Assembly (NCBI GenBank): GCA_947497315.1
Contig: CANMFX010000003.1
Span: forward strand, 1-64,000
Direction of reading: 5' to 3'
Origin: an uncultured Sphingomonadaceae bacterium
GTDB lineage: Bacteria > Pseudomonadota > Alphaproteobacteria > Sphingomonadales > Sphingomonadaceae
DNA: 64,000 bases
Of the stretch, positions 1 to 64,000 are shown in pieces. The notes beneath the pieces are model-generated. The model was not told where the DNA came from and searched no databases. It saw only the letters and a program-made list of their open reading frames with translations. Each line of letters starts with the position of its first letter. Position 1 is the first letter of the stretch. Made by a program: the position numbers and the translations under genes.

Positions 1-125
1 GCCAAGGCTTCGAGAAACACCACCTGCCTGTCCGCCGACCAGCCATCATGGCGCGCACGGGGCTGCGCAAGGTCATCAGGCGCAGGGATGTCGGTGAAAT
101 CATCGTGTGTTGGTTGCTGTGTCAT
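1..125 (-). CDS. Hypothetical protein, N-terminal fragment
   Basis: A reading frame on the minus strand starts with ATG at 125-123 and stays open to the window edge, giving about 41 residues beginning MTQQPTHDDFTDIPAP and containing RARHDGWSADRQVVFLEALA. A good ribosome-binding site (AGGAAAGAG) lies just upstream of the start. The HDGW..RQ.VFLEAL stretch resembles the beginning of helix-turn-helix-like proteins common in sphingomonads, but too little is visible to name a function. The rest of the gene is outside the window. Confidence 0.55.
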   Translation of the reverse strand, partial: MTQQPTHDDFTDIPAPDDLAQPRARHDGWSADRQVVFLEAL

Positions 126-238
126 ATGCTCTTTCCTTATTGAGGGAGAAAAGCATCGATATAACCTATTTGGTTAGATGTAGGAAAGAGGGATGAGGGA
201 GCTGTTTGCCGAAAGCGGACATTAACGTTGCATCGAAA

Positions 239-895
239 TTACCGCAATTCCGAGGGACCGCCTAGATTCTGTTTTGTCAGATAGCGGCGGGAACTCGAAA
301 CGAACGTCACCGAAGCTACGATCAGCGCGAACATCAAGATCAACACCTCTCCTCCGGGAATGTGCAGCGCTTGCACCAGCATGCGATCATGGTTCTTGAT
401 ACTCGCCCATTTGTGTAAGGATGCTTCGGCGAATTCTTGTGTTGCAAATAGATCGACAAGATCGCGACGACTTCGGTACCGCACAATCACAATGCGGTCC
501 CAATCACCATTGGTTTGATCTGACCAGCTACTTCCAAAGACCGGATGAGAACCGCGCACGGCCATCAGTTTGATCATTACCGAGCTGAAGCGATCATAAG
601 CCTCTTCGCCTGACCCTTTTAGGCCCAGAGTTACAGGATAGTCCGCGACATCGTGAAACTTATATAGATTTACCGTGTAGATGGGGCGGCCGTCATCTTC
701 GCCGAGAAATTTTCTCAAAGCCGGCAAGTCATGCCGCCCGCCAGGAATTTGCGATTGAGCTTCGATGCGATTCATATAGTCATCGACATCAGCGTCGGAA
801 AGCGGACTGACATTCCATTGATACCAATACATCAGCGCCAAAAAAAACACTCCGCCAGCTAGCGCGCTTATTCCAATTCGCTTGACGATGTTCAT
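239..895 (-). CDS. Membrane-anchored DUF1330-like protein
   Basis: About 218 residues. The N-terminus MNIVKRIG is followed by a hydrophobic segment (roughly residues 6-24), and a second hydrophobic segment sits near the C-terminus (HIPGGEVLILMFALIVASV). The soluble middle contains IYTVNLYKF and WDRIVIVRYRSR, which resemble the ferredoxin-like alpha/beta barrel of DUF1330 proteins; function is unknown. The start at 895 was preferred to 925 because GGAAGG lies six bases upstream of it. The gene is divergent from the HxlR regulator starting at 990, and the 94 bp between them hold two copies of an operator-like repeat, so it is a likely target of that regulator. Confidence 0.55.
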   Translation of the reverse strand: MNIVKRIGISALAGGVFFLALMYWYQWNVSPLSDADVDDYMNRIEAQSQIPGGRHDLPALRKFLGEDDGRPIYTVNLYKFHDVADYPVTLGLKGSGEEAYDRFSSVMIKLMAVRGSHPVFGSSWSDQTNGDWDRIVIVRYRSRRDLVDLFATQEFAEASLHKWASIKNHDRMLVQALHIPGGEVLILMFALIVASVTFVSSSRRYLTKQNLGGPSELR

Positions 896-913
896 GATCA
901 GCCTTCCACTACG

Positions 914-968
914 AAGTAATTGCATTTTGCAAGTATCTTACTCGGCAAAGTAATTGCATTTTGCAAGT
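914..968. promoter_or_regulatory. Duplicated operator-like repeat between divergent genes
   Basis: A 21-base sequence with core AATTGCATTTTGCAAG occurs twice in direct orientation, at 914-934 and 948-968, with a 34-base period. Each copy contains the dyad TTGCA-TTT-TGCAA. The pair fills the space between the divergent membrane protein gene (start 895) and the HxlR gene (start 990). The placement and symmetry suggest a binding site for the HxlR dimer controlling both genes; the regulator assignment is inference. Confidence 0.6.
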
Positions 969-989
969 TCTTTTTCTAACATCACCCAC

Positions 990-1400
990 ATGATACGAAA
1001 TTCTGACGCTTGCCGTTCAAACTGTCCGATCAATTTTGTCCTTGAAACATTCGGTGATCGCTGGACGTTGCTCATCGTGCGCGATCTGATGTTTAAAGGT
1101 AAGCAGACATATGGTAATTTTCTGGAATCGGAGGAACAAATATCCACCAATATTCTGGCTGATCGGCTGCGCCGACTAGAGGCGCACGAAATCATTCAAA
1201 AAGAAGTGGCAAAGGATAATCGGTCTAAGTTCATTTATCGCTTCACTGATAAAGGAAAGGACTTGATCCCTATCATGCTTGAAGTCACGGCATGGAGCGC
1301 CAGACACGACAGTCAGTCCAACGCACCCGCCACATTCCTGAGCGATTATGAAAGTGGGCGAGAACAGATGATCGCGGCGGTTCGAGCAAACTTGGACTAA
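990..1400 (+). CDS. HxlR-family transcriptional regulator
   Basis: 136 residues, the normal size for this winged-helix family. The sequence SNCPINFVLETFGDRWTLLI followed by VRDLM is the HxlR signature, and STNILADRLRRLEAHEII is the DNA-recognition region. Two cysteines near the N-terminus (DACRSNCP) could give redox sensing as in some HxlR proteins, which is speculative. The open frame could begin with TTG at 954, but that codon falls inside the upstream direct repeat, so the ATG at 990 is preferred although no strong ribosome-binding site is visible. It probably controls the divergent gene and itself through the repeats at 914-968. Confidence 0.85.
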   Translation: MIRNSDACRSNCPINFVLETFGDRWTLLIVRDLMFKGKQTYGNFLESEEQISTNILADRLRRLEAHEIIQKEVAKDNRSKFIYRFTDKGKDLIPIMLEVTAWSARHDSQSNAPATFLSDYESGREQMIAAVRANLD

Positions 1401-1646
1401 GCCATCGTATCGCAATGGTTTGTATATCTGACGTCCGCTTTTGCACCCAAAGCAGACTTATTGCTTTCCCCCTTAAAACCGCAAGAAACCCCTCATCCAA
1501 CGCCCTTATACCACCTTCCAGCCAATGGTCCGCCGCAGAAATAGACTGTTTTACAATTGTTGTAGTCAGCAGGGCTGGTCACCAACGGATTTAATGCTAG
1601 AAAGGACCCTCTCATAGGGGTGAGAGCGAGTGAACGGGGGCGTTCT

Positions 1647-2744
1647 ATGCGTAAGATTTTTTTCCTTTTTCTGGTATTTTCCGTATCTGCCTGTATTCCG
1701 CCGGGCCGCGATTATGGCTGGCCGCAGAACCGGGCAGCAGACGGTCCTGAACCGATATTACAAACGGATGCTTCGGTTTTTAGTCAGAGCCCGGACGAGG
1801 CACCGCCGCCAACCTGGACCGCGCAGGCCGTGACGCCCAATGCGGTGAAGATTGAAGACAGCATATATATAGTAAAATCCGGCGACACGTTGCGCGGCAT
1901 AGCCAATCGTACCGGCGCAAGTTCGGAGCTTATTGCAGCAAACAACAATTTGACCGCGCCTTATATCATCAGGCCGGGTCAGAAACTGCAAATCACCGGC
2001 GGCCGCTATCATGGGGTGAATGGCGGTGAGACCGGGATTGCCATTGCCCGGGCCTATGGCGTTCCGTGGCGGGATGTGGTGGCGCTTAACGGTTTGGAAG
2101 AGCCATTTATCCTGCGGGTGGGGCAAAGGCTATTGCTGCCAGCGGCCACACCAATTGATCCGCAGAGCATGACGATTGAACAGCGGGCGGCGGCCTTTGA
2201 TCTGGATATCGATGATATCGTGACCGGCAGTCAACCGGCGCTGGCCAGTGCGACGACCGCGGACGAGCCATCTGATTGGCGCAAGGCAATTTCACGAAAC
2301 GAAAAACCGGCGAAAACAGCGACAAAAAAACCGGCCGCGATCATCGCGCCGAATGCGTTTTCGGGCCGGTTCAACTGGCCGGTGGAAGGAAAGCTCCTCT
2401 CCAGCTTTGGCGGCAAGGGGGGCGGTAAGGTCAATGACGGTCTGAATATAAGCGTGGCCAAGGGAACGCCCATAAGAGCATCAGCAGACGGTGTAGTTGC
2501 CTATAGCGGCGATGAAATCGGGGTGTTCGGCGGCCTGATCCTGCTCAACCATGGCGATGGCTGGGTTACCGCTTATGGCCATGCGGACAAATTAAATGTT
2601 ACGCGTGGACAAAAGATCAAGGCTGGTGATATCATCGGTCTGGCTGGAGACAGCGGCTATGTACAGGAACCGCAATTGCATTTTGAAATCCGTAAAGATC
2701 GAAAGCCGGTAAACCCCGTCTCCCATCTGCCGAAGCGGACCTGA
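1647..2744 (+). CDS. LysM/M23 lipoprotein, NlpD-type, degenerate zinc site
   Basis: 365 residues. A lipoprotein signal (MRKIFFLFLVFSVSAC) ends in a lipobox VSAC. A clear LysM domain follows (YIVKSGDTLRGIANRTGAS..., near residues 75-120) and a second weaker one (IAIARAYGVPWRDVVALNGL). The C-terminal LytM/M23 domain starts near residue 240 (FNWPVEGKLLSSFG). The usual zinc-binding HxxxD is replaced by NDGLN, and the usual HxH survives only as LHFEIR, so it is probably not an active endopeptidase but an activator of cell-wall amidases, like NlpD, EnvC or DipM. The start at 1647 rather than 1620 gives a proper signal peptide. The next gene begins 7 bp downstream. Confidence 0.85.
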   Translation: MRKIFFLFLVFSVSACIPPGRDYGWPQNRAADGPEPILQTDASVFSQSPDEAPPPTWTAQAVTPNAVKIEDSIYIVKSGDTLRGIANRTGASSELIAANNNLTAPYIIRPGQKLQITGGRYHGVNGGETGIAIARAYGVPWRDVVALNGLEEPFILRVGQRLLLPAATPIDPQSMTIEQRAAAFDLDIDDIVTGSQPALASATTADEPSDWRKAISRNEKPAKTATKKPAAIIAPNAFSGRFNWPVEGKLLSSFGGKGGGKVNDGLNISVAKGTPIRASADGVVAYSGDEIGVFGGLILLNHGDGWVTAYGHADKLNVTRGQKIKAGDIIGLAGDSGYVQEPQLHFEIRKDRKPVNPVSHLPKRT

Positions 2745-2751
2745 TGACTCT

Positions 2752-3825
2752 ATGGCCCGGCGCTATTCCCGCAACATATCCGACTATCTGACGCTGCGGC
2801 GCCAGTCGAGCCTGCCGATCTGGCTGGATATCACCTGGCGGGTGTTGTTTGTGTTAGGATTGATTGGCACGGCCGTCGCTGTCCACTGGTTTGACCGTAA
2901 CGGTTTGCAGGACAGTTATGACGGCGATGTCAGTTTTCTTGATGTCGTCTATTTCACGATGATCTCTATTACGACGACTGGCTATGGGGATATCGCCCCG
3001 GTGACAGAGCGGGCGCGTATGTTTGACGCCCTGGTCGTGACTCCCATTCGCATCTTCGTTGTGCTTATATTTGTCGGCACAGCCTATAATTTTGTATTCA
3101 AAAGAACCTGGGACAATTGGCGCATGAAAATCATCCAGAATAATTTGCACGATCATATCGTGATCGCCGGTTTCGGAACCAGCGGCAAGGAAGCGGTGCA
3201 GGAATTGATCGCCCGCGGAACCAATCCTGAAGAAATTGTCGTTGTCGACCCGTTTGACGAGGCCTTGGCGCAGGCGGAAAAACTCGGCTGTGCGGTAATT
3301 AATGGCGATGCGACGCGGGATGTGACGTTGATGAACGTCAAGATTTCCCGTGCGCGATCTATGATCGTTTCGGCGGGGCGTGATGATACCAGCATCCTGA
3401 TTGTACTAACCGCGCGCCATCTCGCCTATCATCTGCCGATCAGCGTATCGGTCCGGGCTGCAGACAATGAACTGCTCGCAAGGCAGGCAGGCGCGACGAC
3501 CGTGATTAATCCGGTGAGCTTTGCCGGACTGCTATTGGCAGGCAGCTGTGAAGGCGCAAAAATATCCGACTATCTCAGCGATCTTGCTTCGGCCACCGGC
3601 CGGGTCAAACTGGTCCAGCGACCGGTTGAAGATGACGAAGTCGGCATGGCGATGAAAGATATTGTCAAAGAGGGGCTTGGCGTCCGTATCTACCGCGACA
3701 ATAACATGTACGGATTTTGGGAAGAAGAAGCCAAGAAACTTGAGGCCGGCGACATTATTGTCGAGATTATGCCGGGTAATGGCTCCGGGAGCCGGGCTGC
3801 CGGGGAAGAAGCAAAAGCCGATTAG
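2752..3825 (+). CDS. Potassium channel with RCK/TrkA-N domain
   Basis: 357 residues. A pore module with two membrane segments flanks the selectivity filter TTTGYGDIAPVT near residue 80. After the second helix comes a cytoplasmic RCK domain beginning HIVIAGFGTSGKEAVQEL near residue 135, a Rossmann nucleotide-binding motif, followed by a TrkA-C-like tail. This is the layout of MthK/Kch-type ligand-gated K+ channels. An unrelated-looking N-terminal region (RYSRNISDYLTLRRQSSLP) precedes the first helix. The gene starts 7 bp after the NlpD-type lipoprotein gene and is probably co-transcribed with it. Confidence 0.9.
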   Translation: MARRYSRNISDYLTLRRQSSLPIWLDITWRVLFVLGLIGTAVAVHWFDRNGLQDSYDGDVSFLDVVYFTMISITTTGYGDIAPVTERARMFDALVVTPIRIFVVLIFVGTAYNFVFKRTWDNWRMKIIQNNLHDHIVIAGFGTSGKEAVQELIARGTNPEEIVVVDPFDEALAQAEKLGCAVINGDATRDVTLMNVKISRARSMIVSAGRDDTSILIVLTARHLAYHLPISVSVRAADNELLARQAGATTVINPVSFAGLLLAGSCEGAKISDYLSDLASATGRVKLVQRPVEDDEVGMAMKDIVKEGLGVRIYRDNNMYGFWEEEAKKLEAGDIIVEIMPGNGSGSRAAGEEAKAD

Positions 3826-3900
3826 CCTGTCCATGTTGCACCTGCGAACAAACATGCTATGCAGAGATACTGATAGCTGGCGTTCTCCGGGAGAAATACA

Positions 3901-4626
3901 ATGACACAGGCCAATGCGATACCGATGCCGACAGGCCTGCGTCCGCCGAACCGGCTGGCACAATTTGGTGAACTGGCGCTGCCTCTCGACTTTGTGCGCT
4001 TTAGTCTGCAATGGCCGCGGGTTGTTACCGCACCCAAAGGCGACGGACGTCCGATCTTCCTGATTCCCGGCTATGGCGGTAGCGAATTGTCGATGGGACC
4101 GCTGAAAGCCTTTTTGACCGGCCTGGACTATGATGTCTCTGATTGGGGATTGGGTAGGAACCAGGGCTCGGTTAATCGCGATATCGACCGGTTTACCGCT
4201 ATTGCAGAGGCACAATATACCAGCAATGACCGGCAGCCATTGACGCTAATCGGTTGGTCACTCGGCGGGATTATCGCACGCGAGGTTGCGCGGCTCTCAC
4301 CCGATCTGGTCCGTGAAGTCATCACAATGGGTACTCCGATCATTGGCGGGCCGAAATATACGACACCGGGGCAACGTTATGCGAAATCGGCACAGATTAA
4401 TCTCGATCGCTTTGAGAAAGAAGTGCATGCGCGCAATAGTATCGGCTTCAGCCAGCCATTGACGGTACTCTATTCCAATCGCGACGGAATTGTCGGGCCG
4501 GATATCGCCAAGGATATCTATAATCCGCAGGCGCGCAATATCAGAGTCGATGGCGGACATCTGGGTCTTGGCTTCAATCCGAAAGTGTGGCGGATTATCG
4601 CTGATACGCTGGCGGGACGGGCGTGA
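3901..4626 (+). CDS. Alpha/beta hydrolase, lipase-like
   Basis: 241 residues. RPIFLIPGYGGSELSMGPL contains the oxyanion-hole region, and GWSLGG carries the nucleophilic serine near residue 120. VITMGTPIIG after the nucleophile is typical of PGAP1/lipase-type hydrolases acting on esters. The C-terminal GGHLGLGFN offers the catalytic histidine, and NRDGIVGPD a possible acid. No signal peptide is seen, so the protein is probably cytoplasmic. The substrate is not predictable. A short gap of 59 bp separates it from the PhyH-type gene. Confidence 0.8.
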   Translation: MTQANAIPMPTGLRPPNRLAQFGELALPLDFVRFSLQWPRVVTAPKGDGRPIFLIPGYGGSELSMGPLKAFLTGLDYDVSDWGLGRNQGSVNRDIDRFTAIAEAQYTSNDRQPLTLIGWSLGGIIAREVARLSPDLVREVITMGTPIIGGPKYTTPGQRYAKSAQINLDRFEKEVHARNSIGFSQPLTVLYSNRDGIVGPDIAKDIYNPQARNIRVDGGHLGLGFNPKVWRIIADTLAGRA

Positions 4627-4685
4627 TCGCCTGCACCTTGTAACCGGACAAATTTCGGCATATCCTCCTGAGCAGGAGAGAAAAT

Positions 4686-5582
4686 ATGCCGCAATTACAA
4701 AGACTATCCGCCGCCACTGATCCGGAAAAGCTGGCGCAGGCTTTACGCGATGATGGCGCCGCGATTGTCGAGAACGTCCTCGACGCTGCGGCCTTGGAAA
4801 AACTGAAATCCGAAATCATGCCTTATGTCGATGCGACCGAGCCCGGCCGGGATGATTTTACCGGACGCAAGACGACGCGCACTGGTGCGCTGGTTGCACG
4901 GTCCAAGGCGTGCCGCGATCTTGTTATGGATGACCTGATTTTGGGTGGTGCCAATGCCTTTCTGAAACCTTTTTGCGAGCGGGTGCAACTTCACCTGACA
5001 CAGCTGATCCGTATTCAGCCGGGACAGGCCAAACAACCGCTCCACCGCGACCGGTTGGCCTGGGGCGGCTTTCTTCAGGACAGTATCGAGCCGCAGTTTA
5101 ACACGATCTGGGCGGTTACCGATTTCACACAGGAAAATGGCGCGACGCAGGTCGTGCCCGGTTCGAACAACTGGGAAGCGGGGCGCGAAGCCAAGCCGGA
5201 TGAAATCCAATATGCCGAGATGAAAGCCGGTTCTGTGCTCGTCTATTCGGGGTCAGTCATTCATAGTGGCGGCGCGAATGAGGCCGATCATGACCGGATG
5301 GGATTGAACATTACCTATGCGCTAGGCTGGTTGCGGCAGGAAGAGAACCAGTATCTGTCTTGCCCCCCACATATTGCCAAGGATTTCGATCCGGCGCTGC
5401 GGGACCTGCTCGGCTATTGCATGGGCAGCTATGCGCTCGGCTATTACACGCCGCCAACCGGTCCGGGCGAAAGCCCCGAGGTGGTGCCGCCGGAATTTCT
5501 TTTCTCCGGCAAGGTAACCGACTGGAGCGACGGTGACGATCTGTATGGAAGCGTCAGTCGGCGCTCCAGCGAAACGGTCTAG
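4686..5582 (+). CDS. Phytanoyl-CoA dioxygenase (PhyH) family protein
   Basis: 298 residues. The family is an Fe(II)/2-oxoglutarate oxygenase on a cupin fold. The metal-binding HxD appears as PLHRDRLAWGGF near residue 120, and the second histidine as SGSVIHSGGANEADHDRMG near residue 190; the arginine in DRMGLNITY fits the 2-oxoglutarate site. PhyH-like enzymes hydroxylate a range of small molecules, so the substrate is open. The stop codon lies five bases before the convergent DUF1761 gene ends, so the two are tail to tail. Confidence 0.85.
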   Translation: MPQLQRLSAATDPEKLAQALRDDGAAIVENVLDAAALEKLKSEIMPYVDATEPGRDDFTGRKTTRTGALVARSKACRDLVMDDLILGGANAFLKPFCERVQLHLTQLIRIQPGQAKQPLHRDRLAWGGFLQDSIEPQFNTIWAVTDFTQENGATQVVPGSNNWEAGREAKPDEIQYAEMKAGSVLVYSGSVIHSGGANEADHDRMGLNITYALGWLRQEENQYLSCPPHIAKDFDPALRDLLGYCMGSYALGYYTPPTGPGESPEVVPPEFLFSGKVTDWSDGDDLYGSVSRRSSETV

Positions 5583-5586
5583 GGCT

Positions 5587-5997
5587 CTATCCCAGCCAGG
5601 CGTGAACCACGCCCATAGCAATATAGAAAAGCAGCCAATAGCCGGCATCGATAAAGAACAGCGTCTTGCTCTTCTGTGAAAACAGATAGTTGGTGCCGAT
5701 GGCTGGAACAATGAAACCCAGTGCGACACCAAAGGCAGTCAGCACTTTAATGGTAAAAGAGAAATCTGTGCCATAGCTCGCGAAAGTATGCGCCAAAGTC
5801 CATGACGCGACCAGGCTGAAAGCAAAGGCGCCGCCATAGATGGCACCCATATTACCTTCCTTTATTTCTTCCTCGGTCAGGCCCACCGCGCCCATCCATT
5901 TCTTGCCCATAATCGGGCCATACCAGATGCCTCCGACCAGAAAGCCTGCCAAGGCTGCGACGACCACAGCGATCCAGTTTACATCGAAAATATTCAT
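5587..5997 (-). CDS. DUF1761 membrane protein
   Basis: 136 residues with four predicted membrane segments. The first contains AVVVAALAGFLVGGIWYGPI, followed by a loop with MGKKWMGAVGLTEEEIKEG, which is the signature of DUF1761. The function of the family is unknown. It faces tail to tail with the PhyH-family gene and heads away from rimO, so it is probably a single transcription unit. Confidence 0.85.
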   Translation of the reverse strand: MNIFDVNWIAVVVAALAGFLVGGIWYGPIMGKKWMGAVGLTEEEIKEGNMGAIYGGAFAFSLVASWTLAHTFASYGTDFSFTIKVLTAFGVALGFIVPAIGTNYLFSQKSKTLFFIDAGYWLLFYIAMGVVHAWLG

Positions 5998-6136
5998 TCC
6001 ATCCTCCCTGATTTTGTGAACAGATTGTTTTTACACCGAAATCGCCAAAAAAACCAGCTAGCGGCAGGTTGGAGCAAGGTGCCGGGCCATTGGAGGCGTG
6101 ACTCATCGGAAAATAGCGGGTAAGGGCGCTGCCATC

Positions 6137-7504
6137 ATGGCTACCGCAATTCCTTCTCCGCCCAAAGTTGGCATGGTGTCTCTTGGCTGTCCCAAGGCGC
6201 TGGTCGACAGCGAACGCATTCTGACACAGCTGCGCTCTGACGGCTATCAGATGTCGCCAGATTATTCCGGCGCAGATGTGGTGCTGGTCAATACCTGCGG
6301 ATTTCTAGACAGCGCGAAGGAGGAGTCGCTGGAAGCCATTGGTGAAGCGATGGCGGAAAACGGCCGGGTGATTGTCACTGGCTGCATGGGCAATGAAGCC
6401 GACACAATTATGGAACGCTTCCCGGATGTCTTGGCCGTCACTGGCGCGCATCAATATGAAGATGTTGTCACTGCAGTGCATGCAGCGGCTCCGGCCGCGC
6501 GCGGCGCGTTTGTTGATCTGGTCCCTGATGCCGGGCTGAAACTCACGCCGCGCCATTATAGCTATTTAAAGATTTCCGAAGGCTGCAACCATCGATGCTC
6601 CTTCTGTATCATTCCGTCCTTGCGCGGCGATCTCGTGTCACGGCGGCCGGACGCGATCCTCCGCGAAGCAGAAAAGCTCGTCGCCAATGGCACGAAGGAA
6701 TTGCTGGTGATCAGCCAGGATACGTCGGCTTACGGCGTCGATATCCGCCATCAGCCGCAAATCTGGAATGGCCCGATAGGGCAGGGCCGCGAAGTGCGCG
6801 CGCATATGACCGATCTGGCGGTGGCGCTGGGCGAACTCGGCGTCTGGACGCGGCTGCACTATGTCTATCCCTATCCGCATGTCGACAAGGTCATCCCGCT
6901 GATGGCCGAGGGCAAAATCACGCCCTATCTCGACATCCCGTTCCAGCATGCCGCGCCCAATGTCCTGAAACGCATGAAGCGCCCGGCCAACGAGGCGAAA
7001 GTCTTGCAGCGGGTGAAAAGCTGGCGCGATATCTGCCCGGACCTCACGATCCGCTCCACCTTCGTTGTCGGCTTCCCAGGAGAGACGGAAGAGGATTTCC
7101 AGTATCTGCTCGACTGGCTCGAAGAAGCGCAGCTCGACCGGGTCGGCGGCTTCCGCTTTGAACCGGTGGAGGGTGCCGCGGCTAATGCCCTGGATGGTGC
7201 CGTACCCGAGGAAGTCAAAGAAGAACGCTATCAGCGCCTGATGGAAAAAACCGCTGCGATCAGCGCTGCACGGCTGCAAGCCAAAGTCGGCCGTACGCTG
7301 CCCGTCATCATCGACGAAATCGGTGAGCCGGATGAAGATGGCGATATCGGTGCAACCGCCCGGTCACAGGCCGATGCACCTGAAATTGACGGCAATGTCT
7401 TCCTGCGCAACGTCAGCGCTGAGGTTGCGGTTGGTGATATTATAGATGTCGAGATCGAAGACGCCGACGCCCACGATCTGTTCGGAGCGCCGGTCGCCGT
7501 ATAG
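6137..7504 (+). CDS. rimO: Ribosomal protein S12 methylthiotransferase RimO
   Basis: 455 residues, normal for RimO. The N-terminal UPF0004 domain begins [17 protein letters not shown] with its first cluster cysteines (GCPKA, NTCGF, TGCMG). The radical-SAM domain has the CxxxCxxC motif in [17 protein letters not shown] near residue 150. A TRAM domain ends the protein (VIIDEIGE...[17 protein letters not shown]). RimO adds a methylthio group to Asp88 (E. coli numbering) of ribosomal protein S12. The ATG at 6137 is chosen over an upstream GTG at 6098 because MATAI... matches the usual start and TAAGGG lies upstream. Confidence 0.97.
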
Positions 7505-7520
7505 GGGTCACCGTACAGGG

Positions 7521-8171
7521 TTAGTGCTGATCCGGCAGTGGGGGCCTAGTGTCCTGAAAACTCTGCAGACATGATACCCAACTCCACCAGCGACTGAGCG
7601 CTTGATGTTTTGCGAGTTCTTCGTCTCCGTCGCGCGCTTGCACGAAATAACCGATCATTGGCGCTAAATGGCAATCGGCCGATGTGATCTGCTGGCTATC
7701 CAGAACAAGGCCCTCGCGGATAATCTTGTCCAGCGAGGTCAAAACGGTCTGAGATTTTTGCATGCCCTTAGCGATCATGGCTTCATCGGGCGCCTGACCA
7801 TATAGAGGCGCGAAAACCCGCTGCGAAGCAACCTGACGAACCATCGGCCAATAGGCATAATTGTCGACGATAGAAATCACCTGTGTCATCCGTGCTGCCT
7901 TTTTGGCCTCTGCGGGAACCAGAGGCGGCCCGTCAAAAGCCGCGTCAATATAGGATGTTATGGCCGCCGTTTCGTAGATTTGAAAATCTCCGTGCACCAA
8001 TAGTGGCACGCGGCCGAAGGGGTGCATCTTCAGATAGCTTTTCGGCACGGGGTCGGTGAAAGGATCAACCTCAATAGACGTACAGGCGACACCTTTATGC
8101 TGAAGCGTCATTCGGACAATCTGGTTATAAACGCTGAATCGATAGCCGTGAACGATGACAGGATCAGTCAT
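7521..8171 (-). CDS. Glutathione S-transferase family protein
   Basis: 216 residues. The N-terminal thioredoxin-like domain is recognisable from VIVHGYRFSVYNQIVRMTL, FGRVPLLVHGDFQIYETAAI (cis-proline and the ET glutathione-binding pair), and YIDAAF. The C-terminal half is the usual all-helical domain with a late segment DCHLAPMIGYF. It is probably a cytoplasmic detoxification or stress protein. Its end is convergent with rimO, 16 bp away. It lies downstream of a DUF1993 gene in the same direction, but a terminator at 8238-8275 separates them. Confidence 0.9.
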   Translation of the reverse strand: MTDPVIVHGYRFSVYNQIVRMTLQHKGVACTSIEVDPFTDPVPKSYLKMHPFGRVPLLVHGDFQIYETAAITSYIDAAFDGPPLVPAEAKKAARMTQVISIVDNYAYWPMVRQVASQRVFAPLYGQAPDEAMIAKGMQKSQTVLTSLDKIIREGLVLDSQQITSADCHLAPMIGYFVQARDGDEELAKHQALSRWWSWVSCLQSFQDTRPPLPDQH

Positions 8172-8237
8172 GTGGTGCCCTCATATGGTGATGGGTTTGA
8201 CCATATGGGGATATTCCAAGCTGGCCAATATTGCATC

Positions 8238-8275
8238 AAAAACAAAAAACCCCGCCGGATCGTCACCAGCAGGGT
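8238..8275 (-). terminator. Rho-independent terminator downstream of the DUF1993 gene
   Basis: On the minus strand a 10-bp stem (ACCCTGCTGG pairing with CCGGCGGGGT, two G-T pairs) around a seven-base loop is followed by TTTTTTG and more T. It lies about 40 bp after the stop of the gene ending at 8317. Confidence 0.8.
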
Positions 8276-8316
8276 ATTTCGGTTTATCTGTAACTATCTT
8301 GCCGTGCAGCGAGCGG

Positions 8317-8832
8317 TCACATGCCCATGTAATCCTTCTTGCCCACGGCCACGCCCTGCATGCGCAGCAGGTTGTAAGTGGTGGTGACATGGAAAAGCAG
8401 GTTGGGGAGATAAAAGCTCAGGACATAGGCTTTGCCGTCCAGCTCCATGGTTTGATCCGGGCCGATGGGCATCGAAATCATCATGCTTTCATTGCCGTCG
8501 ATGGTCGCGTCATCGGCCTTGGCCACAGTCGCGCCGCATTCCGCAACGCGTGCAATCAGCGCGTCAAACGTCTCGCCCTCCATCGGCAGGTTGGGCAGAT
8601 CGTCGGTCGCGACACCTTGCATGCGCGCGGCACCACGGACGGCAAATTCCGTGATCATTTGCACCTGCCATTTCATCTCATGCATGTCGGGGAACAGACG
8701 GTTGTTCATGAAGGCTTCTTCGGACGCCTCTGTCGCTTCTGCATGGGCTTTTGCTTTTTCCAAAATGTTGGTCAGTCCGCGAAAAGCCTGTGCGGTGGAG
8801 GTTTTGAAGATGTGGGAAAGTTGTACAGTCAT
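8317..8832 (-). CDS. DUF1993 family protein (DinB-like fold)
   Basis: 171 residues, the family's normal length. The start MTVQLSHIFKTSTAQAFRGL and the end FHVTTTYNLLRMQGVAVGKK match DUF1993, a four-helix-bundle family related to DinB proteins and of unknown function. The histidine in FPDMHEMKWQ and the one in LLFHVTTTYNLLR could be metal ligands, which is inference. AAGGAC upstream of the ATG serves as ribosome-binding site. It is 45 bp downstream of the MAPEG gene and probably co-transcribed with it. Confidence 0.85.
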   Translation of the reverse strand: MTVQLSHIFKTSTAQAFRGLTNILEKAKAHAEATEASEEAFMNNRLFPDMHEMKWQVQMITEFAVRGAARMQGVATDDLPNLPMEGETFDALIARVAECGATVAKADDATIDGNESMMISMPIGPDQTMELDGKAYVLSFYLPNLLFHVTTTYNLLRMQGVAVGKKDYMGM

Positions 8833-8877
8833 ATTATGTCCTTGATGAGATTGATGATGCCTACAGGCTGTATGGGA

Positions 8878-9294
8878 TTACAGGAGGTTCAATAAAAGAA
8901 ATCCGCCAAGTGCGACAAAGCAAAGCAGCGTACCAAACGCACCAATGACGCGTGCGAGAACGAATATCTTTCCTCCTTCTGCACCATGTGATCCGGCTTC
9001 GGTGGATAGCGCGATGGCATGCGAAAAACGCGCAACCACAAAGGCGATCGCGATGATCATGATTGTGGAGGAGGGTACTACCGTCATCTCTGCAATGGCG
9101 AGGACCGCAACAAACAGGCCGGCATTTTCCGCCAGATTGCCATGACGCCGGATTTTTCGCTCCATAACCGGATCATCGCCAACGCCCAGATTGATACCGG
9201 CTTTGGCACGGTGCAATCCGGTCAGAACCATGAGCACGGCCTGCAGGATGATCAGCAGGCCGCCAGCATAAGCGGAAATAATCGGTACAGTCAT
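8878..9294 (-). CDS. MAPEG family membrane protein
   Basis: 138 residues with four hydrophobic helices. ERKIRRHGNLAENAGLFVAV is the characteristic MAPEG motif (R.R.H.N..EN). In this family of membrane glutathione-dependent enzymes the motif region binds glutathione. Bacterial members act in stress defence or have no assigned role. The gene is divergent from a LysR-type regulator starting at 9460 and may be its target, a guess based only on position. Confidence 0.88.
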   Translation of the reverse strand: MTVPIISAYAGGLLIILQAVLMVLTGLHRAKAGINLGVGDDPVMERKIRRHGNLAENAGLFVAVLAIAEMTVVPSSTIMIIAIAFVVARFSHAIALSTEAGSHGAEGGKIFVLARVIGAFGTLLCFVALGGFLLLNLL

Positions 9295-9459
9295 ACGGCT
9301 TCTCCCAATAGTCTTGTTATATATTTGTTCGTTACCGGCTCAAAAATACAAAGTCCAAAAGAGTATATGCACCTTTGTTGTGCAAAAATGAGCCATGCAT
9401 TTGCTGTCGCTTTGCGCTAGCATTCATCCTTGGAAACGCGTGCAGGGATGGAGGGCGAT

Positions 9460-10341
9460 ATGGATTGGGAAGACATCAAGACCTTTCGCGAAGTGAAGAA
9501 CGGCGGAACGGTCCGTGCTGCCGCGAAAAGTCTGGGCGTTCATCATAGCACGGTTAGTCGGCGGATTGAGCAGTTGGAAAAATCGCTGGGCGTCACTTTG
9601 TTCGAAAGACGTCCGGAAGGTTATTTTCCGACATCTGCCGGGGAAGATCTGGCGCAAGCAGCAGGACTGTTTGCGGACAGTCTGTTGACGGTTGAGCGCC
9701 ATATTGCCGGGCGCGACAATGAGTTAACAGGGACCATTCGGGTAACCATGGCGGAACCATTTGCGACGTCTATGTTTGCGTCTCGCCTGCCCGAATTTTG
9801 CGATGCCTATCCCGGCCTGGAGCTGGAAATACTGACAAGCTATGACCTGCTTGATGTTGCCCGGCGGGAGGCGGATATTGCCATCCGAATGGACAATAAT
9901 CCGCCCGATACGCTGGTTGGCAAGCGCCTGTTCGCCTACACGACATCGATCTATGCCCATCCCGATTATCTCGCCCGGCATGATTTTGCGAATGCGCCGG
10001 AACAGGCCCGCTGGCTCGGTTGGACGGACCGGGAAAGCCGGTTTCCGGACTGGACGCAGGACACCGAATTTGCCCGCGTGCCGGTCTGGGGGAATTTTGG
10101 CAGCATCGGGCTGCAGATTGAAATGGCGAGGGCAGCGATGGGATTGGTCATGATTCCCTGTATTGCCGGTGACAATACGCCTGATCTGGTGCGCGCAACT
10201 CGTCGTGATCCAACACCTTCACGCGATATCTGGATACTCACCCATGACGACCTGCGTCGTACGGCCCGGGTAAAGGCATTTATGGATTTCGCCGAAATGG
10301 TGCTGCGCGACAATAAGGCAGCGCTGATCGGGCAAATCTGA
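9460..10341 (+). CDS. LysR-family transcriptional regulator
   Basis: 293 residues. The N-terminal helix-turn-helix reads MDWEDIKTFREVKNGGTVRA then AAKSLGVHHSTVSRRIEQLE, with VTLFERRPEGYFPTSAGEDL closing the domain. The remainder is the LysR effector-binding domain. The ATG at 9460 has GGAGGG at the right distance, so the longer frame beginning at 9430 is not needed. It is divergent from the MAPEG/DUF1993 pair. The 3' end runs into three short tandem repeats. Confidence 0.92.
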   Translation: MDWEDIKTFREVKNGGTVRAAAKSLGVHHSTVSRRIEQLEKSLGVTLFERRPEGYFPTSAGEDLAQAAGLFADSLLTVERHIAGRDNELTGTIRVTMAEPFATSMFASRLPEFCDAYPGLELEILTSYDLLDVARREADIAIRMDNNPPDTLVGKRLFAYTTSIYAHPDYLARHDFANAPEQARWLGWTDRESRFPDWTQDTEFARVPVWGNFGSIGLQIEMARAAMGLVMIPCIAGDNTPDLVRATRRDPTPSRDIWILTHDDLRRTARVKAFMDFAEMVLRDNKAALIGQI

Positions 10342-10363
10342 TCGGCCAAATCTGATCGGGCAG
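10324..10363. repeat. Three tandem copies of a 14-base unit at the LysR gene end
   Basis: The unit CTGATCGGGCAAAT occurs at 10324-10337, again with one change at 10338-10351, and partly at 10352-10363. The first copy codes for the last residues of the LysR regulator and its stop codon lies at the junction, so repeat slippage would change only the C-terminal end. Confidence 0.75.
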
Positions 10364-10479
10364 TTACCAGATAAGGTAAACTCATATCCGTCTGTTAACC
10401 AGTTTTGGAGCAATTGGACCGGAAGTCCGCCATTTCTGCGGCAGGCCTTTAACTATGAAACTGCACAGGCTCGCAATCT

Positions 10480-11340
10480 ATGGGCTTTATCCTGCGAAGA
10501 ATGAACGAAGTCATCTCGAAATTATCTCCGGCGCGGCAGGTCGGCATGCTGTCGGCGACAGAAGTGTTGTCGGCCTTTGCGGTGACCGCGATTGCCTATC
10601 TGCTGATCTTCGGCGTTGACAGTAATTTCTGGAACGTCATGACCATGGCTTTCCTGATACCATGGGTGATCTGCCTTCCGGCCAATTTCTATTTTATCAA
10701 CCAGCGCAAACAGCTGATCGATATGGCGGACGAGCTGAAAGTGACGCAGGAAAAGCTGCAGCAGGTGAACAAGGATTTGCAGCGCAAGGCCAATATTGAC
10801 GGCCTGACTGGTCTCGCCAACCGGGAATATTTCATAAAGCTGTTTGATGAGCGGCGCATGAAGTCGGTCAACAATGTCCTGATGATTATCGACGCCGATC
10901 ATTTCAAGAATATCAATGACGGCTATGGCCATCCGGTCGGGGACAAGGCGCTGATCCTGATGGCTTCGGTGTTCAGGCGCATCTTGCGCAAAAATGATCT
11001 GGTCGGCCGAATTGGTGGCGAGGAATTTGGCGTGTTATTGCCCGACACTTGCGAAACCGAAGGCGAGATTATCGGAGAGATGATCCGGCATGAAATTGAA
11101 ACCACATTATTTGAACCGCAGGAAGGTATTCCGCACCGCATTACGGTGAGTATAGGCCTGACCGGTGTGTCTTCCTACGAGGAACGCGCCTTGCCAATGC
11201 GCAATGCCGACAGCGCTCTATTTGAAGCCAAACGGCGTGGCCGCAATCAATGCGTGCTCTACACGCACGGTATGCGGGCAAAGCCGCGGCCTTTTTACGA
11301 AGCGGGCAACAGCTCTGGCAGGATACAAATATCGGTCTGA
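10480..11340 (+). CDS. Diguanylate cyclase, membrane-bound GGDEF protein
   Basis: 286 residues. Two membrane helices near the N-terminus (AFAVTAIAYLLIFGV and VMTMAFLIPWVICLPANFYF) are joined by a short coiled coil (ELKVTQEKLQQVNKDLQRKA) to a GGDEF domain that starts at NIDGLTGLANR. The active site reads RIGGEEFGV, so it should make cyclic di-GMP. RKND placed five residues before GGEEF is an intact inhibitory I-site. There is no sensor domain beyond the membrane part. It stands alone between the LysR gene and polA. Confidence 0.93.
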   Translation: MGFILRRMNEVISKLSPARQVGMLSATEVLSAFAVTAIAYLLIFGVDSNFWNVMTMAFLIPWVICLPANFYFINQRKQLIDMADELKVTQEKLQQVNKDLQRKANIDGLTGLANREYFIKLFDERRMKSVNNVLMIIDADHFKNINDGYGHPVGDKALILMASVFRRILRKNDLVGRIGGEEFGVLLPDTCETEGEIIGEMIRHEIETTLFEPQEGIPHRITVSIGLTGVSSYEERALPMRNADSALFEAKRRGRNQCVLYTHGMRAKPRPFYEAGNSSGRIQISV

Positions 11341-11419
11341 TCCCGGCTTGAAGGTCTCTGAAATCTGCTGTGCAAATTAGCGATGACGGGCACTGTCTGC
11401 GCTGCTAGTGATTGTCGCT

Positions 11420-14260
11420 ATGACAGATACAGATTCTTCCGACCCTTCGCCGTCCGACAACGGTTCCGACAAACAAAAACATCTCTATCTGGTCGACGGT
11501 TCGGCCTATATTTTCAGGGCCTATCACCGCTTGCCGCCGCTCACCAATATTCACGGCGAACCTGTCGGTGCGGTCTATGGTTACACAACCATGCTCTGGA
11601 AACTCGCAGATGAACTGCACAAGTCCGATGGTCCGACCCATATGGCGGTGGTACTCGACAAGTCATCAAAGAGCTTTCGTAACGAACTTTACAGCGAATA
11701 TAAGGCGCACCGCCCCGAACCGCCGGAGGACCTGCGCCCGCAATTTCCGATGATTCGCGATGCGACGCGGGCCTTTTCGCTGCCGCTTATCGAGGAAGAA
11801 AATGTCGAGGCGGATGATATGATCGCCAGCTACACAAAGGCGGCGGTGGCCGAGGGATGGAAAGTCACGATTGTTTCATCCGACAAAGATCTGATGCAGT
11901 TGATCGAGCCGTTTGATGACAGCCGCGTCGACATGCTGGATACGATGAAAAACGTTCGCATGGGCAAAGCGACGGTCGAAGAAAAATTCGGCGTCGGTCC
12001 GGAAAAGCTGGGCGATGTGCTCGGCCTGATGGGCGATAGCGCAGACAATATTCCCGGCGTACCCGGCATTGGACCGAAAACCGCGTCAAAGCTGATCAAC
12101 GAATATGGCGATATCGAAGCCGTGCTCGCCGCTGCACCGGACATGAAAAAGTCCAAGATGAAAGAGAATATTCTGGAGAATATCGAACAGGCGCGCCTGT
12201 CGCGGGTGCTGGTGACATTGAAAGAGGATTGCCCGCTGCCCGATACTCTGGACAGTTTTCTGCTGCAGGATATTCCCGATGGGCCCTTGCGGGAATTTTT
12301 GACCCATCACGGGTTTAACTCATTGCTCAAGAAACTGGGCGGCGGGCAGGCGGAGCCGCAAAACCCCGATGTAGACGGGGGCATTGGTGACAGTGCTCCG
12401 GCGGCGGCAGCCAAACCGGTTGAAGCGCCAGCAATTAATCGCAGCGCCTATGAATGTGTGCAGGATCTAGAGACGCTGGACCGGTGGATTGATCGTGCGC
12501 GCGCGGGAGGCGTGATGGCCGTCGATGTTGAAACGGACAGCCTGGAAAGCGTCACCGCGCGGGTTGTTGGTGTCTGCATGGCTACCGGACCCAATGAAGC
12601 TTGCTACATCCCGCTTGGTCACGGTAGCGGGGATATGTTTGCGGAATCTCCCAAACAGATTCCGACCGAGAAAGCGCTGTCGCGACTGAAGCCGCTGCTC
12701 GAGGACGATGCGGTGCTGAAGGTCGGACAGAACCTGAAATATGACATGACCGTCCTCGCTCAACATGACATTCAGATCACCCCGTTTGACGACACATTGG
12801 TGATGAGTTTCAATCTCGATGCCGGCCTGCACGGGCACGGCATGGATGAACTCAGCAAGCTGCATCTTGGCCATGAATGTATCAGTTTCAAATCACTGAC
12901 CGGCACGGGCAAGAAAGCGATCACCTTTGCCGAAGTCCCGCTGGACAAGGCCACCGAATATGCTGCCGAAGATGCTGATGTCACCTTGCGCTTGTGGGAG
13001 ATATTGCGTCTGCGCATGGCCCCGGAACAGGCGACGCGGGTCTATCAGATGGTCGACCGTCCGCTGGTCCCGGTGATCGCAAAAATGGAAGAAACCGGCG
13101 TGCTGGTGGACCGCGAAGAACTGGCGCGGCTGTCGCAAAGCTTTGCCGAGAATATGGAAAGCCTTGAGAAAGAAATTCACGAGCTGGCGGGCGAACCCTT
13201 TTCCATTGGCAGCCCCAAACAACTGGGTGAAATCCTGTTCGGCAAGCTTGGATTGAAAGGCGGCAAAAAGGGCAAGAGCGGCCAATATTCCACCGATGTC
13301 ACGGTGCTGGAACGCCTCGCCGGCGATGGCGAACCGATCGCGCAGAAGGTTGTCGACTGGCGGCAGCTGTCGAAGCTCAAATCCACCTATACCGATGCGC
13401 TGCAGGAGCAGATTAACGCCAAGACCGGCCGCGTGCATACTTCTTACAGCCTCAGCGGCGCGCAGACCGGGCGGTTGTCATCGACCGAGCCGAACCTGCA
13501 GAATATCCCGATCCGCACCGAAATCGGCCGGCAAATACGGCAAGCCTTTGTAGCCGCACCGGGCAATGTCATTCTGGCCGCCGACTATAGCCAGATTGAG
13601 CTGCGTCTCGCCGCGCATATTGCCGATGTCGATACGCTGAAGGCCGCCTTTGCCGCGGGAGAAGACATTCATAACCGCACGGCGCAGGAATTGTTCGGCA
13701 CGGTTGATCGCGATACGCGCGCGCGAGCGAAAACGATCAACTTCGCTATTCTTTATGGCATTTCCCGCTGGGGCCTCGCCAAGCGATTGGAGGTCGATCC
13801 CGACGAGGCGCAGGATATGATCGACACCTATTTTGAACGCTTCCCCGGCATCAACCGCTATATTTCCGAAACGCTGCAGGCGGCCCGGGAAAGCGGCTAT
13901 ACGGAAACGCTGTTCGGCCGCAAAACCCATTTTGAGCGCTTGAAATCCGCCAACCAGGCAGAACGTCAGGGCAGCGAGCGTGCGGCGATTAACGCTCCGA
14001 TCCAGGGCACAAGCGCCGACATTATAAAACGCGCGATGGCACGGATGATCCCTGCGCTGGCTGAGGCCGGGCTGGGTAATGTTCAAATGCTCATGCAGGT
14101 GCACGATGAACTGGTGTTTGAGCTTCCGGCCGGTGATGTGGAGGCAGCATCAGAAGTCATTCGCAAGGTGATGGCAGGGGCTGCAGAACCAGCCGTCAAA
14201 CTGTCGGTGCCGCTTGATGTGGATATCGGAACCGGCAAGTCCTGGGACGAGGCGCATTGA
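11420..14260 (+). CDS. polA: DNA polymerase I
   Basis: 946 residues with all three domains of a full PolA. The 5'-3' exonuclease begins LYLVDGSAYIFRAYHRLPPL. The 3'-5' proofreading domain keeps its acidic pair in MAVDVETDSLES near residue 370. The polymerase domain has motif A (DYSQIELRLAAH) near residue 720 and motif C (QVHDELVFE) near residue 890. It works in Okazaki-fragment processing and repair synthesis. The open frame extends upstream to a GTG at 11408; the ATG at 11420 gives MTDTDSSD. The glucokinase gene starts 22 bp after it. Confidence 0.97.
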   Translation: MTDTDSSDPSPSDNGSDKQKHLYLVDGSAYIFRAYHRLPPLTNIHGEPVGAVYGYTTMLWKLADELHKSDGPTHMAVVLDKSSKSFRNELYSEYKAHRPEPPEDLRPQFPMIRDATRAFSLPLIEEENVEADDMIASYTKAAVAEGWKVTIVSSDKDLMQLIEPFDDSRVDMLDTMKNVRMGKATVEEKFGVGPEKLGDVLGLMGDSADNIPGVPGIGPKTASKLINEYGDIEAVLAAAPDMKKSKMKENILENIEQARLSRVLVTLKEDCPLPDTLDSFLLQDIPDGPLREFLTHHGFNSLLKKLGGGQAEPQNPDVDGGIGDSAPAAAAKPVEAPAINRSAYECVQDLETLDRWIDRARAGGVMAVDVETDSLESVTARVVGVCMATGPNEACYIPLGHGSGDMFAESPKQIPTEKALSRLKPLLEDDAVLKVGQNLKYDMTVLAQHDIQITPFDDTLVMSFNLDAGLHGHGMDELSKLHLGHECISFKSLTGTGKKAITFAEVPLDKATEYAAEDADVTLRLWEILRLRMAPEQATRVYQMVDRPLVPVIAKMEETGVLVDREELARLSQSFAENMESLEKEIHELAGEPFSIGSPKQLGEILFGKLGLKGGKKGKSGQYSTDVTVLERLAGDGEPIAQKVVDWRQLSKLKSTYTDALQEQINAKTGRVHTSYSLSGAQTGRLSSTEPNLQNIPIRTEIGRQIRQAFVAAPGNVILAADYSQIELRLAAHIADVDTLKAAFAAGEDIHNRTAQELFGTVDRDTRARAKTINFAILYGISRWGLAKRLEVDPDEAQDMIDTYFERFPGINRYISETLQAARESGYTETLFGRKTHFERLKSANQAERQGSERAAINAPIQGTSADIIKRAMARMIPALAEAGLGNVQMLMQVHDELVFELPAGDVEAASEVIRKVMAGAAEPAVKLSVPLDVDIGTGKSWDEAH

Positions 14261-14282
14261 TCAATGCCGGGCAGTCCCGGTG

Positions 14283-15299
14283 ATGTTACCGGAAAACCAC
14301 GGAGACTGGCCGGTTACGCCTGAGGAGATTGTCGTTGCCGATATTGGCGGCACCCATGCGCGCTTCGCGATTGCCACGCTCCAGAGAGGCCAGATAATCC
14401 GGGTCGAAAACCAGATTACAATGAATAGCGCTGACCATGCCAGTCTGGAGATGGCATGGGAGGCATATGGCAAAGAGATCGGCCGTGAGCTCCCCCAGGA
14501 CGGAGCGATAGCTGTTGCCGCTCCTGTTGCCGGGGATGTCCTTCATCTTACCAATAACAGCTGGGTGATCCGCCCTCGTTTGATCCGTGAGAAATTGAAG
14601 CTGAACCGGATCAGTCTGGTCAACGATTTCGGTGCGGTTGGCCATGCGGTTGCTCTGCTTGACGATGACCAGTTCGGGCATATTTGCGGGCCCGATAGTC
14701 CGATGAGCGGGGAACATTCCATTACAGTCGTTGGACCGGGTACCGGCCTCGGCGTCGCGCATGTTTTAAGGACAGGCAACACATATCATATATCCGAAAC
14801 AGAAGGCGGCCATATTGATTTCGCGCCGCATGATGAACTGGAAGACCGCTTGCTGCACAACCTGCGCAAACAGCACGGGCGGGTTTCGGCAGAACGGATT
14901 GTCGCCGGCCCGGGCCTGCGGGCCATTTATCGCGTGCTGGCAGAGGTCGAGGGACAACCGCCAAAGCAGCTTGATGACAAGGACTTGTGGCAATTGGCTC
15001 TTGGCGGGGAAGACCGTCTGGCGGCCGCTGCTTTTGACCGGTTCTGTCTGTGTCTGGGTTCTTTTGCGGGAGACATGGCACTGGTCCACGGGTCAGGCGC
15101 TGTTGTGATTTCAGGAGGGCTAGGCAACCGGATTGCGGATCAATTGCTCGTATCGGGCTTTCGCGATCGGTTTACCGCAAAAGGGCGTTTTCAGTCCCTG
15201 ATGGAACAAATTTCGGTGAAGCAGTTTTTCAATGAAGAGCCCGGATTATATGGCGCTGCCGCTGCATTCCTGAAGGAGCATGCACCGGCGGATTTGTGA
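14283..15299 (+). CDS. glk: Glucokinase
   Basis: 338 residues in the bacterial Glk (ROK-unrelated) family. VVADIGGTHARFAIATL is the N-terminal phosphate-binding motif; SLVNDFGAVGHAV and VVGPGTGLGVAHV carry the catalytic aspartate region and second phosphate loop, and ETEGGHIDFAPHDELED is the family's conserved glucose-binding stretch. It phosphorylates glucose with ATP. The open frame begins inside polA at 14214, but the ATG at 14283, just after the polA stop, fits the family start and is used here. Confidence 0.93.
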   Translation: MLPENHGDWPVTPEEIVVADIGGTHARFAIATLQRGQIIRVENQITMNSADHASLEMAWEAYGKEIGRELPQDGAIAVAAPVAGDVLHLTNNSWVIRPRLIREKLKLNRISLVNDFGAVGHAVALLDDDQFGHICGPDSPMSGEHSITVVGPGTGLGVAHVLRTGNTYHISETEGGHIDFAPHDELEDRLLHNLRKQHGRVSAERIVAGPGLRAIYRVLAEVEGQPPKQLDDKDLWQLALGGEDRLAAAAFDRFCLCLGSFAGDMALVHGSGAVVISGGLGNRIADQLLVSGFRDRFTAKGRFQSLMEQISVKQFFNEEPGLYGAAAAFLKEHAPADL

Positions 15300-15540
15300 T
15301 GCCGAACCTTTCGGATTTTCAAGAGACATTTCAATCAGCTATCAGACTTCCCGGTATTGATTACCTACCGGTTTTTTGTCCGGTAGCTATGTTCCGTCCA
15401 GCCATGGCATTGCCGATCTCGCTGCGTGCGGAAGGCCAGTCCGCGATGCCGCGGGTTTTCAAGCTTGGACAAAAGATTTTCGGACAATTGTAACTTAGTG
15501 GCCGCTCCGAGCGAAACCAGAATATCTTGGGAGAGGTCAA

Positions 15541-16455
15541 ATGAAGCTACGAGATCTGGAATATATTACCGCCATTGATAGGCATCTCAACTTCGGTAGA
15601 GCTGCGGAAGCCTGCAATGTGTCTCAGCCGGCACTGTCAGCGCAGGTCAAAAAGCTTGAAGAGCGGCTGGGCGTAGAGATTTTTGCGCGCACCAATCATA
15701 AGGTGATGGCGACGGAAGCGGGTCACCGGATTATCGAAACAGCCAGAGACATGCTGAAATCCGCGCGTCAGATCAGAGACTATGCAGCGGAATATAGGGA
15801 CCCCTTATCTGTGCCGTTGAAAATCGGTATCTTCCCGACATTGGCCCCTTTTATCGTTCCTTACGTGGCGGGAACCGTGAGAAATCTCAGCAAAGAAATG
15901 AAAATGATTTTCCGGGAAGCGCCCACCAAACAGTTGATATCAGAACTGGAAAACCGCCGCATCGATATCGCAATGGTCAGTGGCCCGGTGGACCATCCCT
16001 CAGCCAATTTCACACCGGTATTTCGGGAAGACCTGCTGCTGGCCGTATCCAATAACCATCGCCTGGGTAATCGTGACCAGATTTCCGCCAATGAGATACC
16101 GGTTGAAGAACTGGTATTGCTGGACGAAGATCACTGCTTGCGCGAAGATACTTTGCGACTGTGCGACGGCAAGAATGTAGGCATTGATATGCCCGAGGAT
16201 CTGGCCGCGACAAGCCTGCTGACGGCGACACATTATATAACCCAGGGATTTGGATCGACGTTGGTCCCGGCGCTGGCGAGAAACTTCCTGGGTGCGGCCA
16301 ATCCCGATGTGAACATGGTGGCGATTGATGATCCGGGCTATGGCCGGACCATCGGTTTCCTGTCCCGGAAAGGATGTCCGCGCGAGCATATTCTTTTTGC
16401 ATTATGTGACAAAATTCGTACCGACCCACCTCCTGGAGTGGCGCCAGTCATGTAA
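15541..16455 (+). CDS. oxyR: Hydrogen-peroxide-responsive regulator OxyR
   Basis: 304 residues. The LysR helix-turn-helix reads AAEACNVSQPALSAQVKKLE. What marks it as OxyR rather than a generic LysR protein is the redox pair: LLDEDHCLREDTLRLCDG has two cysteines nine residues apart, equal to Cys199 and Cys208 of E. coli OxyR, with the conserved HCLR around the first. Oxidation to a disulfide switches it to an activator of peroxide defence. GGGAGAGG upstream of the ATG is a clear ribosome-binding site. No catalase or peroxiredoxin gene is adjacent. Confidence 0.88.
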   Translation: MKLRDLEYITAIDRHLNFGRAAEACNVSQPALSAQVKKLEERLGVEIFARTNHKVMATEAGHRIIETARDMLKSARQIRDYAAEYRDPLSVPLKIGIFPTLAPFIVPYVAGTVRNLSKEMKMIFREAPTKQLISELENRRIDIAMVSGPVDHPSANFTPVFREDLLLAVSNNHRLGNRDQISANEIPVEELVLLDEDHCLREDTLRLCDGKNVGIDMPEDLAATSLLTATHYITQGFGSTLVPALARNFLGAANPDVNMVAIDDPGYGRTIGFLSRKGCPREHILFALCDKIRTDPPPGVAPVM

Positions 16456-16493
16456 AATGACAGCCGACCCATGACTGCAAAAAACGCTGTTTC

Positions 16494-16521
16494 AGCCTGT
16501 CCGGATTCCGGATGGGCTTTT
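16494..16521 (+). terminator. Terminator after oxyR
   Basis: An 11-bp stem (AGCCTGTCCGG with CCGGATGGGCT, two G-T pairs) with a three-base loop ATT is followed by TTT. It lies 38 bp after the oxyR stop codon. Confidence 0.75.
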
Positions 16522-16697
16522 CGTATTTATCTAATTTAATCAGATATATAGATGATAATATTTGCTTATGATGATCATCAATAGCTTATATTATACAAGC
16601 TCAATTCATCCGCATATCACACCGCTCCAGAAGGTACGGCGCTCAGAACTTGCCGTGCCGCGGGAATGTTTCCCGCAAACAGGAAGGTGTAAGAATA
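16522..16697 (+). promoter_or_regulatory. AT-rich leader of the autotransporter gene
   Basis: This stretch is clearly more AT-rich than its surroundings. It contains the palindrome GATGATCATC (near 16570), several TATA-like hexamers that could serve as -10 elements, and a ribosome-binding site AGGAAGGTG (16681-16689) before the ATG at 16698. No exact promoter can be fixed by eye. Confidence 0.4.
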
Positions 16698-19600
16698 ATG
16701 ACTAATTTCCCCCTTGGTTCGACTCGTTCCGTGTCGAAGAAACTGCTTGTGGCTTCGTCCACAATTGCCATGCTGGCATCTGCGCAAGCTCATGCACAGC
16801 AAATCATCAATGATGGTGATAATATCACTGTCACCAGTGCGGCAGATGGTGAGACTATTAGCGCGGCCGCCGGTGTTACCAGCACCGTTGATGGTGCCCC
16901 CGTTGTAGTCGTCAATAATAATGACGTGACCCTGGATAATGCCGGCACCTTGCGCACCACCGGTGTGACTCAGACGGTTCAGGTGAATACAGGCACAACG
17001 GGCGCCATTATAAACAATGCTGCGACAGGCGTGCTTGAAGCTGATTCGCGCGTTGTCAATTTTGACGGCACAGATGCAGTGCTGAACAATGATGGTATCA
17101 TTCGCGGTACTGGCAGTCAGCGCAACGGCGCAGTTTATGGCAACCGGACATCCAACAATATCGCGATCAATAACAATGCAACCGGGTTGATCGACGCTGG
17201 TGTTGAAGGTGCCGGAATCGCAATTGAAGTTGGCGGCGGCGGTGCTCCCCGCGGTGGTTCCATAGTCAATGCCGGTACGGTTCAAGGGCGAGGACAGGCG
17301 GCCCCAACAGGCGGCACCGCCGGTGATGGCCTGCGTTTCTTTGGACCCGGATTGGCCCCTGCCTATGTCTATAATGGCAATATCACCAATAGCGGTACAA
17401 TCGCGTCCGAATCGACACAAGGCACGGTTGCCGGTATTCGCTTTGCCAACCGGATCGGATTTCAGGGTGTTCTGGAAAATCAGGCTGGGGGCACCATCTC
17501 CGGTGTACAAAACGGCCTGTATTTCGGCAATGACGCCGACCATAGCGGCGGCGTGGTCAACAATGCCGGAACGATCTCTTCCGACAGCCGTGCATTGAAC
17601 ATTGATGGCACCGGCTTGGTTATCAACAACCTCGCCGATGGACAGATCATCGGCACCAACAATCAGCGCAATGGTACCGTCTATGCTGACAGCACCGCGC
17701 AGGATTTCACATTGAACAATGATGGCATCATTGATGCCGGTTCCGGTAATCAGGGTGCAGGTTTTTCGGTCGAACTGAGCGAAGCTGGCAATGCCTTCAC
17801 GATCAATAACACCGGTACCGTGCAAGGCCGCGGCAATGCTGGCGCTGGTCTTGCGGCCGCAGGCGACGGGCTCCGTTTTGAACGTGCACGCAATGCGGGT
17901 GTGCTGGATGGTACGTCAACGGGTCTGTTTACGGGTAATATTACCAATAGCGGCACCATCAACAGTGAAGCCGCCAATGGCACAGTCGGTGGCATCCGTT
18001 TTGTGAACGGTGTGTCCTTCTCAGGCACGATCGAAAATCAGGCCGGTGGCACCATCTCTGGCGTGCAAAACGGCCTCTATTTCGGCAATGCGACGCCAGC
18101 GGGCGGTGGTGACTTTACTGGCGCTGTCGTCAACAACGCAGGCATCATTTCGTCCGACAGCCGGGCATTGAATATTGACGGTAGCGGTTTGGTGATCAAC
18201 AACCTTTCCGGCGGTCAAATCCTGGGCACGGGTAATCAGCGCAACGGTACCGTCTACGCAGACAGCACAGCGCAGGATTTTATCCTGAACAATGATGGTA
18301 CAATCGATGCCGGATCGGCCAATGAAGGTGCTGGTTTCTCGGTGGAACTGAGCGAAGCTGGCAATGCCTTTACGATCAATAATACTGGCACCGTGCAAGG
18401 CCGCGGCCAGGCATCTGCCGGTGCAGCCGCTGCCGGTGACGGCCTGCGCTTTGAACGCGCACGGGTTGCCGGACTGCTCGACGGTTCGACAACTGGACTC
18501 TTTACCGGTGATATTGTGAACTCGGGCGTGATCAACTCCGAAAGCACGCAAGGCACGGCGGCCGGTATCCGTTTCGTGAACGGCGTGTCGTTTTCAGGCA
18601 CCATCGACAACCAGGCGGGTGGTACCATCTCCGGTGTACAAAACGGCCTCTATTTCGGCAATGCGACGCCAGCGGGCGGTGGTGATTTCACCGGTGCTGT
18701 GGTCAACAATGCCGGGACCATCTCGTCCAACAGCCGGGCTCTCAACATCGATGGCAGCGGTCTGGTCGTCAACAACACGGGCTCGATCCTGGGTACAGGC
18801 AATCAGCGCAACGGCACCGTCTATGCAGATAGCACGGCGCAGGATTTTGTCCTGAACAATGATGGTACAATCGATGCCGGAGCCGCCAATCAAGGTGCTG
18901 GTTTCTCGGTAGAATTGTCTGCCGCTGGAAACGCGTTTGAGATTGATAATAGCGGAACCATTCAGGGTCGCGGCACGGCCGCTGCCGGTTTGGCTGCCGC
19001 AGGTGATGGCCTTCGTTTTGAACGGGCGCGTAATGCGGGCGTTCTGGACGGCACGTCAACGGGTCTGTTTACCGGCAATATCACCAATAGCGGTCTGATC
19101 GACAGTGAAGGTGACAGCGGAACGACCGCTGGTATCCGCTTTGTGAATGGCGTCAGCTTCAATGGTACCATCACAAATGCTGCTGGTGCGACTATTTCCG
19201 GCGTTCAAAATGGACTGTATTTCGGCAATGCCACACCGGCAGGTGGCGGTGATTTCGCCGGCGCTGTTGTCAACAATGCCGGAACCATTTCGTCAGGAAG
19301 CCGCGCGCTGAATATTGATGGTACTGGATTGGTGGTCAACAACACGGGCACCATCATCGGCACCGGAGCGCAGCGTAACAGCACTGTCTATGCAGACGGC
19401 ACGGCCAACAATTTTGCGCTGAACAATAGCGGTACGATTGATGCCGGTGTGGCCGGCTCCGGCGTGTCTTTCCAGCTTGGAACAGCGGATGGTGACGTAC
19501 GCAGCTTTACGCTGATCAACGACGGCACGATTGCCGGCCGCGGCGATGCGCAGCCTTCAGGGGCCTCTGCCGGACTGCGTCTGTTCAATGGTGCCGGGGC

Positions 19601-21275
19601 AGGAACCACGGTAACGGTTGCAGATGATATCGTGAATAACGGTGCTATCTCTTCTGAAACCGGTCCTGCATTGCTCATTGAGAATATCGCCTTTACCGGG
19701 AGCTTCATTAATAATGGCAGCTTGACAGGTCCGGTCGCTGTTGACGCATCGTCTGCGCTGTCTGGTTTGAACTTTGTTCAAAATGGCGGCGCCATCACGG
19801 GTGACTTCATCGGTTCGGCGCAAGCGGATAGCCTGTCCTTTGCCGGTGGAACCAGCGTTTTGGCCGGTGATATTACCGGAAATGTTGCGGTTGATGTGGC
19901 GGCTCCAAGCACGGTGGCGATTTCAGGCGCTAGAAGCCTGGAAGGTTCCCTTTCCGTCGAAGGTACATTGGCCTTCGACCTGGGCACTGACAGCCTTGCG
20001 GTAGATGGCGATACCAGCTTTGCTGCAGGTAGCGTCGTGAACATCTCCACCAATCAGACCTCTGCAGGGCTGTTACTGGATGCTCCGATCAATGTTCTGA
20101 CCGAAACCGGAACGTTCACGGACAATGGCGTTACAGTGAATGTCATCGATGATGATTTTTTGATCGACTATCAGGTCGACCTGGGATCAATAACGGTGAC
20201 ACCAACCGCCGCAGAACTTGGCAATGTGTCTGCTGATGCGAATATCTCGGGCTTTGGATCGGCCATCACGTCGGCTGTATCAAACGGCCGCCTGCCTGAT
20301 GCTGTATTTGACGGATTGAATGCCGTTACCAATACTGCGGAATTCGAGGCAACGGCTCTCACTCTTCTGCCCGCGATTAATGACGGTGTGGCCAGAGAGA
20401 TTTTCGAGACACAGCGTTTTGCCAGTAGCTTGCTGACCAATCGTTTGTCAGGTGATGAGACCGGTATCTGGGGTCAGATATTCTATCGCAACGCAGACCG
20501 CGATGCCGATAGTCTGAGCGCCCTGGGCTACGATGCCGATACCATCGGCTTCACTCTCGGTCTCGACAAGAGCATTGGTGAAACTGCCAAAGTGGGCGTT
20601 CTGCTGAACTATGCTGATATCGACATTGATGCCAACGGTCTGGCCGGTGCGCAAACTGATGTGAACAGCTATCAAATATCTGCTTATGCAGGCCTCGATT
20701 TCGGAGCGGCCTTCGTCAATGCAGAGCTGGGCTATTCTTTCAACGATGTTGAAAGCAGCCGCACGGCTGTGGGTGCACTGATTACCGGTGAATCCGATGC
20801 AGATGGCGTGATAGCCAGCCTGTCGACCGGTTATCGGCTGGAGACAGGTAGCTTCACCCTGACACCATCAGCAGGGCTGCGTTATGCCAGCCTGTCTCAG
20901 GACAGCTTCACTGAAACCGGCGGTCTGGGTCTGACCCTCGATATCGATCGCACAGAGTTTCTGGAAGCGACGGTGGGCTTGCAACTGGCCGGCAAGGTTG
21001 ATGAAACGAAAGACCTGTCGATCGTGCCATTTGCCAACATTGGCTACAGCTATGATCTGATCGGTGATGGCGTCGGCGTAAACAGCAGCTTCAATGGCGG
21101 ACTGGACAGCTTCCGACTAACGGCGGGAGAATCTTCTCAGTCCCGCTTTGACCTCGGTGCTGGTCTCGACCTGGTCAACAAGAACGGGTTGAGTATCGGA
21201 GCGGAATATCGGGGGCGTTTTGCATCCGATTACCAGTCCCATTCGGGCGGAATAAAGGTTCGCTTTGCGTTCTGA
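16698..21275 (+). CDS. Large repeat-containing autotransporter (type Va)
   Basis: 1525 residues. A signal peptide ends near SAQAHAQQ (about residue 34). The passenger (residues 35 to about 1150) is rich in N, G, T and S, and consists of long repeats of about 189 residues, each containing RALNIDG, QRNGTVYAD, NNDGTIDAG, GDGLRFERAR, GIRFVNGVSF and GVQNGLYFGN. Such repeats fold as a beta-helix. The last 275 residues form the 12-strand translocator (GIWGQIFYRNADRDADSLSA onward) and end in phenylalanine (KVRFAF), the BAM recognition signal. The product should sit on the cell surface and may act in adhesion or aggregation; no catalytic motif was seen. A strong terminator follows. Confidence 0.93.
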   Translation: MTNFPLGSTRSVSKKLLVASSTIAMLASAQAHAQQIINDGDNITVTSAADGETISAAAGVTSTVDGAPVVVVNNNDVTLDNAGTLRTTGVTQTVQVNTGTTGAIINNAATGVLEADSRVVNFDGTDAVLNNDGIIRGTGSQRNGAVYGNRTSNNIAINNNATGLIDAGVEGAGIAIEVGGGGAPRGGSIVNAGTVQGRGQAAPTGGTAGDGLRFFGPGLAPAYVYNGNITNSGTIASESTQGTVAGIRFANRIGFQGVLENQAGGTISGVQNGLYFGNDADHSGGVVNNAGTISSDSRALNIDGTGLVINNLADGQIIGTNNQRNGTVYADSTAQDFTLNNDGIIDAGSGNQGAGFSVELSEAGNAFTINNTGTVQGRGNAGAGLAAAGDGLRFERARNAGVLDGTSTGLFTGNITNSGTINSEAANGTVGGIRFVNGVSFSGTIENQAGGTISGVQNGLYFGNATPAGGGDFTGAVVNNAGIISSDSRALNIDGSGLVINNLSGGQILGTGNQRNGTVYADSTAQDFILNNDGTIDAGSANEGAGFSVELSEAGNAFTINNTGTVQGRGQASAGAAAAGDGLRFERARVAGLLDGSTTGLFTGDIVNSGVINSESTQGTAAGIRFVNGVSFSGTIDNQAGGTISGVQNGLYFGNATPAGGGDFTGAVVNNAGTISSNSRALNIDGSGLVVNNTGSILGTGNQRNGTVYADSTAQDFVLNNDGTIDAGAANQGAGFSVELSAAGNAFEIDNSGTIQGRGTAAAGLAAAGDGLRFERARNAGVLDGTSTGLFTGNITNSGLIDSEGDSGTTAGIRFVNGVSFNGTITNAAGATISGVQNGLYFGNATPAGGGDFAGAVVNNAGTISSGSRALNIDGTGLVVNNTGTIIGTGAQRNSTVYADGTANNFALNNSGTIDAGVAGSGVSFQLGTADGDVRSFTLINDGTIAGRGDAQPSGASAGLRLFNGAGAGTTVTVADDIVNNGAISSETGPALLIENIAFTGSFINNGSLTGPVAVDASSALSGLNFVQNGGAITGDFIGSAQADSLSFAGGTSVLAGDITGNVAVDVAAPSTVAISGARSLEGSLSVEGTLAFDLGTDSLAVDGDTSFAAGSVVNISTNQTSAGLLLDAPINVLTETGTFTDNGVTVNVIDDDFLIDYQVDLGSITVTPTAAELGNVSADANISGFGSAITSAVSNGRLPDAVFDGLNAVTNTAEFEATALTLLPAINDGVAREIFETQRFASSLLTNRLSGDETGIWGQIFYRNADRDADSLSALGYDADTIGFTLGLDKSIGETAKVGVLLNYADIDIDANGLAGAQTDVNSYQISAYAGLDFGAAFVNAELGYSFNDVESSRTAVGALITGESDADGVIASLSTGYRLETGSFTLTPSAGLRYASLSQDSFTETGGLGLTLDIDRTEFLEATVGLQLAGKVDETKDLSIVPFANIGYSYDLIGDGVGVNSSFNGGLDSFRLTAGESSQSRFDLGAGLDLVNKNGLSIGAEYRGRFASDYQSHSGGIKVRFAF
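17118..19900 (+). repeat. Five long in-frame repeats in the autotransporter passenger
   Basis: The codons for QRNG(A/T)VY recur at 17118, 17664, 18237, 18804 and (as QRNSTVY) 19371, giving periods of 546, 573, 567 and 567 bases, all multiples of three. Units 2 to 4 are close to identical in protein and differ mostly at third codon positions. Units 1 and 5 are more diverged. The layout suggests tandem duplication with continuing homogenisation, and a potential for length change by recombination. Confidence 0.88.
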
Positions 21276-21301
21276 GTAGAAAGTTGACCTTTCGTCCGGG
21301 A

Positions 21302-21335
21302 AAGCCGGCTGATGGAAACATCAGCCGGCTTTTTT
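21302..21335 (+). terminator. Strong terminator after the autotransporter gene
   Basis: A 12-13 bp perfect stem (AAGCCGGCTGATG and its complement) with a GAAA tetraloop is followed by a run of T. It begins about 27 bp after the stop codon at 21275. Confidence 0.92.
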
Positions 21336-21372
21336 GGTTTTGCAGATATCGTTCCAGACTATTTTTCAGGTT

Positions 21373-21410
21373 AAAACAGAGGCGGGAAAGTTAGACTTTA
21401 CCCGCCTCTG
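21373..21410 (-). terminator. Terminator after the OmpA-like gene
   Basis: A 10-bp perfect stem (CAGAGGCGGG, 21377-21386, with CCCGCCTCTG, 21401-21410) is followed on the minus strand by TTTTAA. A second perfect inverted repeat (CGGGGTGGGC with GCCCACCCCG, 21445-21467) lies closer to the gene but has no T run. Confidence 0.65.
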
Positions 21411-21476
21411 CGCAAATACTTCCGATACTTCCGGTCAGGAATGTCGGGGTGGGCAATGCCCACCCCGCACAAGGGG

Positions 21477-22352
21477 TCACAGGCCCTCAACACTTTTACT
21501 GACCATGATATTCACCGCAACGCGGCGATTCTGTGCCTTGCCTTCCTTGGTGGTATTGTCCGCCAGCGGATCTGCTTCGGCCATTCCGGTAGGTGTTAGC
21601 ATGCGATAGGGTTTCCAGCCGCAAGCCTGCTGAATATGATTTACCACACGGCCGGCCCGCTTCTCGCTAAGTACCTGATTATACTCCTGGCTTCCGACCG
21701 AATCGGTGTAACCGACAACCAACAGGAGCGCGTTTTCCATCGCTTCGGCCTGGGCTGCCGTTTCGCAAAGTTCTTGCTCGGCCTGTTGGGACAGTCTCCA
21801 CTTGCCGGTGTCGAAGTACACATTGGTCGTACCTCTAATATTATACTTGTCGATATCGCCAACACGGCCGCGCAGCGCCTCGGTCGCCGCCGTCTGTTCT
21901 GCAAAACCCTGGGCTGTGCCATTGCGGATCATGCTTGCGGTTTTGAGGTCATTGTTGCGCAATTTGATCTTGCTCGCCACCAGGCCTTCGCCCCATACTA
22001 CGGTCTCGACCGTAACCGGCAGGCCGTTGAGCAGCGAACCGGCATCAAGTTTGCTACGACCAAGGCCCAAAAAGCCCTTGCTCGCCTTGATTTCGGTGGC
22101 TTCAGCAACAGTGATTGCCGTGTTGGTGCCATCGTCGCCCGTGACCTGCATCCTGTCGGCTTTGCGCGCAGAAATAAAGCCTTCGACCTCTGGCCCTTCA
22201 GGCAGACCGGACAGGTCAGCCGGAGGCAAGCCGGTTACTGTAATATCGACCTCATCCAGATCTTGCTGCTGCGCAGATACGCCGCTCGGCGCCAATATGG
22301 CAGCCGTGGCAAGCAGGAACGTAATTCTCGAATTCCTTGAAATATTATTCAT
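21477..22352 (-). CDS. OmpA-family outer membrane/periplasmic protein
   Basis: 291 residues. A signal peptide ends at SGVSA before QQQDLDEV (about residue 28). The C-terminal OmpA domain begins near TTNVYFDTGKWRLSQQAEQE and continues with VVGYTDSVGSQEYNQVLSEK and RRVAVNIM. The aspartate in GYTDSVG and the arginine in the QNRR region bind peptidoglycan in this family. The middle part (residues 60-170) is not recognised. There is no N-terminal beta-barrel as in classic OmpA, so it is more like an anchor or stress protein of the envelope. It shares a 20-bp upstream element with the lipoprotein unit at 22804-24093. Confidence 0.85.
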   Translation of the reverse strand: MNNISRNSRITFLLATAAILAPSGVSAQQQDLDEVDITVTGLPPADLSGLPEGPEVEGFISARKADRMQVTGDDGTNTAITVAEATEIKASKGFLGLGRSKLDAGSLLNGLPVTVETVVWGEGLVASKIKLRNNDLKTASMIRNGTAQGFAEQTAATEALRGRVGDIDKYNIRGTTNVYFDTGKWRLSQQAEQELCETAAQAEAMENALLLVVGYTDSVGSQEYNQVLSEKRAGRVVNHIQQACGWKPYRMLTPTGMAEADPLADNTTKEGKAQNRRVAVNIMVSKSVEGL

Positions 22353-22803
22353 TGTTCTACTCCTTCAAACAATAGCATCTCGCCCCGCATGTTGATTGCT
22401 CTTCGTCTGACCGAACCCGTAATGGCTTATTTGACTGTCAGAATCCCCTCATCTCGTGATGCGAGATGTGCAACTTGAATTACCTCACTGTTCAGATCAT
22501 CCTTTCTGGCACATGAACGCTGACGAAAACGCCGTTGGTTTTACAGGTGGTCCGAGCCTATATTGCGGCGAACAGTTGCAGATGGTGCTGTGCAAGCCAC
22601 AATCGCGTGTTCGAGGACTCGTGACGAGTATCTTCTCTGGCATACTCACCGCTTATTTTGGCTGGTGTCGCTCAGTATCCTGAAAATCGTTATGATTTGC
22701 CGGAATGGTGTCGGAACAGGATGTCGGAATGAGGTTTCTATCCGTGACATATCGCACGCTGAGAAGGAAGCCGTGATACTGGTTCCTAGAGACCGGCTGG
22801 TGG
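22353..22803. other. Gene-free stretch upstream of the OmpA-like gene
   Basis: These 451 bases hold the shared element at 22476-22495 and a short hairpin (CATCTCGTGATGCGAGATG, near 22450). Small open frames exist on the plus strand, such as 22456-22683, but they lack a ribosome-binding site and have no recognisable protein features. Nothing else could be supported. Confidence 0.5.
22476..22495 (-). promoter_or_regulatory. Shared 20-bp upstream element, copy 1
   Basis: On the minus strand it reads CTGAACAGTGAGGTAATTCA, 124 bp before the start codon of the OmpA-like gene. The same sequence with two changes occurs at 24204-24223, at nearly the same distance before another envelope gene. It is probably a binding site for a common regulator; no known consensus was recognised. 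Confidence 0.5.
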
Positions 22804-23073
22804 CTACAAATCGGCCATGATCTTTTCAACTTCGTCAAAAAAGATGTCAAAAACGCTCGTTTCCTGAGGGTTTAATTGCGCAATATTTTCCGTGGCCATG
22901 CGCAGATTATCGATGTCAGCGCTGGTTCCCATTGCCAGATTCTGAAGCAAAGTGTTGACCTTGAAAATGGCGCGAGTCACCCGATCGGACTGTGCATAAT
23001 TGCTGCCGACGCGCGCAAGAAGAGTGTGTAAACTGTCTCGCATGCTGAGCAGTGCGCCAGCTAAATCATGCAT
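22804..23073 (-). CDS. Small helical protein of unknown function
   Basis: 89 residues, predicted almost entirely helical: MHDLAGALLSMRDSLHTLLA, then VTRAIFKVNTLLQNLAMG, then a C-terminal acidic helix (FDIFFDEVEKIMADL). No signal peptide or membrane segment. It starts 15 bp after the lipoprotein gene at 23089 with AGGAGAG as ribosome-binding site, so it is surely co-transcribed with it. I do not recognise the family; a partner role to the lipoprotein is inferred from position only. Confidence 0.6.
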   Translation of the reverse strand: MHDLAGALLSMRDSLHTLLARVGSNYAQSDRVTRAIFKVNTLLQNLAMGTSADIDNLRMATENIAQLNPQETSVFDIFFDEVEKIMADL

Positions 23074-23088
23074 TTATCTCTCCTTTTT

Positions 23089-24093
23089 TCAAAATACTCT
23101 GGCAATCGCGGCAAGATGACTGAATGCCCGGCGTAACCGCGTTCGGGTAATCGCCGCTGCCATTCGCTGTTCTTCGAGCGTGAGGAGCCGCTGGTCCCCA
23201 AACAAAAGGCCATGATAATCGCTATGCGTCGCGCGCAATATGTCTACGGTCCGCGCCAATGCGATATCTAATTCAGGCAAGGCCTCTTGCCGTTCGATCA
23301 ATGTCATTTGCTGCGTGGCGAAGCGGTGCCTGTCCTCGAAATCCTCTGCGGAAATGCGAGGCAGGTTGCGCGCAATAAGAGCCAATCGATTGTCAATCTG
23401 CCCATCCATGACCCGCAACCATCGTTGATTAATCCGGCTCAGCCTGTTGAGATCCTCGGAAAAAGCGGTTTGGTCCAGCTGAATTTCAATGTTGCGCAAG
23501 TCATCGACACGCGCGGCCTCATCGATGATCTTGCCAAGCAAGGACAGCGTATCTCCAACCGCGGCTCGCTGATCCTCCGTTAACGTCGGTAGGGTGACAT
23601 TTTCCTGCCCCGACAGGGTTCCCAAATTGGTGGTGATGGCGTCGAGATTCGCTTGTGCATCCAGCAGCTTACCCGCCAAATCTAAAGGTTCCTGTGTAAT
23701 GATGGCATCAACGGCATCAAAATAAGCCACCAGGCCATCAATCACCGCCAGCGACGGCCCAAAGTCCTGCCGGGTCAACCGTGTCAGTTGAAAATCATAT
23801 TCTTGCCTGTTGCCCTTGCGGCAAATTGTCTCGTCATCGGCTGTCGCGCCTTGCGCGATGAGCGGTGTCGGCAGCCTGCAATTGGGATCTGCGGCGATGA
23901 GGTCGACAAGCGCTTTCCGGTTTTCAGCTTGCACATCCGCCATCAAATCCCGCGTCGCATCGGTGGCAACACGCGCCGCATCGATCATAGTCCCGGCACG
24001 CTCGATCCGAATCGTGTTAGTTGCGCAGCCCTGCAATATGATCGCCAGCGCCAACGCAACCGAAAGCCCAGTTGCTCGATAAAGCTTAGACAC
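23089..24093 (-). CDS. Helical lipoprotein of unknown function
   Basis: 334 residues. A lipoprotein signal ends in LQGCATN (lipobox near residue 24). The mature part is almost wholly helical, with heptad-like stretches (MIDAARVATDATRDLMADVQ, LLDAQANLDAITTNLGTL) and no known domain. Two cysteines (PNCRLP and ETICRKG) could form a disulfide. It is the first gene of a two-gene unit with the 89-residue protein, and the 20-bp element at 24204-24223 lies 111 bp before its start. An envelope stress or structural role is possible but not shown. Confidence 0.65.
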   Translation of the reverse strand: MSKLYRATGLSVALALAIILQGCATNTIRIERAGTMIDAARVATDATRDLMADVQAENRKALVDLIAADPNCRLPTPLIAQGATADDETICRKGNRQEYDFQLTRLTRQDFGPSLAVIDGLVAYFDAVDAIITQEPLDLAGKLLDAQANLDAITTNLGTLSGQENVTLPTLTEDQRAAVGDTLSLLGKIIDEAARVDDLRNIEIQLDQTAFSEDLNRLSRINQRWLRVMDGQIDNRLALIARNLPRISAEDFEDRHRFATQQMTLIERQEALPELDIALARTVDILRATHSDYHGLLFGDQRLLTLEEQRMAAAITRTRLRRAFSHLAAIARVF

Positions 24094-24203
24094 AAGAAAG
24101 TTCCCATTCTCGTTTTGAGAGGACCGTTATAACATATCTGGTCTTAAGCGTCCTCCTATCAGCTTACTGCAATCATATAATGTCCGAGAGATCACATTCT
24201 TCC

Positions 24204-24223
24204 TGAGTTACCTCACTTTTCAG
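24204..24223 (-). promoter_or_regulatory. Shared 20-bp upstream element, copy 2
   Basis: On the minus strand it reads CTGAAAAGTGAGGTAACTCA, matching the copy at 22476-22495 at 18 of 20 positions. It is 111 bp before the start of the lipoprotein gene. The like spacing in both promoters argues for a shared control site. Confidence 0.5.
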
Positions 24224-24265
24224 GTGGTCAGATGAAAGGTCGCAGTTTTATTGCAGCATCTGCAG

Positions 24266-25204
24266 TTAGAAAACACTGGTGAGCAGGGGCTTTCCATCCA
24301 AAAAATTCTCTATGTTTTTTTGCGTCAATTGCGCTTGTGCAAAAAGTGTTTCGAATGTGGTTCCGCCCTGATGGGGAGACAGGATGACGTTCGGTACATC
24401 AGCCCATGTTGAGCTATTCGTTGGCTCCAGGTCGAACACGTCAAGTCCGGCACCTGCCAATCGCCCCTCTTTCAAGCAGGTGATTAGTGCTTCCTCATCC
24501 ACAACGCTACCTCTCGAAACGTTGACGATCACGCCATCGCTGCCAAGTTGACCAATTAAGTCTTCATTTATCAGATTGTGTGTCGACTGATCGGGGCGGC
24601 AACATATAATCAGGCCTCGGCTTTGTTTCGCTAGTTCGTTGAGCGAATCGACATAAGGAACTGTAATTTCACTTTTCTGCCGGGGTCCCCACCATTTGAC
24701 ATTGACGCCGAACGGTTCAAGGCGTTTTACAACCTCCTTGCCAATCGATCCCATTCCAACAATGCCGATAGGCACGGAACGTATGGAATGTCGAATTGGA
24801 CCGCTTTTTGTGATCCATTTATCCGCCAGTATATATTGGTGCTTTTGCGGAATGTTCAAAAGTAAAGATGTCATCATCGTTACCGCAAGGTCCGCTACAT
24901 CGCCGGAATTTAGCCCTGGAGCGTTGGTAACAGCGATATCCCGAGACCTGCATTCATCAAGGTCGACATTGCTAAATCCGGCTGAGATTGATGCTATCAT
25001 TTTTAGATTAGGGAAACGGTCAAGCATCTCTTTATCGAGTTTCTCAATGCTTGCTGAGAGCATGATTTCGACGGCATCTCCCATGTCTGTGATCGTCTGC
25101 TCTAGATCTTCGCCAGTGCCGACAAATTCCCAGCGCTCAGGCGCATTCGGGAATAGCGTGAGCATATCAGGATGCATGGCTAGAATTTTGGCTGGATTAT
25201 TCAC
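24266..25204 (-). CDS. D-2-hydroxyacid dehydrogenase (NAD(P)-dependent), copy 1
   Basis: 312 residues. The nucleotide-binding motif is GIVGMGSIGKEVVKRLEPFG near residue 145. The catalytic set of the family is present: Arg in VNVSRGSVVDEEAL, Glu in DVFDLEPT, and His in LSPHQGGTT. Enzymes of this GyaR/GhrB type reduce 2-keto acids or glyoxylate. It closes the accessory block on the left. It has its own TGAAC-TC-GTTCA palindrome 54 bp upstream (25258-25269), suggesting its own regulated promoter although it follows the hydrolase gene by 115 bp. Confidence 0.9.
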   Translation of the reverse strand: MNNPAKILAMHPDMLTLFPNAPERWEFVGTGEDLEQTITDMGDAVEIMLSASIEKLDKEMLDRFPNLKMIASISAGFSNVDLDECRSRDIAVTNAPGLNSGDVADLAVTMMTSLLLNIPQKHQYILADKWITKSGPIRHSIRSVPIGIVGMGSIGKEVVKRLEPFGVNVKWWGPRQKSEITVPYVDSLNELAKQSRGLIICCRPDQSTHNLINEDLIGQLGSDGVIVNVSRGSVVDEEALITCLKEGRLAGAGLDVFDLEPTNSSTWADVPNVILSPHQGGTTFETLFAQAQLTQKNIENFLDGKPLLTSVF

Positions 25205-25257
25205 AAAAATGTTTCCTTCACAATATTCTCAAAAATTATGGGTTACCTCGGGTTCGT

Positions 25258-25269
25258 TGAACTCGTTCA
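25258..25269. promoter_or_regulatory. TGAAC-NN-GTTCA operator, site A
   Basis: Perfect palindrome TGAACTCGTTCA, extended to TTGAACTCGTTCAA. It is 54 bp before the start of the D-2-hydroxyacid dehydrogenase gene at 25204. One of four related sites in the accessory block. Confidence 0.7.
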
Positions 25270-25319
25270 AGTTGACCCCTGCTTTCCACATCGATTGCAA
25301 AAATTCATAAGTTGAAGAT

Positions 25320-26363
25320 TCAATCAGATTTTTGATGTTCTTCAATCAGCTCACGAATGGCCGCCGTGACTTCTTCCTTTCTCTCAAAGTGCGGCCGGTG
25401 AGCAGTGTTTTCGAGGGGAAGGACTACCATTGAGTCAGCTGAATTTTTGAAATCAATTGCCAGTTCTTCTGTCACAACCTGATCATCCTCGCCATATATG
25501 AAAAGAGCAGGTACGGTGACGCGCGCAGAACGAGAGGGCCAAAAATCACTATCTGTAATCTCATCAAACTCAGGAAAATTGGCCCGATACCAGTTGATGA
25601 AACGATCTGTTCGCCGTGGCTGACCGATATCTTCATGCAGCCTCTCGCCCTGTTGTTTTGTAATCAGGCCCTTTTCAACAAAGGGGGAATATGTATCCTT
25701 CCAAATCTGCTCTTTCACACCCATCAGCCGGATCAGAACCGGATTGGCTGATTTGAACAGAGACATGTAGGAGAAGGTTTCCCGGTATTTTGGATCGGTG
25801 TCGAGGCGGTGCAAGAGAATATTGTGCGGCAGTGCGCCTATCGCCGTAAGCGTGTTAGTCTTTGAGGGGTTGGCTTGGGCATAGGCCGTCGCGATGGCGG
25901 CTCCCCAATCATGCCCAACCACATGGACTTTTTTCAAATCGAGTTCATCGATCACATCCTCAAGGTGATTGACCAGCTTGTCTATCCTGTAATCATCAAC
26001 ATTACCTGGTGCATCAGACTTGCCCACCCCTAATCCATCAATAGCGATGACCTGATAGTCTGATTTAAATTCTTCCATCAACCCGAACATTGTGAACCAA
26101 TATGATGGAAATCCATGCAGAAATATGATCGCTTCGCCTTGGCCAGCGGAGACATAGTGAATCTGCTTTTCCTGCGATTGGACATAACCTTCGCTGTATT
26201 TAATGCCCTTTTCGTCCAACTCGTTTGCCAGAGTAACGGCGGGATCAATCGCATTTGTATCGGCCGCTATGGGCCAATAGGACCACGCATATAAGCCGGA
26301 AAAGACTAGAACCAGAACAGCCACAATTCCAACTATCCAGCGCTTTAATCGGCCAAAAGCCAT
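25320..26363 (-). CDS. Membrane-anchored alpha/beta hydrolase, epoxide-hydrolase type
   Basis: 347 residues. One N-terminal membrane segment (WIVGIVAVLVLVFSGLYAWS, about residues 9-28) anchors the protein with the enzyme probably on the periplasmic side. IIFLHGFPSYWF has the HGxP oxyanion motif. The nucleophile is Asp in VVGHDWGAA, not Ser, which places it with epoxide hydrolases and haloalkane dehalogenases. GEDDQVV and TAHRPHFER supply the acid and the histidine. The substrate is unknown. It lies between the VOC-type lipoprotein gene (71 bp upstream) and a dehydrogenase in the same direction. Confidence 0.85.
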   Translation of the reverse strand: MAFGRLKRWIVGIVAVLVLVFSGLYAWSYWPIAADTNAIDPAVTLANELDEKGIKYSEGYVQSQEKQIHYVSAGQGEAIIFLHGFPSYWFTMFGLMEEFKSDYQVIAIDGLGVGKSDAPGNVDDYRIDKLVNHLEDVIDELDLKKVHVVGHDWGAAIATAYAQANPSKTNTLTAIGALPHNILLHRLDTDPKYRETFSYMSLFKSANPVLIRLMGVKEQIWKDTYSPFVEKGLITKQQGERLHEDIGQPRRTDRFINWYRANFPEFDEITDSDFWPSRSARVTVPALFIYGEDDQVVTEELAIDFKNSADSMVVLPLENTAHRPHFERKEEVTAAIRELIEEHQKSD

Positions 26364-26434
26364 ATTTCGGTCTCCGTTATCAGATGTTCGGTTTGTGGGT
26401 GAAATGCCAATTCCAGGTAAAACGGGTTAAGCGC

Positions 26435-27490
26435 TCAGGAGGTTCCGTCTCCAGCGAAGTTCTGGGATGAAAATACCGATTTTGATCCCAATTTCTGGAA
26501 GCCCAACAGGTTTCCATCCAAGTCGCGCGCAATCATTATCTGCCCGCCATCCATTGGCTTTGCTTCGCTAACGATTGTCCCGCCGGCGGTGATCAGCTTT
26601 TCCCTCGCCGCCTTCATGTCTTCAACGTCAAAGACGATCATCGAAAATCCGGGAGCATCAAAGGGCCTTGGCTTGTCGGGTAAAGATGTTGGATGGCTTG
26701 TATATTGTGCGATTTCGAGCTCCATATTCCGCACTTGGAAAAACGCCATTTTGAGCTTTGTATCCGGAAGCCCAGAGACACTGTCGAAATTTTCACCTTG
26801 GAGGTTGATCAATCGGCCCAATCGGCGCGGTTCTTCCTGTTCGAGCAGTATCGAGTAAAACTTTACGATGCGGTCAAAATCAGGAGTGGCAAGCGCAACA
26901 TGCCTGATCCGATAGTTATATTTGGGCGGCGTCGCGCGATCCAGCTTGCTGATATCCACATGCTCAAATTCATACATCGTCCGATTGGCATCACGGGCAT
27001 AAGCATATTCCACGGGATTATTTTCACTCAAGCTAGTCATATTCTGGGTGCCATTGACCGGTTTCGCGCCGGCCTCCAGAAACTTCGAATAGGCCTTAGT
27101 TGTCTTGTTCACCTGAAAAGCCACATGGGCAATTCCCGGCCCATATACCTCAACTTTGGGATATTCTTTGCGCGAAGCATCCGCATCTTCAAATTGAATG
27201 AAGCGAAGCTGTGCGTTGTTGCTCCGCATCAACCGCGTTTTGGCAACAAATTTGCCCCGGCCGAGCAGTGCATTAGATCCTGGTACTTGATCAAGATTGC
27301 GCTCATCCACCATTTCCAGCTTCACCGTTTCGCCATATAATTTGGTAGCCTGATCAAGATCGTTGACGGTCACTGCCACATAGTTGATTCCCCGGACTAC
27401 CGCGTCATCAGGACGCTCTGATGCTTCGCCAAAGACCAGAAAAGAACAACCGCCCAATAGACCAAATAAAGGAAGAAGCAGAAAACGCAT
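26435..27490 (-). CDS. Lipoprotein with two VOC (glyoxalase/dioxygenase-fold) domains
   Basis: 351 residues. A short lipoprotein signal ends in LLGGCSFL (Cys15). Two VOC domains follow, at about residues 33-185 (GINYVAVTVNDLDQATKLYG; GPGIAHVAFQV; TMYEFEHV) and 195-345 (YRIRHVALATPDFDRIVKFY; FSMIVFDVEDM). Metal ligands are incomplete: in domain 1 the first His is Tyr (NYVAV) while the later His and Glu remain; in domain 2 the first His remains but the later positions are Met and Gly. An ordinary extradiol dioxygenase is therefore doubtful. A lipid-anchored VOC protein is uncommon. The shared operator site B is 84 bp upstream. Confidence 0.8.
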   Translation of the reverse strand: MRFLLLPLFGLLGGCSFLVFGEASERPDDAVVRGINYVAVTVNDLDQATKLYGETVKLEMVDERNLDQVPGSNALLGRGKFVAKTRLMRSNNAQLRFIQFEDADASRKEYPKVEVYGPGIAHVAFQVNKTTKAYSKFLEAGAKPVNGTQNMTSLSENNPVEYAYARDANRTMYEFEHVDISKLDRATPPKYNYRIRHVALATPDFDRIVKFYSILLEQEEPRRLGRLINLQGENFDSVSGLPDTKLKMAFFQVRNMELEIAQYTSHPTSLPDKPRPFDAPGFSMIVFDVEDMKAAREKLITAGGTIVSEAKPMDGGQIMIARDLDGNLLGFQKLGSKSVFSSQNFAGDGTS

Positions 27491-27573
27491 CTTGAGATAT
27501 CTCCGGAAATATCGCGGCCGCTTGAGGCATCTCTAAAGTGCCGCGCAGCTATTGATGATACCGCATTTTACAA

Positions 27574-27585
27574 TGAACATGTTCA
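27574..27585. promoter_or_regulatory. TGAAC-NN-GTTCA operator, site B
   Basis: Perfect palindrome TGAACATGTTCA in the 215-bp gap between the VOC lipoprotein gene (start 27490, minus) and the first TetR gene (start 27706, plus). It is 84 bp from the former and 121 bp from the latter, so the TetR could control both itself and the left operon. Confidence 0.72.
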
Positions 27586-27705
27586 AATTACGGAACTATG
27601 GCTATCAATGTCAACTCAAATTTGCCATCAGGCGGCTGCTCGCTAAGCTGCATGGCTTAACCGGACATATTCAGCTAATTACATTGGATACCTAGAGAGA
27701 ATTTG

Positions 27706-28314
27706 ATGCCAAGACCTGCCATTACCCCAAAAAAAAGGCTTGAAACACGTGAGCATATCCGTGCGGCGGCGGCCACCTTGGTCCGGCAGGGCAGTCCGGA
27801 AAAAATTACCATTCGGGCCGTTGCAAAACAGGCCGGCGTGTCGGTTGGAACGATCTACAAATATTTTGAGGATATTTCAGACCTTGGGCGTTCGCTCTGG
27901 CAGGAGCCGGTTGATGAACTGCGCCGGCAGATGTCTGACATTGCAAAAAACAATGACGATCCAGTCAATAGAATTCGGGCATTGTTACAGGCCTATGCAG
28001 ATTTTGCCCATAAGAACCACAGGGTCTTCCGGGGTGCCTTCCTGTATGTACGTCCGGATTCAAGGCAGTTACCGGATCAGGCCGCATTAAAGGATGAACC
28101 ATTTTTTAGATATCTGGAAACCGCAATTGCCGATGGCCAAGAGGCTGGTGTTTTTGTCGATGGTAGCAAAAAAATGCTGGCGCAGCTGCTATGGGCGGCT
28201 CTTCATGGCGCGCTGGCTTTACCCCACAATATTGAGCGTGTTGCCTTTGATCCATCCGAACAGATTGCCGCTGCAATGATCGATTCTATTATGGTGATGA
28301 TCCAAAAAAGCTAA
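27706..28314 (+). CDS. TetR-family regulator 1 of the accessory block
   Basis: 202 residues. The DNA-binding domain spans MPRPAITPKKRLETREHIRA to AGVSVGTIYKYFEDISDLG. The ligand domain contains RVFRGAFLYVRPDSRQLPDQ and AALHGALALPHNIERVAFDP. These stretches closely match TetR 2 at 33839-34519 (FKGAMLYVRPD, AIHGALALPINLERFSFD), so the two are recent paralogs with similar recognition helices. It is divergent from the VOC/hydrolase operon with the palindrome at 27574 between them. It is a good candidate to bind TGAAC-NN-GTTCA. The ATG at 27706 is used instead of the TTG one codon upstream. Confidence 0.92.
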   Translation: MPRPAITPKKRLETREHIRAAAATLVRQGSPEKITIRAVAKQAGVSVGTIYKYFEDISDLGRSLWQEPVDELRRQMSDIAKNNDDPVNRIRALLQAYADFAHKNHRVFRGAFLYVRPDSRQLPDQAALKDEPFFRYLETAIADGQEAGVFVDGSKKMLAQLLWAALHGALALPHNIERVAFDPSEQIAAAMIDSIMVMIQKS

Positions 28315-28502
28315 GAGGGCTGAAATTATGCCAGCGCGCCCGGCTGTTTCCCTAGCCGGCCGTTAACGTCGAACTCACGACTTAAAAATCTTCTGCAAGA
28401 ACAGTTCCAGATTTGCGCGCCCGGTTGGTTGAAAGTGAGTTCATTGACCTGGGAAGTCTCTGTGCCATCCGCCAACTTGACACGAAGCATCACTATTTAT
28501 AT

Positions 28503-28514
28503 TGAACATGTTCA
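28503..28514. promoter_or_regulatory. TGAAC-NN-GTTCA operator, site C
   Basis: Perfect palindrome TGAACATGTTCA, identical to site B, 45 bp before the start of the sterol-desaturase-type gene at 28559. Confidence 0.72.
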
Positions 28515-28558
28515 TTAAATAAATGATTCCGGTTAATCCGAACTTACGGGGGGACAGA

Positions 28559-29752
28559 ATGGCGGCCACGAAGTCTTTTTCTGCAGATCAGAACAATATA
28601 AGATTTGAGGGAGAAAAACCGTACAAGAATAAATCCCTGCCTACTCGTGCCCATTTGGCTCGGCATCTCGAGAAATGGTTGGGAATGCCGCTTAATATCC
28701 TGGAATCTGTCGGATCTTATGTAATCGTGCGACCCATGAACTGGACTTTTGGTCTTCTCGATGGGTTATCTTACAAACTGGAGGGCACCCACCTCAAGCG
28801 TGTGTTGCAGCATGTCATTTTCCCGATAACAATTGTTCTTTCAGTTATTTTTGGATTTGAGATTGCCAAAACCGGTATGACTTTACAGTCATTGGGATTG
28901 ATAGCGATTATATTCGGGATCAAGGGACTGGTATTCGGATCGCTTGAGCGACTGATGCCCTTCAGCCGGAACTGGCTGGAAGGCGGTAATGACACATCTG
29001 TGGATGTCATGATGCTCGCCTCTGGCGCATTCTGGAACGGCTTTTCAAAGTATCTGTTACAAGTGTTGTTCTTGACCAGTTTGGTAAGCTATTTAGAGCC
29101 ATATGGCCATTCTCTATGGCCTTCTGAACTACCTGGTGTTGTGCAGGTTTTCCTGTTTTTATTGATCAAGGATTTCTTCCGCTACTGGCTCCACCGTGCG
29201 ATGCATGAAATTCCATTTCTATGGCGCTTTCATGCTACACATCATTCAGTGAAACGCCTCTACTGGCTTAATGGGATTCGCAGCCATCCAATGGAAGTTG
29301 TTGGGCAAGCATTTTTCTATGTAATCCCCTTTGCGCTTTTACAGCCTTCTGCGGAAATTGTGTTGGTTGCGGTTTTGATGCAGTTCGCCATCGGCACTTT
29401 TCAGCACGCCAATATCGATCTCAAACTGGGCTTTTGGGAATATATATTCTCGATTGGCGACAATCATCGTTATCATCACTATCCCAACAAAGAAGTGGGC
29501 GATTCCAACTATGGTGGCGAATTTATCGTTTGGGACATTTTATTTGGTACCTTCCACAAAGTACCGGGCGAACGTCCACATGATAAGATAGGAATTGGAA
29601 CGGCCCCCAACTATCCAATGACGATGGCTGGATTGATGATCGCGCCCTTTTTGCCGAACCAGAAGGTCTTTGGGGATAACAACGATGAGATGCCCGAAGA
29701 TAAACTTGCAGCGAGCGAATCCGAAGCCGGTCCGACACTAAAGCCAAGTTGA
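28559..29752 (+). CDS. Fatty acid hydroxylase/sterol desaturase family membrane enzyme
   Basis: 397 residues. A di-iron integral membrane oxygenase: the histidine motifs are HRAMH (RYWLHRAMHEIPFLWRFHAT), HATHHS and DNHRYHHYPN, with several membrane helices before and between them. Members hydroxylate or desaturate sterols, fatty acids, carotenoids or alkyl ethers. The N-terminal 60 residues are hydrophilic and not recognised. The ATG at 28559 has GGGGGG close upstream and is preferred to 28523. The operator site C sits just before it, so it is probably induced with the other block genes. It is the only obvious oxygenase in the block. Confidence 0.9.
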   Translation: MAATKSFSADQNNIRFEGEKPYKNKSLPTRAHLARHLEKWLGMPLNILESVGSYVIVRPMNWTFGLLDGLSYKLEGTHLKRVLQHVIFPITIVLSVIFGFEIAKTGMTLQSLGLIAIIFGIKGLVFGSLERLMPFSRNWLEGGNDTSVDVMMLASGAFWNGFSKYLLQVLFLTSLVSYLEPYGHSLWPSELPGVVQVFLFLLIKDFFRYWLHRAMHEIPFLWRFHATHHSVKRLYWLNGIRSHPMEVVGQAFFYVIPFALLQPSAEIVLVAVLMQFAIGTFQHANIDLKLGFWEYIFSIGDNHRYHHYPNKEVGDSNYGGEFIVWDILFGTFHKVPGERPHDKIGIGTAPNYPMTMAGLMIAPFLPNQKVFGDNNDEMPEDKLAASESEAGPTLKPS

Positions 29753-29904
29753 TGCAGAATATATGATCATTGTAGATTTGTGGGTCGGCAGGCAGCGGTT
29801 GAGTCTGAGATAATCACAATGGGCTTAACTTCACTCAGCCCTCTATCTAATCGCAGCCTTTGTCGGTGTCGTGCGATTACAAGCCGTTGAATCCGTCAGA
29901 AAGC

Positions 29905-30843
29905 TTAGTAGCCTTGAGTCAGATCCATTCTCGGTTCTACAGGCTCGCTGGCCAGATATCTGTGGATGTTTTTGATAAACCGCTCGGTCGAACGTATCAG
30001 CATCTTGTCCTGCGCCTTGCCTGAGAGATGCATCGAGATATGGACATTTTCCAGCGACCATAGCGGATGTTCGGCCGGCAAGGGTTCGGGCGTTGTTACA
30101 TCCAGAAATGCGCCGCCGATCTGCTTGCTTGTAAGGGCTTCCAATAAAGCCGGCTGGTCGATCACTGTTCCCCGAGCAACGTTTACAATCACGCAATTGG
30201 ACTTCATCGAAGCCAGTTCAGCTTGTCCAATCATACCGTCGGTTTCAGGCGTTGCCGGAACGGCAATGATAACCCAATCAAAATCGGATAGCTTCGATCG
30301 CCACTGGTCAGGACTTAGTGTATCTTGTCCAGTGCTACGCCTGACGACTGTAACATCAACATCGAACGCCTCCAGCCGTGGCTTCACCAATTTTCCTATC
30401 GCTCCATATCCCAGAAGGAGTGCTTTGCTGCCCGCAAGTTCGCGTTTTCCTGGTGAATCCTGCAACCATTCGCGGCGCTCCTGCGCCCGCATGACATCCC
30501 GGTAACCCTTCGCAATGTTGAGCATGCCCATCACCACATATTCAGCGATAGTTATCGCATTTATGCCAGTTCCGTTGGTCACGGTGACATCGCGTTCCAA
30601 CAATACATCCAGCGGCAGAAAATCTAGACCGGCAAATATCGAGTTGAGCCATTTGAGGTTTTCCGCAGCCCGGATCGCTTCGATCATGGCTGCCTGATCA
30701 TGCATATCGAACCAGCCAATCTCTGCCTTCGGGGCAATCTTGATTGCCTCTTCCGGAGTCATGAACCAGCGCACATCAAGGGCATCGGGCAAATGCGGCT
30801 CCAGCAAAGGTCGAGCCAGAGCGGAAAGGGCAGCGATAGTCAT
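29905..30843 (-). CDS. D-2-hydroxyacid dehydrogenase, copy 2
   Basis: 312 residues. The nucleotide-binding motif is LLLGYGAIGKLVKPRLEAFD. Catalytic residues are Arg in VNVARGTVIDQPAL, Glu in TTPEPLPAEHPLW and His in ISMHLSGKAQD. It is only distantly related to copy 1 at 24266-25204 and the HLSG sequence near the His differs from the usual HxGG, so the substrates are likely different. It lies 109 bp downstream of the amidohydrolase gene in the same direction and is probably in one operon with it. Confidence 0.88.
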   Translation of the reverse strand: MTIAALSALARPLLEPHLPDALDVRWFMTPEEAIKIAPKAEIGWFDMHDQAAMIEAIRAAENLKWLNSIFAGLDFLPLDVLLERDVTVTNGTGINAITIAEYVVMGMLNIAKGYRDVMRAQERREWLQDSPGKRELAGSKALLLGYGAIGKLVKPRLEAFDVDVTVVRRSTGQDTLSPDQWRSKLSDFDWVIIAVPATPETDGMIGQAELASMKSNCVIVNVARGTVIDQPALLEALTSKQIGGAFLDVTTPEPLPAEHPLWSLENVHISMHLSGKAQDKMLIRSTERFIKNIHRYLASEPVEPRMDLTQGY

Positions 30844-30952
30844 AGAGCATCCTCAGGTTGGTCAAATGCTAAAATTGAGAAGGGAAGGCAAAATTTATCC
30901 CGGTCCGGAGCGTGGTTCCGAACCGGGATATAATGATCACGGTAATCGAGGA

Positions 30953-32119
30953 TCAGATGCCGTAAAGCTTCTTCACATTGTCATAGGTGATTTTCCTCCG
31001 AACTTCTTCGCCATGATCAGCAAACATTTCATCAAGAACGTCTGCAGAACACGGGAAAGTCGAGTCGGTATGCGGAAAGTCCGATCCCCACATAAGATTG
31101 TCTACGCCGATGATACCGCGGGTCAGTAGCGCTGGCTGATCATCCTCAATAGTGGCGTAGAATTGACGGTGCCATGTTTCAAATACGACGTCTTCGTATG
31201 GAATGTGATTTGGATCAGCGCCAGCATCGCGCTGCCATGCTTGATCAAGTCGGTCGAGGAAATGCGCAACCCAGCCGGCATTGAATTCCGCCAAGACGAA
31301 TTTGACGTTGGGAAAGCGCTTGCAGACGCCGCGCACTATCAGGTCCACCATGGTTTGGTGGATCAGCGACTGGCTGTTGCCATAGAGCGCCAGCTTGTCG
31401 CGTTTTACAGCTTCCATCACCCAAGGCGGAGCATATGAGAAGCAACCAACATGCATGGAAATCGGCGTACCGCTTTCCTCGGCCAACGCCCAAATCGGAT
31501 CATAAACTTCGTCAGCGTAACTGGTGCCTTCGGGCGCATTGGAGGGGATGATCACACCCTTATAGCCAAGTTTCAGTACACGTTTAAACTCTTCCACTGC
31601 GGTGATAGGGTCCTGAACCGGTAGGGCTGCGAGGCCGTAAAGACGCCCTTTGGACTGACTACATTCATCCATCAACCAGTCGTTATAATTCCGCTGTAGC
31701 TCGATCAGCAGATTGAGGTTGGGCGAACGGAACATCGGGAAATAGCCCGGGTAGAGAACTTCTGCCGAAACACCATCAGCATCCTGACATTCTCCCCGCC
31801 GCGAGCCTTCCTTGAGGCCTGGATGCAAGGCGCTATATCCGTTTTTGATATAGTTCTGAATCTCTGGATCGGTCACTTTGCCGGCCTTGGGTTTGTGCCC
31901 CGGCCGACGCTCCACTGGCTCATCCCGATCAACACGCGTGGCTGCGAGCGCCATATTGGCAACTGGAACACCGGCATCACCCTTGTTCGGTACAAAAATT
32001 ATGTCACCCGCCCCTTCTTTGGAAATAACACGCGGAGCGTCGTCACCATATTTTTCCTCCAGGCCTGCAAAGACATCTGGCATTTCAACAACATGCGAAT
32101 CGGCAGAAATTGCTTTCAT
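30953..32119 (-). CDS. Amidohydrolase family 2 (ACMSD-like) metal-dependent enzyme
   Basis: 388 residues. The TIM-barrel family includes decarboxylases and hydrolases that use one metal ion. Ligand motifs are ISADSHVVEMPD at the N-terminus (DxH in place of HxH), ISMHVGCF near residue 228, and GSDFPHTDSTFP near residue 350. VFFETWHRQFY-like spacing is also present. The sequence NKGDAGVPVANMALAATRVD and the length suit the group found in aromatic and terpenoid degradation clusters, but the reaction is not predictable. Its promoter carries operator site D 53 bp before the start. Confidence 0.85.
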   Translation of the reverse strand: MKAISADSHVVEMPDVFAGLEEKYGDDAPRVISKEGAGDIIFVPNKGDAGVPVANMALAATRVDRDEPVERRPGHKPKAGKVTDPEIQNYIKNGYSALHPGLKEGSRRGECQDADGVSAEVLYPGYFPMFRSPNLNLLIELQRNYNDWLMDECSQSKGRLYGLAALPVQDPITAVEEFKRVLKLGYKGVIIPSNAPEGTSYADEVYDPIWALAEESGTPISMHVGCFSYAPPWVMEAVKRDKLALYGNSQSLIHQTMVDLIVRGVCKRFPNVKFVLAEFNAGWVAHFLDRLDQAWQRDAGADPNHIPYEDVVFETWHRQFYATIEDDQPALLTRGIIGVDNLMWGSDFPHTDSTFPCSADVLDEMFADHGEEVRRKITYDNVKKLYGI

Positions 32120-32171
32120 CTTGGAATCCTCCTTTTTTGCCTTGCTTTTCCGGCAAGGATATATTTTAAAT

Positions 32172-32183
32172 TGAACTCGTTCA
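32172..32183. promoter_or_regulatory. TGAAC-NN-GTTCA operator, site D
   Basis: Perfect palindrome TGAACTCGTTCA, identical to site A, 53 bp before the amidohydrolase start at 32119. Sites A and D are thus at almost the same distance from their genes. Confidence 0.72.
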
Positions 32184-32380
32184 GTTTATTATTTGCTATT
32201 CCATAGAAAGTCAATAAGGTGTTTCGACAGGCTTGGAAGAACCGGGAATCAATCCGGCTCCGAGCAGCTTGCACGCACTATGCGTCGCGATTGGAGAGAG
32301 AAGACAATAGTGCCTGAAAGGGCGCTGGAGTCAGTCGAGCGGTGATCCAAGAACCGCCAGACTTGGGAGGATGAACGGAA

Positions 32381-33805
32381 ATGCAGGACCAGATCGATGG
32401 CAAGACCCGAATCACATATGGATTGGGGAATGCCTCGAGCGGGATAAAAGAAAGCGCGTTTAGTGTATTTCTCATTTTCTATTACACTCAGGTAGTTGGT
32501 ATATCAGCCTCATTGGCTGGCTTTGCAGTCTTTTGCTCACTGGTGGTGGACGCGATCAGCGACCCCTTAATTGGCCACTGGTCCGACAGACTGCGGTCAC
32601 GCTGGGGCCGCAGGCATCCGTTCATGTATGCCTCCATCGTGCCACTCGCCCTATCATTCTATTTCTTGTTCAACCCTCCAGAAGGCATTGATTCCCAATT
32701 CGGCTTCGCCTGGCTGCTGGTATTCGCGGTGTCTGTGAGGCTGTGGATTTCATTTTATTTAATTCCCTCAACCGCGATGATCGCCGAGATGACATCCAAC
32801 TATCACGAACGGACCAAGCTGGTCAGCCTGCGCGGTTTATTCGCCTGGGGTGGCGGCATCGGCATGTCATTCATGGCCTATAGTTTTCTATTCACTGCAA
32901 CAGATGCCTATCCAGACGGAAGACTTAATCCCACAGCCTATGAAACATATGGCTTCATAGGGGCGCTGGCCCTGGTCATCTCGATTACAATCAGCTCAAT
33001 CGGCACACATCATCTAATACCTTTTCTGGACAAGCGCATACCAAAAGATCAAAAGAGTCTGGGCTTCTTCACTGAATTCCACTCGATTTTCAAAACCAGC
33101 GCGTTTCGCATATTGTTTTTTGCGATGCTAATAGGATCTGTGACCAATGGTGTTCTGGATACACTGCGCCTGTTTATAAACACCTATTTTTGGGGCTTCA
33201 CAAGTAGCCAGCTTTCCATCTTGCTAATCGGTACAGTTGGGGGCGTAGTGGTAGCATTTGCCGGAATAAAATTCTTTAGCGCGAGGATTGAGAAAAAACC
33301 ATTGGCGATCATCTTCATGACAATTACCGTGATCTCATACACGTTGCCTATCCTATTGCGATTGATCGGCTGGATGCCGGAAAACGGTACCAACGCACTT
33401 TTGGTGCTTATCATCCTCGCGACAGCTGCCAGCGCGATCGGCGGGTTTGGCGCAGCCGCATTGGGCGCGTCTATGTTGGCTGATGTAGTCGACATCCACC
33501 ACTTGCATTCCGGTTCAAGGCTAGAGGGTATGCATTTCTCCTCCTTCACCTTTTCCGCCAAGGCGACTACCGGCATTGGCGGCTTTGTTGCGGGTATCGC
33601 GCTCGATGTGATCCAGTTTCCAACAAAAGCAGAGCCCGGGACGGTGTCCGAAGCTACAATTTTTGCCCTAGGTGGAATGAACGCGTTAATCATAGGTGTT
33701 ACGCTGGGCATATCGCTGTTGATTCTGTTCCGCTACCCGATTGACAAGAAGCAGCATTCGGACGTTGTCAACTTGCTAAATCTAAAAAAACAGCCCCCCC
33801 TATGA
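32381..33805 (+). CDS. MFS permease of the GPH (sugar:cation symporter) type
   Basis: 474 residues with 12 predicted membrane segments. The N-terminal part reads GKTRITYGLGNASSGIKESA; DPLIGHWSDRLRSRWGRRHP is the signature loop between helices 2 and 3 of the MFS_2/GPH group. Classic members import sugars or glucuronides with Na+ or H+; sphingomonad relatives are often found in catabolic clusters. Here it may import a polar product of the pathway. No TGAAC palindrome was found before it. The paralogous TetR 2 follows 33 bp downstream. Confidence 0.9.
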   Translation: MQDQIDGKTRITYGLGNASSGIKESAFSVFLIFYYTQVVGISASLAGFAVFCSLVVDAISDPLIGHWSDRLRSRWGRRHPFMYASIVPLALSFYFLFNPPEGIDSQFGFAWLLVFAVSVRLWISFYLIPSTAMIAEMTSNYHERTKLVSLRGLFAWGGGIGMSFMAYSFLFTATDAYPDGRLNPTAYETYGFIGALALVISITISSIGTHHLIPFLDKRIPKDQKSLGFFTEFHSIFKTSAFRILFFAMLIGSVTNGVLDTLRLFINTYFWGFTSSQLSILLIGTVGGVVVAFAGIKFFSARIEKKPLAIIFMTITVISYTLPILLRLIGWMPENGTNALLVLIILATAASAIGGFGAAALGASMLADVVDIHHLHSGSRLEGMHFSSFTFSAKATTGIGGFVAGIALDVIQFPTKAEPGTVSEATIFALGGMNALIIGVTLGISLLILFRYPIDKKQHSDVVNLLNLKKQPPL

Positions 33806-33838
33806 AAGTGCCAGCCTACCCGAACGTTGGAGAAAATC

Positions 33839-34519
33839 ATGCCTAGGCCGGCAATCACCGCAGAAAAGCGAGCCCAGGTCCGCCAACGCATTAGGGAGTG
33901 TGCGTCGCGGATTGCCAAGTCCAAGGCTGCCGGTGGTCAGACGACAGTGCACTGGTCAACGGCCATAACTGTCCGCGAAATTGCCGAAGAGGCCGGCATA
34001 TCTGTTGGGACATTTTACACCTATTTCGATAGTTTGGCTGCTCTGGTACAATCGACTTGGCGTGAACCTGTCGATCAACTCAAGAAGGATATTGAACGCG
34101 ACATCGCCAAGACCGATGATCCGCGCGAACAGGTGCGCATCTTGTTACAGCACTACGTCGATCTGGCTATGAATAACGAACGAATGTTTAAGGGCGCAAT
34201 GCTATATGTCCGTCCAGACCATGTGGAAAGGACCGAGCAGACACCGTTCGAAGAAGACGAATATTTCCAATATCTGCAGGCAGCACTTGTTAGGGGCCAG
34301 GAGATTGGTGCATTCCGCAACTTCGACTGCCGTGAAATGACACAGCTGCTGTTGGCAGCCATTCATGGCGCGTTGGCCCTGCCGATAAACTTGGAACGGT
34401 TCAGCTTTGATCGCTCGTCCGAACTCGCCGAAGCGATGATCGCTCAGCTTATGATACTGCTCTCTGACAATCACCAAGAGCAGAAAAGTCAGCTACCAGA
34501 AAGCACTAGTGACGAATAA
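33839..34519 (+). CDS. TetR-family regulator 2 of the accessory block
   Basis: 226 residues. Starts MPRPAITAEKRAQVRQRIRE like TetR 1 and shares its recognition helix (AGISVGTFYTYFDSL) and ligand-domain stretches (FKGAMLYVRPDHVERTEQTP; AAIHGALALPINLERFSFDR). An insertion of about eight residues (KAAGGQTTVHW) before the helix-turn-helix distinguishes it. GGAGA precedes the ATG at 33839. It is placed between the permease and the TonB receptor. It probably recognises a similar site to TetR 1; which of the two is the main regulator cannot be told. Confidence 0.9.
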   Translation: MPRPAITAEKRAQVRQRIRECASRIAKSKAAGGQTTVHWSTAITVREIAEEAGISVGTFYTYFDSLAALVQSTWREPVDQLKKDIERDIAKTDDPREQVRILLQHYVDLAMNNERMFKGAMLYVRPDHVERTEQTPFEEDEYFQYLQAALVRGQEIGAFRNFDCREMTQLLLAAIHGALALPINLERFSFDRSSELAEAMIAQLMILLSDNHQEQKSQLPESTSDE

Positions 34520-34594
34520 TGGAATAACTATTGACGATTTGTTCACCTAAGGTTAGCCTCTCGAGCACAAAATAAAAATATGGGAGGAAACTGA

Positions 34595-37090
34595 ATGTCG
34601 ATTAGGTCGATTAAGAGTACGCTATTGTTGGGCCTCAGCACGGCCGCATTAACGGTACCGACGGTAGCTTTGGCGCAAAATGATGCGAGTGACGAGCAGT
34701 CGTCAGATAAGTTAATCATCGTTACCGCATCCAAACGTGAAACGACTTTACAGGAAACACCTATTGCTGTTTCGGTAACGTCTGCGGAACAGATTGAACA
34801 ATCAGTAGTCCGAGATCTATTCGATATCCAAACCCTGGTGCCATCGTTGAGGGTTGGTCAAAGTCAGGATTCCGCCAGCACCAGCTTTTCAATTCGCGGC
34901 TTTGGCAATGGTGGAAATAATCTTGGTATCGAACCTTCTGTCGGCATCTTTATAGACGGCGTCTATCGCTCTCGCTCGGCAGCGGCGATTAGTGACCTGC
35001 CGAATGTCCAGCGTATTGAGGTGCTTCGAGGTCCTCAATCTACTCTCTTCGGCAAAAACGCCTCTTCAGGTATCATCAGCGTAGTCACTCAGGAGCCGCA
35101 GTTTGAATTTGGTGGGTCCGCAGAGATTTCTTATGGAAACTTCAACGCATTTATAGCTAAAGCTAACGTCACCGGACCATTGGGCGAGACAGTGGCGGCG
35201 AGCCTTTCAGGCAGTATCAACCGGCGCGATGGTTACGCCGAGGACGTCAATCTGGGCTTTGAGATCAATGAACGGGATCGTTGGGCAATCCGGGGCCAGC
35301 TGCTGTTCGAACCGACCGAAGATCTCAGCATCCGTTTGATCGCCGACTATGATCGAATAGATGAAGTATGCTGTTCTTCGGTGAATATTGTGGATGGCCC
35401 GACCGGCAATATAGTGCGTGCGCTAGGCGCTACAATCGTTTCAAATGACCGTTTTGGAACAACAAGCTCTTCCAACTTTGAGCCGGTAAACGAAATCGAT
35501 AATTTTGGTGTTTCGCTGCATGGTGACCTGGATCTTGGGGGCGTTACTCTATCTGCGATTGCGTCATATCGCGGCGTCAGATCCTTCAGCGACGGGGATT
35601 CTGACTACACCAATCTGGATTCAATCCGGACGAGCGCCAATCAGGATGACTTGGACACCTATACGGTTGAATTGCGAGCTGCGTCCGACTTCGATGGTCC
35701 TGTCAACTTCCTTGCTGGTGCTTTCCTGTTCAAGGAAGATATAGCCCTTACGGGAAATTTTGAATATGGCCCTGGCTTCGCACAATTCGCAAATGCCGTT
35801 TCGGGCGGACAATATAGCGCTCTGGAACCTACACTTCGCGCATTAATTCCATCAATTCCCGCCGGTGAATTTGGCGGCGTTGGCCAAGGGCGCGTGACCG
35901 ACTTTGACTACAACAACTCGGCCATTTCGATCTTCGGTCAAGTTGATTGGGAGATTGTCGAAGGCCTGACCTTTACTGTCGGCGGCAACTTCACTCATGA
36001 TGAGAAAGATGTTGTCCAGAACAACGTCAGCACCGATGTTTTCTCAGGCATCGACCTTGTGCAGGCGGGGGTCGCTGCGGGCGTTCCGGCAGCGCTGGCA
36101 ACTAACCCGACATTCAATCCGTTCCTTGGATTGCGAGCACTTCAGTTTACGCCGCCATTTCTTAATTTCCCCAACTCTGTTGAAGATGGCCAGACCGAAG
36201 ACAGTGATCTGTCCTATACTTTCCGGTTGGCATACGACGTGACTGACAATGTCAGTTCATACGTAACCTATGCAACGGGTTTCAAGGCATCCTCCTTCAA
36301 TCTTTCGGCGGATAGCCGTCCATTCGCAGCGGATTTTATCCCAGGTTCGGATTTTCAGGTCCCCGCACCAGCGCCATCACCAATCCGGGATGCGGGCCTC
36401 GCGGTAAATAACCTGACAACCGGCACCCGCTTTGCTGGTCCGGAAGAAGCTGTTCTTTATGAGATCGGCATCAAAGGCCAGTGGTCGAACGGTGCAATAA
36501 ACGTTGCATTGTTTGATCAAACCCTAAATGGCTTTCAGGACAACGTCTTTACCGGAACAGGTTTCGTGCTCGGGAACGCGGAGAAACAATCCGTACGAGG
36601 GTTTGAAGTCGATGGATCTTTCACACCGGTCGATGGGCTTACTTTTACCGCGGCTTTGACCTATCTGGACGCCGAATATGACAGCTTTACGGGTGGCTCA
36701 GCCTTTGACCCTGCAACATTGACCATCGTTCCTGCTGATCTTTCGGGTCAAAGACCAGCCGGCATTCCCGAGTGGAGCGGCTCCATTGGCGGGACATATT
36801 CGCATTCGTTTGACAGCGGAAACAAATTGACGCTCCATGTCGACTTCTTTTTCGAAAGCGAAACTCAGCTCGCCGAGGGGTTACCCCAGTTTACCCGCTC
36901 GGTGAATGAGCTGAATGCATCTGCCACTTTCGGATTATCCAACGGACTGGACTTCACGATCTGGGGCCGCAATTTGACGAAAGATATCTATAATACGGGA
37001 ATCTTTCCAACCACGGCGCAGGCCGGTTCACTATCGGGTTTCAGGAACTTCCCGCGTACTTACGGAGCATCCGTCAAATTCCGGTTCTGA
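34595..37090 (+). CDS. TonB-dependent outer membrane receptor
   Basis: 831 residues. The signal peptide ends at VPTVALAQND (about residue 28). The TonB box region is KLIIVTASKRETTLQETPI. The plug has SFSIRGFGNGGNNLGIEPSV and IEVLRGPQSTLFGKNASSGI, and the 22-strand barrel ends in GASVKFRF. Receptors of this kind bring hydrophobic or bulky substrates across the outer membrane. It sits with a permease and regulators, so it probably handles the block's substrate. Upstream only half of the operator motif is present (GTTCA at 34541), so its control may differ. Confidence 0.95.
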   Translation: MSIRSIKSTLLLGLSTAALTVPTVALAQNDASDEQSSDKLIIVTASKRETTLQETPIAVSVTSAEQIEQSVVRDLFDIQTLVPSLRVGQSQDSASTSFSIRGFGNGGNNLGIEPSVGIFIDGVYRSRSAAAISDLPNVQRIEVLRGPQSTLFGKNASSGIISVVTQEPQFEFGGSAEISYGNFNAFIAKANVTGPLGETVAASLSGSINRRDGYAEDVNLGFEINERDRWAIRGQLLFEPTEDLSIRLIADYDRIDEVCCSSVNIVDGPTGNIVRALGATIVSNDRFGTTSSSNFEPVNEIDNFGVSLHGDLDLGGVTLSAIASYRGVRSFSDGDSDYTNLDSIRTSANQDDLDTYTVELRAASDFDGPVNFLAGAFLFKEDIALTGNFEYGPGFAQFANAVSGGQYSALEPTLRALIPSIPAGEFGGVGQGRVTDFDYNNSAISIFGQVDWEIVEGLTFTVGGNFTHDEKDVVQNNVSTDVFSGIDLVQAGVAAGVPAALATNPTFNPFLGLRALQFTPPFLNFPNSVEDGQTEDSDLSYTFRLAYDVTDNVSSYVTYATGFKASSFNLSADSRPFAADFIPGSDFQVPAPAPSPIRDAGLAVNNLTTGTRFAGPEEAVLYEIGIKGQWSNGAINVALFDQTLNGFQDNVFTGTGFVLGNAEKQSVRGFEVDGSFTPVDGLTFTAALTYLDAEYDSFTGGSAFDPATLTIVPADLSGQRPAGIPEWSGSIGGTYSHSFDSGNKLTLHVDFFFESETQLAEGLPQFTRSVNELNASATFGLSNGLDFTIWGRNLTKDIYNTGIFPTTAQAGSLSGFRNFPRTYGASVKFRF

Positions 37091-37113
37091 TATCTCCCCG
37101 TAAGTAGTACTAA

Positions 37114-37145
37114 GGGCGAGTGGAATATCCCACTCGCCCCTTTTT
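37114..37145. terminator. Bidirectional terminator between the TonB receptor and TetR 3
   Basis: A 10-bp perfect stem (GGGCGAGTGG, 37114-37123, with CCACTCGCCC, 37130-37139) is followed by CTTTTTG. It lies 23 bp after the receptor stop and just before the convergent TetR 3 stop. Confidence 0.88.
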
Positions 37146-37148
37146 GTT

Positions 37149-37781
37149 CTACTCGGTATTTTGTTTAACGATTCCGGTATCTGAAGAGCGGTAAACGCTC
37201 ATTATCATTTCAGTGGTCAAGCCTGCTATGTCCTCCAGATCTGCACCGGTTTCCAGCATGAATTGGCCCGCCGATGCGGGCATACCATAAGCAATTGCCG
37301 CTTTGGCGCGCGCGGTTTCTGGCGGCAATTCGAAAATCTTGGTAGCGGTGCGCGCGAAAAAACGGATCAGGTTATCGCGACCTCGTGAACGGAGCTTGGC
37401 ATTGTTTTTGACAGATGGTTCCGCCTCCAGCCGTTCTATGATCTGGCCCCGTTCTTGTGCAAAGCGTAAATAGACCGTTGTCATGGATCGCACGAGTTCT
37501 TCAAAATTCTCTGGATTCTTGACGACCTTGGTTTGGGCAAGTCGCATGGCCCGAAGTTCCCGCGTAAGCAGCTGGACGAGCACTTCGTTCAAGTTGGTAA
37601 AATATTTATATACCAGCGATTTGCTGATCCCTGCTTCGCGGCCTATCCTCTCAATTGAAATCTTAGCAACACCCTCTTTCGAGATTATTCTTGATGCATG
37701 ATCAAGGATCAACTCCCGCCGTGTTTCGGGGCTCAGTCGCGTTCGCTTTCTAGTCGGTTTTACATGCGTGCGAGTGTTCAT
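37149..37781 (-). CDS. TetR-family regulator 3
   Basis: 210 residues. The helix-turn-helix is ISIERIGREAGISKSLVYKY. It is not closely related to TetR 1 and 2: the recognition helix differs (SKSLVYKYF) and the ligand domain lacks the YVRPD and HGALALP stretches. The C-terminal domain contains AYGMPASAGQFMLETGADLE. It lies 62 bp downstream of the flavin-reductase fusion gene in the same direction, so it may regulate that gene. The ATG at 37781 was preferred to a TTG at 37793. Confidence 0.88.
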   Translation of the reverse strand: MNTRTHVKPTRKRTRLSPETRRELILDHASRIISKEGVAKISIERIGREAGISKSLVYKYFTNLNEVLVQLLTRELRAMRLAQTKVVKNPENFEELVRSMTTVYLRFAQERGQIIERLEAEPSVKNNAKLRSRGRDNLIRFFARTATKIFELPPETARAKAAIAYGMPASAGQFMLETGADLEDIAGLTTEMIMSVYRSSDTGIVKQNTE

Positions 37782-37843
37782 AAAGTGAGCCAATCAGTTG
37801 TTTATATCTTATCAAATATCACGTGCGACACACTATGGCCAAA

Positions 37844-39019
37844 TTAGGCTTCGGTCCAGATATGGCGAGCGAGATCGAGAATAAGGTCATGCAATGGATG
37901 CGCCGAAGCACTACGGTTTCGAACGAGAGAGATATCAATGGATTCGGTATCGACATCAAGCTTTCTTGATACCACTGCCGCACTGCCGCCGCGCGCGGCG
38001 ATATTGGTCAATACTACAGCGAAACCCAATTCCTCCCTTACCATTGCCCGTGCCATTTCTAGCGAGGAAGATCTGTAGAGGGTGTTCGGGGTTACACCAT
38101 GTTCTAGCATAAGACTTTCGACTCTTTGGCTCGCAGCTTTGTCGATCGCCGATATCATCGGTTCGCCCGACAAATCCGCCGGTGAGATTGTGTTTTTCTC
38201 CGCCAATCGATGGTTCGCCGCGATCAAAACGTGAGGAGAAAGCGATGCCACCGGAGCCATTGAAAGCTCGCTACCGAAATCGTTGCCATACATCACCGCA
38301 CAGTCGATTTCGCCGGACATCAGCCCCAGGGTCAATCGTCTGCGATCACCTTCGATAAGGTTTAACCGAACCGGATGGCCTGCCTCCTTCAGCTTCCTGA
38401 CCAGGGTCGGCAGAAGATAGGGTGCGAACGTGTGGAAGCATCCGATCGACAGCGGCAGTGCATCTTCCGATCCGTCTTCGCAGGGCGCAGGACCGAAATT
38501 GACGGGCTGGACAGAACCATAAGCTCTGTTGGCGTAGGTCAGCGCATTGCCAGAACCGGACAGTTCGATATGCTGAACTTCACCAAAAATCACATGATGC
38601 AAGCCGACCTTCTTGGTCGAAACGATCCGGCAATCCAACGCCGCCAACGCATCAACAATCGCAGGTGCAGCGGTTGCGTGCGTCGTCCAGCTTGCGGCGC
38701 TAAACTTGTCGTTCACCGCTTCCTTATACCGTCCAGCGAAAACGTCGGAAATGTAGGATTGATGTTCGTGCAGGATATTGACGCAAAAAACTCCATTGCC
38801 AAGGATTTTCTGGGTGGCTGAATTCTTCTCGTTTAAGCAAACGAGCAAAGTCGGTGGATCGGTATCTGCTGATACCGATGACATCGCCGAAACGGTTACA
38901 CCTGCACGGCCTTCTGTCCCATCGGTAGTGACGATATTCACAGTTGCTGGCGCAAAGCTCATCGCATCAAAATATTTTTGCTGGAGCGACGGATTCTCAA
39001 TCCCAGTTTTTCCTGTCAA
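37844..39019 (-). CDS. Flavin reductase fused to a LysR-type effector-binding domain
   Basis: 391 residues of unusual make-up. Residues 1 to about 175 form a flavin reductase-like FMN-binding domain (YFDAMSFAPATVNIVTTDG; GVTVSAMSSVSADTDPPTLL; FCVNILHEHQ; HHVIFGEVQHIE). From about residue 190 to 391 follows a LysR substrate-binding domain (LSIGCFHTFAPYLLPTLVRK; LTLGLMSGEIDCAVMY; ISAIDKAASQRVES), with no helix-turn-helix. A fused sensor domain could gate flavin reduction by a pathway ligand, as the C-terminal MarR-like domain does in the 4-hydroxyphenylacetate hydroxylase reductase. The start is TTG at 39019; an in-frame stop lies close upstream and the first ATG (residue 20) would cut the flavin domain. 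No oxygenase partner is adjacent. Confidence 0.85.
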   Translation of the reverse strand: MTGKTGIENPSLQQKYFDAMSFAPATVNIVTTDGTEGRAGVTVSAMSSVSADTDPPTLLVCLNEKNSATQKILGNGVFCVNILHEHQSYISDVFAGRYKEAVNDKFSAASWTTHATAAPAIVDALAALDCRIVSTKKVGLHHVIFGEVQHIELSGSGNALTYANRAYGSVQPVNFGPAPCEDGSEDALPLSIGCFHTFAPYLLPTLVRKLKEAGHPVRLNLIEGDRRRLTLGLMSGEIDCAVMYGNDFGSELSMAPVASLSPHVLIAANHRLAEKNTISPADLSGEPMISAIDKAASQRVESLMLEHGVTPNTLYRSSSLEMARAMVREELGFAVVLTNIAARGGSAAVVSRKLDVDTESIDISLVRNRSASAHPLHDLILDLARHIWTEA

Positions 39020-39227
39020 ATCAACACCCTAACGCTGTACCTAAACCGTTCCCAATATTCAATCGACGCCCTTGATCCCGCAGTATGACAACAGGGTCAA
39101 GGACTTATTCCACAAATCGTCTTTATACTGATCGCCGATTTGACTAGCAATTTTGAGGTGTTCCGAGTCCAACTATCCAAGCAACAATCTGCACCGATCT
39201 TCAGAATTTGAGCAGCTTGGAAAATGA

Positions 39228-39503
39228 GCATTATGCGGCAGTGTCATTGGAGGTCTCGACACGATGGAGGCTATGGTTGCGTTCATCACAGATGATTTTC
39301 ATGAATGCTACTGGACAATGCAGGAAGTTGGCTTTGCAGTTGCGAAGGGTGTTCCAATTATCGCACTAAAGGTTGGGAAACATGACCCTCCAGGCTTTAT
39401 GGCTCTTAAACAAGCGCTAAAAGGTCAAATCGATGTGCCAATAAAAAATGCTGAAAACTTATACCCGCTTATTGGAAGCAAATTGCGCAAACGTCGGGCG
39501 TAG
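39228..39503 (+). pseudogene. Truncated TIR-domain gene (C-terminal part)
   Basis: The frame opens after a stop at 39225-39227 and contains GGLDTMEAMVAFITDDFHEC, then WTMQEVGFAVAKGVPIIALK and KHDPPGFMALKQALKGQ. This matches the C-terminal half of bacterial TIR domains, including the glutamate in WT.QE that is catalytic in TIR NADases. The N-terminal half (the usual ISHASxDK start) could not be found in any frame in the 200 bases upstream. An ATG at 39264 could still give a 79-residue peptide. The fragment is likely a decayed defence gene. Confidence 0.6.
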
Positions 39504-39519
39504 ATGTTCCACTTTAAGT

Positions 39520-39576
39520 TGGTAGCGGAGGAGGGACTGGAACCCCCGACACATGGATTATGATTCCACTGCTCAG
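39520..39576 (-). pseudogene. Degenerate 3' portion of a tRNA-Met (CAT)
   Basis: Read on the minus strand the piece holds GAGCAGTGGAATCATAATCC (end of the D arm and an anticodon arm with loop ATCATAA, anticodon CAT), a T arm with GGGGG and CCCTC stems around loop TTCCAGT, the acceptor strand CTCCGCT and a CCA end. The 5' acceptor and D arm are absent: the bases further upstream do not pair. The T loop also departs from the consensus TTCRA. It looks like an attachment-site copy of the tRNA 3' end, now decaying. Confidence 0.5.
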
Positions 39577-39763
39577 TGCAGGAATTAAGTACCGCCAGTA
39601 ACGTTTAGAGACGGTTATCCTACCGACCAGCGATACTTGACCAACAGGCAATGACGGGTGCTAAAATGCTTCAAAATAAGTGAGGTGTCCCGCCAGATAA
39701 TCTGACATACTTCTCTGTATGGCAGATTCACCAACTCTTTGATTTATATATAAAAAAGAGAAA

Positions 39764-39839
39764 TGGTGAGCCCTGCTGGGTTCGAACCAGCGACCTACTG
39801 ATTAAAAGTCAGTTGCTCTACCGACTGAGCTAAGGGCCC
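39764..39839 (-). tRNA. tRNA-Lys (anticodon TTT)
   Basis: 76 bases. The 5' end GGGCCCTTAGCTCAGTCGGT gives acceptor and D arm, the anticodon loop is CTTTTAA (anticodon TTT), the T loop TTCGAAC is canonical, and the acceptor strand AGGGCTC ends in A-CCA. All four stems pair. A T-rich stretch with CTCTTT/AAAGAG ends follows on the minus strand and may terminate it. Confidence 0.97.
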
Positions 39840-39927
39840 ACAACTGCACGCGGCTATTGCGAAGCGCCTCCCTAGTGGTGCTTGGCCACCGGGTCAAGCG
39901 GCTTTGGGATGTTTTAGCTGGAATTTA

Positions 39928-40410
39928 TCACAGGCCTTTGCGGGAAGCAATTTGTGCAATCGTCAGGCCGGTCACCGGGTCGCGCCACTTGGGCGCGATT
40001 TCGGCAGCTGGCTGCAGCACAAAGGCGCGCTCCCGCATCATCATGTGAGGGATTGTCAGTCTTGGATTGTCTCTGGAAAAAGCGCCTTCACTCCATAATA
40101 TAATGTCGAGATCGAGCACCCTTCGTGACCATGGCTGCCCGCGTCTTGTGCCAAAGCGTGATTCGATGGTCTTCAAAAGCGTTAGCAATTCGTCCGGGCG
40201 AAGGCCCGTACTTATGATCGCAGCAGCATTGGCATAAGCACGGTTTGATGGGCCGACTGGTCTGGAAGAGAGAGTTGCCGAATATTTCAAGACGGCCAGG
40301 CCCTGTTGTTCAAGCGCAGCCAAAGCCGCTGAAATGACTCTGGCGGGAGGTCCATGCCGGACATGGCGCTGGTTGGAGCCCAAGGCTATCAGGAAGCGGG
40401 TCTCAGGCAC
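39928..40410 (-). CDS. folK: 6-hydroxymethyl-7,8-dihydropterin pyrophosphokinase
   Basis: 160 residues. The start RFLIALGSNQRHVRHGPP, the central YSATLSSRPVGPSNRAYANA and the signature WSRRVLDLDIILW (RxLDLDIL) define FolK. IPHMMMRERAFVLQPAAEIA is the conserved C-terminal stretch. It transfers pyrophosphate from ATP to the pterin in folate synthesis. It stands alone, reading toward tRNA-Lys. Confidence 0.95.
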   Translation of the reverse strand: MPETRFLIALGSNQRHVRHGPPARVISAALAALEQQGLAVLKYSATLSSRPVGPSNRAYANAAAIISTGLRPDELLTLLKTIESRFGTRRGQPWSRRVLDLDIILWSEGAFSRDNPRLTIPHMMMRERAFVLQPAAEIAPKWRDPVTGLTIAQIASRKGL

Positions 40411-40516
40411 TTTGTTCCTCGGTTCTTAATTGCAGATAGCGCTAAACTAACGGTTTAAACGTCAGAAAACCGCTGCTACCATGGAAAGACAATAAGGCAA
40501 ATGCAGGAGCAATATT

Positions 40517-41098
40517 ATGGGCGTTCGACATGTTGGCGGGGGTGGCGCCACATTGCTACTGGCCGGGCTGGCCCTTTCATTAACTGCTTGCGGTGGTAAC
40601 AGTGCCAGTTCTGAACTGGAACCCGCCGAAAGCATCGCACGGGCCGATCTGATCGGCGCAGATGAGACGCGATATGGTGAAGTCATAATTGGTGAGGGTG
40701 ATGGCGGCCTGATTGTGCAAATTACTGCGGAAGGCCTGGCGCCTGGACCGCGCGGGGTTCATATTCACGAAGTAGGAAAATGCGAAGGGCCTGATTTTAA
40801 ATCAGCCGGTGGGCACTGGAATCCGACTGGAAGAGAGCATGGATTTGACAATCCCATGGGCGCGCATATGGGCGATTTCTTTAACCTTGATATTGGTGAG
40901 GATGGCAAGGGTTCAGTAGAAGCGACGATAGATGGCGCTGCCCTGAAAGAAGGGGATAACGCCTTGATGGATGCGGATGGCGCGTCTTTTGTGGTCCATG
41001 CCGGGCCGGATGATCTAAAAACCGACCCTTCGGGGGAAAGCGGCGGCCGGATCGCCTGCGGTGTTTTCGAGTTGCAGAAATTTGAACCAACCAGATAG
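40517..41098 (+). CDS. sodC: Cu,Zn superoxide dismutase, lipoprotein form
   Basis: 193 residues. A lipoprotein signal ends in LTACGGN (Cys near residue 25). Metal ligands are visible: GVHIHEVGKC (HxH, with a disulfide cysteine), GGHWNPTGREHG and GAHMGDFFNL (zinc and bridging residues), and VVHAGPDD (copper). GGRIACGVFEL holds the second disulfide cysteine. It should remove superoxide in the periplasm, attached to a membrane. The gene stands alone. Confidence 0.94.
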   Translation: MGVRHVGGGGATLLLAGLALSLTACGGNSASSELEPAESIARADLIGADETRYGEVIIGEGDGGLIVQITAEGLAPGPRGVHIHEVGKCEGPDFKSAGGHWNPTGREHGFDNPMGAHMGDFFNLDIGEDGKGSVEATIDGAALKEGDNALMDADGASFVVHAGPDDLKTDPSGESGGRIACGVFELQKFEPTR

Positions 41099-41168
41099 TG
41101 ATTGGGTAATAGCTGTCACGCCGAATTTTTTGAATTCCAGAATATCTTTTTAGCTGTCGGGGGGTCGC

Positions 41169-41627
41169 ATGGCTATTTCAGTTCTCTTTGTATGCATGGG
41201 TAATATTTGCCGGTCGCCGTTGGCCGAAGCAGCATTGCGGCAGGAATGCGTGCGCATGGGCATCAACATGGTGATCGATTCTGCTGGAACGCATGATTGG
41301 CATACCGGGCGACCGCCGGATGAACGGGCGCAAGCCGTCGCTGTTCGCAACGGGGTGTCGATCGACCATTTGCGCGCCCGCCCGGTAAGAACCTCAGATT
41401 TTCGCGATTTTAATCATATTATCGCGCTTGATAGGGACAATCTGACCAATCTGAAGGCGATACAGCCGTCTGATGGTTCTGCGCGGATCGCGCTGCTGCT
41501 GGATTTTGTCGAGGGCCGCGCTGGCCAGAATGTTGATGATCCCTATTATGGCAATGATGAAGCGTTTGAACAAACCTGGGCTGATGTTGTTGCCGGAGCA
41601 AAAGCGCTGACCGCAAAATTCTCCTGA
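41169..41627 (+). CDS. Low-molecular-weight protein tyrosine phosphatase
   Basis: 152 residues. The phosphate loop is VCMGNICRSPLAE (CxxxxxR) and the general acid is in NVDDPYYGND. Such phosphatases act on tyrosine-phosphorylated proteins or serve in polysaccharide control; here there is no kinase gene beside it, so the partner is unknown. The start at 41169 follows GGGGGTCGC. Confidence 0.94.
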   Translation: MAISVLFVCMGNICRSPLAEAALRQECVRMGINMVIDSAGTHDWHTGRPPDERAQAVAVRNGVSIDHLRARPVRTSDFRDFNHIIALDRDNLTNLKAIQPSDGSARIALLLDFVEGRAGQNVDDPYYGNDEAFEQTWADVVAGAKALTAKFS

Positions 41628-41699
41628 ATGATTTCTTTTTGGGAATTGGCGAATAGCTCCGAGCGTTGAATGTTTGCGCCCCACCAGAGCCGGCCCTTC

Positions 41700-41815
41700 A
41701 CTTGGGATGTGAATGCAAGTCCGGCCTCCAGCAAGGTCCAGCGACAACGCGCCGAACGAGAGGGAGCATATTCATAAAGAGTGATTTGCGGTATATTGCG
41801 TTCCTGATTGGACAA
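41700..41815 (-). pseudogene. N-terminal fragment of a glutathione S-transferase gene
   Basis: On the minus strand a frame begins MSNQERNIPQITLYEYAPSR then SARCRWTLLEAGLAFTSQVK, which is the first beta strand and helix of a GST, with the usual sphingomonad wording. After about 40 residues the GST similarity stops and the frame runs antisense into the phosphatase gene. The cis-proline and the helical domain are missing. It is a remnant. Confidence 0.6.
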
Positions 41816-41983
41816 TTTCTTGTTTTCGGTGATTATCGATTGATGTTATCTATGAGTTAACTTGTTGATTTTATCGACCCGACATTCGGTTTTTCTTGAA
41901 AAATTCACATAATCAACCGATATTGAAGGGGATAGCGTCGCCGTCATGTTTTTGCGGCGCAATAACTGAGGAGTTTGAATATC

Positions 41984-42718
41984 ATGGCTTGGCCTGACCC
42001 ACGAGCGACAATGTCGCGTACACCTGTTGGCACGACGCCACAATCCGATGTCGCATATGACGCCGGACTGCGCTCTTACATGCTTAAAGTCTATAACTAC
42101 ATGGCGAGCGGCGTGCTGCTCACCGGTATTGTCGCGATGCTTTTTGCAAGTTCCGGCATGGCCGCAGAAATCATGTTTGGCGGCGGACCGCTGAAGTGGC
42201 TTATTATCCTGTCTCCCTTGGCGATCGTTTTTGCGATGAGCTTTGGTCAGAATAAATTCTCTACATTTACGTTGCAGGCTATGTTCTGGGGCTTTGCGAC
42301 CTTGATGGGTCTTTCTATGTCGACGATTTTCCTCGTCTATACGGGTGCTTCTATTGCCCAGACATTCTTTGCTACATCAGCAGCATTTCTAGGCCTTAGC
42401 CTGTTCGGATATACGACCAAGAAAGATCTGTCCGGTTGGGGCAGTTTCCTGATCATGGGCGTGATTGGTCTGTTGGTAGCGATGGTGATCAACATCTTCC
42501 TGCAATCCACGATGATGCATTTTGTTATCAGCGCTATAGGTGTTCTGGTTTTCGCAGGCCTGACGGCTTACGACACGCAGCGGATCAAGAGCATGTATTC
42601 CTATGTTGCCGGTACGGACATGGTTGGCAAAGTTATTATCATGAGTGCGCTCAACTTGTATCTGGACTTTATCAACATGTTCCAGTTCCTGCTAAGCTTC
42701 ATGGGTAGCCAGGACTAA
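41984..42718 (+). CDS. Bax inhibitor-1/YccA family membrane protein
   Basis: 244 residues with seven predicted membrane helices. VYNYMASGVLLTGIVAMLFA opens the family domain, and AGLTAYDTQRIKSMY is its C-terminal signature with the buried aspartate. Bacterial members are linked to membrane protein quality control (YccA inhibits FtsH) or calcium leak; which applies here is unknown. GAGGAG precedes the ATG. A terminator follows 30 bp after the stop. Confidence 0.93.
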   Translation: MAWPDPRATMSRTPVGTTPQSDVAYDAGLRSYMLKVYNYMASGVLLTGIVAMLFASSGMAAEIMFGGGPLKWLIILSPLAIVFAMSFGQNKFSTFTLQAMFWGFATLMGLSMSTIFLVYTGASIAQTFFATSAAFLGLSLFGYTTKKDLSGWGSFLIMGVIGLLVAMVINIFLQSTMMHFVISAIGVLVFAGLTAYDTQRIKSMYSYVAGTDMVGKVIIMSALNLYLDFINMFQFLLSFMGSQD

Positions 42719-42747
42719 GCGTCTATTCATATGCTTTGACGTACGAC

Positions 42748-42777
42748 AAAGCCCGGCAGGAAACTGCTGGGCTTTTT
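42748..42777 (+). terminator. Terminator after the Bax-inhibitor-like gene
   Basis: An 11-bp stem (AAGCCCGGCAG with CTGCTGGGCTT, one G-T pair) around a GAAA loop is followed by TTTTTCTTTT. Confidence 0.9.
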
Positions 42778-42868
42778 CTTTTGGCAGTTGGTCGTTTTTC
42801 GGTTGCTATTGCTGGACAAGCGAGGGCCTCCGGCATAAGAATTTTGCGCGATCCATAGGGGAAATATA

Positions 42869-43579
42869 GTGCTTCAGAGTATAAAAAAAGTTCGTTTGTT
42901 AGTCGTTGCTGCGGCCGTATCTGCGCTGGCTGCCTGCCAGACCGCACCGCCTCCGCCTCCGCCAGCACCGGTTGCCACTCCGCAATATACGCCTCGTGCG
43001 CCGACGACGCCATTTGGTGCGAGTATCAACACCATCGTGCCTCAACTGCGTCCTGACGGTTTGCGGCAGACAATCAATCGTGACATCGGGCCTTTGGAAA
43101 CTTTGTGGCATGTAAGGGCCGCATTGAATGTCGCGGCGCTGAGCTGCACCGGGGCCCAATATTCGCGATTAGTGAGTGATTATAATGCCTTCATTGGCAA
43201 CAATAAGAAGTTTTTGCGGAATGCCAATAATGCGATTATCAGGAAATATCGGAGCGATCATGGCAGCGGATACAAGCAAGCACATGATCGTCATCAGACC
43301 AGCCTGTATAACTACTGGTCATTTTCTCCGCTGCGGCGCCCCTTTTGCGACCGGGCGGTGCAAGTCAGTCAGCGAGCGATTATAACGAAATCGGAAGAAT
43401 TAGAGGCCTTCGGCGCGCAGGCGCTGGCCGAACTGGAAAAACCGTTCACTGATTTTTATCTCGCCTATGAGGAATATGAGCGTGATCTGGATGCCTGGCG
43501 CCGGCAATATGCGCCGGAGCAGGCCCGCGATGCGGCGGATGAGACAATCAACACAACAGGCCTGACCAAAGGAGGTTAG
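42869..43579 (+). CDS. Lipoprotein of unknown function
   Basis: 236 residues. The lipoprotein signal ends in ALAACQTA (Cys near residue 23), followed by a proline run (APPPPPPAPVATPQYTPRAP) that could span part of the cell wall. The remainder is helical, with two cysteines (LSCTGAQ and PFCDRAV) that may pair. YNAFIGNNKKFLRNANNAII and TDFYLAYEEYERDLDAWRRQ are the most conserved-looking parts. I do not recognise a named family, though such proteins seem common in sphingomonads. It has its own terminator. Confidence 0.75.
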   Translation: MLQSIKKVRLLVVAAAVSALAACQTAPPPPPPAPVATPQYTPRAPTTPFGASINTIVPQLRPDGLRQTINRDIGPLETLWHVRAALNVAALSCTGAQYSRLVSDYNAFIGNNKKFLRNANNAIIRKYRSDHGSGYKQAHDRHQTSLYNYWSFSPLRRPFCDRAVQVSQRAIITKSEELEAFGAQALAELEKPFTDFYLAYEEYERDLDAWRRQYAPEQARDAADETINTTGLTKGG

Positions 43580-43613
43580 GCTCTGGATGTTCCAGAATAA
43601 AACTGGAAAAAAG

Positions 43614-43646
43614 AAGGCCAGATGGTTGGAACCATCTGGCCTTTGT
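43614..43646 (+). terminator. Terminator after the 42.9-kb lipoprotein gene
   Basis: A 14-bp perfect stem (AAGGCCAGATGGTT and its complement) with a two-base core loop is followed by TGTCTTT. It lies 35 bp after the stop codon. Confidence 0.85.
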
Positions 43647-43698
43647 CTTTCAGCTTCCCAGAGATGGGGAGAGAGCGCTGAAAGAAGGAGGGATTGAT

Positions 43699-44148
43699 TT
43701 AAAAGCCGAAGCGGACTCCGACTGAACTTTTGTCTTTCGCCGCTGGTCCTGCATCAGACAGATAATCTGAACGCACCGAGCTGGAAACGAAGCGACCGGG
43801 GCTAATAGCATCAACGCCGCTATCCTGCGCGTTGGAGCGATAAGAAAATTCTTGAGGAATGAACAAACTGGTCAGGCCCGCATCGGGTTGTGCTGCGACA
43901 GGTGCTATATCGTTCTGTATGCGGAAGCCGGGTGCAAATTCAGCAGCCATAGTGGCCATGAAACCATGATCCTTTTTGCTGGTAACACCAGCCAGATCAA
44001 AATTGCTTATAGGAAGATCGATGGCCTGATGCTTTTGGGGGGAAGCGGTTTCTGCCATGCTTTGGGTATCTATGGCAGAGTCGGCAAATGCTGGCGTTGC
44101 GGTGATGCTGATAAGGGCAGCGGCGGTAACGATAACTGCATTTTTCAT
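43699..44148 (-). CDS. Small exported protein of unknown function
   Basis: 149 residues. A signal peptide (MKNAVIVTAAALISITATPA) ends at PAFADSA. The mature part has no known domain and ends in SSVGVRFGF, an aromatic C-terminus of the type seen in outer membrane proteins, though the chain is too short for more than a few strands. The segment APGFRIQNDIAPVAAQPDAG is not recognised. It is convergent with the lipoprotein gene ending at 43579. Confidence 0.65.
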   Translation of the reverse strand: MKNAVIVTAAALISITATPAFADSAIDTQSMAETASPQKHQAIDLPISNFDLAGVTSKKDHGFMATMAAEFAPGFRIQNDIAPVAAQPDAGLTSLFIPQEFSYRSNAQDSGVDAISPGRFVSSSVRSDYLSDAGPAAKDKSSVGVRFGF

Positions 44149-44307
44149 GACTTCGACCTTCCTATATCTGCAGCTCGCACTTGCTTGCTGCTCTCACAGG
44201 TGGTTTCGGGCCGGAAACAGATTTGGTTACAACAGGCCCATTTTTTATTGAGCAAATCGATCAATAGCCGGATTTTGATAGGATTGAGCGGGATTGATTC
44301 CAGAATT

Positions 44308-44934
44308 TTAGCCTTCTGGCATGAGCGCTGCGTCTATGGCTTTGGCTTCCGAATATTTCGTTCGTTCCCGCAGTCGCTCTGCATAAAGCTTGAAGCTGTC
44401 ACGCTCCGGAAAACTCTGAAACTGCAAGCCCCAATCGACTTGCGAGCCAACATAGACGTCCGCCATGGTGAAACGATCACCACATACATAAGCACGCGAT
44501 TGCAGCATCTGATCCAGAACATCCATGGCGCGGTCATAACTACCGTAACCTGCAGTACGCTCTTGCTCTTCTGTAGGGGACAGGCCGAAATTACGATCCA
44601 ATACTGCCTGTTCAATCGGCCCTGCCGCAAAAAATAGCCAGCGGTAATAGTCTGCGCGCTCTTCTGCTGTCGGCGCGAGACCGGCATCCGGAAAACTATC
44701 GGCCAGATATGCGCAAATCGCCGCGCATTCTGTCACTGTCCGGCCATTATGTACAATGGCAGGAACCTTGCCCATCGGATTGATGGCGAGATATTCATCC
44801 GATTTCATTTCGTCTTCATATGCAATGATCTTCTGATCATAGTCGGCCCCCGCTTCATGCAGGGCCCATCGCACGATTTGACCACGGGACATGGGGTTGG
44901 TGTAAAAGGTGAGCGGTGATGAAGTTGGGGACAT
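44308..44934 (-). CDS. Glutathione S-transferase family protein
   Basis: 208 residues. LTFYTNPMSRGQIVRWALHE and NPMGKVPAIVHNGRTVTECA give the thioredoxin-like domain, with the conserved proline and the TE pair that holds glutathione. The helical domain ends with FTMADVYVGSQVDWGLQF. It is separate in sequence from the GST at 7521 and from the fragment at 41700. Probably a detoxification enzyme with an open substrate. Confidence 0.92.
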   Translation of the reverse strand: MSPTSSPLTFYTNPMSRGQIVRWALHEAGADYDQKIIAYEDEMKSDEYLAINPMGKVPAIVHNGRTVTECAAICAYLADSFPDAGLAPTAEERADYYRWLFFAAGPIEQAVLDRNFGLSPTEEQERTAGYGSYDRAMDVLDQMLQSRAYVCGDRFTMADVYVGSQVDWGLQFQSFPERDSFKLYAERLRERTKYSEAKAIDAALMPEG

Positions 44935-45027
44935 TATCTACTCCTGTAGTGGCAAGGATTAAAATCATAGCAAATCTATAAATGTTTTACAGTTGGCACT
45001 TATTTAAACTGACGTCTTTCGCCGACG

Positions 45028-45720
45028 CTATTGCTTTCCATATTTTCCTTCGATCTGACGCAGAATTTCAGCCAGCGAGCGTTCGGGTGCGGGCGTGAAG
45101 GTCTTTCCGGTCTTGCCTAGTCTCTCCATGCGGTCGAGACGGAACATACGAAAATCATCGCGCAATTCGCACCAGGCCACCAGTGTCCATGTCTTGCCCC
45201 AGAACCATAGGCCCAGTGGTTGAACATTCCGGCTGGTCGCCGCGCCTTCCTCGTCACGATAGTCAAAGGATAGGATATCGCGGGCATCAATGGCGGCTTC
45301 ACACAGATCAATCACATCTCTGGTTTGCTCGCCGATACCCATTTCTGGAGCGAATATCTTGGTGCCACCGACCTGGTCGCGTTCCTTTTCCGGCAATACC
45401 GTTTCGATCTTCACCAACGACTCTTCTGCCGCTGTTCTCATCGCGGTGCCGCCCCAGGCTCGGACCATACGGGCGCCAGTGACAAGAGCGACAATTTCCT
45501 CGCGCGTGAACATCAACGGCGGCAAATCAAAGCCGCTGCGCATGATATAGCCGATACCGGCTTCGCCATCGATTGGAACGCCCGTAGACTGCAAATCGGC
45601 AATGTCGCGATAGATTGTGCGCTCGGACACTTCCAATCGCTCGGCCAGCATGGCCGCGGTGACAAGCCGACCGCCGCGCAGATATTGCACAATCTGGAAG
45701 AGGCGGTCGGCTCTGCGCAT
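45028..45720 (-). CDS. YafY-type regulator with WYL domain
   Basis: 230 residues. The N-terminal DeoR/HTH_11 helix-turn-helix is MLAERLEVSERTIYRDIADL. The WYL domain follows (ILSFDYRDEEG; RNVQPLGLWFWGKTWTLVAW; FRMFRLDRMERL), with the usual WYL residues replaced by LWFWGKTWTLVAW. Such regulators sense small ligands or nucleic acid and control nearby genes. It starts two bases after the VOC gene stop, so the two are in one transcript. Confidence 0.92.
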   Translation of the reverse strand: MRRADRLFQIVQYLRGGRLVTAAMLAERLEVSERTIYRDIADLQSTGVPIDGEAGIGYIMRSGFDLPPLMFTREEIVALVTGARMVRAWGGTAMRTAAEESLVKIETVLPEKERDQVGGTKIFAPEMGIGEQTRDVIDLCEAAIDARDILSFDYRDEEGAATSRNVQPLGLWFWGKTWTLVAWCELRDDFRMFRLDRMERLGKTGKTFTPAPERSLAEILRQIEGKYGKQ

Positions 45721-45722
45721 AT

Positions 45723-46094
45723 CTAGTTTTTGAAAATACCGAGCGAATTGCCCTCGGTATCCTTGGCATAGAAGAAGGAGCCGGCCGGGATCAGGATAAC
45801 ATCCGACACGACCTCGCCGCCGCCTTTTTTCACGCGCTCCATGGCATCGTCAAGATAGCCATCGACCGCGAGATGTGCAGTGATTCCATCGCCTTCGGTT
45901 GCCGGCTTTCCTTCGTACAGATGGCCAGATGAGGCGTTTTCGCCTTCATAGGGCAGCATCATCATGAGTTGTGGTCCGGCATCATTCTTGGTGAGTGGGG
46001 CTTCCAGCAATGTTTCATAGAAGTTGGTTGCCCGTTCCATGTCAGTGACGGGAATTTCGGTCCATACGAGACGGTTATGTTTGGCTTCGGTCAT
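45723..46094 (-). CDS. VOC family protein (glyoxalase-like)
   Basis: 123 residues, one VOC module pair. NRLVWTEIPVTDMERATNFY and FFYAKDTEGNSLGIFKN frame the domain. The glutamate of the usual metal site is replaced in EGNSLGIF, so it may be a binding rather than catalytic protein. The ATG at 46094 has AGGAGC upstream and is preferred to 46139. It lies directly before the YafY-type regulator gene; pairs of VOC proteins and YafY regulators are common. Confidence 0.85.
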   Translation of the reverse strand: MTEAKHNRLVWTEIPVTDMERATNFYETLLEAPLTKNDAGPQLMMMLPYEGENASSGHLYEGKPATEGDGITAHLAVDGYLDDAMERVKKGGGEVVSDVILIPAGSFFYAKDTEGNSLGIFKN

Positions 46095-46141
46095 TAACTT
46101 GCTCCTGCTTGTTGTTGGGGACAAGTTCGCTAATACCATAG

Positions 46142-46169
46142 CCCTCCTGACAGCATATTGTCAGGAGGG
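46142..46169. repeat. Perfect 11-bp inverted repeat between two genes
   Basis: CCCTCCTGACA and its complement TGTCAGGAGGG surround a six-base core GCATAT. It lies between the DUF1428 stop (46186) and the VOC start (46094). On the plus strand T-rich sequence follows only after several bases, and on the minus strand none, so it could be a terminator of the DUF1428 gene or a regulator site for the VOC/YafY pair. Confidence 0.6.
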
Positions 46170-46185
46170 TCTGATTATTTTTCTT

Positions 46186-46911
46186 TTATTGACTGTCAGT
46201 GTCGAGAATGATCTCAAATCCACCATAGATTAAGCGTTTTCCATCCATTGGCATTTCTGCGCCCGGAGCAGGCATACGTTTGTCCTCACGCATTTTTTCT
46301 GCACCGGTTTCAAACGCCTCTTTGGACGGCCATTCCGCATAACCGAAAGCGATAGCCTCGCCGGCCTTTGCCTGAACCGCTCGCTTGAAATCGGTAACCT
46401 TGCCGCCTTCGATCTCTCCAGCCCAGCCATCGGCCGCGCGCGAGGCTCCATTGTCAATTGCCAGATCGCGCATCGTCTCGCACATATCGGCAAAAGCTTG
46501 GCGTTTCTCTTTAGGGACAGGGGCGACATAACCCTGTACATAGCCTGCCGGGCCGCTGGTCCCCCGCTCACCAAGTGTTTCAAAGCCTGAATAGATCATT
46601 CGCATGCCGTCAAACGGCATTTCTGCCGGCTCCTCCATCCGTTCGTCGTTCCCCATGTCTTTGTGGGCCTTGTCAAACGCCTCTTTCGTTCCCCAATCGA
46701 TCCAGGAGAAGACAATATTCTCGCTCTTCTCGGCCTTCACTGCTCCGTACATATCGGTAAGTTCGCCTCGCGGAACGTCGGATCCCCAGCATTCGACAAT
46801 CCGCTGGGCCCCATAATCGGTAAAGAGCGGCACGGACTCTTGTGCCATTTTTAAATAAGCTCCCTTATTGACCTCGGGAACCGGAATGATGAATCCTTGA
46901 AAATAACCCAT
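46186..46911 (-). CDS. Duplicated DUF1428 protein
   Basis: 241 residues formed by two DUF1428 units joined head to tail. Unit 1 begins GYFQGFIIPVPEVNKGAYLK and ends PFDGMRMIYSGFETL. Unit 2 begins GYVQGYVAPVPKEKRQAFAD and ends PMDGKRLIYGGFEIIL. The single-unit relative in E. coli is YbaA, of about 117 residues with a dimeric alpha-beta barrel, so the fusion mimics the dimer in one chain. The function is unknown. The longer frame from 46965 adds 18 residues that do not belong to the fold. Confidence 0.85.
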   Translation of the reverse strand: MGYFQGFIIPVPEVNKGAYLKMAQESVPLFTDYGAQRIVECWGSDVPRGELTDMYGAVKAEKSENIVFSWIDWGTKEAFDKAHKDMGNDERMEEPAEMPFDGMRMIYSGFETLGERGTSGPAGYVQGYVAPVPKEKRQAFADMCETMRDLAIDNGASRAADGWAGEIEGGKVTDFKRAVQAKAGEAIAFGYAEWPSKEAFETGAEKMREDKRMPAPGAEMPMDGKRLIYGGFEIILDTDSQ

Positions 46912-46966
46912 TTTCTCTCTCCTCACCCGGAATATAGCAAATTTGAGCTTTCTAATCACGCGCATA

Positions 46967-47000
46967 CAAAAAAAGCGGCGTGAGACCAGTCACGCCGCTT
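46967..47000 (-). terminator. Terminator after clpA
   Basis: A 10-bp perfect stem (AGCGGCGTGA with TCACGCCGCT) has A-rich sequence on the left and T-rich on the right, so it can work in both directions. It lies about 45 bp after the clpA stop. Confidence 0.85.
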
Positions 47001-47043
47001 TTTGTTTTTGGGCAGCAGACGGTGAGCCTGCTTTTCAGTGTAA

Positions 47044-49368
47044 CTACTTGTTCTTGGTTGGCGTCTTTTTCTTTGGCGCCGGTTTCTTCTTTTTCTTTGC
47101 CGAGGGCGCAGATGGCGTAACCTCAAAGGTCAGCTCGTTGTCCTTCAGATGTACCTTGACCTCGCCGCCATTGACCAATTTGCCGAACAGCAATTCTTCG
47201 GCCAGCGGTTGCTTGATCTTCTCTTGAATGAGGCGGCCCATCGGACGTGCGCCATAGAGTTTGTCATAGCCGCGTTCGGTGAGCCATTTCTGGGCATCAT
47301 CGTCCAGTGTGATATGAACATTCTGATCTGCCAGCTGCAGTTCCAGTTCAAGGATGAATTTCTCGACAACCCGCGCCACGACTTCTGGCGGCAGATAAGC
47401 AAAGGGCACAATCGCATCCAGGCGGTTGCGGAATTCGGGGGTGAACATTTTTTTCACCGCTTCATCGCCGGCATCTTCCTTGGACACATTGCCAAAGCCG
47501 ATGCCTTCTTTTGCCATGTCAGACGCACCGGCATTGGTGGTCATGATGAGAATGACATTGCGGAAATCGACAGTCTTGCCATGATGGTCGGTCAGCTTGC
47601 CATTGTCCATAACCTGAAGCAGGATGTTGAACAGATCGGGGTGTGCTTTTTCAATCTCGTCGAGCAGCAACACGCAATGCGGGTTCTGATCGACCGCATC
47701 GGTCAGCAAGCCGCCCTGATCATAGCCGACATAGCCCGGAGGTGCACCGATCAGGCGAGAGACGCTGTGGCGCTCCATATATTCGGACATGTCAAAGCGC
47801 TTGAGCGGAATGCCCATGATCGACGACAACTGCCGGGCGACTTCGGTCTTACCAACGCCGGTAGGTCCGGAGAACAGATAATTGCCAATTGGCTTGTTCG
47901 GTTCACGCAGGCCGGCACGAGACAGTTTGATTGCGCTCGACAGCTTTTCAATCGCCGCATTCTGACCAAAGACAACACGCTTGAGATCCTTGTCGAGATT
48001 TTCGAGCGTCTTCTTGTCATCTTTCGATACGGATTTGGGCGGGATGCGCGCCATCGTCGCGATAACCGCTTCAATATCCTTGGTCGTGATCATTTTCTTG
48101 CGACGCGAAGGCGGTAACAGCATCTGCATCGCGCCGACCTCGTCGATCACGTCGATCGCTTTGTCGGGCAACTTGCGGTCATTGATATAACGTGTTGAAA
48201 GTTCCACCGCTGATTTCAGGGCGTCCGGTGCGTAACGCACCTTGTGATGCTCTTCAAAAGCACCGCGCAGCCCGGCGAGGATTTTTATTGTATCTTCAAC
48301 GCTAGGTTCATTGACATCAATTTTCTGGAACCGGCGCAGCAGGGCGCGATCTTTTTCAAAATGATTTCGGAATTCTTTATAGGTGGTTGATCCGATGCAA
48401 CGGATAATACCGCCGGACAAAGCCGGCTTCAGCAAGTTGGATGCATCCATTGCGCCGCCACTGGTCGCGCCAGCGCCAATGACCGTGTGAATCTCGTCGA
48501 TAAACAAGATCGCGTCCGGCATTTTTTCCAGTTCTGAAACAACCTGTTTCAGCCGTTCTTCAAAATCACCGCGATAGCGAGTACCTGCCAGTAAGGATCC
48601 CATATCAAGCGAATAGATAATCGCTGGCTTCAATACGTCAGGAACGCTTTCCTCGACGATCCGCAGGGCCAAACCCTCTGCGATGGCGGTTTTACCCACG
48701 CCGGGTTCGCCGACATAAAGCGGGTTGTTCTTGGACCGGCGGCAAAGAATTTGCACGGTACGATCAACCTCGGCCTGGCGTCCGATAAGCGGATCGATCC
48801 GGCCATCCTTGGCTTTCTGGTTCAAATTGACGGTAAACTGGTCAAGCGCGGTTTCTTTTTTGTTTTTCGCCTCTTTTTTCTCGTCGCTCTCTTCGCTGCC
48901 AGACAGTTCGGCTGGGTCAATGGACTGTCCGCCCTTGCCAACGCCGTGGCTGATAAAGCTGACGGCATCCAACCGGCTCATATCCTGTTGCTGGAGGAAA
49001 TATACGGCATAGCTCTCTCGTTCAGAGAACAATGCGACAAGCACATTCGCGCCGGTCACTTCATCTTTGCCGGACGACTGCACATGCAGTATTGCACGCT
49101 GCACAACCCGCTGGAAACCGGATGTCGGGGAGGGGTCGATGGACTTTTCTACCTTCAGGGAATCCAGCTCGCTGTCGAGATACAGAACCACCGCGTCTTC
49201 AAGCTCGCCCAGATCCACTCCGCATGCGTTCATCACTTGCGAGGCATCACCATCGTCAATCAATGCCAGCAGCAGATGTTCCAGTGTCGCATATTCATGA
49301 GACCGATCAGCAGCATTTTTCAGCGCTTGATGTAGGGTCTTTTCCAGTGATTCTGCGAATGAAGGCAT
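47044..49368 (-). CDS. clpA: ATP-dependent Clp protease ATPase subunit ClpA
   Basis: 774 residues. The N-domain (SFAESLEKTLHQALKNAADR onward) binds the adaptor ClpS. Two AAA+ modules follow with Walker A motifs GEPGVGKTA (near 225) and GPTGVGKTE (near 505). The loop GIGFGN is the IGF contact for ClpP, so it should form the ClpAP protease. The last 20 residues are nearly all lysine and proline (SAKKKKKPAPKKKTPTKNK), a basic tail not present in E. coli ClpA. clpS is not in the window. Confidence 0.96.
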   Translation of the reverse strand: MPSFAESLEKTLHQALKNAADRSHEYATLEHLLLALIDDGDASQVMNACGVDLGELEDAVVLYLDSELDSLKVEKSIDPSPTSGFQRVVQRAILHVQSSGKDEVTGANVLVALFSERESYAVYFLQQQDMSRLDAVSFISHGVGKGGQSIDPAELSGSEESDEKKEAKNKKETALDQFTVNLNQKAKDGRIDPLIGRQAEVDRTVQILCRRSKNNPLYVGEPGVGKTAIAEGLALRIVEESVPDVLKPAIIYSLDMGSLLAGTRYRGDFEERLKQVVSELEKMPDAILFIDEIHTVIGAGATSGGAMDASNLLKPALSGGIIRCIGSTTYKEFRNHFEKDRALLRRFQKIDVNEPSVEDTIKILAGLRGAFEEHHKVRYAPDALKSAVELSTRYINDRKLPDKAIDVIDEVGAMQMLLPPSRRKKMITTKDIEAVIATMARIPPKSVSKDDKKTLENLDKDLKRVVFGQNAAIEKLSSAIKLSRAGLREPNKPIGNYLFSGPTGVGKTEVARQLSSIMGIPLKRFDMSEYMERHSVSRLIGAPPGYVGYDQGGLLTDAVDQNPHCVLLLDEIEKAHPDLFNILLQVMDNGKLTDHHGKTVDFRNVILIMTTNAGASDMAKEGIGFGNVSKEDAGDEAVKKMFTPEFRNRLDAIVPFAYLPPEVVARVVEKFILELELQLADQNVHITLDDDAQKWLTERGYDKLYGARPMGRLIQEKIKQPLAEELLFGKLVNGGEVKVHLKDNELTFEVTPSAPSAKKKKKPAPKKKTPTKNK

Positions 49369-49631
49369 GTATATACTCCTAGAAGGGACGACGGAATGTC
49401 CCGTTAGCTGAAAGCCTATGCGGTCCGGTGTTGCCCTGACCTTAACCTTTTGGCTTCCTTCTTAATCTATGCGCAACCCAAAAAACATCAAGGGCATATC
49501 CTGAGAATGGCAAGCATGTAGCCAAGGTTGAGCGTATTTCCTGATCTCTTCTCCTAAACGGTTCAAGCCGGATCAAATTAAATCTGAATATTAAGATATA
49601 GGGTTAACAAATCCTTACCAAGAACCGGTAT

Positions 49632-49832
49632 TTACGTTTTTTTAAACAGGCTATCAGCGCTCGCACGGTGTGACACGGCAAAGCTTTTCTTGGCTTCACA
49701 GCGGCTTATTTCTGTTTTCAGCGTAGATATCCGCTTCTCCAGCTCATCTACAGAAAATGGGTCCAGGTCCTGTTTTATCAGCAGGCTGAGTGGATCATTT
49801 GCGCTGCGCGGCAGATCATCGTCATCATTCAT
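49632..49832 (-). CDS. DUF1192 small protein
   Basis: 66 residues. It starts MNDDDDLPRSANDPLSLLIK and has the motif QDLDPFSVDELEKRISTLKT, which is the DUF1192 signature, then a coiled-coil segment. The family is short, widespread in alphaproteobacteria and of unknown function. The ATG at 49832 gives the usual family start. It is divergent from the quinone oxidoreductase gene. Confidence 0.88.
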   Translation of the reverse strand: MNDDDDLPRSANDPLSLLIKQDLDPFSVDELEKRISTLKTEISRCEAKKSFAVSHRASADSLFKKT

Positions 49833-49960
49833 ATGAAAATATCCCATCTTTTTCGGCCATTTGCCTCGGCAATGTTGACCCGCACGGCTTTGCTGTCAAT
49901 AAGGTCATCAGAGAAAAAGCGCCTGCCATTTACGCGTTTTTGGGGAGATATGGGGCAGCC

Positions 49961-50971
49961 ATGACAGTATCAGAAGTTTTGCAGACCGAAATGACAGCGG
50001 TAGCGATTAGTGAACCGGGCGGGCCGGATGTTCTGAAGCCGGAAACGATGGCCGTTCCACAGCCTGCCGCTGGCGAAGTTTTGATCAAAGTTGCGGCGGC
50101 CGGTGTGAACCGCCCAGATGTGGTTCAGCGTATGGGGCTCTATCCAGCTCCTCCAGGCGCATCTCCGCTGCCGGGTCTGGAAGTATCCGGTGTCGTTGTT
50201 GCGCTAGGCCAAGGCGTGGAACCGGAATGGATGGGGCGCAAGATATGTGCTTTGACCAATGGCGGCGGTTATGCCGAATTCTGCGTGGCTCCTGTGGGAC
50301 AGTGTCTTCCCATTCCAGACAGCCTGACCATGGAAGAAGCGGCGGCCTTGCCCGAAACATTGTTCACTGTGTGGAGCAATCTGTTCAACCGCGGCTTTGC
50401 ACGTGAAGATGAAACGGTACTGGTCCACGGCGGCACTAGCGGGATCGGTACAATGGCGATCATGCTGGGCAAGCTGTTTGGGTTGAATGTGATTGTTACT
50501 TGCGGTTCCGATCAGAAATGTACGGCTGCAAAAACCATAGGTGCGGACCACGCCATCAACTACAAAAGCCAGGATTTTGTCGAAGAGATTAAGAAGATCA
50601 CCGGCGGGCAAGGAGTCGAAGTGGTTCTTGATATGGTTGCCGGTGACTATGTACCGCGCAACCTCAACTGCCTGAAGGAAGACGGCCGGCATGTCACAAT
50701 TGCGGTACAGGGCGGCATGACAGCCACCCTGAACATGGCGCAGATCATGATGAAGCGATTGACCCTGACCGGATCAACATTGCGCCCGCAATCGGCTGAT
50801 CGCAAGGCGCTTCTTGCCGACGAACTTTATCGTTATGTCTGGCCGGATATTGAGGCGGGCAAGTTGAAACCGGTAATGGACGAAACATTCGCGCTTGCCG
50901 ATGCTGCCAAGGCGCATGCACACATGGAAGCCGGTGATCATATCGGGAAGATTATTTTGAAAGTGGAATAA
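49961..50971 (+). CDS. NAD(P)H quinone oxidoreductase (zeta-crystallin/PIG3 type)
   Basis: 336 residues in the MDR family without zinc ligands. EVLIKVAAAGVNRPDVVQRM and YPAPPGASPLPGLEVSG are typical of the PIG3 group. The cofactor loop is LVHGGTSGIGTMAIMLGKLF near residue 155. It reduces quinones with NADPH. The open frame extends upstream to 49790 across the divergent DUF1192 gene, so the ATG at 49961 is used; 49991 is an alternative. A Nudix gene starts three bases after its stop. Confidence 0.92.
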   Translation: MTVSEVLQTEMTAVAISEPGGPDVLKPETMAVPQPAAGEVLIKVAAAGVNRPDVVQRMGLYPAPPGASPLPGLEVSGVVVALGQGVEPEWMGRKICALTNGGGYAEFCVAPVGQCLPIPDSLTMEEAAALPETLFTVWSNLFNRGFAREDETVLVHGGTSGIGTMAIMLGKLFGLNVIVTCGSDQKCTAAKTIGADHAINYKSQDFVEEIKKITGGQGVEVVLDMVAGDYVPRNLNCLKEDGRHVTIAVQGGMTATLNMAQIMMKRLTLTGSTLRPQSADRKALLADELYRYVWPDIEAGKLKPVMDETFALADAAKAHAHMEAGDHIGKIILKVE

Positions 50972-50974
50972 CGG

Positions 50975-51397
50975 ATGGACGAGAATATCGACTTTCACGG
51001 CGCAAAGGCCGCGCTATTTGTCGATGATAAACTGCTCGTCTATCGCCGTGATAACAATCCCGATATTCCCTTTCCGGATATGTGGGATTTGCCCGGAGGC
51101 GGCCGCGAAAACGGGGAAAGCGGAGCAGAATGCGTTGCACGGGAAACCTTTGAAGAATTCGGTATAATGGTCGATATTGCCGCGCTTGACTATGTCCAGA
51201 ATTACGAAAACTGGCGGGGCGGAAACAGCCGGAGAGCTCTCTTTTTTGCCGGTCAACTCTCTTCCACTCAGGTGGATACCATTGTCTTCGGTGATGAAGG
51301 GCAGCATTGGTGTCTTATGGCGGTTGCAGACTTTCTGGAAAGCAGTCAGGCCGTGCCGCATTTGCAGGATCGATTGCGTCACTATCTCGCGGTTTAG
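50975..51397 (+). CDS. Nudix hydrolase
   Basis: 140 residues. The Nudix box is GGGRENGESGAECVARETFE followed by EFG, with the REUXEEXG core intact (RETFEEFG). The N-terminal strand is HGAKAALFVDDKLLVYRRDN. It cleaves a nucleoside diphosphate linked to some moiety; the substrate is not predictable. It is three bases after the oxidoreductase gene and shares its transcript, so it might act on a pyridine nucleotide, which is only a guess. Confidence 0.93.
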   Translation: MDENIDFHGAKAALFVDDKLLVYRRDNNPDIPFPDMWDLPGGGRENGESGAECVARETFEEFGIMVDIAALDYVQNYENWRGGNSRRALFFAGQLSSTQVDTIVFGDEGQHWCLMAVADFLESSQAVPHLQDRLRHYLAV

Positions 51398-51509
51398 GCC
51401 AAAGAAACAGGCCGGTTTTTGTAAATAAAGGGTCACAAAACGGGAATCATCCTGTCATATTGGCAGGTTATAGGCCGGGTCTATGGATAGCTTCCATAGG
51501 AGTGCGATG

Positions 51510-52424
51510 ATGGCCAAACAATTTCCGCCAATTTCTACATCTGATATCCCGTTGCTGGACGCAGACCGCTATGAGGCGCGGCTGACCCGGCAGCCACGCG
51601 TCAATCCGGCGGACAGGACACGATACCGGACCATCTGGATTTCCGACATTCACCTTGGCACCCGAGGTTGCAACGCCGATATGCTGATTGATTTTCTGGA
51701 TCATGTCGACAGCAATACGCTTTATCTGGTTGGCGATATCATCGACGGCTGGCGCCTGAAGAAGAAATTTTACTGGCCGGACGGACATAATGACATCATC
51801 TGGCGGATATTGAAACGCGCCAAGCGGGACACGCGGATTGTCTATATACCCGGCAACCATGATGAAATGTTCCGGCAGTTCACGGGCCTGAATTTCGGCG
51901 GCGTGGAAATCCGGCGGCATGCTATTCATGAAACTGCCGATGGTCGCCGGCTTTTGGTCATGCATGGTGATGAATTTGATACGGTAATGCTGGCGCACCG
52001 CTGGCTCGCCTTTGTCGGTGACGCCGCCTACACGACATTGATGCGGCTCAACTGGCTCGTCAACAAGCTCCGCCAGCGCATGGGTCTGCCTTATTGGTCG
52101 CTTTCCAAAGTGGCCAAGCACAAGGTGAAAAATGCGGTTGAATTTATCGGACGCTTTGAAGAGTTGGTGGCCAAAGCCGCTGGCAATCGCAGTGTTGATG
52201 GTGTGGTTTGCGGCCACATTCACACTGCCGAGATGCGCGAGATTAAAGGCATTGAATATTATAACGATGGCGACTGGGTCGAAGGGTGCACAGCTTTGGT
52301 TGAATGCGATGACGGAACCATGGAGATTCTCCACTGGGCTGATGAGATTAAGGCGCGTGAGGCAAGGCGCGGCCAACCGATGAATCTGAAAACTGTGAAG
52401 GGCAACCTGGAGCAGGCGGCATGA
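51510..52424 (+). CDS. Metallophosphoesterase, LpxH/YdeN-like
   Basis: 304 residues. All calcineurin-like metal motifs are present: ISDIHLG, LVGDIIDGW, IPGNHDEM, MHGDEFD and CGHIHTAEM. Relatives include UDP-2,3-diacylglucosamine pyrophosphatase. The ATG at 51510 is seven bases after AGGAG. The 4-base overlap with the following glycosyltransferase gene (ATGA) means translational coupling, and the pair may work on a membrane glycolipid. Confidence 0.9.
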   Translation: MAKQFPPISTSDIPLLDADRYEARLTRQPRVNPADRTRYRTIWISDIHLGTRGCNADMLIDFLDHVDSNTLYLVGDIIDGWRLKKKFYWPDGHNDIIWRILKRAKRDTRIVYIPGNHDEMFRQFTGLNFGGVEIRRHAIHETADGRRLLVMHGDEFDTVMLAHRWLAFVGDAAYTTLMRLNWLVNKLRQRMGLPYWSLSKVAKHKVKNAVEFIGRFEELVAKAAGNRSVDGVVCGHIHTAEMREIKGIEYYNDGDWVEGCTALVECDDGTMEILHWADEIKAREARRGQPMNLKTVKGNLEQAA

Positions 52425-53485
52425 AAATCGCACTGGTAACCGACGCTTGGCATCCTCAGGTTAACGGAGTCGTCCGCACATTGGATACGGTTATCGGGAT
52501 ATTGCGCCAATGGGGGCATGAGGTGCTGGTTATCTCGCCGGACCAATATCGTTCAGTCGCCGCGCCCAGCTATCCGGAAATCCGTCTGGCAATGACCCGC
52601 GCGCGTAGCGTTGGTCGGCGCATTGCCGCTTTTGAGGCTGACGCCGTGCACTTGGCAACAGAGGGCCCGTTATGCCTGTCTGCCCGGCGCTGGTGTCGGC
52701 GGAACAAGCGGCCGTTCACAACTGCCTATCATACACAGTTTCCCGAATATCTCGCCAAGCGCACCCATTTGTCACCGCGCATTTTCTGGCCGTATATCCG
52801 TTGGTTTCATGGCGCTTCACAGGCAATCATGGTCTCGACCGACAGCGTGAGACAGCAACTGGTGAAGGAACGTTTGCCACAAGTGCATCATTGGAGCCGC
52901 GGGGTTGATCTTGGCAATTTCTCACCGGATGCGCCTGCTCCGAAAATATTCGATGATCTGCCGCGCCCGATCCAGCTTTATGTCGGCCGTGTTGCCGTTG
53001 AAAAGAATATTGAGGCTTTTTTGCAAACAGATCAGCCGGGCAGCCGGGTAGTTGTTGGCGATGGCCCTGCGCTCGATGATTTGCGAGAGCGTTATCCCGA
53101 CGCACATTTTCTGGGCCGGAAATCGGGTAGGGAGCTTGCCGGTTGTTATGCCGGAGCCGATATTTTTGTGTTCCCGAGTAAAACGGACACATTCGGACTG
53201 GTTCTCATAGAGGCCCTGGCATGTGGTACGCCGGTCGCGGCCTTTCCTGTGACAGGACCGGTCGATATACTGACCGAAAAAAGTGGCGTAATGGCCGAAA
53301 GCCTTGATAGGGCCATTGCCGATGCACAGCATTTGCGATCGGACGACTGTTTGAAGCGTGCCGCGCATTTTAGCTGGGCGGCAAGCGCGCGACAGTTTCT
53401 TGAAGGCCTGGCACAAATCGAACCAGAGCAGACGGTTCGCCTGTCACGCCGTTTCATTGCCAAGGCCATTTTTGCCAGAGCTTGA
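52421..53485 (+). CDS. Glycosyltransferase family 4 (GT-B)
   Basis: 354 residues. The start IALVTDAWHPQVNGVVRTLD is typical of GT4 enzymes that add sugar to diacylglycerol or similar lipids (SqdX/MgtA relatives). The C-terminal half has LYVGRVAVEKNIEAFL, VVVGDGPALDDL and PSKTDTFGLVLIEALACG, where the first E of the EX7E motif is D. Its start overlaps the stop of the metallophosphoesterase gene, so both are likely in one membrane-lipid or envelope pathway. Confidence 0.92.
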   Translation: MKIALVTDAWHPQVNGVVRTLDTVIGILRQWGHEVLVISPDQYRSVAAPSYPEIRLAMTRARSVGRRIAAFEADAVHLATEGPLCLSARRWCRRNKRPFTTAYHTQFPEYLAKRTHLSPRIFWPYIRWFHGASQAIMVSTDSVRQQLVKERLPQVHHWSRGVDLGNFSPDAPAPKIFDDLPRPIQLYVGRVAVEKNIEAFLQTDQPGSRVVVGDGPALDDLRERYPDAHFLGRKSGRELAGCYAGADIFVFPSKTDTFGLVLIEALACGTPVAAFPVTGPVDILTEKSGVMAESLDRAIADAQHLRSDDCLKRAAHFSWAASARQFLEGLAQIEPEQTVRLSRRFIAKAIFARA

Positions 53486-53566
53486 GCCTTGAGCAGCTAA
53501 AAACGCATGGCTAGACCAAATATCTTGCCGACTCTTTCGATATCCCCTACATAGGGCTCAACAACA

Positions 53567-53597
53567 GGCCGCTCCCGAAAGGGGCGGCCCTTATTTT
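53567..53597 (+). terminator. Terminator between the glycosyltransferase gene and trcR
   Basis: A 10-11 bp stem (GGCCGCTCCC with GGGGCGGCC) around a GAAA loop is followed by TTATTTTTTAT. It ends 18 bp before the TrcR start, so it could also act as a leader attenuator. Confidence 0.85.
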
Positions 53598-53614
53598 TTA
53601 TAAAGGACGCCGCC

Positions 53615-54337
53615 GTGGCCCAAGATAACCCAACTCCGCTTATGCCGCATGCAACTGCAAGCTGGCTGGTTGACAATACCGGATTAAGCTTTGAGCAAAT
53701 TGCTGAATTTTGCGGTATTCACATTCTCGAAGTGAATGCGATGGCCGATGATCTTGCCGGTTCCAAATATACCGGACGTGATCCTGTACAGGCGCACGAA
53801 CTGACCAATGAGGAAATTGCGAAAGCCGAAGCTGATCCCGAATATCGGATGAAGCTTCAAAAAGGGCCTGAGCAGGTACGCCGGACCAAAGGTCCTCGTT
53901 ATACGCCAGTGTCCAAGCGTCAGGATAAACCCGACGGCATTGCTTGGCTGCTCCGCAATCATCCGGAAATTTCCGACGCACAGGTTGGTAAACTGATCGG
54001 CACGACGCGCACCACCATCAACGCGATCCGCGACCGTGAGCACTGGAACATTGCCAATATTGTACCCAAAGATCCGGTTACGCTGGGCCTTTGTTCGCAG
54101 CGTGAATTGGACGCAGTGGTCGCCAAAGCCGCCAAGAAAGCTGGCATTGAACCGGAAGTACCCGAAGACAAGAAGCTGGGCGGCGACAAAGAAGCGCTTA
54201 TCGCCGAACTGCATGAAGAGCGGGCACAGGCAGAGCGTGACGCCGAGGCTGCATTGGCCGCTGAATCCGGTGAAGAAGAAATTGCTTCAGAAGATCTGAC
54301 TGCAGAAACGCTGTTTAAAGATAGCAAGGATAGCTAG
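53615..54337 (+). CDS. Cell-cycle transcriptional regulator TrcR (DUF1013)
   Basis: 240 residues. PLMPHATASWLVDNTGLSFE and QIAEFCGIHILEVNAMADD form the first helix-turn-helix; KPDGIAWLLRNHPEISDAQV and KLIGTTRTTINAIRDREHWN the second, and SQRELDAVVAKAAKKAG follows. This is the DUF1013/TrcR family, known from Caulobacter as a cell-cycle regulator and found through alphaproteobacteria. The C-terminal tail is long, acidic and low in complexity. GTG at 53615 with AAAGGA upstream is the start. Confidence 0.93.
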   Translation: MAQDNPTPLMPHATASWLVDNTGLSFEQIAEFCGIHILEVNAMADDLAGSKYTGRDPVQAHELTNEEIAKAEADPEYRMKLQKGPEQVRRTKGPRYTPVSKRQDKPDGIAWLLRNHPEISDAQVGKLIGTTRTTINAIRDREHWNIANIVPKDPVTLGLCSQRELDAVVAKAAKKAGIEPEVPEDKKLGGDKEALIAELHEERAQAERDAEAALAAESGEEEIASEDLTAETLFKDSKDS

Positions 54338-54408
54338 GTCAAAGCAGTGTTTGAGATTTTGTGTTCCGCATGAAGGGCGGAAGACAGTCTCGGCAACGCT
54401 AGGCTGGT

Positions 54409-54438
54409 ACCAAACTTAATCGATTGATTAAATTTGGT
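54409..54438. promoter_or_regulatory. TTAATC-N4-GATTAA operator, site 1
   Basis: The core TTAATC-GATT-GATTAA (54416-54431) is flanked by ACCAAA and TTTGGT, making an imperfect 30-base palindrome. It ends 36 bp before the start of the MBL-fold gene at 54474. A related site is at 57057-57072. Confidence 0.6.
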
Positions 54439-54473
54439 TGCACCTCTTTGCGCCGCCGGTCTATGACCTTGTC

Positions 54474-55589
54474 ATGGATGTCCCCACAAAATCTCCCGCT
54501 TATGATGCAACGCTGGCCGATCATGGTTTTGAACCTATAGAAGCGGAGGGGCTCACCTATCCGTTAGGCGCGTTCGAACCGAAATATGGCGAATATTTTG
54601 AATTGATGCCCGGCATCGGCTGGACCCGCACGCCGGTTCCCGGGCCGCTTGGGCATATAAACAATTGGGTGCTGGATGACGTGCACCCGGATGGAAGTCC
54701 GGGCTTTGCAATTGTCGATACCGGTCTGTTCATGCCCGCAGTCATCGAAGCCTGGAAAACGCTTTTTAAAACCGGCCTCAATGGAAAGACGGCCACCAAG
54801 ATTGTTGTCACCCATTTTCACCCGGACCATGTCGGCTGTGCGGGCTGGCTCGCCAACCGGTTCAAGGCTCCCGTACATATGAACCGTACCGAATGGCTGT
54901 TGGCGCGGATGCTGACCGCTGATGTCAGCGAAGATGTGCCGCAAGAAGCGATTGATGAATGGCGTTTTGCGGGATGGGACGAAGCGCTCATCAAGGAGAA
55001 ATGCGAAGGCGGCTGGGGACGATTTGCCCGGGCCGTTTCGCGTTTGCCAACCGGACATATCCGCATGGATGAAGGCGATAGCCTGACCATCGGCGACAAT
55101 GACTGGCGGGTGATGATCGGGCGCGGCCATACACCGGAACATGCCTGTCTGATCGATGATGCCAGTCACGTTATGATTTCCGGTGACCAGATATTACCGC
55201 GTATTACATCCAATATCTCAGTGATGCTTAGCGAACCGACGGCCGATCCCCTCGGTGAATGGCTGGCGAGCATAGATCGGTTTCGCGCCGAGATTGATCC
55301 CAATCTTTTGGTGCTGCCCGCGCATGGTCGTCCGTTCAAAGGTGCGCATCAGCGGCTCGACACGCTGGCGCTGCGACATAATGAGGCGCTGGATGATCTT
55401 GCCGATGCACTGGCAAAAAAACCGATGCGCGTAGTGGATAGCTTTCCGCTGCTATTTTCCCGCCCGATCGGCAATGATGTGATCGGTATGGCGACAGGCG
55501 AGGCGATGGCGACGCTCCGCCATCTGGAATATACCGGCAGGGCAACGCACGATATGAAAGATGGAACCGCCTGGTACAGCGCAGTTTGA
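54474..55589 (+). CDS. MBL-fold metallohydrolase
   Basis: 371 residues. The metal motif is VVTHFHPDHVGCAGW (HxHxDH), the next His is in RGHTPEHACL, the bridging Asp in MISGDQILPR, and the last His in LPAHGRPFKG. A C-terminal helical domain (LDTLALRHNEALDDLADALA onward) resembles the winged-helix tail of LACTB2-like proteins. Substrates of this group include thioesters, lactones and RNA. The ATG at 54474 is used; a TTG at 54438 would overlap the palindrome. The palindromic site 1 is directly upstream. Confidence 0.88.
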   Translation: MDVPTKSPAYDATLADHGFEPIEAEGLTYPLGAFEPKYGEYFELMPGIGWTRTPVPGPLGHINNWVLDDVHPDGSPGFAIVDTGLFMPAVIEAWKTLFKTGLNGKTATKIVVTHFHPDHVGCAGWLANRFKAPVHMNRTEWLLARMLTADVSEDVPQEAIDEWRFAGWDEALIKEKCEGGWGRFARAVSRLPTGHIRMDEGDSLTIGDNDWRVMIGRGHTPEHACLIDDASHVMISGDQILPRITSNISVMLSEPTADPLGEWLASIDRFRAEIDPNLLVLPAHGRPFKGAHQRLDTLALRHNEALDDLADALAKKPMRVVDSFPLLFSRPIGNDVIGMATGEAMATLRHLEYTGRATHDMKDGTAWYSAV

Positions 55590-55633
55590 TCTAGCGCAAA
55601 GACAACTGGTTTTTGTATGCATAAGTCAGGCTT

Positions 55634-56956
55634 ATGTGGAAATATTACCCCGAACTGCTCGAACGTCCGGTCCCGCGCTATACGAGCTATCCGACCGCGG
55701 CTGACTTTCATGATGAGATTGGCGCTGATGATCTGGAGCAGGCCTTGGCGGATGTTCGGCTATGTGACGATATCTCGCTATATGTGCATATTCCCTATTG
55801 CGAACAGATCTGCTGGTACTGCGGTTGCAACACCGGAAAGGCGAACCGGACCCAAAGGTTGGCGGCCTATATGGACGCATTATTTGCCGAGATTGATCTG
55901 GTATCGCGTAAACTCGGCAAACGTGGCCGCGTGAAGCGCATCGCTTTTGGCGGCGGCAGTCCCAATGCTTTATGTGCTGATGATTTTTCCGATTTGCTGA
56001 ACCACCTGTCTAAAGCTTTTCATTGTGATCGACCCATTTTGTCGATCGAACTGGACCCAAGAGGCTTTACATCGCAGTGGCGTGATCTGATCTGTGTGAC
56101 GGAGATCCAAAACGTCAGCTTGGGCGTGCAGAGCTTTGATCCTGCTGTGCAGGCCGCCATTGGCCGTGTGCAGCCGCTGGAAATGGTGACGGACATGGTC
56201 GCAGACCTTCGTGCCGCAAAAGTTTCGTCGCTGAATTTCGACTTGATGTACGGTCTGCCCGGACAGACAGAAGCCATTCTGGCAGAGACTTTGCAGCAGA
56301 CTGTTCGCCTGTTGCCCGAACGGATTGCCCTGTTTGGATATGCCCATATACCCACGCTCATCCCGCGTCAGCGCCGGATTGATGATACATGCTTGCCGGA
56401 TAGCAGGCAGCGGTTTGACATGGCCGCTTTCGGTTATGATTTTCTGACTAAGGCGGGTTATCAGCCCATCGGTTTCGATCATTTTGCGCTCCCCGATGAT
56501 CCTTTAGGGCGGGCGGGGACAGACGCTATGGTTCGCCGTAACTTTCAGGGTTTCACCGATGATCAGAGCAACATATTAATCGGACTAGGTGCTTCGGCGA
56601 TTAGCGAATTTCCGGACCGTATTATTCAGAACCAGAAAAATACGGGACGCTATCGCAATTTGCTAGCGAATGGCCAGCTGCCAGCGAGTGTCGGGATAAG
56701 GCGAAGCCATGATAACCAAATCCATGGTGCGATCATTGAGCAGATATTGGCCAATGGCGAAGCGGATCTTTCGCCTCTTGGCGATACGCAGAGTTATGCG
56801 GCCATGTTTGCGTCTTTCATAAATCGCGGGCTTGTTGAAATTGTCGGTCAAAAGTTGGTGCTTGATGCTTCGGCCAGACCCTATGCCCGAAGCATCGCGG
56901 CGGTATTTGATGAATTTAGAGGTCAAACCAGCGGGATGTTCAGTCAAGCAGTATAG
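55634..56956 (+). CDS. hemN: Oxygen-independent coproporphyrinogen III oxidase HemN
   Basis: 440 residues. The radical-SAM motif CxxxCxxC lies in IPYCEQICWYCGCNTGKANR, with the extra Cys of HemN. RYTSYPTAADFHDEIG at the start and IAFGGGSPNALCADDFSDLL are family signatures, and GLPGQTEAILAETLQQTVRL follows. It makes protoporphyrinogen IX without oxygen. A weak FNR-like sequence (TTGAT-CTAG-CGCAA, 55586-55599) precedes it. It lies between the MBL gene and the monooxygenases but is probably unrelated to them. Confidence 0.95.
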   Translation: MWKYYPELLERPVPRYTSYPTAADFHDEIGADDLEQALADVRLCDDISLYVHIPYCEQICWYCGCNTGKANRTQRLAAYMDALFAEIDLVSRKLGKRGRVKRIAFGGGSPNALCADDFSDLLNHLSKAFHCDRPILSIELDPRGFTSQWRDLICVTEIQNVSLGVQSFDPAVQAAIGRVQPLEMVTDMVADLRAAKVSSLNFDLMYGLPGQTEAILAETLQQTVRLLPERIALFGYAHIPTLIPRQRRIDDTCLPDSRQRFDMAAFGYDFLTKAGYQPIGFDHFALPDDPLGRAGTDAMVRRNFQGFTDDQSNILIGLGASAISEFPDRIIQNQKNTGRYRNLLANGQLPASVGIRRSHDNQIHGAIIEQILANGEADLSPLGDTQSYAAMFASFINRGLVEIVGQKLVLDASARPYARSIAAVFDEFRGQTSGMFSQAV

Positions 56957-57056
56957 ATATCCGATGCCAGGACGCATCAGCGGCGTTTTCGCAAAATTGG
57001 CGATATTGCAGGCGGAAAATACCTGTTTTTCAGTGATAAGCCTTGGAACTCAAGCG

Positions 57057-57072
57057 TTAATCAGCTGATTAA
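57057..57072. promoter_or_regulatory. TTAATC-N4-GATTAA operator, site 2
   Basis: Perfect 16-bp palindrome TTAATCAGCTGATTAA, 63 bp before the start of the first Baeyer-Villiger monooxygenase gene. It shares both half-sites and their spacing with site 1 at 54416-54431, so one dimeric regulator is expected to bind both. No regulator gene of obvious match is adjacent. Confidence 0.62.
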
Positions 57073-57134
57073 ATTGTTATTTGCAACCTTGTCGCGGGAA
57101 TGGCATAGTGAGGCAAAGCTGGGAGAGACGGCAA

Positions 57135-58673
57135 ATGGCTACGCAAACGTTGGAAAAAAGCGGCGGCGCTTCAGAAGCACCGGTAGAATCGGTGGATGTC
57201 CTGATTGTAGGGGCAGGCATTTCGGGTATCGGTATGGCCGTGCACCTGCGTGACAAATGTCCGGGCAAGAGCTTCGCTCTGGTTGAGCGCCGGGACGAAA
57301 TTGGCGGAACATGGAACCTGTTCCAGTATCCCGGCATTCGCTCGGATAGCGACATGCATACTCTGGGCTTTAATTTTGAACCGTGGACCGAGCAAAAAGC
57401 CATAGCTGACGGTCCGTCAATCATGAACTATCTTCACCGGATCAAGGCCAAGCATGATCTGGAAAAGCATATCCACTTTGGTCACAAAGTCCTGTCTGCC
57501 AGTTGGTCGAGTGAAGATGCGCGCTGGACTGTAACCGCGGAGAAATCAGACGGTAGTCACGCGGTAATGTATGCCAATTTCCTGTACATGGGTTCCGGCT
57601 ATTATGATTATGATCAAGGCTATGATGCGCAGATAACCGGCATTGACAATTTCAAGGGTGACGTTGTTCACCCGCAATTCTGGCCCAAGGATTTTGATTA
57701 TAGCGGCAAAAAGGTGGTAATCATTGGTAGTGGTGCGACGGCAGTGACCATAGTTCCGGTCATGGCTGAAAAAGCTGCCCATGTAACGATGCTTCAGCGA
57801 ACGCCAACATGGTATTTTGCCCGGAATGCCAAAGATCATCTCGCCAATTTCCTGCGCAAGATAATGCCCGACCAATGGGCGTATAATATCATCCGCAAGA
57901 AAAACGTGTGGATGCAGGACCTGACCTTTAACATGGCCCGGAAAAAGCCTCAGAAAATCATCAAGAAGCTTGAAAAACCGCTCAAGAAAGAACTGGGCGA
58001 CAAATATAACAAGGAAGATTACACGCCGCCTTATGGCCCCTGGGAGCAGCGCCTGTGCCTCGTTCCCGATAGCGATATGTTCAAGGCGATCAGTTCCGGT
58101 GCCGCAGACGTCAAGACGGGGCATATCGAAACGGTCACAGCTGACGGTATCAAGCTGAAATCCGGTGAAACACTGGATGCGGATGTGATTGTTACGGCCA
58201 CCGGTTTGAAGCTGGCCGTCGCCGGTAAGGTTGCGTTTGAAGTGGATGGCAAGCCCATCAACTTTCACGATCATTTTTATTATAAAGGCTGCATGTTCTC
58301 TGACATTCCGAATATGGCCATTGTCTTTGGTTATCTGAATGCATCATGGACATTGAAAGCCGATATTGTCTCGGAATATACCTGCCGCCTGCTCAACCAT
58401 ATGGATGCAACGAGTACACGGATTGCAAATCCGGTACTGTCAGAAACGGTTGAAGAGGAAGAGCTGTTTGACTTTTCTTCGGGCTATATACAGCGCTCCA
58501 TCAACGAACTGCCGCGCAACAGTACGAAAATGCCGTGGAAGCTCAATCAGGATTATTTGTTCGATAAGAAGGTTCTGCTCAACGAAGCTGTGGATGATGG
58601 TGTCATCCAGTTCTACGGGCCGAACAGCCAGACAGTTGAGGATTCTGAACCTGCGCTCGAAGCGGCGGAGTAA
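57135..58673 (+). CDS. Baeyer-Villiger monooxygenase, EthA-like, copy 1
   Basis: 512 residues. The FAD motif is VLIVGAGISGIGMAVHLRDK, the NADPH motif KKVVIIGSGATAVTIVPVMA, and the fingerprint FxGxxxHxxxWP is seen as FKGDVVHPQFWP. YPGIRSDSDMHTLGFNFEPW is typical of the EthA group. These enzymes turn ketones into esters or lactones using NADPH and oxygen, and some oxidise sulfur. GGGAGAG precedes the ATG at 57135; the frame upstream to 57081 lacks features. It carries palindrome site 2 in its promoter. A close paralog follows 56 bp downstream. Confidence 0.93.
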   Translation: MATQTLEKSGGASEAPVESVDVLIVGAGISGIGMAVHLRDKCPGKSFALVERRDEIGGTWNLFQYPGIRSDSDMHTLGFNFEPWTEQKAIADGPSIMNYLHRIKAKHDLEKHIHFGHKVLSASWSSEDARWTVTAEKSDGSHAVMYANFLYMGSGYYDYDQGYDAQITGIDNFKGDVVHPQFWPKDFDYSGKKVVIIGSGATAVTIVPVMAEKAAHVTMLQRTPTWYFARNAKDHLANFLRKIMPDQWAYNIIRKKNVWMQDLTFNMARKKPQKIIKKLEKPLKKELGDKYNKEDYTPPYGPWEQRLCLVPDSDMFKAISSGAADVKTGHIETVTADGIKLKSGETLDADVIVTATGLKLAVAGKVAFEVDGKPINFHDHFYYKGCMFSDIPNMAIVFGYLNASWTLKADIVSEYTCRLLNHMDATSTRIANPVLSETVEEEELFDFSSGYIQRSINELPRNSTKMPWKLNQDYLFDKKVLLNEAVDDGVIQFYGPNSQTVEDSEPALEAAE

Positions 58674-58729
58674 ATGCAGTTTCCATATCCAGACCTTGTA
58701 ATTAACATCAATGTAAGTAAATAGGTCAT

Positions 58730-60256
58730 ATGGAAAATGAATTTCTCGACGTTCTGATTGTTGGTGCCGGCTTGTCCGGTATCGGCGCTGCTGTCCACTT
58801 GACCAAAAGATGTCCTGGCAAGAGTTTTGCCATTGTCGAAGGGCGAGAGCGTCTGGGCGGCACATGGGACCTGTTCCGCTACCCCGGCATTCGCTCAGAC
58901 AGCGACATGTATACTTTGGGCTATAATTTCAAACCGTGGACAGCCCGCAAGGCGATCGCCGACGCGCCGACTATCCTCGATTATCTGCACGAGACGGTGG
59001 ATGAACATGGTCTCGAAAAGCATATTCGCTATGAGCGCAAGGTCACCAATGCAAGCTGGTCAAGTGAAACGGCGAGATGGACCGTCAGCCTGGCGCATGG
59101 CGATGGATCGACGAGCCAGATAGAGTGCAGCTTCCTTTTCATGTGCTCCGGCTACTATAGCTATGAAGGCGGGCATAAGCCCGATTTCAAGGGCAATAGC
59201 GATTTTGCAGGGCCGATTGTCCATCCGCAGGAATGGCCAGAAGATCTGGACTATGCAGGCAAGAAAGTTGTGGTGATCGGCAGCGGTGCGACAGCGGTTA
59301 CGCTTGTGCCATCGATGGCGGAAACCGCGGGGCATGTCACAATGCTGCAGCGTTCCCCGACCTATATTGTGTCCCGCCCCGCAGAGGATAAATTCGCGCT
59401 GGCACTTCGCAAATTCCTGCCGAATAAACTGGCTTACGGCATCACCCGCTGGCGTAACGTTCTCTATCAACTCTTCACCTTCAATCTGGCACGCCGTCAG
59501 CCAGTCGGCTTTAAAAAGAAACTGCTTGAAATGGTCCGCGAGGAAATGGGGCAGGGCGTGGACATGAAGCACTTTACGCCAACCTATAATCCGTGGGATC
59601 AGCGGCTCTGTCTGGTGCCGGATAGCGATCTTTTTCAATCGCTCAAGTTAGGCAAGGCATCTGTCGTCACCGATCATATCGAGCGCTTTGTCGAAGACGG
59701 TATATTGCTGAAATCTGGCGAGAAGCTGAAAGCAGATATCATCGTCACAGCCACTGGTCTCAAGCTGGTTTCCGGTGGCCATGCACAGTTTGAGATTGAT
59801 GGCGAGCCGGTCCATTTTGGTTCGCGTTTCAATTATAAAGGCGTTATGTTTTCTGATGTGCCGAATCTCGGGATGACCTTTGGTTACACCAATGCCAGCT
59901 GGACATTGAAGGCAGATCTGACCAGCGAGTATATTTGCCGGGTGATAAACACCATGGACCGCAAGGGCGCGCAGATAGCCTATCCCCATCCGGCCGATGG
60001 AGAAAAACTGATCCCTGAAACGATTGTCGATTTCTCATCCGGTTATATCGAACGCGCCGCCGCCGACTTGCCAAAGCAAGGCCAGAAGAAGCCTTGGCGA
60101 CTGAACCAGAATTACGCGAAGGACATAGTCAATTTGCGTTACAAGGCCGTGGATGACGGCGTGATGGTCTTTGCCAAAGCCGGAAGCTTGTCGTTGGGAG
60201 AAACCTGTGAAGCCGGAAAGGCAAAGCCTTTGAGCACGCAACCCGTCGCCGCCTGA
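58730..60256 (+). CDS. Baeyer-Villiger monooxygenase, EthA-like, copy 2
   Basis: 508 residues, the same layout as copy 1: FAD motif VLIVGAGLSGIGAAVHLTKR, NADPH motif KKVVVIGSGATAVTLVPSMA and fingerprint FAGPIVHPQEWP. YPGIRSDSDMYTLGYNFKPW is shared. The two are tandem paralogs; the differences lie mainly in the C-terminal third, which shapes the substrate pocket. No ribosome-binding site of strength is seen, and the 56-bp gap contains no palindrome, so it is probably read through from copy 1. Substrate unknown. Confidence 0.93.
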   Translation: MENEFLDVLIVGAGLSGIGAAVHLTKRCPGKSFAIVEGRERLGGTWDLFRYPGIRSDSDMYTLGYNFKPWTARKAIADAPTILDYLHETVDEHGLEKHIRYERKVTNASWSSETARWTVSLAHGDGSTSQIECSFLFMCSGYYSYEGGHKPDFKGNSDFAGPIVHPQEWPEDLDYAGKKVVVIGSGATAVTLVPSMAETAGHVTMLQRSPTYIVSRPAEDKFALALRKFLPNKLAYGITRWRNVLYQLFTFNLARRQPVGFKKKLLEMVREEMGQGVDMKHFTPTYNPWDQRLCLVPDSDLFQSLKLGKASVVTDHIERFVEDGILLKSGEKLKADIIVTATGLKLVSGGHAQFEIDGEPVHFGSRFNYKGVMFSDVPNLGMTFGYTNASWTLKADLTSEYICRVINTMDRKGAQIAYPHPADGEKLIPETIVDFSSGYIERAAADLPKQGQKKPWRLNQNYAKDIVNLRYKAVDDGVMVFAKAGSLSLGETCEAGKAKPLSTQPVAA

Positions 60257-60299
60257 TTAGGCACTCGCGTTCCGACAATTGTGCGTCTATAGGGACGCG

Positions 60300-61721
60300 A
60301 TGACTGACTTTAAGACATTGATAGAGGCCGACAAAGGCCAAGCCGCCAGAACTATCCAGATACTGGATGTGAATAATTTCGAAGACTGGCTCAAAGACCA
60401 GCCGGATAGTGTTCGCAGCATCGTGAAGGCCTATAAATTTGTCGCCAATCCGGAATCCTATCTGATCCTGCCGATCACCGGGGCGAAGGACAAGGAAGAT
60501 AAATCGCAAAAAGGTGATTTCAGTGTTGTGGCAGGCGTTATTAATCACAAGAAACTGGATCCATGGGCGCTTGCCAAACTTGGCGGCAGGTTGCCGGAGG
60601 GCAAATATCGGCTGGCCGGTGCCAGCGCCAAAGACGCCTTGTTCGGCTGGCTGATCCCGCAGCATGAATTTGACGAATATAAAGAGCTGCCGGATCGTCA
60701 GGGCCCCAGTGTCTTGCTGGTCAAGGACGAAATTGCGCAAGTTGACGAGACAGTCCGTCAAGCGGCAGCCACTGCACTAGTGCGCGATATGGTCAATACA
60801 CCTGCAGCCGACATGGGGCCAAACAAGCTTGAGGACATTGTTGAAAAATTGAGCGAAGCGCATGGCGCTGAATTGAAAGTCACTCGCGGAGATACGCTGG
60901 AAAAGGATTTTCCGATGATCCACGGCGTTGGCAAGGCAGCCATGCGGGATCATGCTCCGCGCCTGATTGAACTGAAATGGGGCAAGGCGGATGCACCCAA
61001 GATCGCCATTGTCGGCAAGGGTGTAACCTTTGATAGCGGAGGGCTGTCAATGAAGTCGCCCGCCGGTATGCTCATCATGAAAAAAGACATGGGCGGGGCG
61101 GCTCATGCCATTGCTTTGGCAAAGTTGATCATGGAAGCAAAATTACCGGTACAGCTTCACCTGCTGGTACCAGCGGTGGAAAATTCGATCGATGGTCATG
61201 CGCTACGTCCCGGCGATGTCCTTCATAGTCGCAAGGGATTGACGGTAGAAATTGGTAATACAGATGCCGAAGGGCGCCTGGTACTGGGTGATGCGTTGAC
61301 GCTGGCGGGAGAAGAAGAGCCCGAGCTTATCATAGATTTTGCGACACTCACTGGTGCAGCGCGCGTCGCTTTGGGTCCCGATTTGCCAGCTTTGTTTTGC
61401 AATGATGACGAAATGGCCGCTGGCCTGCTCGACAGCGGTGATCAGGAAGATGATCCGCTATGGCGCATGCCTCTTTGGTCTCGTTATGAATATCGTCTCA
61501 AGAGCCCTATTGCCGACACGAACAATGTCGCCACGGGGTCTTTTGCCGGGTGCATCACGGCTGCGCTGTTTTTGGAAAAATTCGTCCCGAGCGATATTCC
61601 GTGGGCTCATTTTGATACCTATGCATGGCGACCTGCGAGTAAAGCGGGCCGACCAAAAGGCGGGGAGGCATTGGGTTTGCGCGCAAGCTGGCATTACCTG
61701 AAAGCACGTTACGCCAAATAG
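60300..61721 (+). CDS. M17 leucyl aminopeptidase family protein
   Basis: 473 residues. The two-zinc active site is seen in GKGVTFDSGGLSMKSPAG and NTDAEGRLVLGDAL (the M17 signature NTDAEGRL). KKDMGGAAHAIALAKLI contributes another ligand, and VATGSFAGCITAALFLEKFV is a late conserved part. It removes N-terminal residues from peptides. The N-terminal domain is shorter and less conserved than in PepA. The ATG at 60300 is used; the frame begins at 60279. It follows the monooxygenase genes by 43 bp. Confidence 0.93.
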   Translation: MTDFKTLIEADKGQAARTIQILDVNNFEDWLKDQPDSVRSIVKAYKFVANPESYLILPITGAKDKEDKSQKGDFSVVAGVINHKKLDPWALAKLGGRLPEGKYRLAGASAKDALFGWLIPQHEFDEYKELPDRQGPSVLLVKDEIAQVDETVRQAAATALVRDMVNTPAADMGPNKLEDIVEKLSEAHGAELKVTRGDTLEKDFPMIHGVGKAAMRDHAPRLIELKWGKADAPKIAIVGKGVTFDSGGLSMKSPAGMLIMKKDMGGAAHAIALAKLIMEAKLPVQLHLLVPAVENSIDGHALRPGDVLHSRKGLTVEIGNTDAEGRLVLGDALTLAGEEEPELIIDFATLTGAARVALGPDLPALFCNDDEMAAGLLDSGDQEDDPLWRMPLWSRYEYRLKSPIADTNNVATGSFAGCITAALFLEKFVPSDIPWAHFDTYAWRPASKAGRPKGGEALGLRASWHYLKARYAK

Positions 61722-61849
61722 CGAGGGTGCATCGCCGCTTGATCAACGGGCCGTTTCTCGGTTAAGGGCGGCCTATTGTCACAGCTTTGTCACAAACTGT
61801 GGGCGTCGCGTAGTTGCGGCAAAAGCCGTAAATGGGGTAATGAACAAAA

Positions 61850-62788
61850 ATGAATATTATCGGGGACATGAAAGCCGGAGACATCACGGCGCGCGCGAAA
61901 TTTTCGCTGCACGGTCCCGAAGAAGATTTCGATCCGCGGATTACCGCGCATCGCGGGGATCTGGCGGATGTCGCTCTGGCAGGTAAATTATTCGCCCCGC
62001 ATTATGCAGAGGCCATACCGATGCGCTGCGCTGCGCCCAAGGCGATGATCCGCAAACAGGGCAGTAAGAGCCATGAAGCCGTTTCTGAGCTGCTGCATGG
62101 TGAAGACTTTCATTTGCTGGATGTGGTCGGCGATTGGGCCTGGGGCTTTTGTGATCATGATGGCTATGTCGGCTATCTACCGGTCCATGCTTTGCAACAT
62201 CAACGCAAGACCGCTGAGCCGACTCATCTGATTTCAGCCCGGGCGGCGCTGATATTTATCGACCCCGATGTCAAAGCAGGAGTTATCAAGCGGCTGCCGA
62301 TGGGTGCCAAACTCGCCTGCGGAGAACCAAGTGAGTGCGGTAAATTTCTGAAAACCGGTAAAGGTTATGTCCATGTTCGCCATGTTCAGGAGATCGGAGC
62401 CAAGCAGGTTTTCGACGGTATGAACAGCACGGCACGATTTGCAGAACAGCTGATTGGCGCGCCATACTTATGGGGTGGTCGCAGCGGTGACGGTCTGGAT
62501 TGTTCAGGCCTGATACAAATGGTGCTGGGGTTAACGGGACAATCGGCGCCGAGAGATGCGGATCAGCAGCTGCTGGCCATCGGATCGGAAATTCCGGCAG
62601 ATGAAGAGTTAAAGCGCGGGGACATTGTATTTTTTCCTGATCATGTCGGAATAATGGCTGATAGTGACCGGATCATTCACGCGAATATCCACTGGATGCA
62701 GGTTGCTGAAGAGCCTTTAAATGATGTGATTGCGCGTTTTGGCGACGATGTTGAGCAGCCGGTTCTGGCGCGCAAGCGTCTTGGGTGA
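61850..62788 (+). CDS. NlpC/P60 cysteine peptidase with SH3-like domain
   Basis: 312 residues. Residues 1-180 contain SH3-like segments (SELLHGEDFHLLDVVGDWAW; VGYLPVHALQ) that bind cell wall. The NlpC/P60 domain follows with the catalytic Cys in GDGLDCSGLIQMVLGL, first His in VFFPDHVGIMAD, and a further His in IIHANIHWM. It should cleave a peptide bond of the peptidoglycan stem. No signal peptide is seen, so export or an intracellular role (recycling of wall peptides) is open. It lies ten bases before argC. Confidence 0.9.
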   Translation: MNIIGDMKAGDITARAKFSLHGPEEDFDPRITAHRGDLADVALAGKLFAPHYAEAIPMRCAAPKAMIRKQGSKSHEAVSELLHGEDFHLLDVVGDWAWGFCDHDGYVGYLPVHALQHQRKTAEPTHLISARAALIFIDPDVKAGVIKRLPMGAKLACGEPSECGKFLKTGKGYVHVRHVQEIGAKQVFDGMNSTARFAEQLIGAPYLWGGRSGDGLDCSGLIQMVLGLTGQSAPRDADQQLLAIGSEIPADEELKRGDIVFFPDHVGIMADSDRIIHANIHWMQVAEEPLNDVIARFGDDVEQPVLARKRLG

Positions 62789-62797
62789 TCAGCGGTC

Positions 62798-63730
62798 ATG
62801 ACGCACAGTGTTTTCATCGATGGTGCGGCCGGAACCACCGGCCTTGAAATTGCCGACCGGCTGGGGTCACGGCAGGAATTTGATCTTGTGCGGCTGCCGG
62901 AAGATCGGCGCAAAGACACGGCCGCCCGGCGCGAAGCCATTAACAATAGTGATTTTGTAATCCTGTGTCTGCCTGATGAGGCTGCCAAAGAAGCTGTGTC
63001 GCTGATCGCCAATACTCATACGCGGGTTATAGACGCTTCGTCAGCGCATCGTACGGCAACCGATTGGGTCTATGGATTTGCCGAATTTCAAAACGGACAG
63101 CGGGACCGGATTGCAAACGCCCGGTTTGTCTCCAATCCTGGTTGTTATCCGACGGGTTTTCTGGGACTTGTGGCGCCGCTTGTTGCTCGCGGCCTGTTGC
63201 CGGCGGACTGGCCCTATGCTGTTAATGCCGTGTCCGGCTATTCGGGCGGCGGCAAGGCGTTGATCGAGCGGTTCGCGCAAGAGCCGGATATCGGTTTTCG
63301 CAGCTATGGCCTCACCCTTGAGCACAAGCATATGCCAGAGATGAAACGCCATGCCGGTCTCACTCATGACGTGATCTTTGCACCGGCTGTCGTGCGGGCC
63401 TATCGCGGTATGATTGTTGAAGTTCCGCTAAACCTGGCCGCCATTGGCGGCGGCGCGAAATCGGATGATCTGCTGGAAGCGTTGCAAGAACATTATGATG
63501 GTTCGGCGATTGTCAGCGTGAATGATAGCAGCGGCGCGGGCGAACTATTGCTGAACGAGAATGATCCTGCGACAGATCGGCTCGAACTCAGTGTTTTTGC
63601 AGATGATAGCGGCGATCATGTCCGTTTGGTGGCGAAGCTCGACAATCTTGGCAAAGGCGCAGCCGGCAGTACCGTTCAGGACTTGAACATCATGGCAGGT
63701 CTGGACGAAACTCTGGGGCTACGACTGTAA
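62798..63730 (+). CDS. argC: N-acetyl-gamma-glutamyl-phosphate reductase, type 2
   Basis: 310 residues, the short (type 2) form. FIDGAAGTTGLEIADRL is the NADP loop, the catalytic Cys is in FVSNPGCYPTGFLGLVAPLV, and VSGYSGGGKALIERF and LTLEHKHMPEMKRHAG (His) complete the active site. It makes N-acetylglutamate semialdehyde in arginine synthesis. It starts nine bases after the NlpC/P60 stop. It is convergent with the signal peptidase gene. Confidence 0.95.
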   Translation: MTHSVFIDGAAGTTGLEIADRLGSRQEFDLVRLPEDRRKDTAARREAINNSDFVILCLPDEAAKEAVSLIANTHTRVIDASSAHRTATDWVYGFAEFQNGQRDRIANARFVSNPGCYPTGFLGLVAPLVARGLLPADWPYAVNAVSGYSGGGKALIERFAQEPDIGFRSYGLTLEHKHMPEMKRHAGLTHDVIFAPAVVRAYRGMIVEVPLNLAAIGGGAKSDDLLEALQEHYDGSAIVSVNDSSGAGELLLNENDPATDRLELSVFADDSGDHVRLVAKLDNLGKGAAGSTVQDLNIMAGLDETLGLRL

Positions 63731-63741
63731 AACTGACAGCC

Positions 63742-64000
63742 TTATTCGGCAGCACTTTCATCACGGTCCGGCCGCAAACTTGTGCCCGCCCGTCCGCTGC
63801 GGAAAGATGTAAACCAGCTCAACGGGTTGAGGCTGGTCGTGCCATCCAGCGAAAAGGTAATAAATTCGGCGCGGCCGCCAATATTTTCCCAAGGGATAGT
63901 GCCATTAAGGCCAAGCGGGCTCGCAACCCGGCTGTCCGCAGACAGATCCCGGTTATCTCCCATCAGATAAACATGGCCTTCCGGGATGATGACAGGATCA
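63742..64000 (-). CDS. lepB: Signal peptidase I, C-terminal part
   Basis: The minus-strand frame is open from the window edge to the stop at 63742, giving 85 residues. It contains VYLMGDNRDLSADSRVASPL, the box D and E region (GDNRxxSxDSR) of type I signal peptidases. The catalytic Ser and Lys are in the missing N-terminal part. The tail ends RPDRDESAAE. It removes signal peptides at the outer face of the inner membrane. Confidence 0.9.
   Translation of the reverse strand, partial: DPVIIPEGHVYLMGDNRDLSADSRVASPLGLNGTIPWENIGGRAEFITFSLDGTTSLNPLSWFTSFRSGRAGTSLRPDRDESAAE

Follow-up and report, generated by a model that had tools for sequence, protein, structure and literature searches.

A palindromic site accompanying one TetR subfamily and a putative regulon in an uncultured Sphingomonadaceae bacterium

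KstR is a mycobacterial TetR protein that represses lipid (cholesterol) degradation; it acts as a dimer on its own gene and on many lipid genes, and its operator is described as the 14-bp palindrome TAGAAC-N2-GTTCTA (PMC1995591). In the sphingomonad Caenibius, the estrogen-dependent TetR repressor EdcR is described with a palindrome shared by several promoters in a single cluster (PMC8700777). We analysed a 64,000-nt stretch of DNA from an uncultured Sphingomonadaceae bacterium (the window), in which two paralogous TetR genes, TetR1 and TetR2, lie in a block of genes with shared palindromes. The nearest known system is KstR; its full operator is not matched by the window sites, which have only the GAAC-N2-GTTC core, with its spacing, in common with it. 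The NCBIfam equivalog model of KstR (cut-off 280) gave just 34.5 bits for TetR1 and 34.7 bits for TetR2.

Genes of the block and its two TetR proteins

The genes considered are these:

24266..25204, minus strand: D-2-hydroxyacid dehydrogenase 1 (PF02826), 115 bases after the hydrolase gene
25320..26363, minus strand: alpha/beta hydrolase (PF00561), 71 bases after the VOC gene
26435..27490, minus strand: two-domain VOC (glyoxalase-fold) protein (PF00903), start lipoprotein-like by eye
27706..28314, plus strand: TetR1, presumed regulator (PF00440, PF13305; family tree; AlphaFold model)
28560..29752, plus strand: FA_hydroxylase (FAH), a sterol-desaturase-type membrane enzyme (PF04116)
29905..30843, minus strand: D-2-hydroxyacid dehydrogenase 2 (PF02826), downstream of the amidohydrolase gene
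30953..32119, minus strand: Amidohydro_2 enzyme (AMH; PF04909, 125.5 bits)
32381..33805, plus strand: GPH-type MFS transporter (PF13347)
33839..34519, plus strand: TetR2, TetR1 paralogue and second presumed regulator (PF00440; family tree)
34595..37090, plus strand: TonB-dependent receptor (NCBIfam TonB-receptor models, below their cut-offs), 75 bases after TetR2

A terminator-like stem (30896-30930) separates the amidohydrolase gene from that of dehydrogenase 2. The VOC gene adjoins the TetR1 gene in genomes G153 and G243. Another TetR gene (37149) is located close to the block.

TetR1 and TetR2 (44% identity) cluster together in the family tree, in an 11-row group with a support of 95, and their recognition helices are alike (SVGTIYKYF and SVGTFYTYF). 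The N-terminal helix-turn-helix domain TetR_N (PF00440, cut-off 24) was detected in both, at 37.5 and 33.6 bits, respectively. An all-helical C-terminal ligand domain was found in TetR1 by Pfam (PF13305, 36.4 bits, cut-off 26.8) and in its AlphaFold model (nine helices, mean pLDDT 88.4), and a fold search with this model retrieved general TetR relatives; the C-terminal Pfam matches of TetR2 fall below cut-offs. As judged from these sequence comparisons, both proteins would belong to one family, and either protein, or the two together, may bind the sites. The initial annotation had proposed one TetR-controlled regulon: TetR control is strongly supported by the comparative data given below, but the family is represented here by two paralogues.

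Palindrome copies and the extended operator

Perfect copies of the 12-mer TGAACNNGTTCA start at 25258, 27574, 28503 and 32172, all as initially annotated and with the two centre types reported there (TC, AT, AT and TC, in this order). Four copies in the window compare with 0.06 expected, and at least four were reached in none of 100 shuffles. The reported distances to start codons hold as well, 54 and 53 as coordinate differences (25258 to 25204, 32172 to 32119) and 45 as the number of bases separating the 28503 site from the ATG at 28560; site 27574 does lie in the divergent VOC/TetR1 gap. A genome scan, proposed in the same annotation, gave nine copies in 3.42 Mb: four cluster inside one 6.9 kb in the block, and five occur elsewhere (four within mechanical ORFs and one outside) and score, with flanks, from −2.8 to 16.8 bits. 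The bare 12-mer is frequent, every one of 32 genomes from the same genus having 4-19 copies, which makes its count per genome uninformative as a test; the unusual feature is the clustering of copies, not the presence of the 12-mer. Two AT-centred copies 1.6 kb apart on contig C1 of G153 were considered as a second regulon and rejected, as they are inside two similar 513-aa ORFs; they score 5.4 and 4.6 bits.

The full predicted operator, ATWAAWTGAACRYGTTCAWTTWAT, is ∼24 bp long. Window sites were scored with a matrix built without window sequence (the sites of L032, from G153, were included), for which 39 left-out family sites score 18.7-40.1 bits. Three window sites fit the operator, at 28-35 bits, and relatives keep them, in one case with a base altered; site 25258 does not fit. 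The four sites are these:

25252..25275, no strand: doubtful site, core 25258, a perfect 12-mer upstream of the gene for 2-hydroxyacid dehydrogenase 1
27568..27591, no strand: candidate operator 1, core 27574, in the divergent VOC/TetR1 gap (28.1 bits)
28497..28520, no strand: candidate operator 2, core 28503, upstream of the FA_hydroxylase gene (34.8 bits)
32166..32189, no strand: candidate operator 3, core 32172, in the divergent amidohydrolase/GPH transporter gap (28.2 bits)

Candidate operator 1 is separated by 83 bases from the VOC start and by 120 from the TetR1 start; its palindrome is intact in L030, L032/G153 and G243 and one base off in L031. Candidate operator 2 is retained in L031, G153 and G243; the ORF list holds an alternative FA_hydroxylase ATG at 28523, and alignment with relatives favours 28560. 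The core of candidate operator 3, located 52 and 197 bases from the amidohydrolase and GPH transporter starts, respectively, is retained in L030 and L031, and L037 and L047 have a palindrome at the equivalent place. The conserved sites stand as islands within diverged DNA. A scan with the sigma-70 consensus found no −35/−10 pair at candidate operators 1 and 2 and two weak plus-strand matches (32137-32192) near candidate operator 3, in a region with 14 matches versus 9.4 (sd 2.5) in shuffles. LexA-type sites are GAAC-N4-GTTC; this identity was set aside because the spacer differs.

The palindrome and one TetR family across genomes

From genomes of 84,980 species we retrieved 42 loci by TetR peptide patterns, with no use of the motif. 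The top 5+2+5 palindrome in these loci was TGAACNNGTTCA, with 44 copies in 37 of the 42 (runner-up, 18). Alternative half-sites of the same composition (59 in number) had on average 0.5 copies and at most 5, while TGAAC with ten other spacers (range 0-10) yielded 0-4 copies each. Among 38 loci (L032-L069), 33 sites were no more than 1.5 kb from the TetR gene (32 loci; 135 kb of sequence), so that 32/38 loci have such a site, and six were farther away (537 kb). The 30 control loci of the 37149 TetR family (106 kb, sampled within the window's bacterial family only) contained none. Centre dinucleotides are biased to purine-pyrimidine (31/44 sites).

In 22 loci the site is 43-98 bases upstream of the extrapolated start of a Coq4 gene; in other loci, sites precede AMH, GPH, VOC, FAH or TetR starts. 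A Coq4-like gene is paired with the family TetR in 25 of the 42 loci and also in G142. The perfect site is absent from three of the 38 loci: L046 and L061 have variant sites (24.5 and 22.9 bits), and the best operator score in L034 is no higher than 2.8 bits. No TetR1 relative was detected in a plasmid collection at 1e-10. In the open-licence PMC literature, TGAACNNGTTCA, GAACNNGTTC with TetR, and amidohydrolase with DitZ were not found; TGAACATGTTCA with TetR matched only a paper on an ion channel, and Coq4 with TetR and operon gave nothing on this pairing by titles and abstract starts.

Half-sites may follow the regulator. The TetR of L061 (recognition helix SPSR) is accompanied by AGAAC in both half-sites; in G038 (L021/L022, helix AASG) three of the four sites have a single AGAAC half, and the fourth has TGAAC with the other half changed. 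Such covariation is only suggestive; one AGAAC half is also present in L046, whose helix (SIGT) is ordinary.

Sites were seen beyond the block as well. On contig C4 of the same genome an operator-like site (C4:111565) lies upstream of a second hydroxylase-type gene; 1.2 kb away from this gene is the relic of a third family TetR, which has lost an internal part. FAH relatives with a site occur in G000 (C3 and C4), G142, G153 and G243, genomes that all gave a family TetR; in G278, a single case, the FAH relative has no site and the genome gave no family TetR. The regulon initially annotated across the accessory block does have shared sites there, but the predicted regulon is not confined to the block and would extend to contig C4. 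We observe directly the co-occurrence of site and regulator family, the position of the site, its conservation and its absence in G278; loci of several phyla show the palindrome together with this TetR family, which strongly supports a TetR-controlled regulon.

Proposed regulation, alternatives and known systems

We assign a probability of about 0.85 to an autoregulated TetR regulon in which the palindrome is the operator core of a subfamily including TetR1 and TetR2, and a putative dimer represses its targets until released by ligand. Genes bearing the shared site are very probably switched together, because the same site is found beside one TetR family in many bacteria. The TetR dimer would occupy the ∼24-bp site at three promoters, with VOC(-hydrolase-dehydrogenase)/TetR1, FA_hydroxylase and amidohydrolase/GPH-TetR2-TonB receptor as targets. 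It would also repress its own gene (27574 precedes TetR1, and 32172 precedes GPH-TetR2), and a ligand, probably an imported hydrophobic substrate or a derivative, would release it; with this regulon the cell would take up and oxidise some hydrophobic substrate. Control is probably by repression rather than activation; binding, repression, operon structure and ligand are parts of the model that we infer.

The initial annotation counted four sites in the regulon. Comparative evidence argues for 27574, 28503 and 32172, but site 25258 is probably accidental or weak and not an operator. That all four are operators, 25258 being young or weak and dehydrogenase 1 a direct target, we regard as unlikely. 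The perfect 12-mer, its promoter-like distance, its exact retention in the near-copy L030 and the low chance expectation for such sites speak for it; yet 25258 scores 9.5 bits, like chance copies and under the 18.7-bit minimum of the left-out family sites, its flanks alone score −8.8 bits, within the chance-copy range, and in L031, the other of two relatives holding the site, both halves are altered; the 161-base alignment has 13 variable columns, and 7 of them fall inside the 27 columns surrounding the site. Dehydrogenase 1 may still be transcribed from the VOC promoter. Chance or a dispersed repeat, for which the frequency of the 12-mer in the genus could be cited, is an extremely improbable source of the whole set given the clustering, the flank consensus, the islands of conservation and the family-wide link; chance is unlikely for three sites and may account for 25258.

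A regulator outside the family, merely nearby, could bind the palindrome, and the 37149 gene is close by; we consider this very improbable, as the site accompanies the family in several phyla, mostly at the promoter of the TetR gene or presumed operon, and was absent from the 37149-family loci. Private targets, with TetR1 acting on AT-centred sites (VOC, FAH) and TetR2 on TC-centred ones (AMH/GPH), are a doubtful proposition that nevertheless agrees with the location of each TetR beside its own gene group and with the recurrence of the AMH-GPH-TetR arrangement in L037 and L047. Against it stand the similar recognition helices and the variation of centres: sites preceding AMH elsewhere have AC, GC, GT or AT, and G153/L032, in which only one family TetR was found, carries a GA/TC-centred VOC site, so the TC and AT centres do not sort the TetRs and were rejected as a mark of two regulators.

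Beyond this autoregulated TetR regulon, we tentatively suggest, at somewhat less than even odds, that a near-invariant operator code serves the whole subfamily (∼40% protein identity, several phyla) in two settings, on the one hand the compact Coq4-TetR pair and on the other catabolic islands that combine a PtmU3-like enzyme, a sterol-desaturase-type enzyme, a GPH transporter and a TonB receptor. With so little drift in the code, paralogues in one cell would share targets, and TetR1 and TetR2 would form one cross-wired regulon across islands and contigs, sensing a single class of oxidised hydrophobic compound. For uncharacterised enzymes, including a possible dinuclear-metal hydroxylase and a Coq4-like protein, the analysis supplies an operator together with a regulator family and a gene set that can be tested. 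The operator could be used to find further pathway members in genomes with the regulator, and, given the ligand, the TetR/operator pair could act as a biosensor.

Among enzymes of solved structure, PtmU3 is closest in sequence to the window amidohydrolase (it ranks first among 38 distinct PDB sequences that matched, E 1.1e-36), and both have a SADSHV stretch near the N-terminus. PtmU3 and AibH2 are described as dinuclear-metal hydroxylases of PF04909 (PMC10401708); the window enzyme is possibly another, or may be a hydrolase after all. Among regulators, FadR of Bacillus subtilis, a TetR fatty-acid regulator, ranks second among solved TetRs by profile and sixth by fold, and its model (cut-off 200) gave 45.4 bits for TetR1 and 38.2 bits for TetR2. 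EdcR resembles the proposed window system in being a catabolic TetR repressor from a sphingomonad whose palindrome recurs at several promoters, but its proposed operator, TnnCnnTACnAnTnGTAnnGnnA, is unrelated to the window site. KstR differs in its half-site, AGAAC, whereas the window half-site is TGAAC with a longer AT-rich consensus, and in its gene set.

The palindromes and the genes around them

The four perfect palindromes reported in the initial annotation were confirmed at 25258, 27574, 28503 and 32172 (0.06 are expected per window), with centres and distances to gene starts as given there. The 12-mer has nine copies in the genome (3.42 Mb, nine contigs), four of them within 6.9 kb; of the five elsewhere, four lie within mechanical ORFs and one outside. 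By itself it is abundant, with 4 to 19 copies per genome in 32 genomes of the genus. The block carrying the sites reads, in order:

2-hydroxyacid dehydrogenase 1 (−)
alpha/beta hydrolase (−)
two-domain VOC protein, VOC (−)
TetR1, 27706 (+)
FA_hydroxylase, FAH (+)
2-hydroxyacid dehydrogenase 2 (−)
Amidohydro_2 enzyme, AMH (−)
GPH transporter, GPH (+)
TetR2, 33839 (+)
TonB receptor (+)

The two dehydrogenases share 30% identity (249 columns), TetR1 and TetR2 44% (209 aligned columns). A terminator-like stem of 14 pairs (30896–30930, −) stands between the AMH gene and dehydrogenase 2, and may separate or attenuate the two. The FAH gene (region 28300–29752, operator included) appears to be fused from two genes that stand in tandem in L031 (L031:10595–13300), a locus of near kin: its operator and the beginning of the gene are similar to the first copy, and DNA from ∼28654 matches the second at 88%. 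In L030, also near kin, neither an FAH match nor the operator preceding FAH was found. By eye, an ORF at 37844–39019 (−) combines a flavin-reductase-like portion with a LysR-type substrate-binding portion lacking a DNA-binding domain.

Linkage of the motif to a TetR family

Relatives of TetR1 are scarce near home, occurring in 6 of 298 genomes of the bacterial family (E 1e-15; weakest 28% identity). With TetR2 as query, 396 genomes of the order (1e-20) yielded the TetR1 group along with the same G038 and G142 genes; no closer relative turned up. A peptide-pattern scan of 84,980 species, one genome per species, gave 42 loci, by record name from Sphingomonadaceae, Caulobacterales, Gammaproteobacteria, Acidimicrobiales, Acidobacteria, Deltaproteobacteria and Myxococcota. 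Many of these records are metagenome bins.

Although these loci were picked by protein, TGAACNNGTTCA ranked first among all 5+2+5 palindromes, with 44 copies in 37 of the 42 loci; the runner-up had 18. Alternative half-sites of equal composition (59) averaged 0.5 copies, maximum 5, and TGAAC half-sites with other spacers, 0 to 10, gave 0 to 4. Relatives of the TetR at 37149, a gene for which a PF13305 match was not found, served as the control family; TGAACNNGTTCA was absent from all 30 control loci, which represent 30 of the 32 places located, total 106 kb and come exclusively from the window's bacterial family.

With L030, L031 and two partial, weak matches (L070, L071) left out, 39 sites occur in 35 of the remaining 38 loci. 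Of these sites, 33 (in 32 loci) fall in the 135 kb lying no more than 1.5 kb from the TetR gene, and six in the 537 kb further out. Five of the six have an extrapolated AMH, GPH or VOC start within 170 bases (the VOC of L033 is 25% identical); the remaining one, L033:14560, lies 0.4 kb away from one of these five. Three of the 38 loci lack a perfect site: in L046 and L061 the palindromes are imperfect (24.5 and 22.9 bits against the operator matrix described below), and L034 has none.

In 22 loci the site lies 43–98 bases 5′ of the extrapolated start of a Coq4-like gene that is upstream of TetR on the same strand; elsewhere sites precede AMH, GPH, VOC, FAH or TetR itself. A Coq4-like gene adjoins the family TetR in G142 (L024) and in 25 of the 42 loci, named after several phyla (L038, L040–L045, L048, L050–L054, L056, L058–L066, L068, L069); it is upstream on TetR's strand except in L044, where the pair is divergent. 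In the G142 pair, a site precedes Coq4 by 56 bp (coordinate difference). When 46 TetRs were placed in a tree (quick method, SH-aLRT support only), a supported group of 17 (98) took in both window TetRs, their kin and five of seven AMH-labelled rows; all 26 Coq4-linked rows, the remaining two AMH rows and L022 fall outside.

TetR1 and TetR2 have similar recognition helices and are not told apart by the type of centre dinucleotide. Where helices diverge most (L061 and the G038 TetR), half-sites drift, not in every half, toward AGAAC, the KstR half-site; L046 shows the same drift despite an ordinary helix, and the pairing is suggestive at most.

Probable operators within and beyond the block

The 39 sites from other genomes, taken on both strands, gave a 24-bp extended consensus, ATWAAWTGAACRYGTTCAWTTWAT, and a matrix against which they score 18.7 to 40.1 bits when left out; two G243 block sites kept out of it score 35.1 and 36.9. 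Window sites 28503, 32172 and 27574 reach 34.8, 28.2 and 28.1 bits, and 25258 reaches 9.5. Out-of-block copies score −2.8 to 16.8 in the window's genome (all five) and −8.5 to 15.8 in G153 and G243 (14 of 27 scored). The three high-scoring sites are conservation islands amid diverged DNA, the VOC site of L031 being one base different. The 25258 region is present in two fetched relatives, with the site identical in L030 and altered by one base per half in L031; 7 of 13 variable columns fall in the 27 columns around it. The earlier claim of four operators very probably holds for three, but 25258, on its score and alteration, is probably accidental. Transcription from VOC and the hydrolase may still reach dehydrogenase 1 across the gaps of 71 and 115 bases.

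The initial annotation looked to a genome scan for a few hits limited to the block and related uptake genes. For the extended operator with up to three mismatches, six places were found in the whole genome (one in the reversed control): the three block sites, but also C4:111565, on another contig, and two with a non-palindromic core. C4:111565 (27.2 bits) lies ∼50 bases 5′ of a second FAH gene, whose G142 orthologue has a perfect operator at equal distance (34.8 bits). FAH relatives (E 1e-60) occur in 5 of 298 genomes; the operator accompanies every copy in those four where a family TetR was found (the window's genome twice, G142, G153, G243), and in G278, where that TetR was not found, the best score in the 4.1-kb FAH locus is −1.4. 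Fifteen relatives gave 1–8 matches each (control 0–3), all with three mismatches in G089, G203 and G278, where the family TetR was not found; among eight other members of the genus, no match was better than a single 2-mismatch one in each of G568 and G569. At least one regulon member probably lies outside the block.

An 88-aa ORF (L139:8737–9003), some 1.2 kb away from the C4 site and following a 384-aa ORF, resembles the family TetR at both ends but is missing the central part that carries the recognition helix. It is apparently an internally deleted relic of a third family TetR, or else reflects an assembly error; in the former case the C4 site is likely served in trans. The surrounding island (L139, C4:104000–123900) resembles the window block, with matches to VOC (two), FAH, GPH, the TonB receptor, two 37149-family TetR genes and a Coq4-like gene.

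Probable regulon, possible substrate and known systems

The proposal of a single TetR-controlled regulon is strongly supported in that the palindrome goes with the TetR family across loci, but the block has, in all likelihood, three sites, not four, and two candidate regulators of one family. The regulon itself is in all likelihood real, with support exceeding what the initial annotation could know.

PtmU3 is part of the platensimycin (diterpenoid) system. It and DitZ are the closest solved chains to the amidohydrolase, which shares with PtmU3 the stretch SADSHV; PMC10401708 describes PtmU3, which belongs to the same Pfam family, as a dinuclear hydroxylase. From this PtmU3-like enzyme, the sterol-desaturase-type enzyme, the TonB receptor, the GPH transporter and an operator core resembling that of KstR, we would guess at a hydrophobic substrate. 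The regulon belongs to an already known kind of system.
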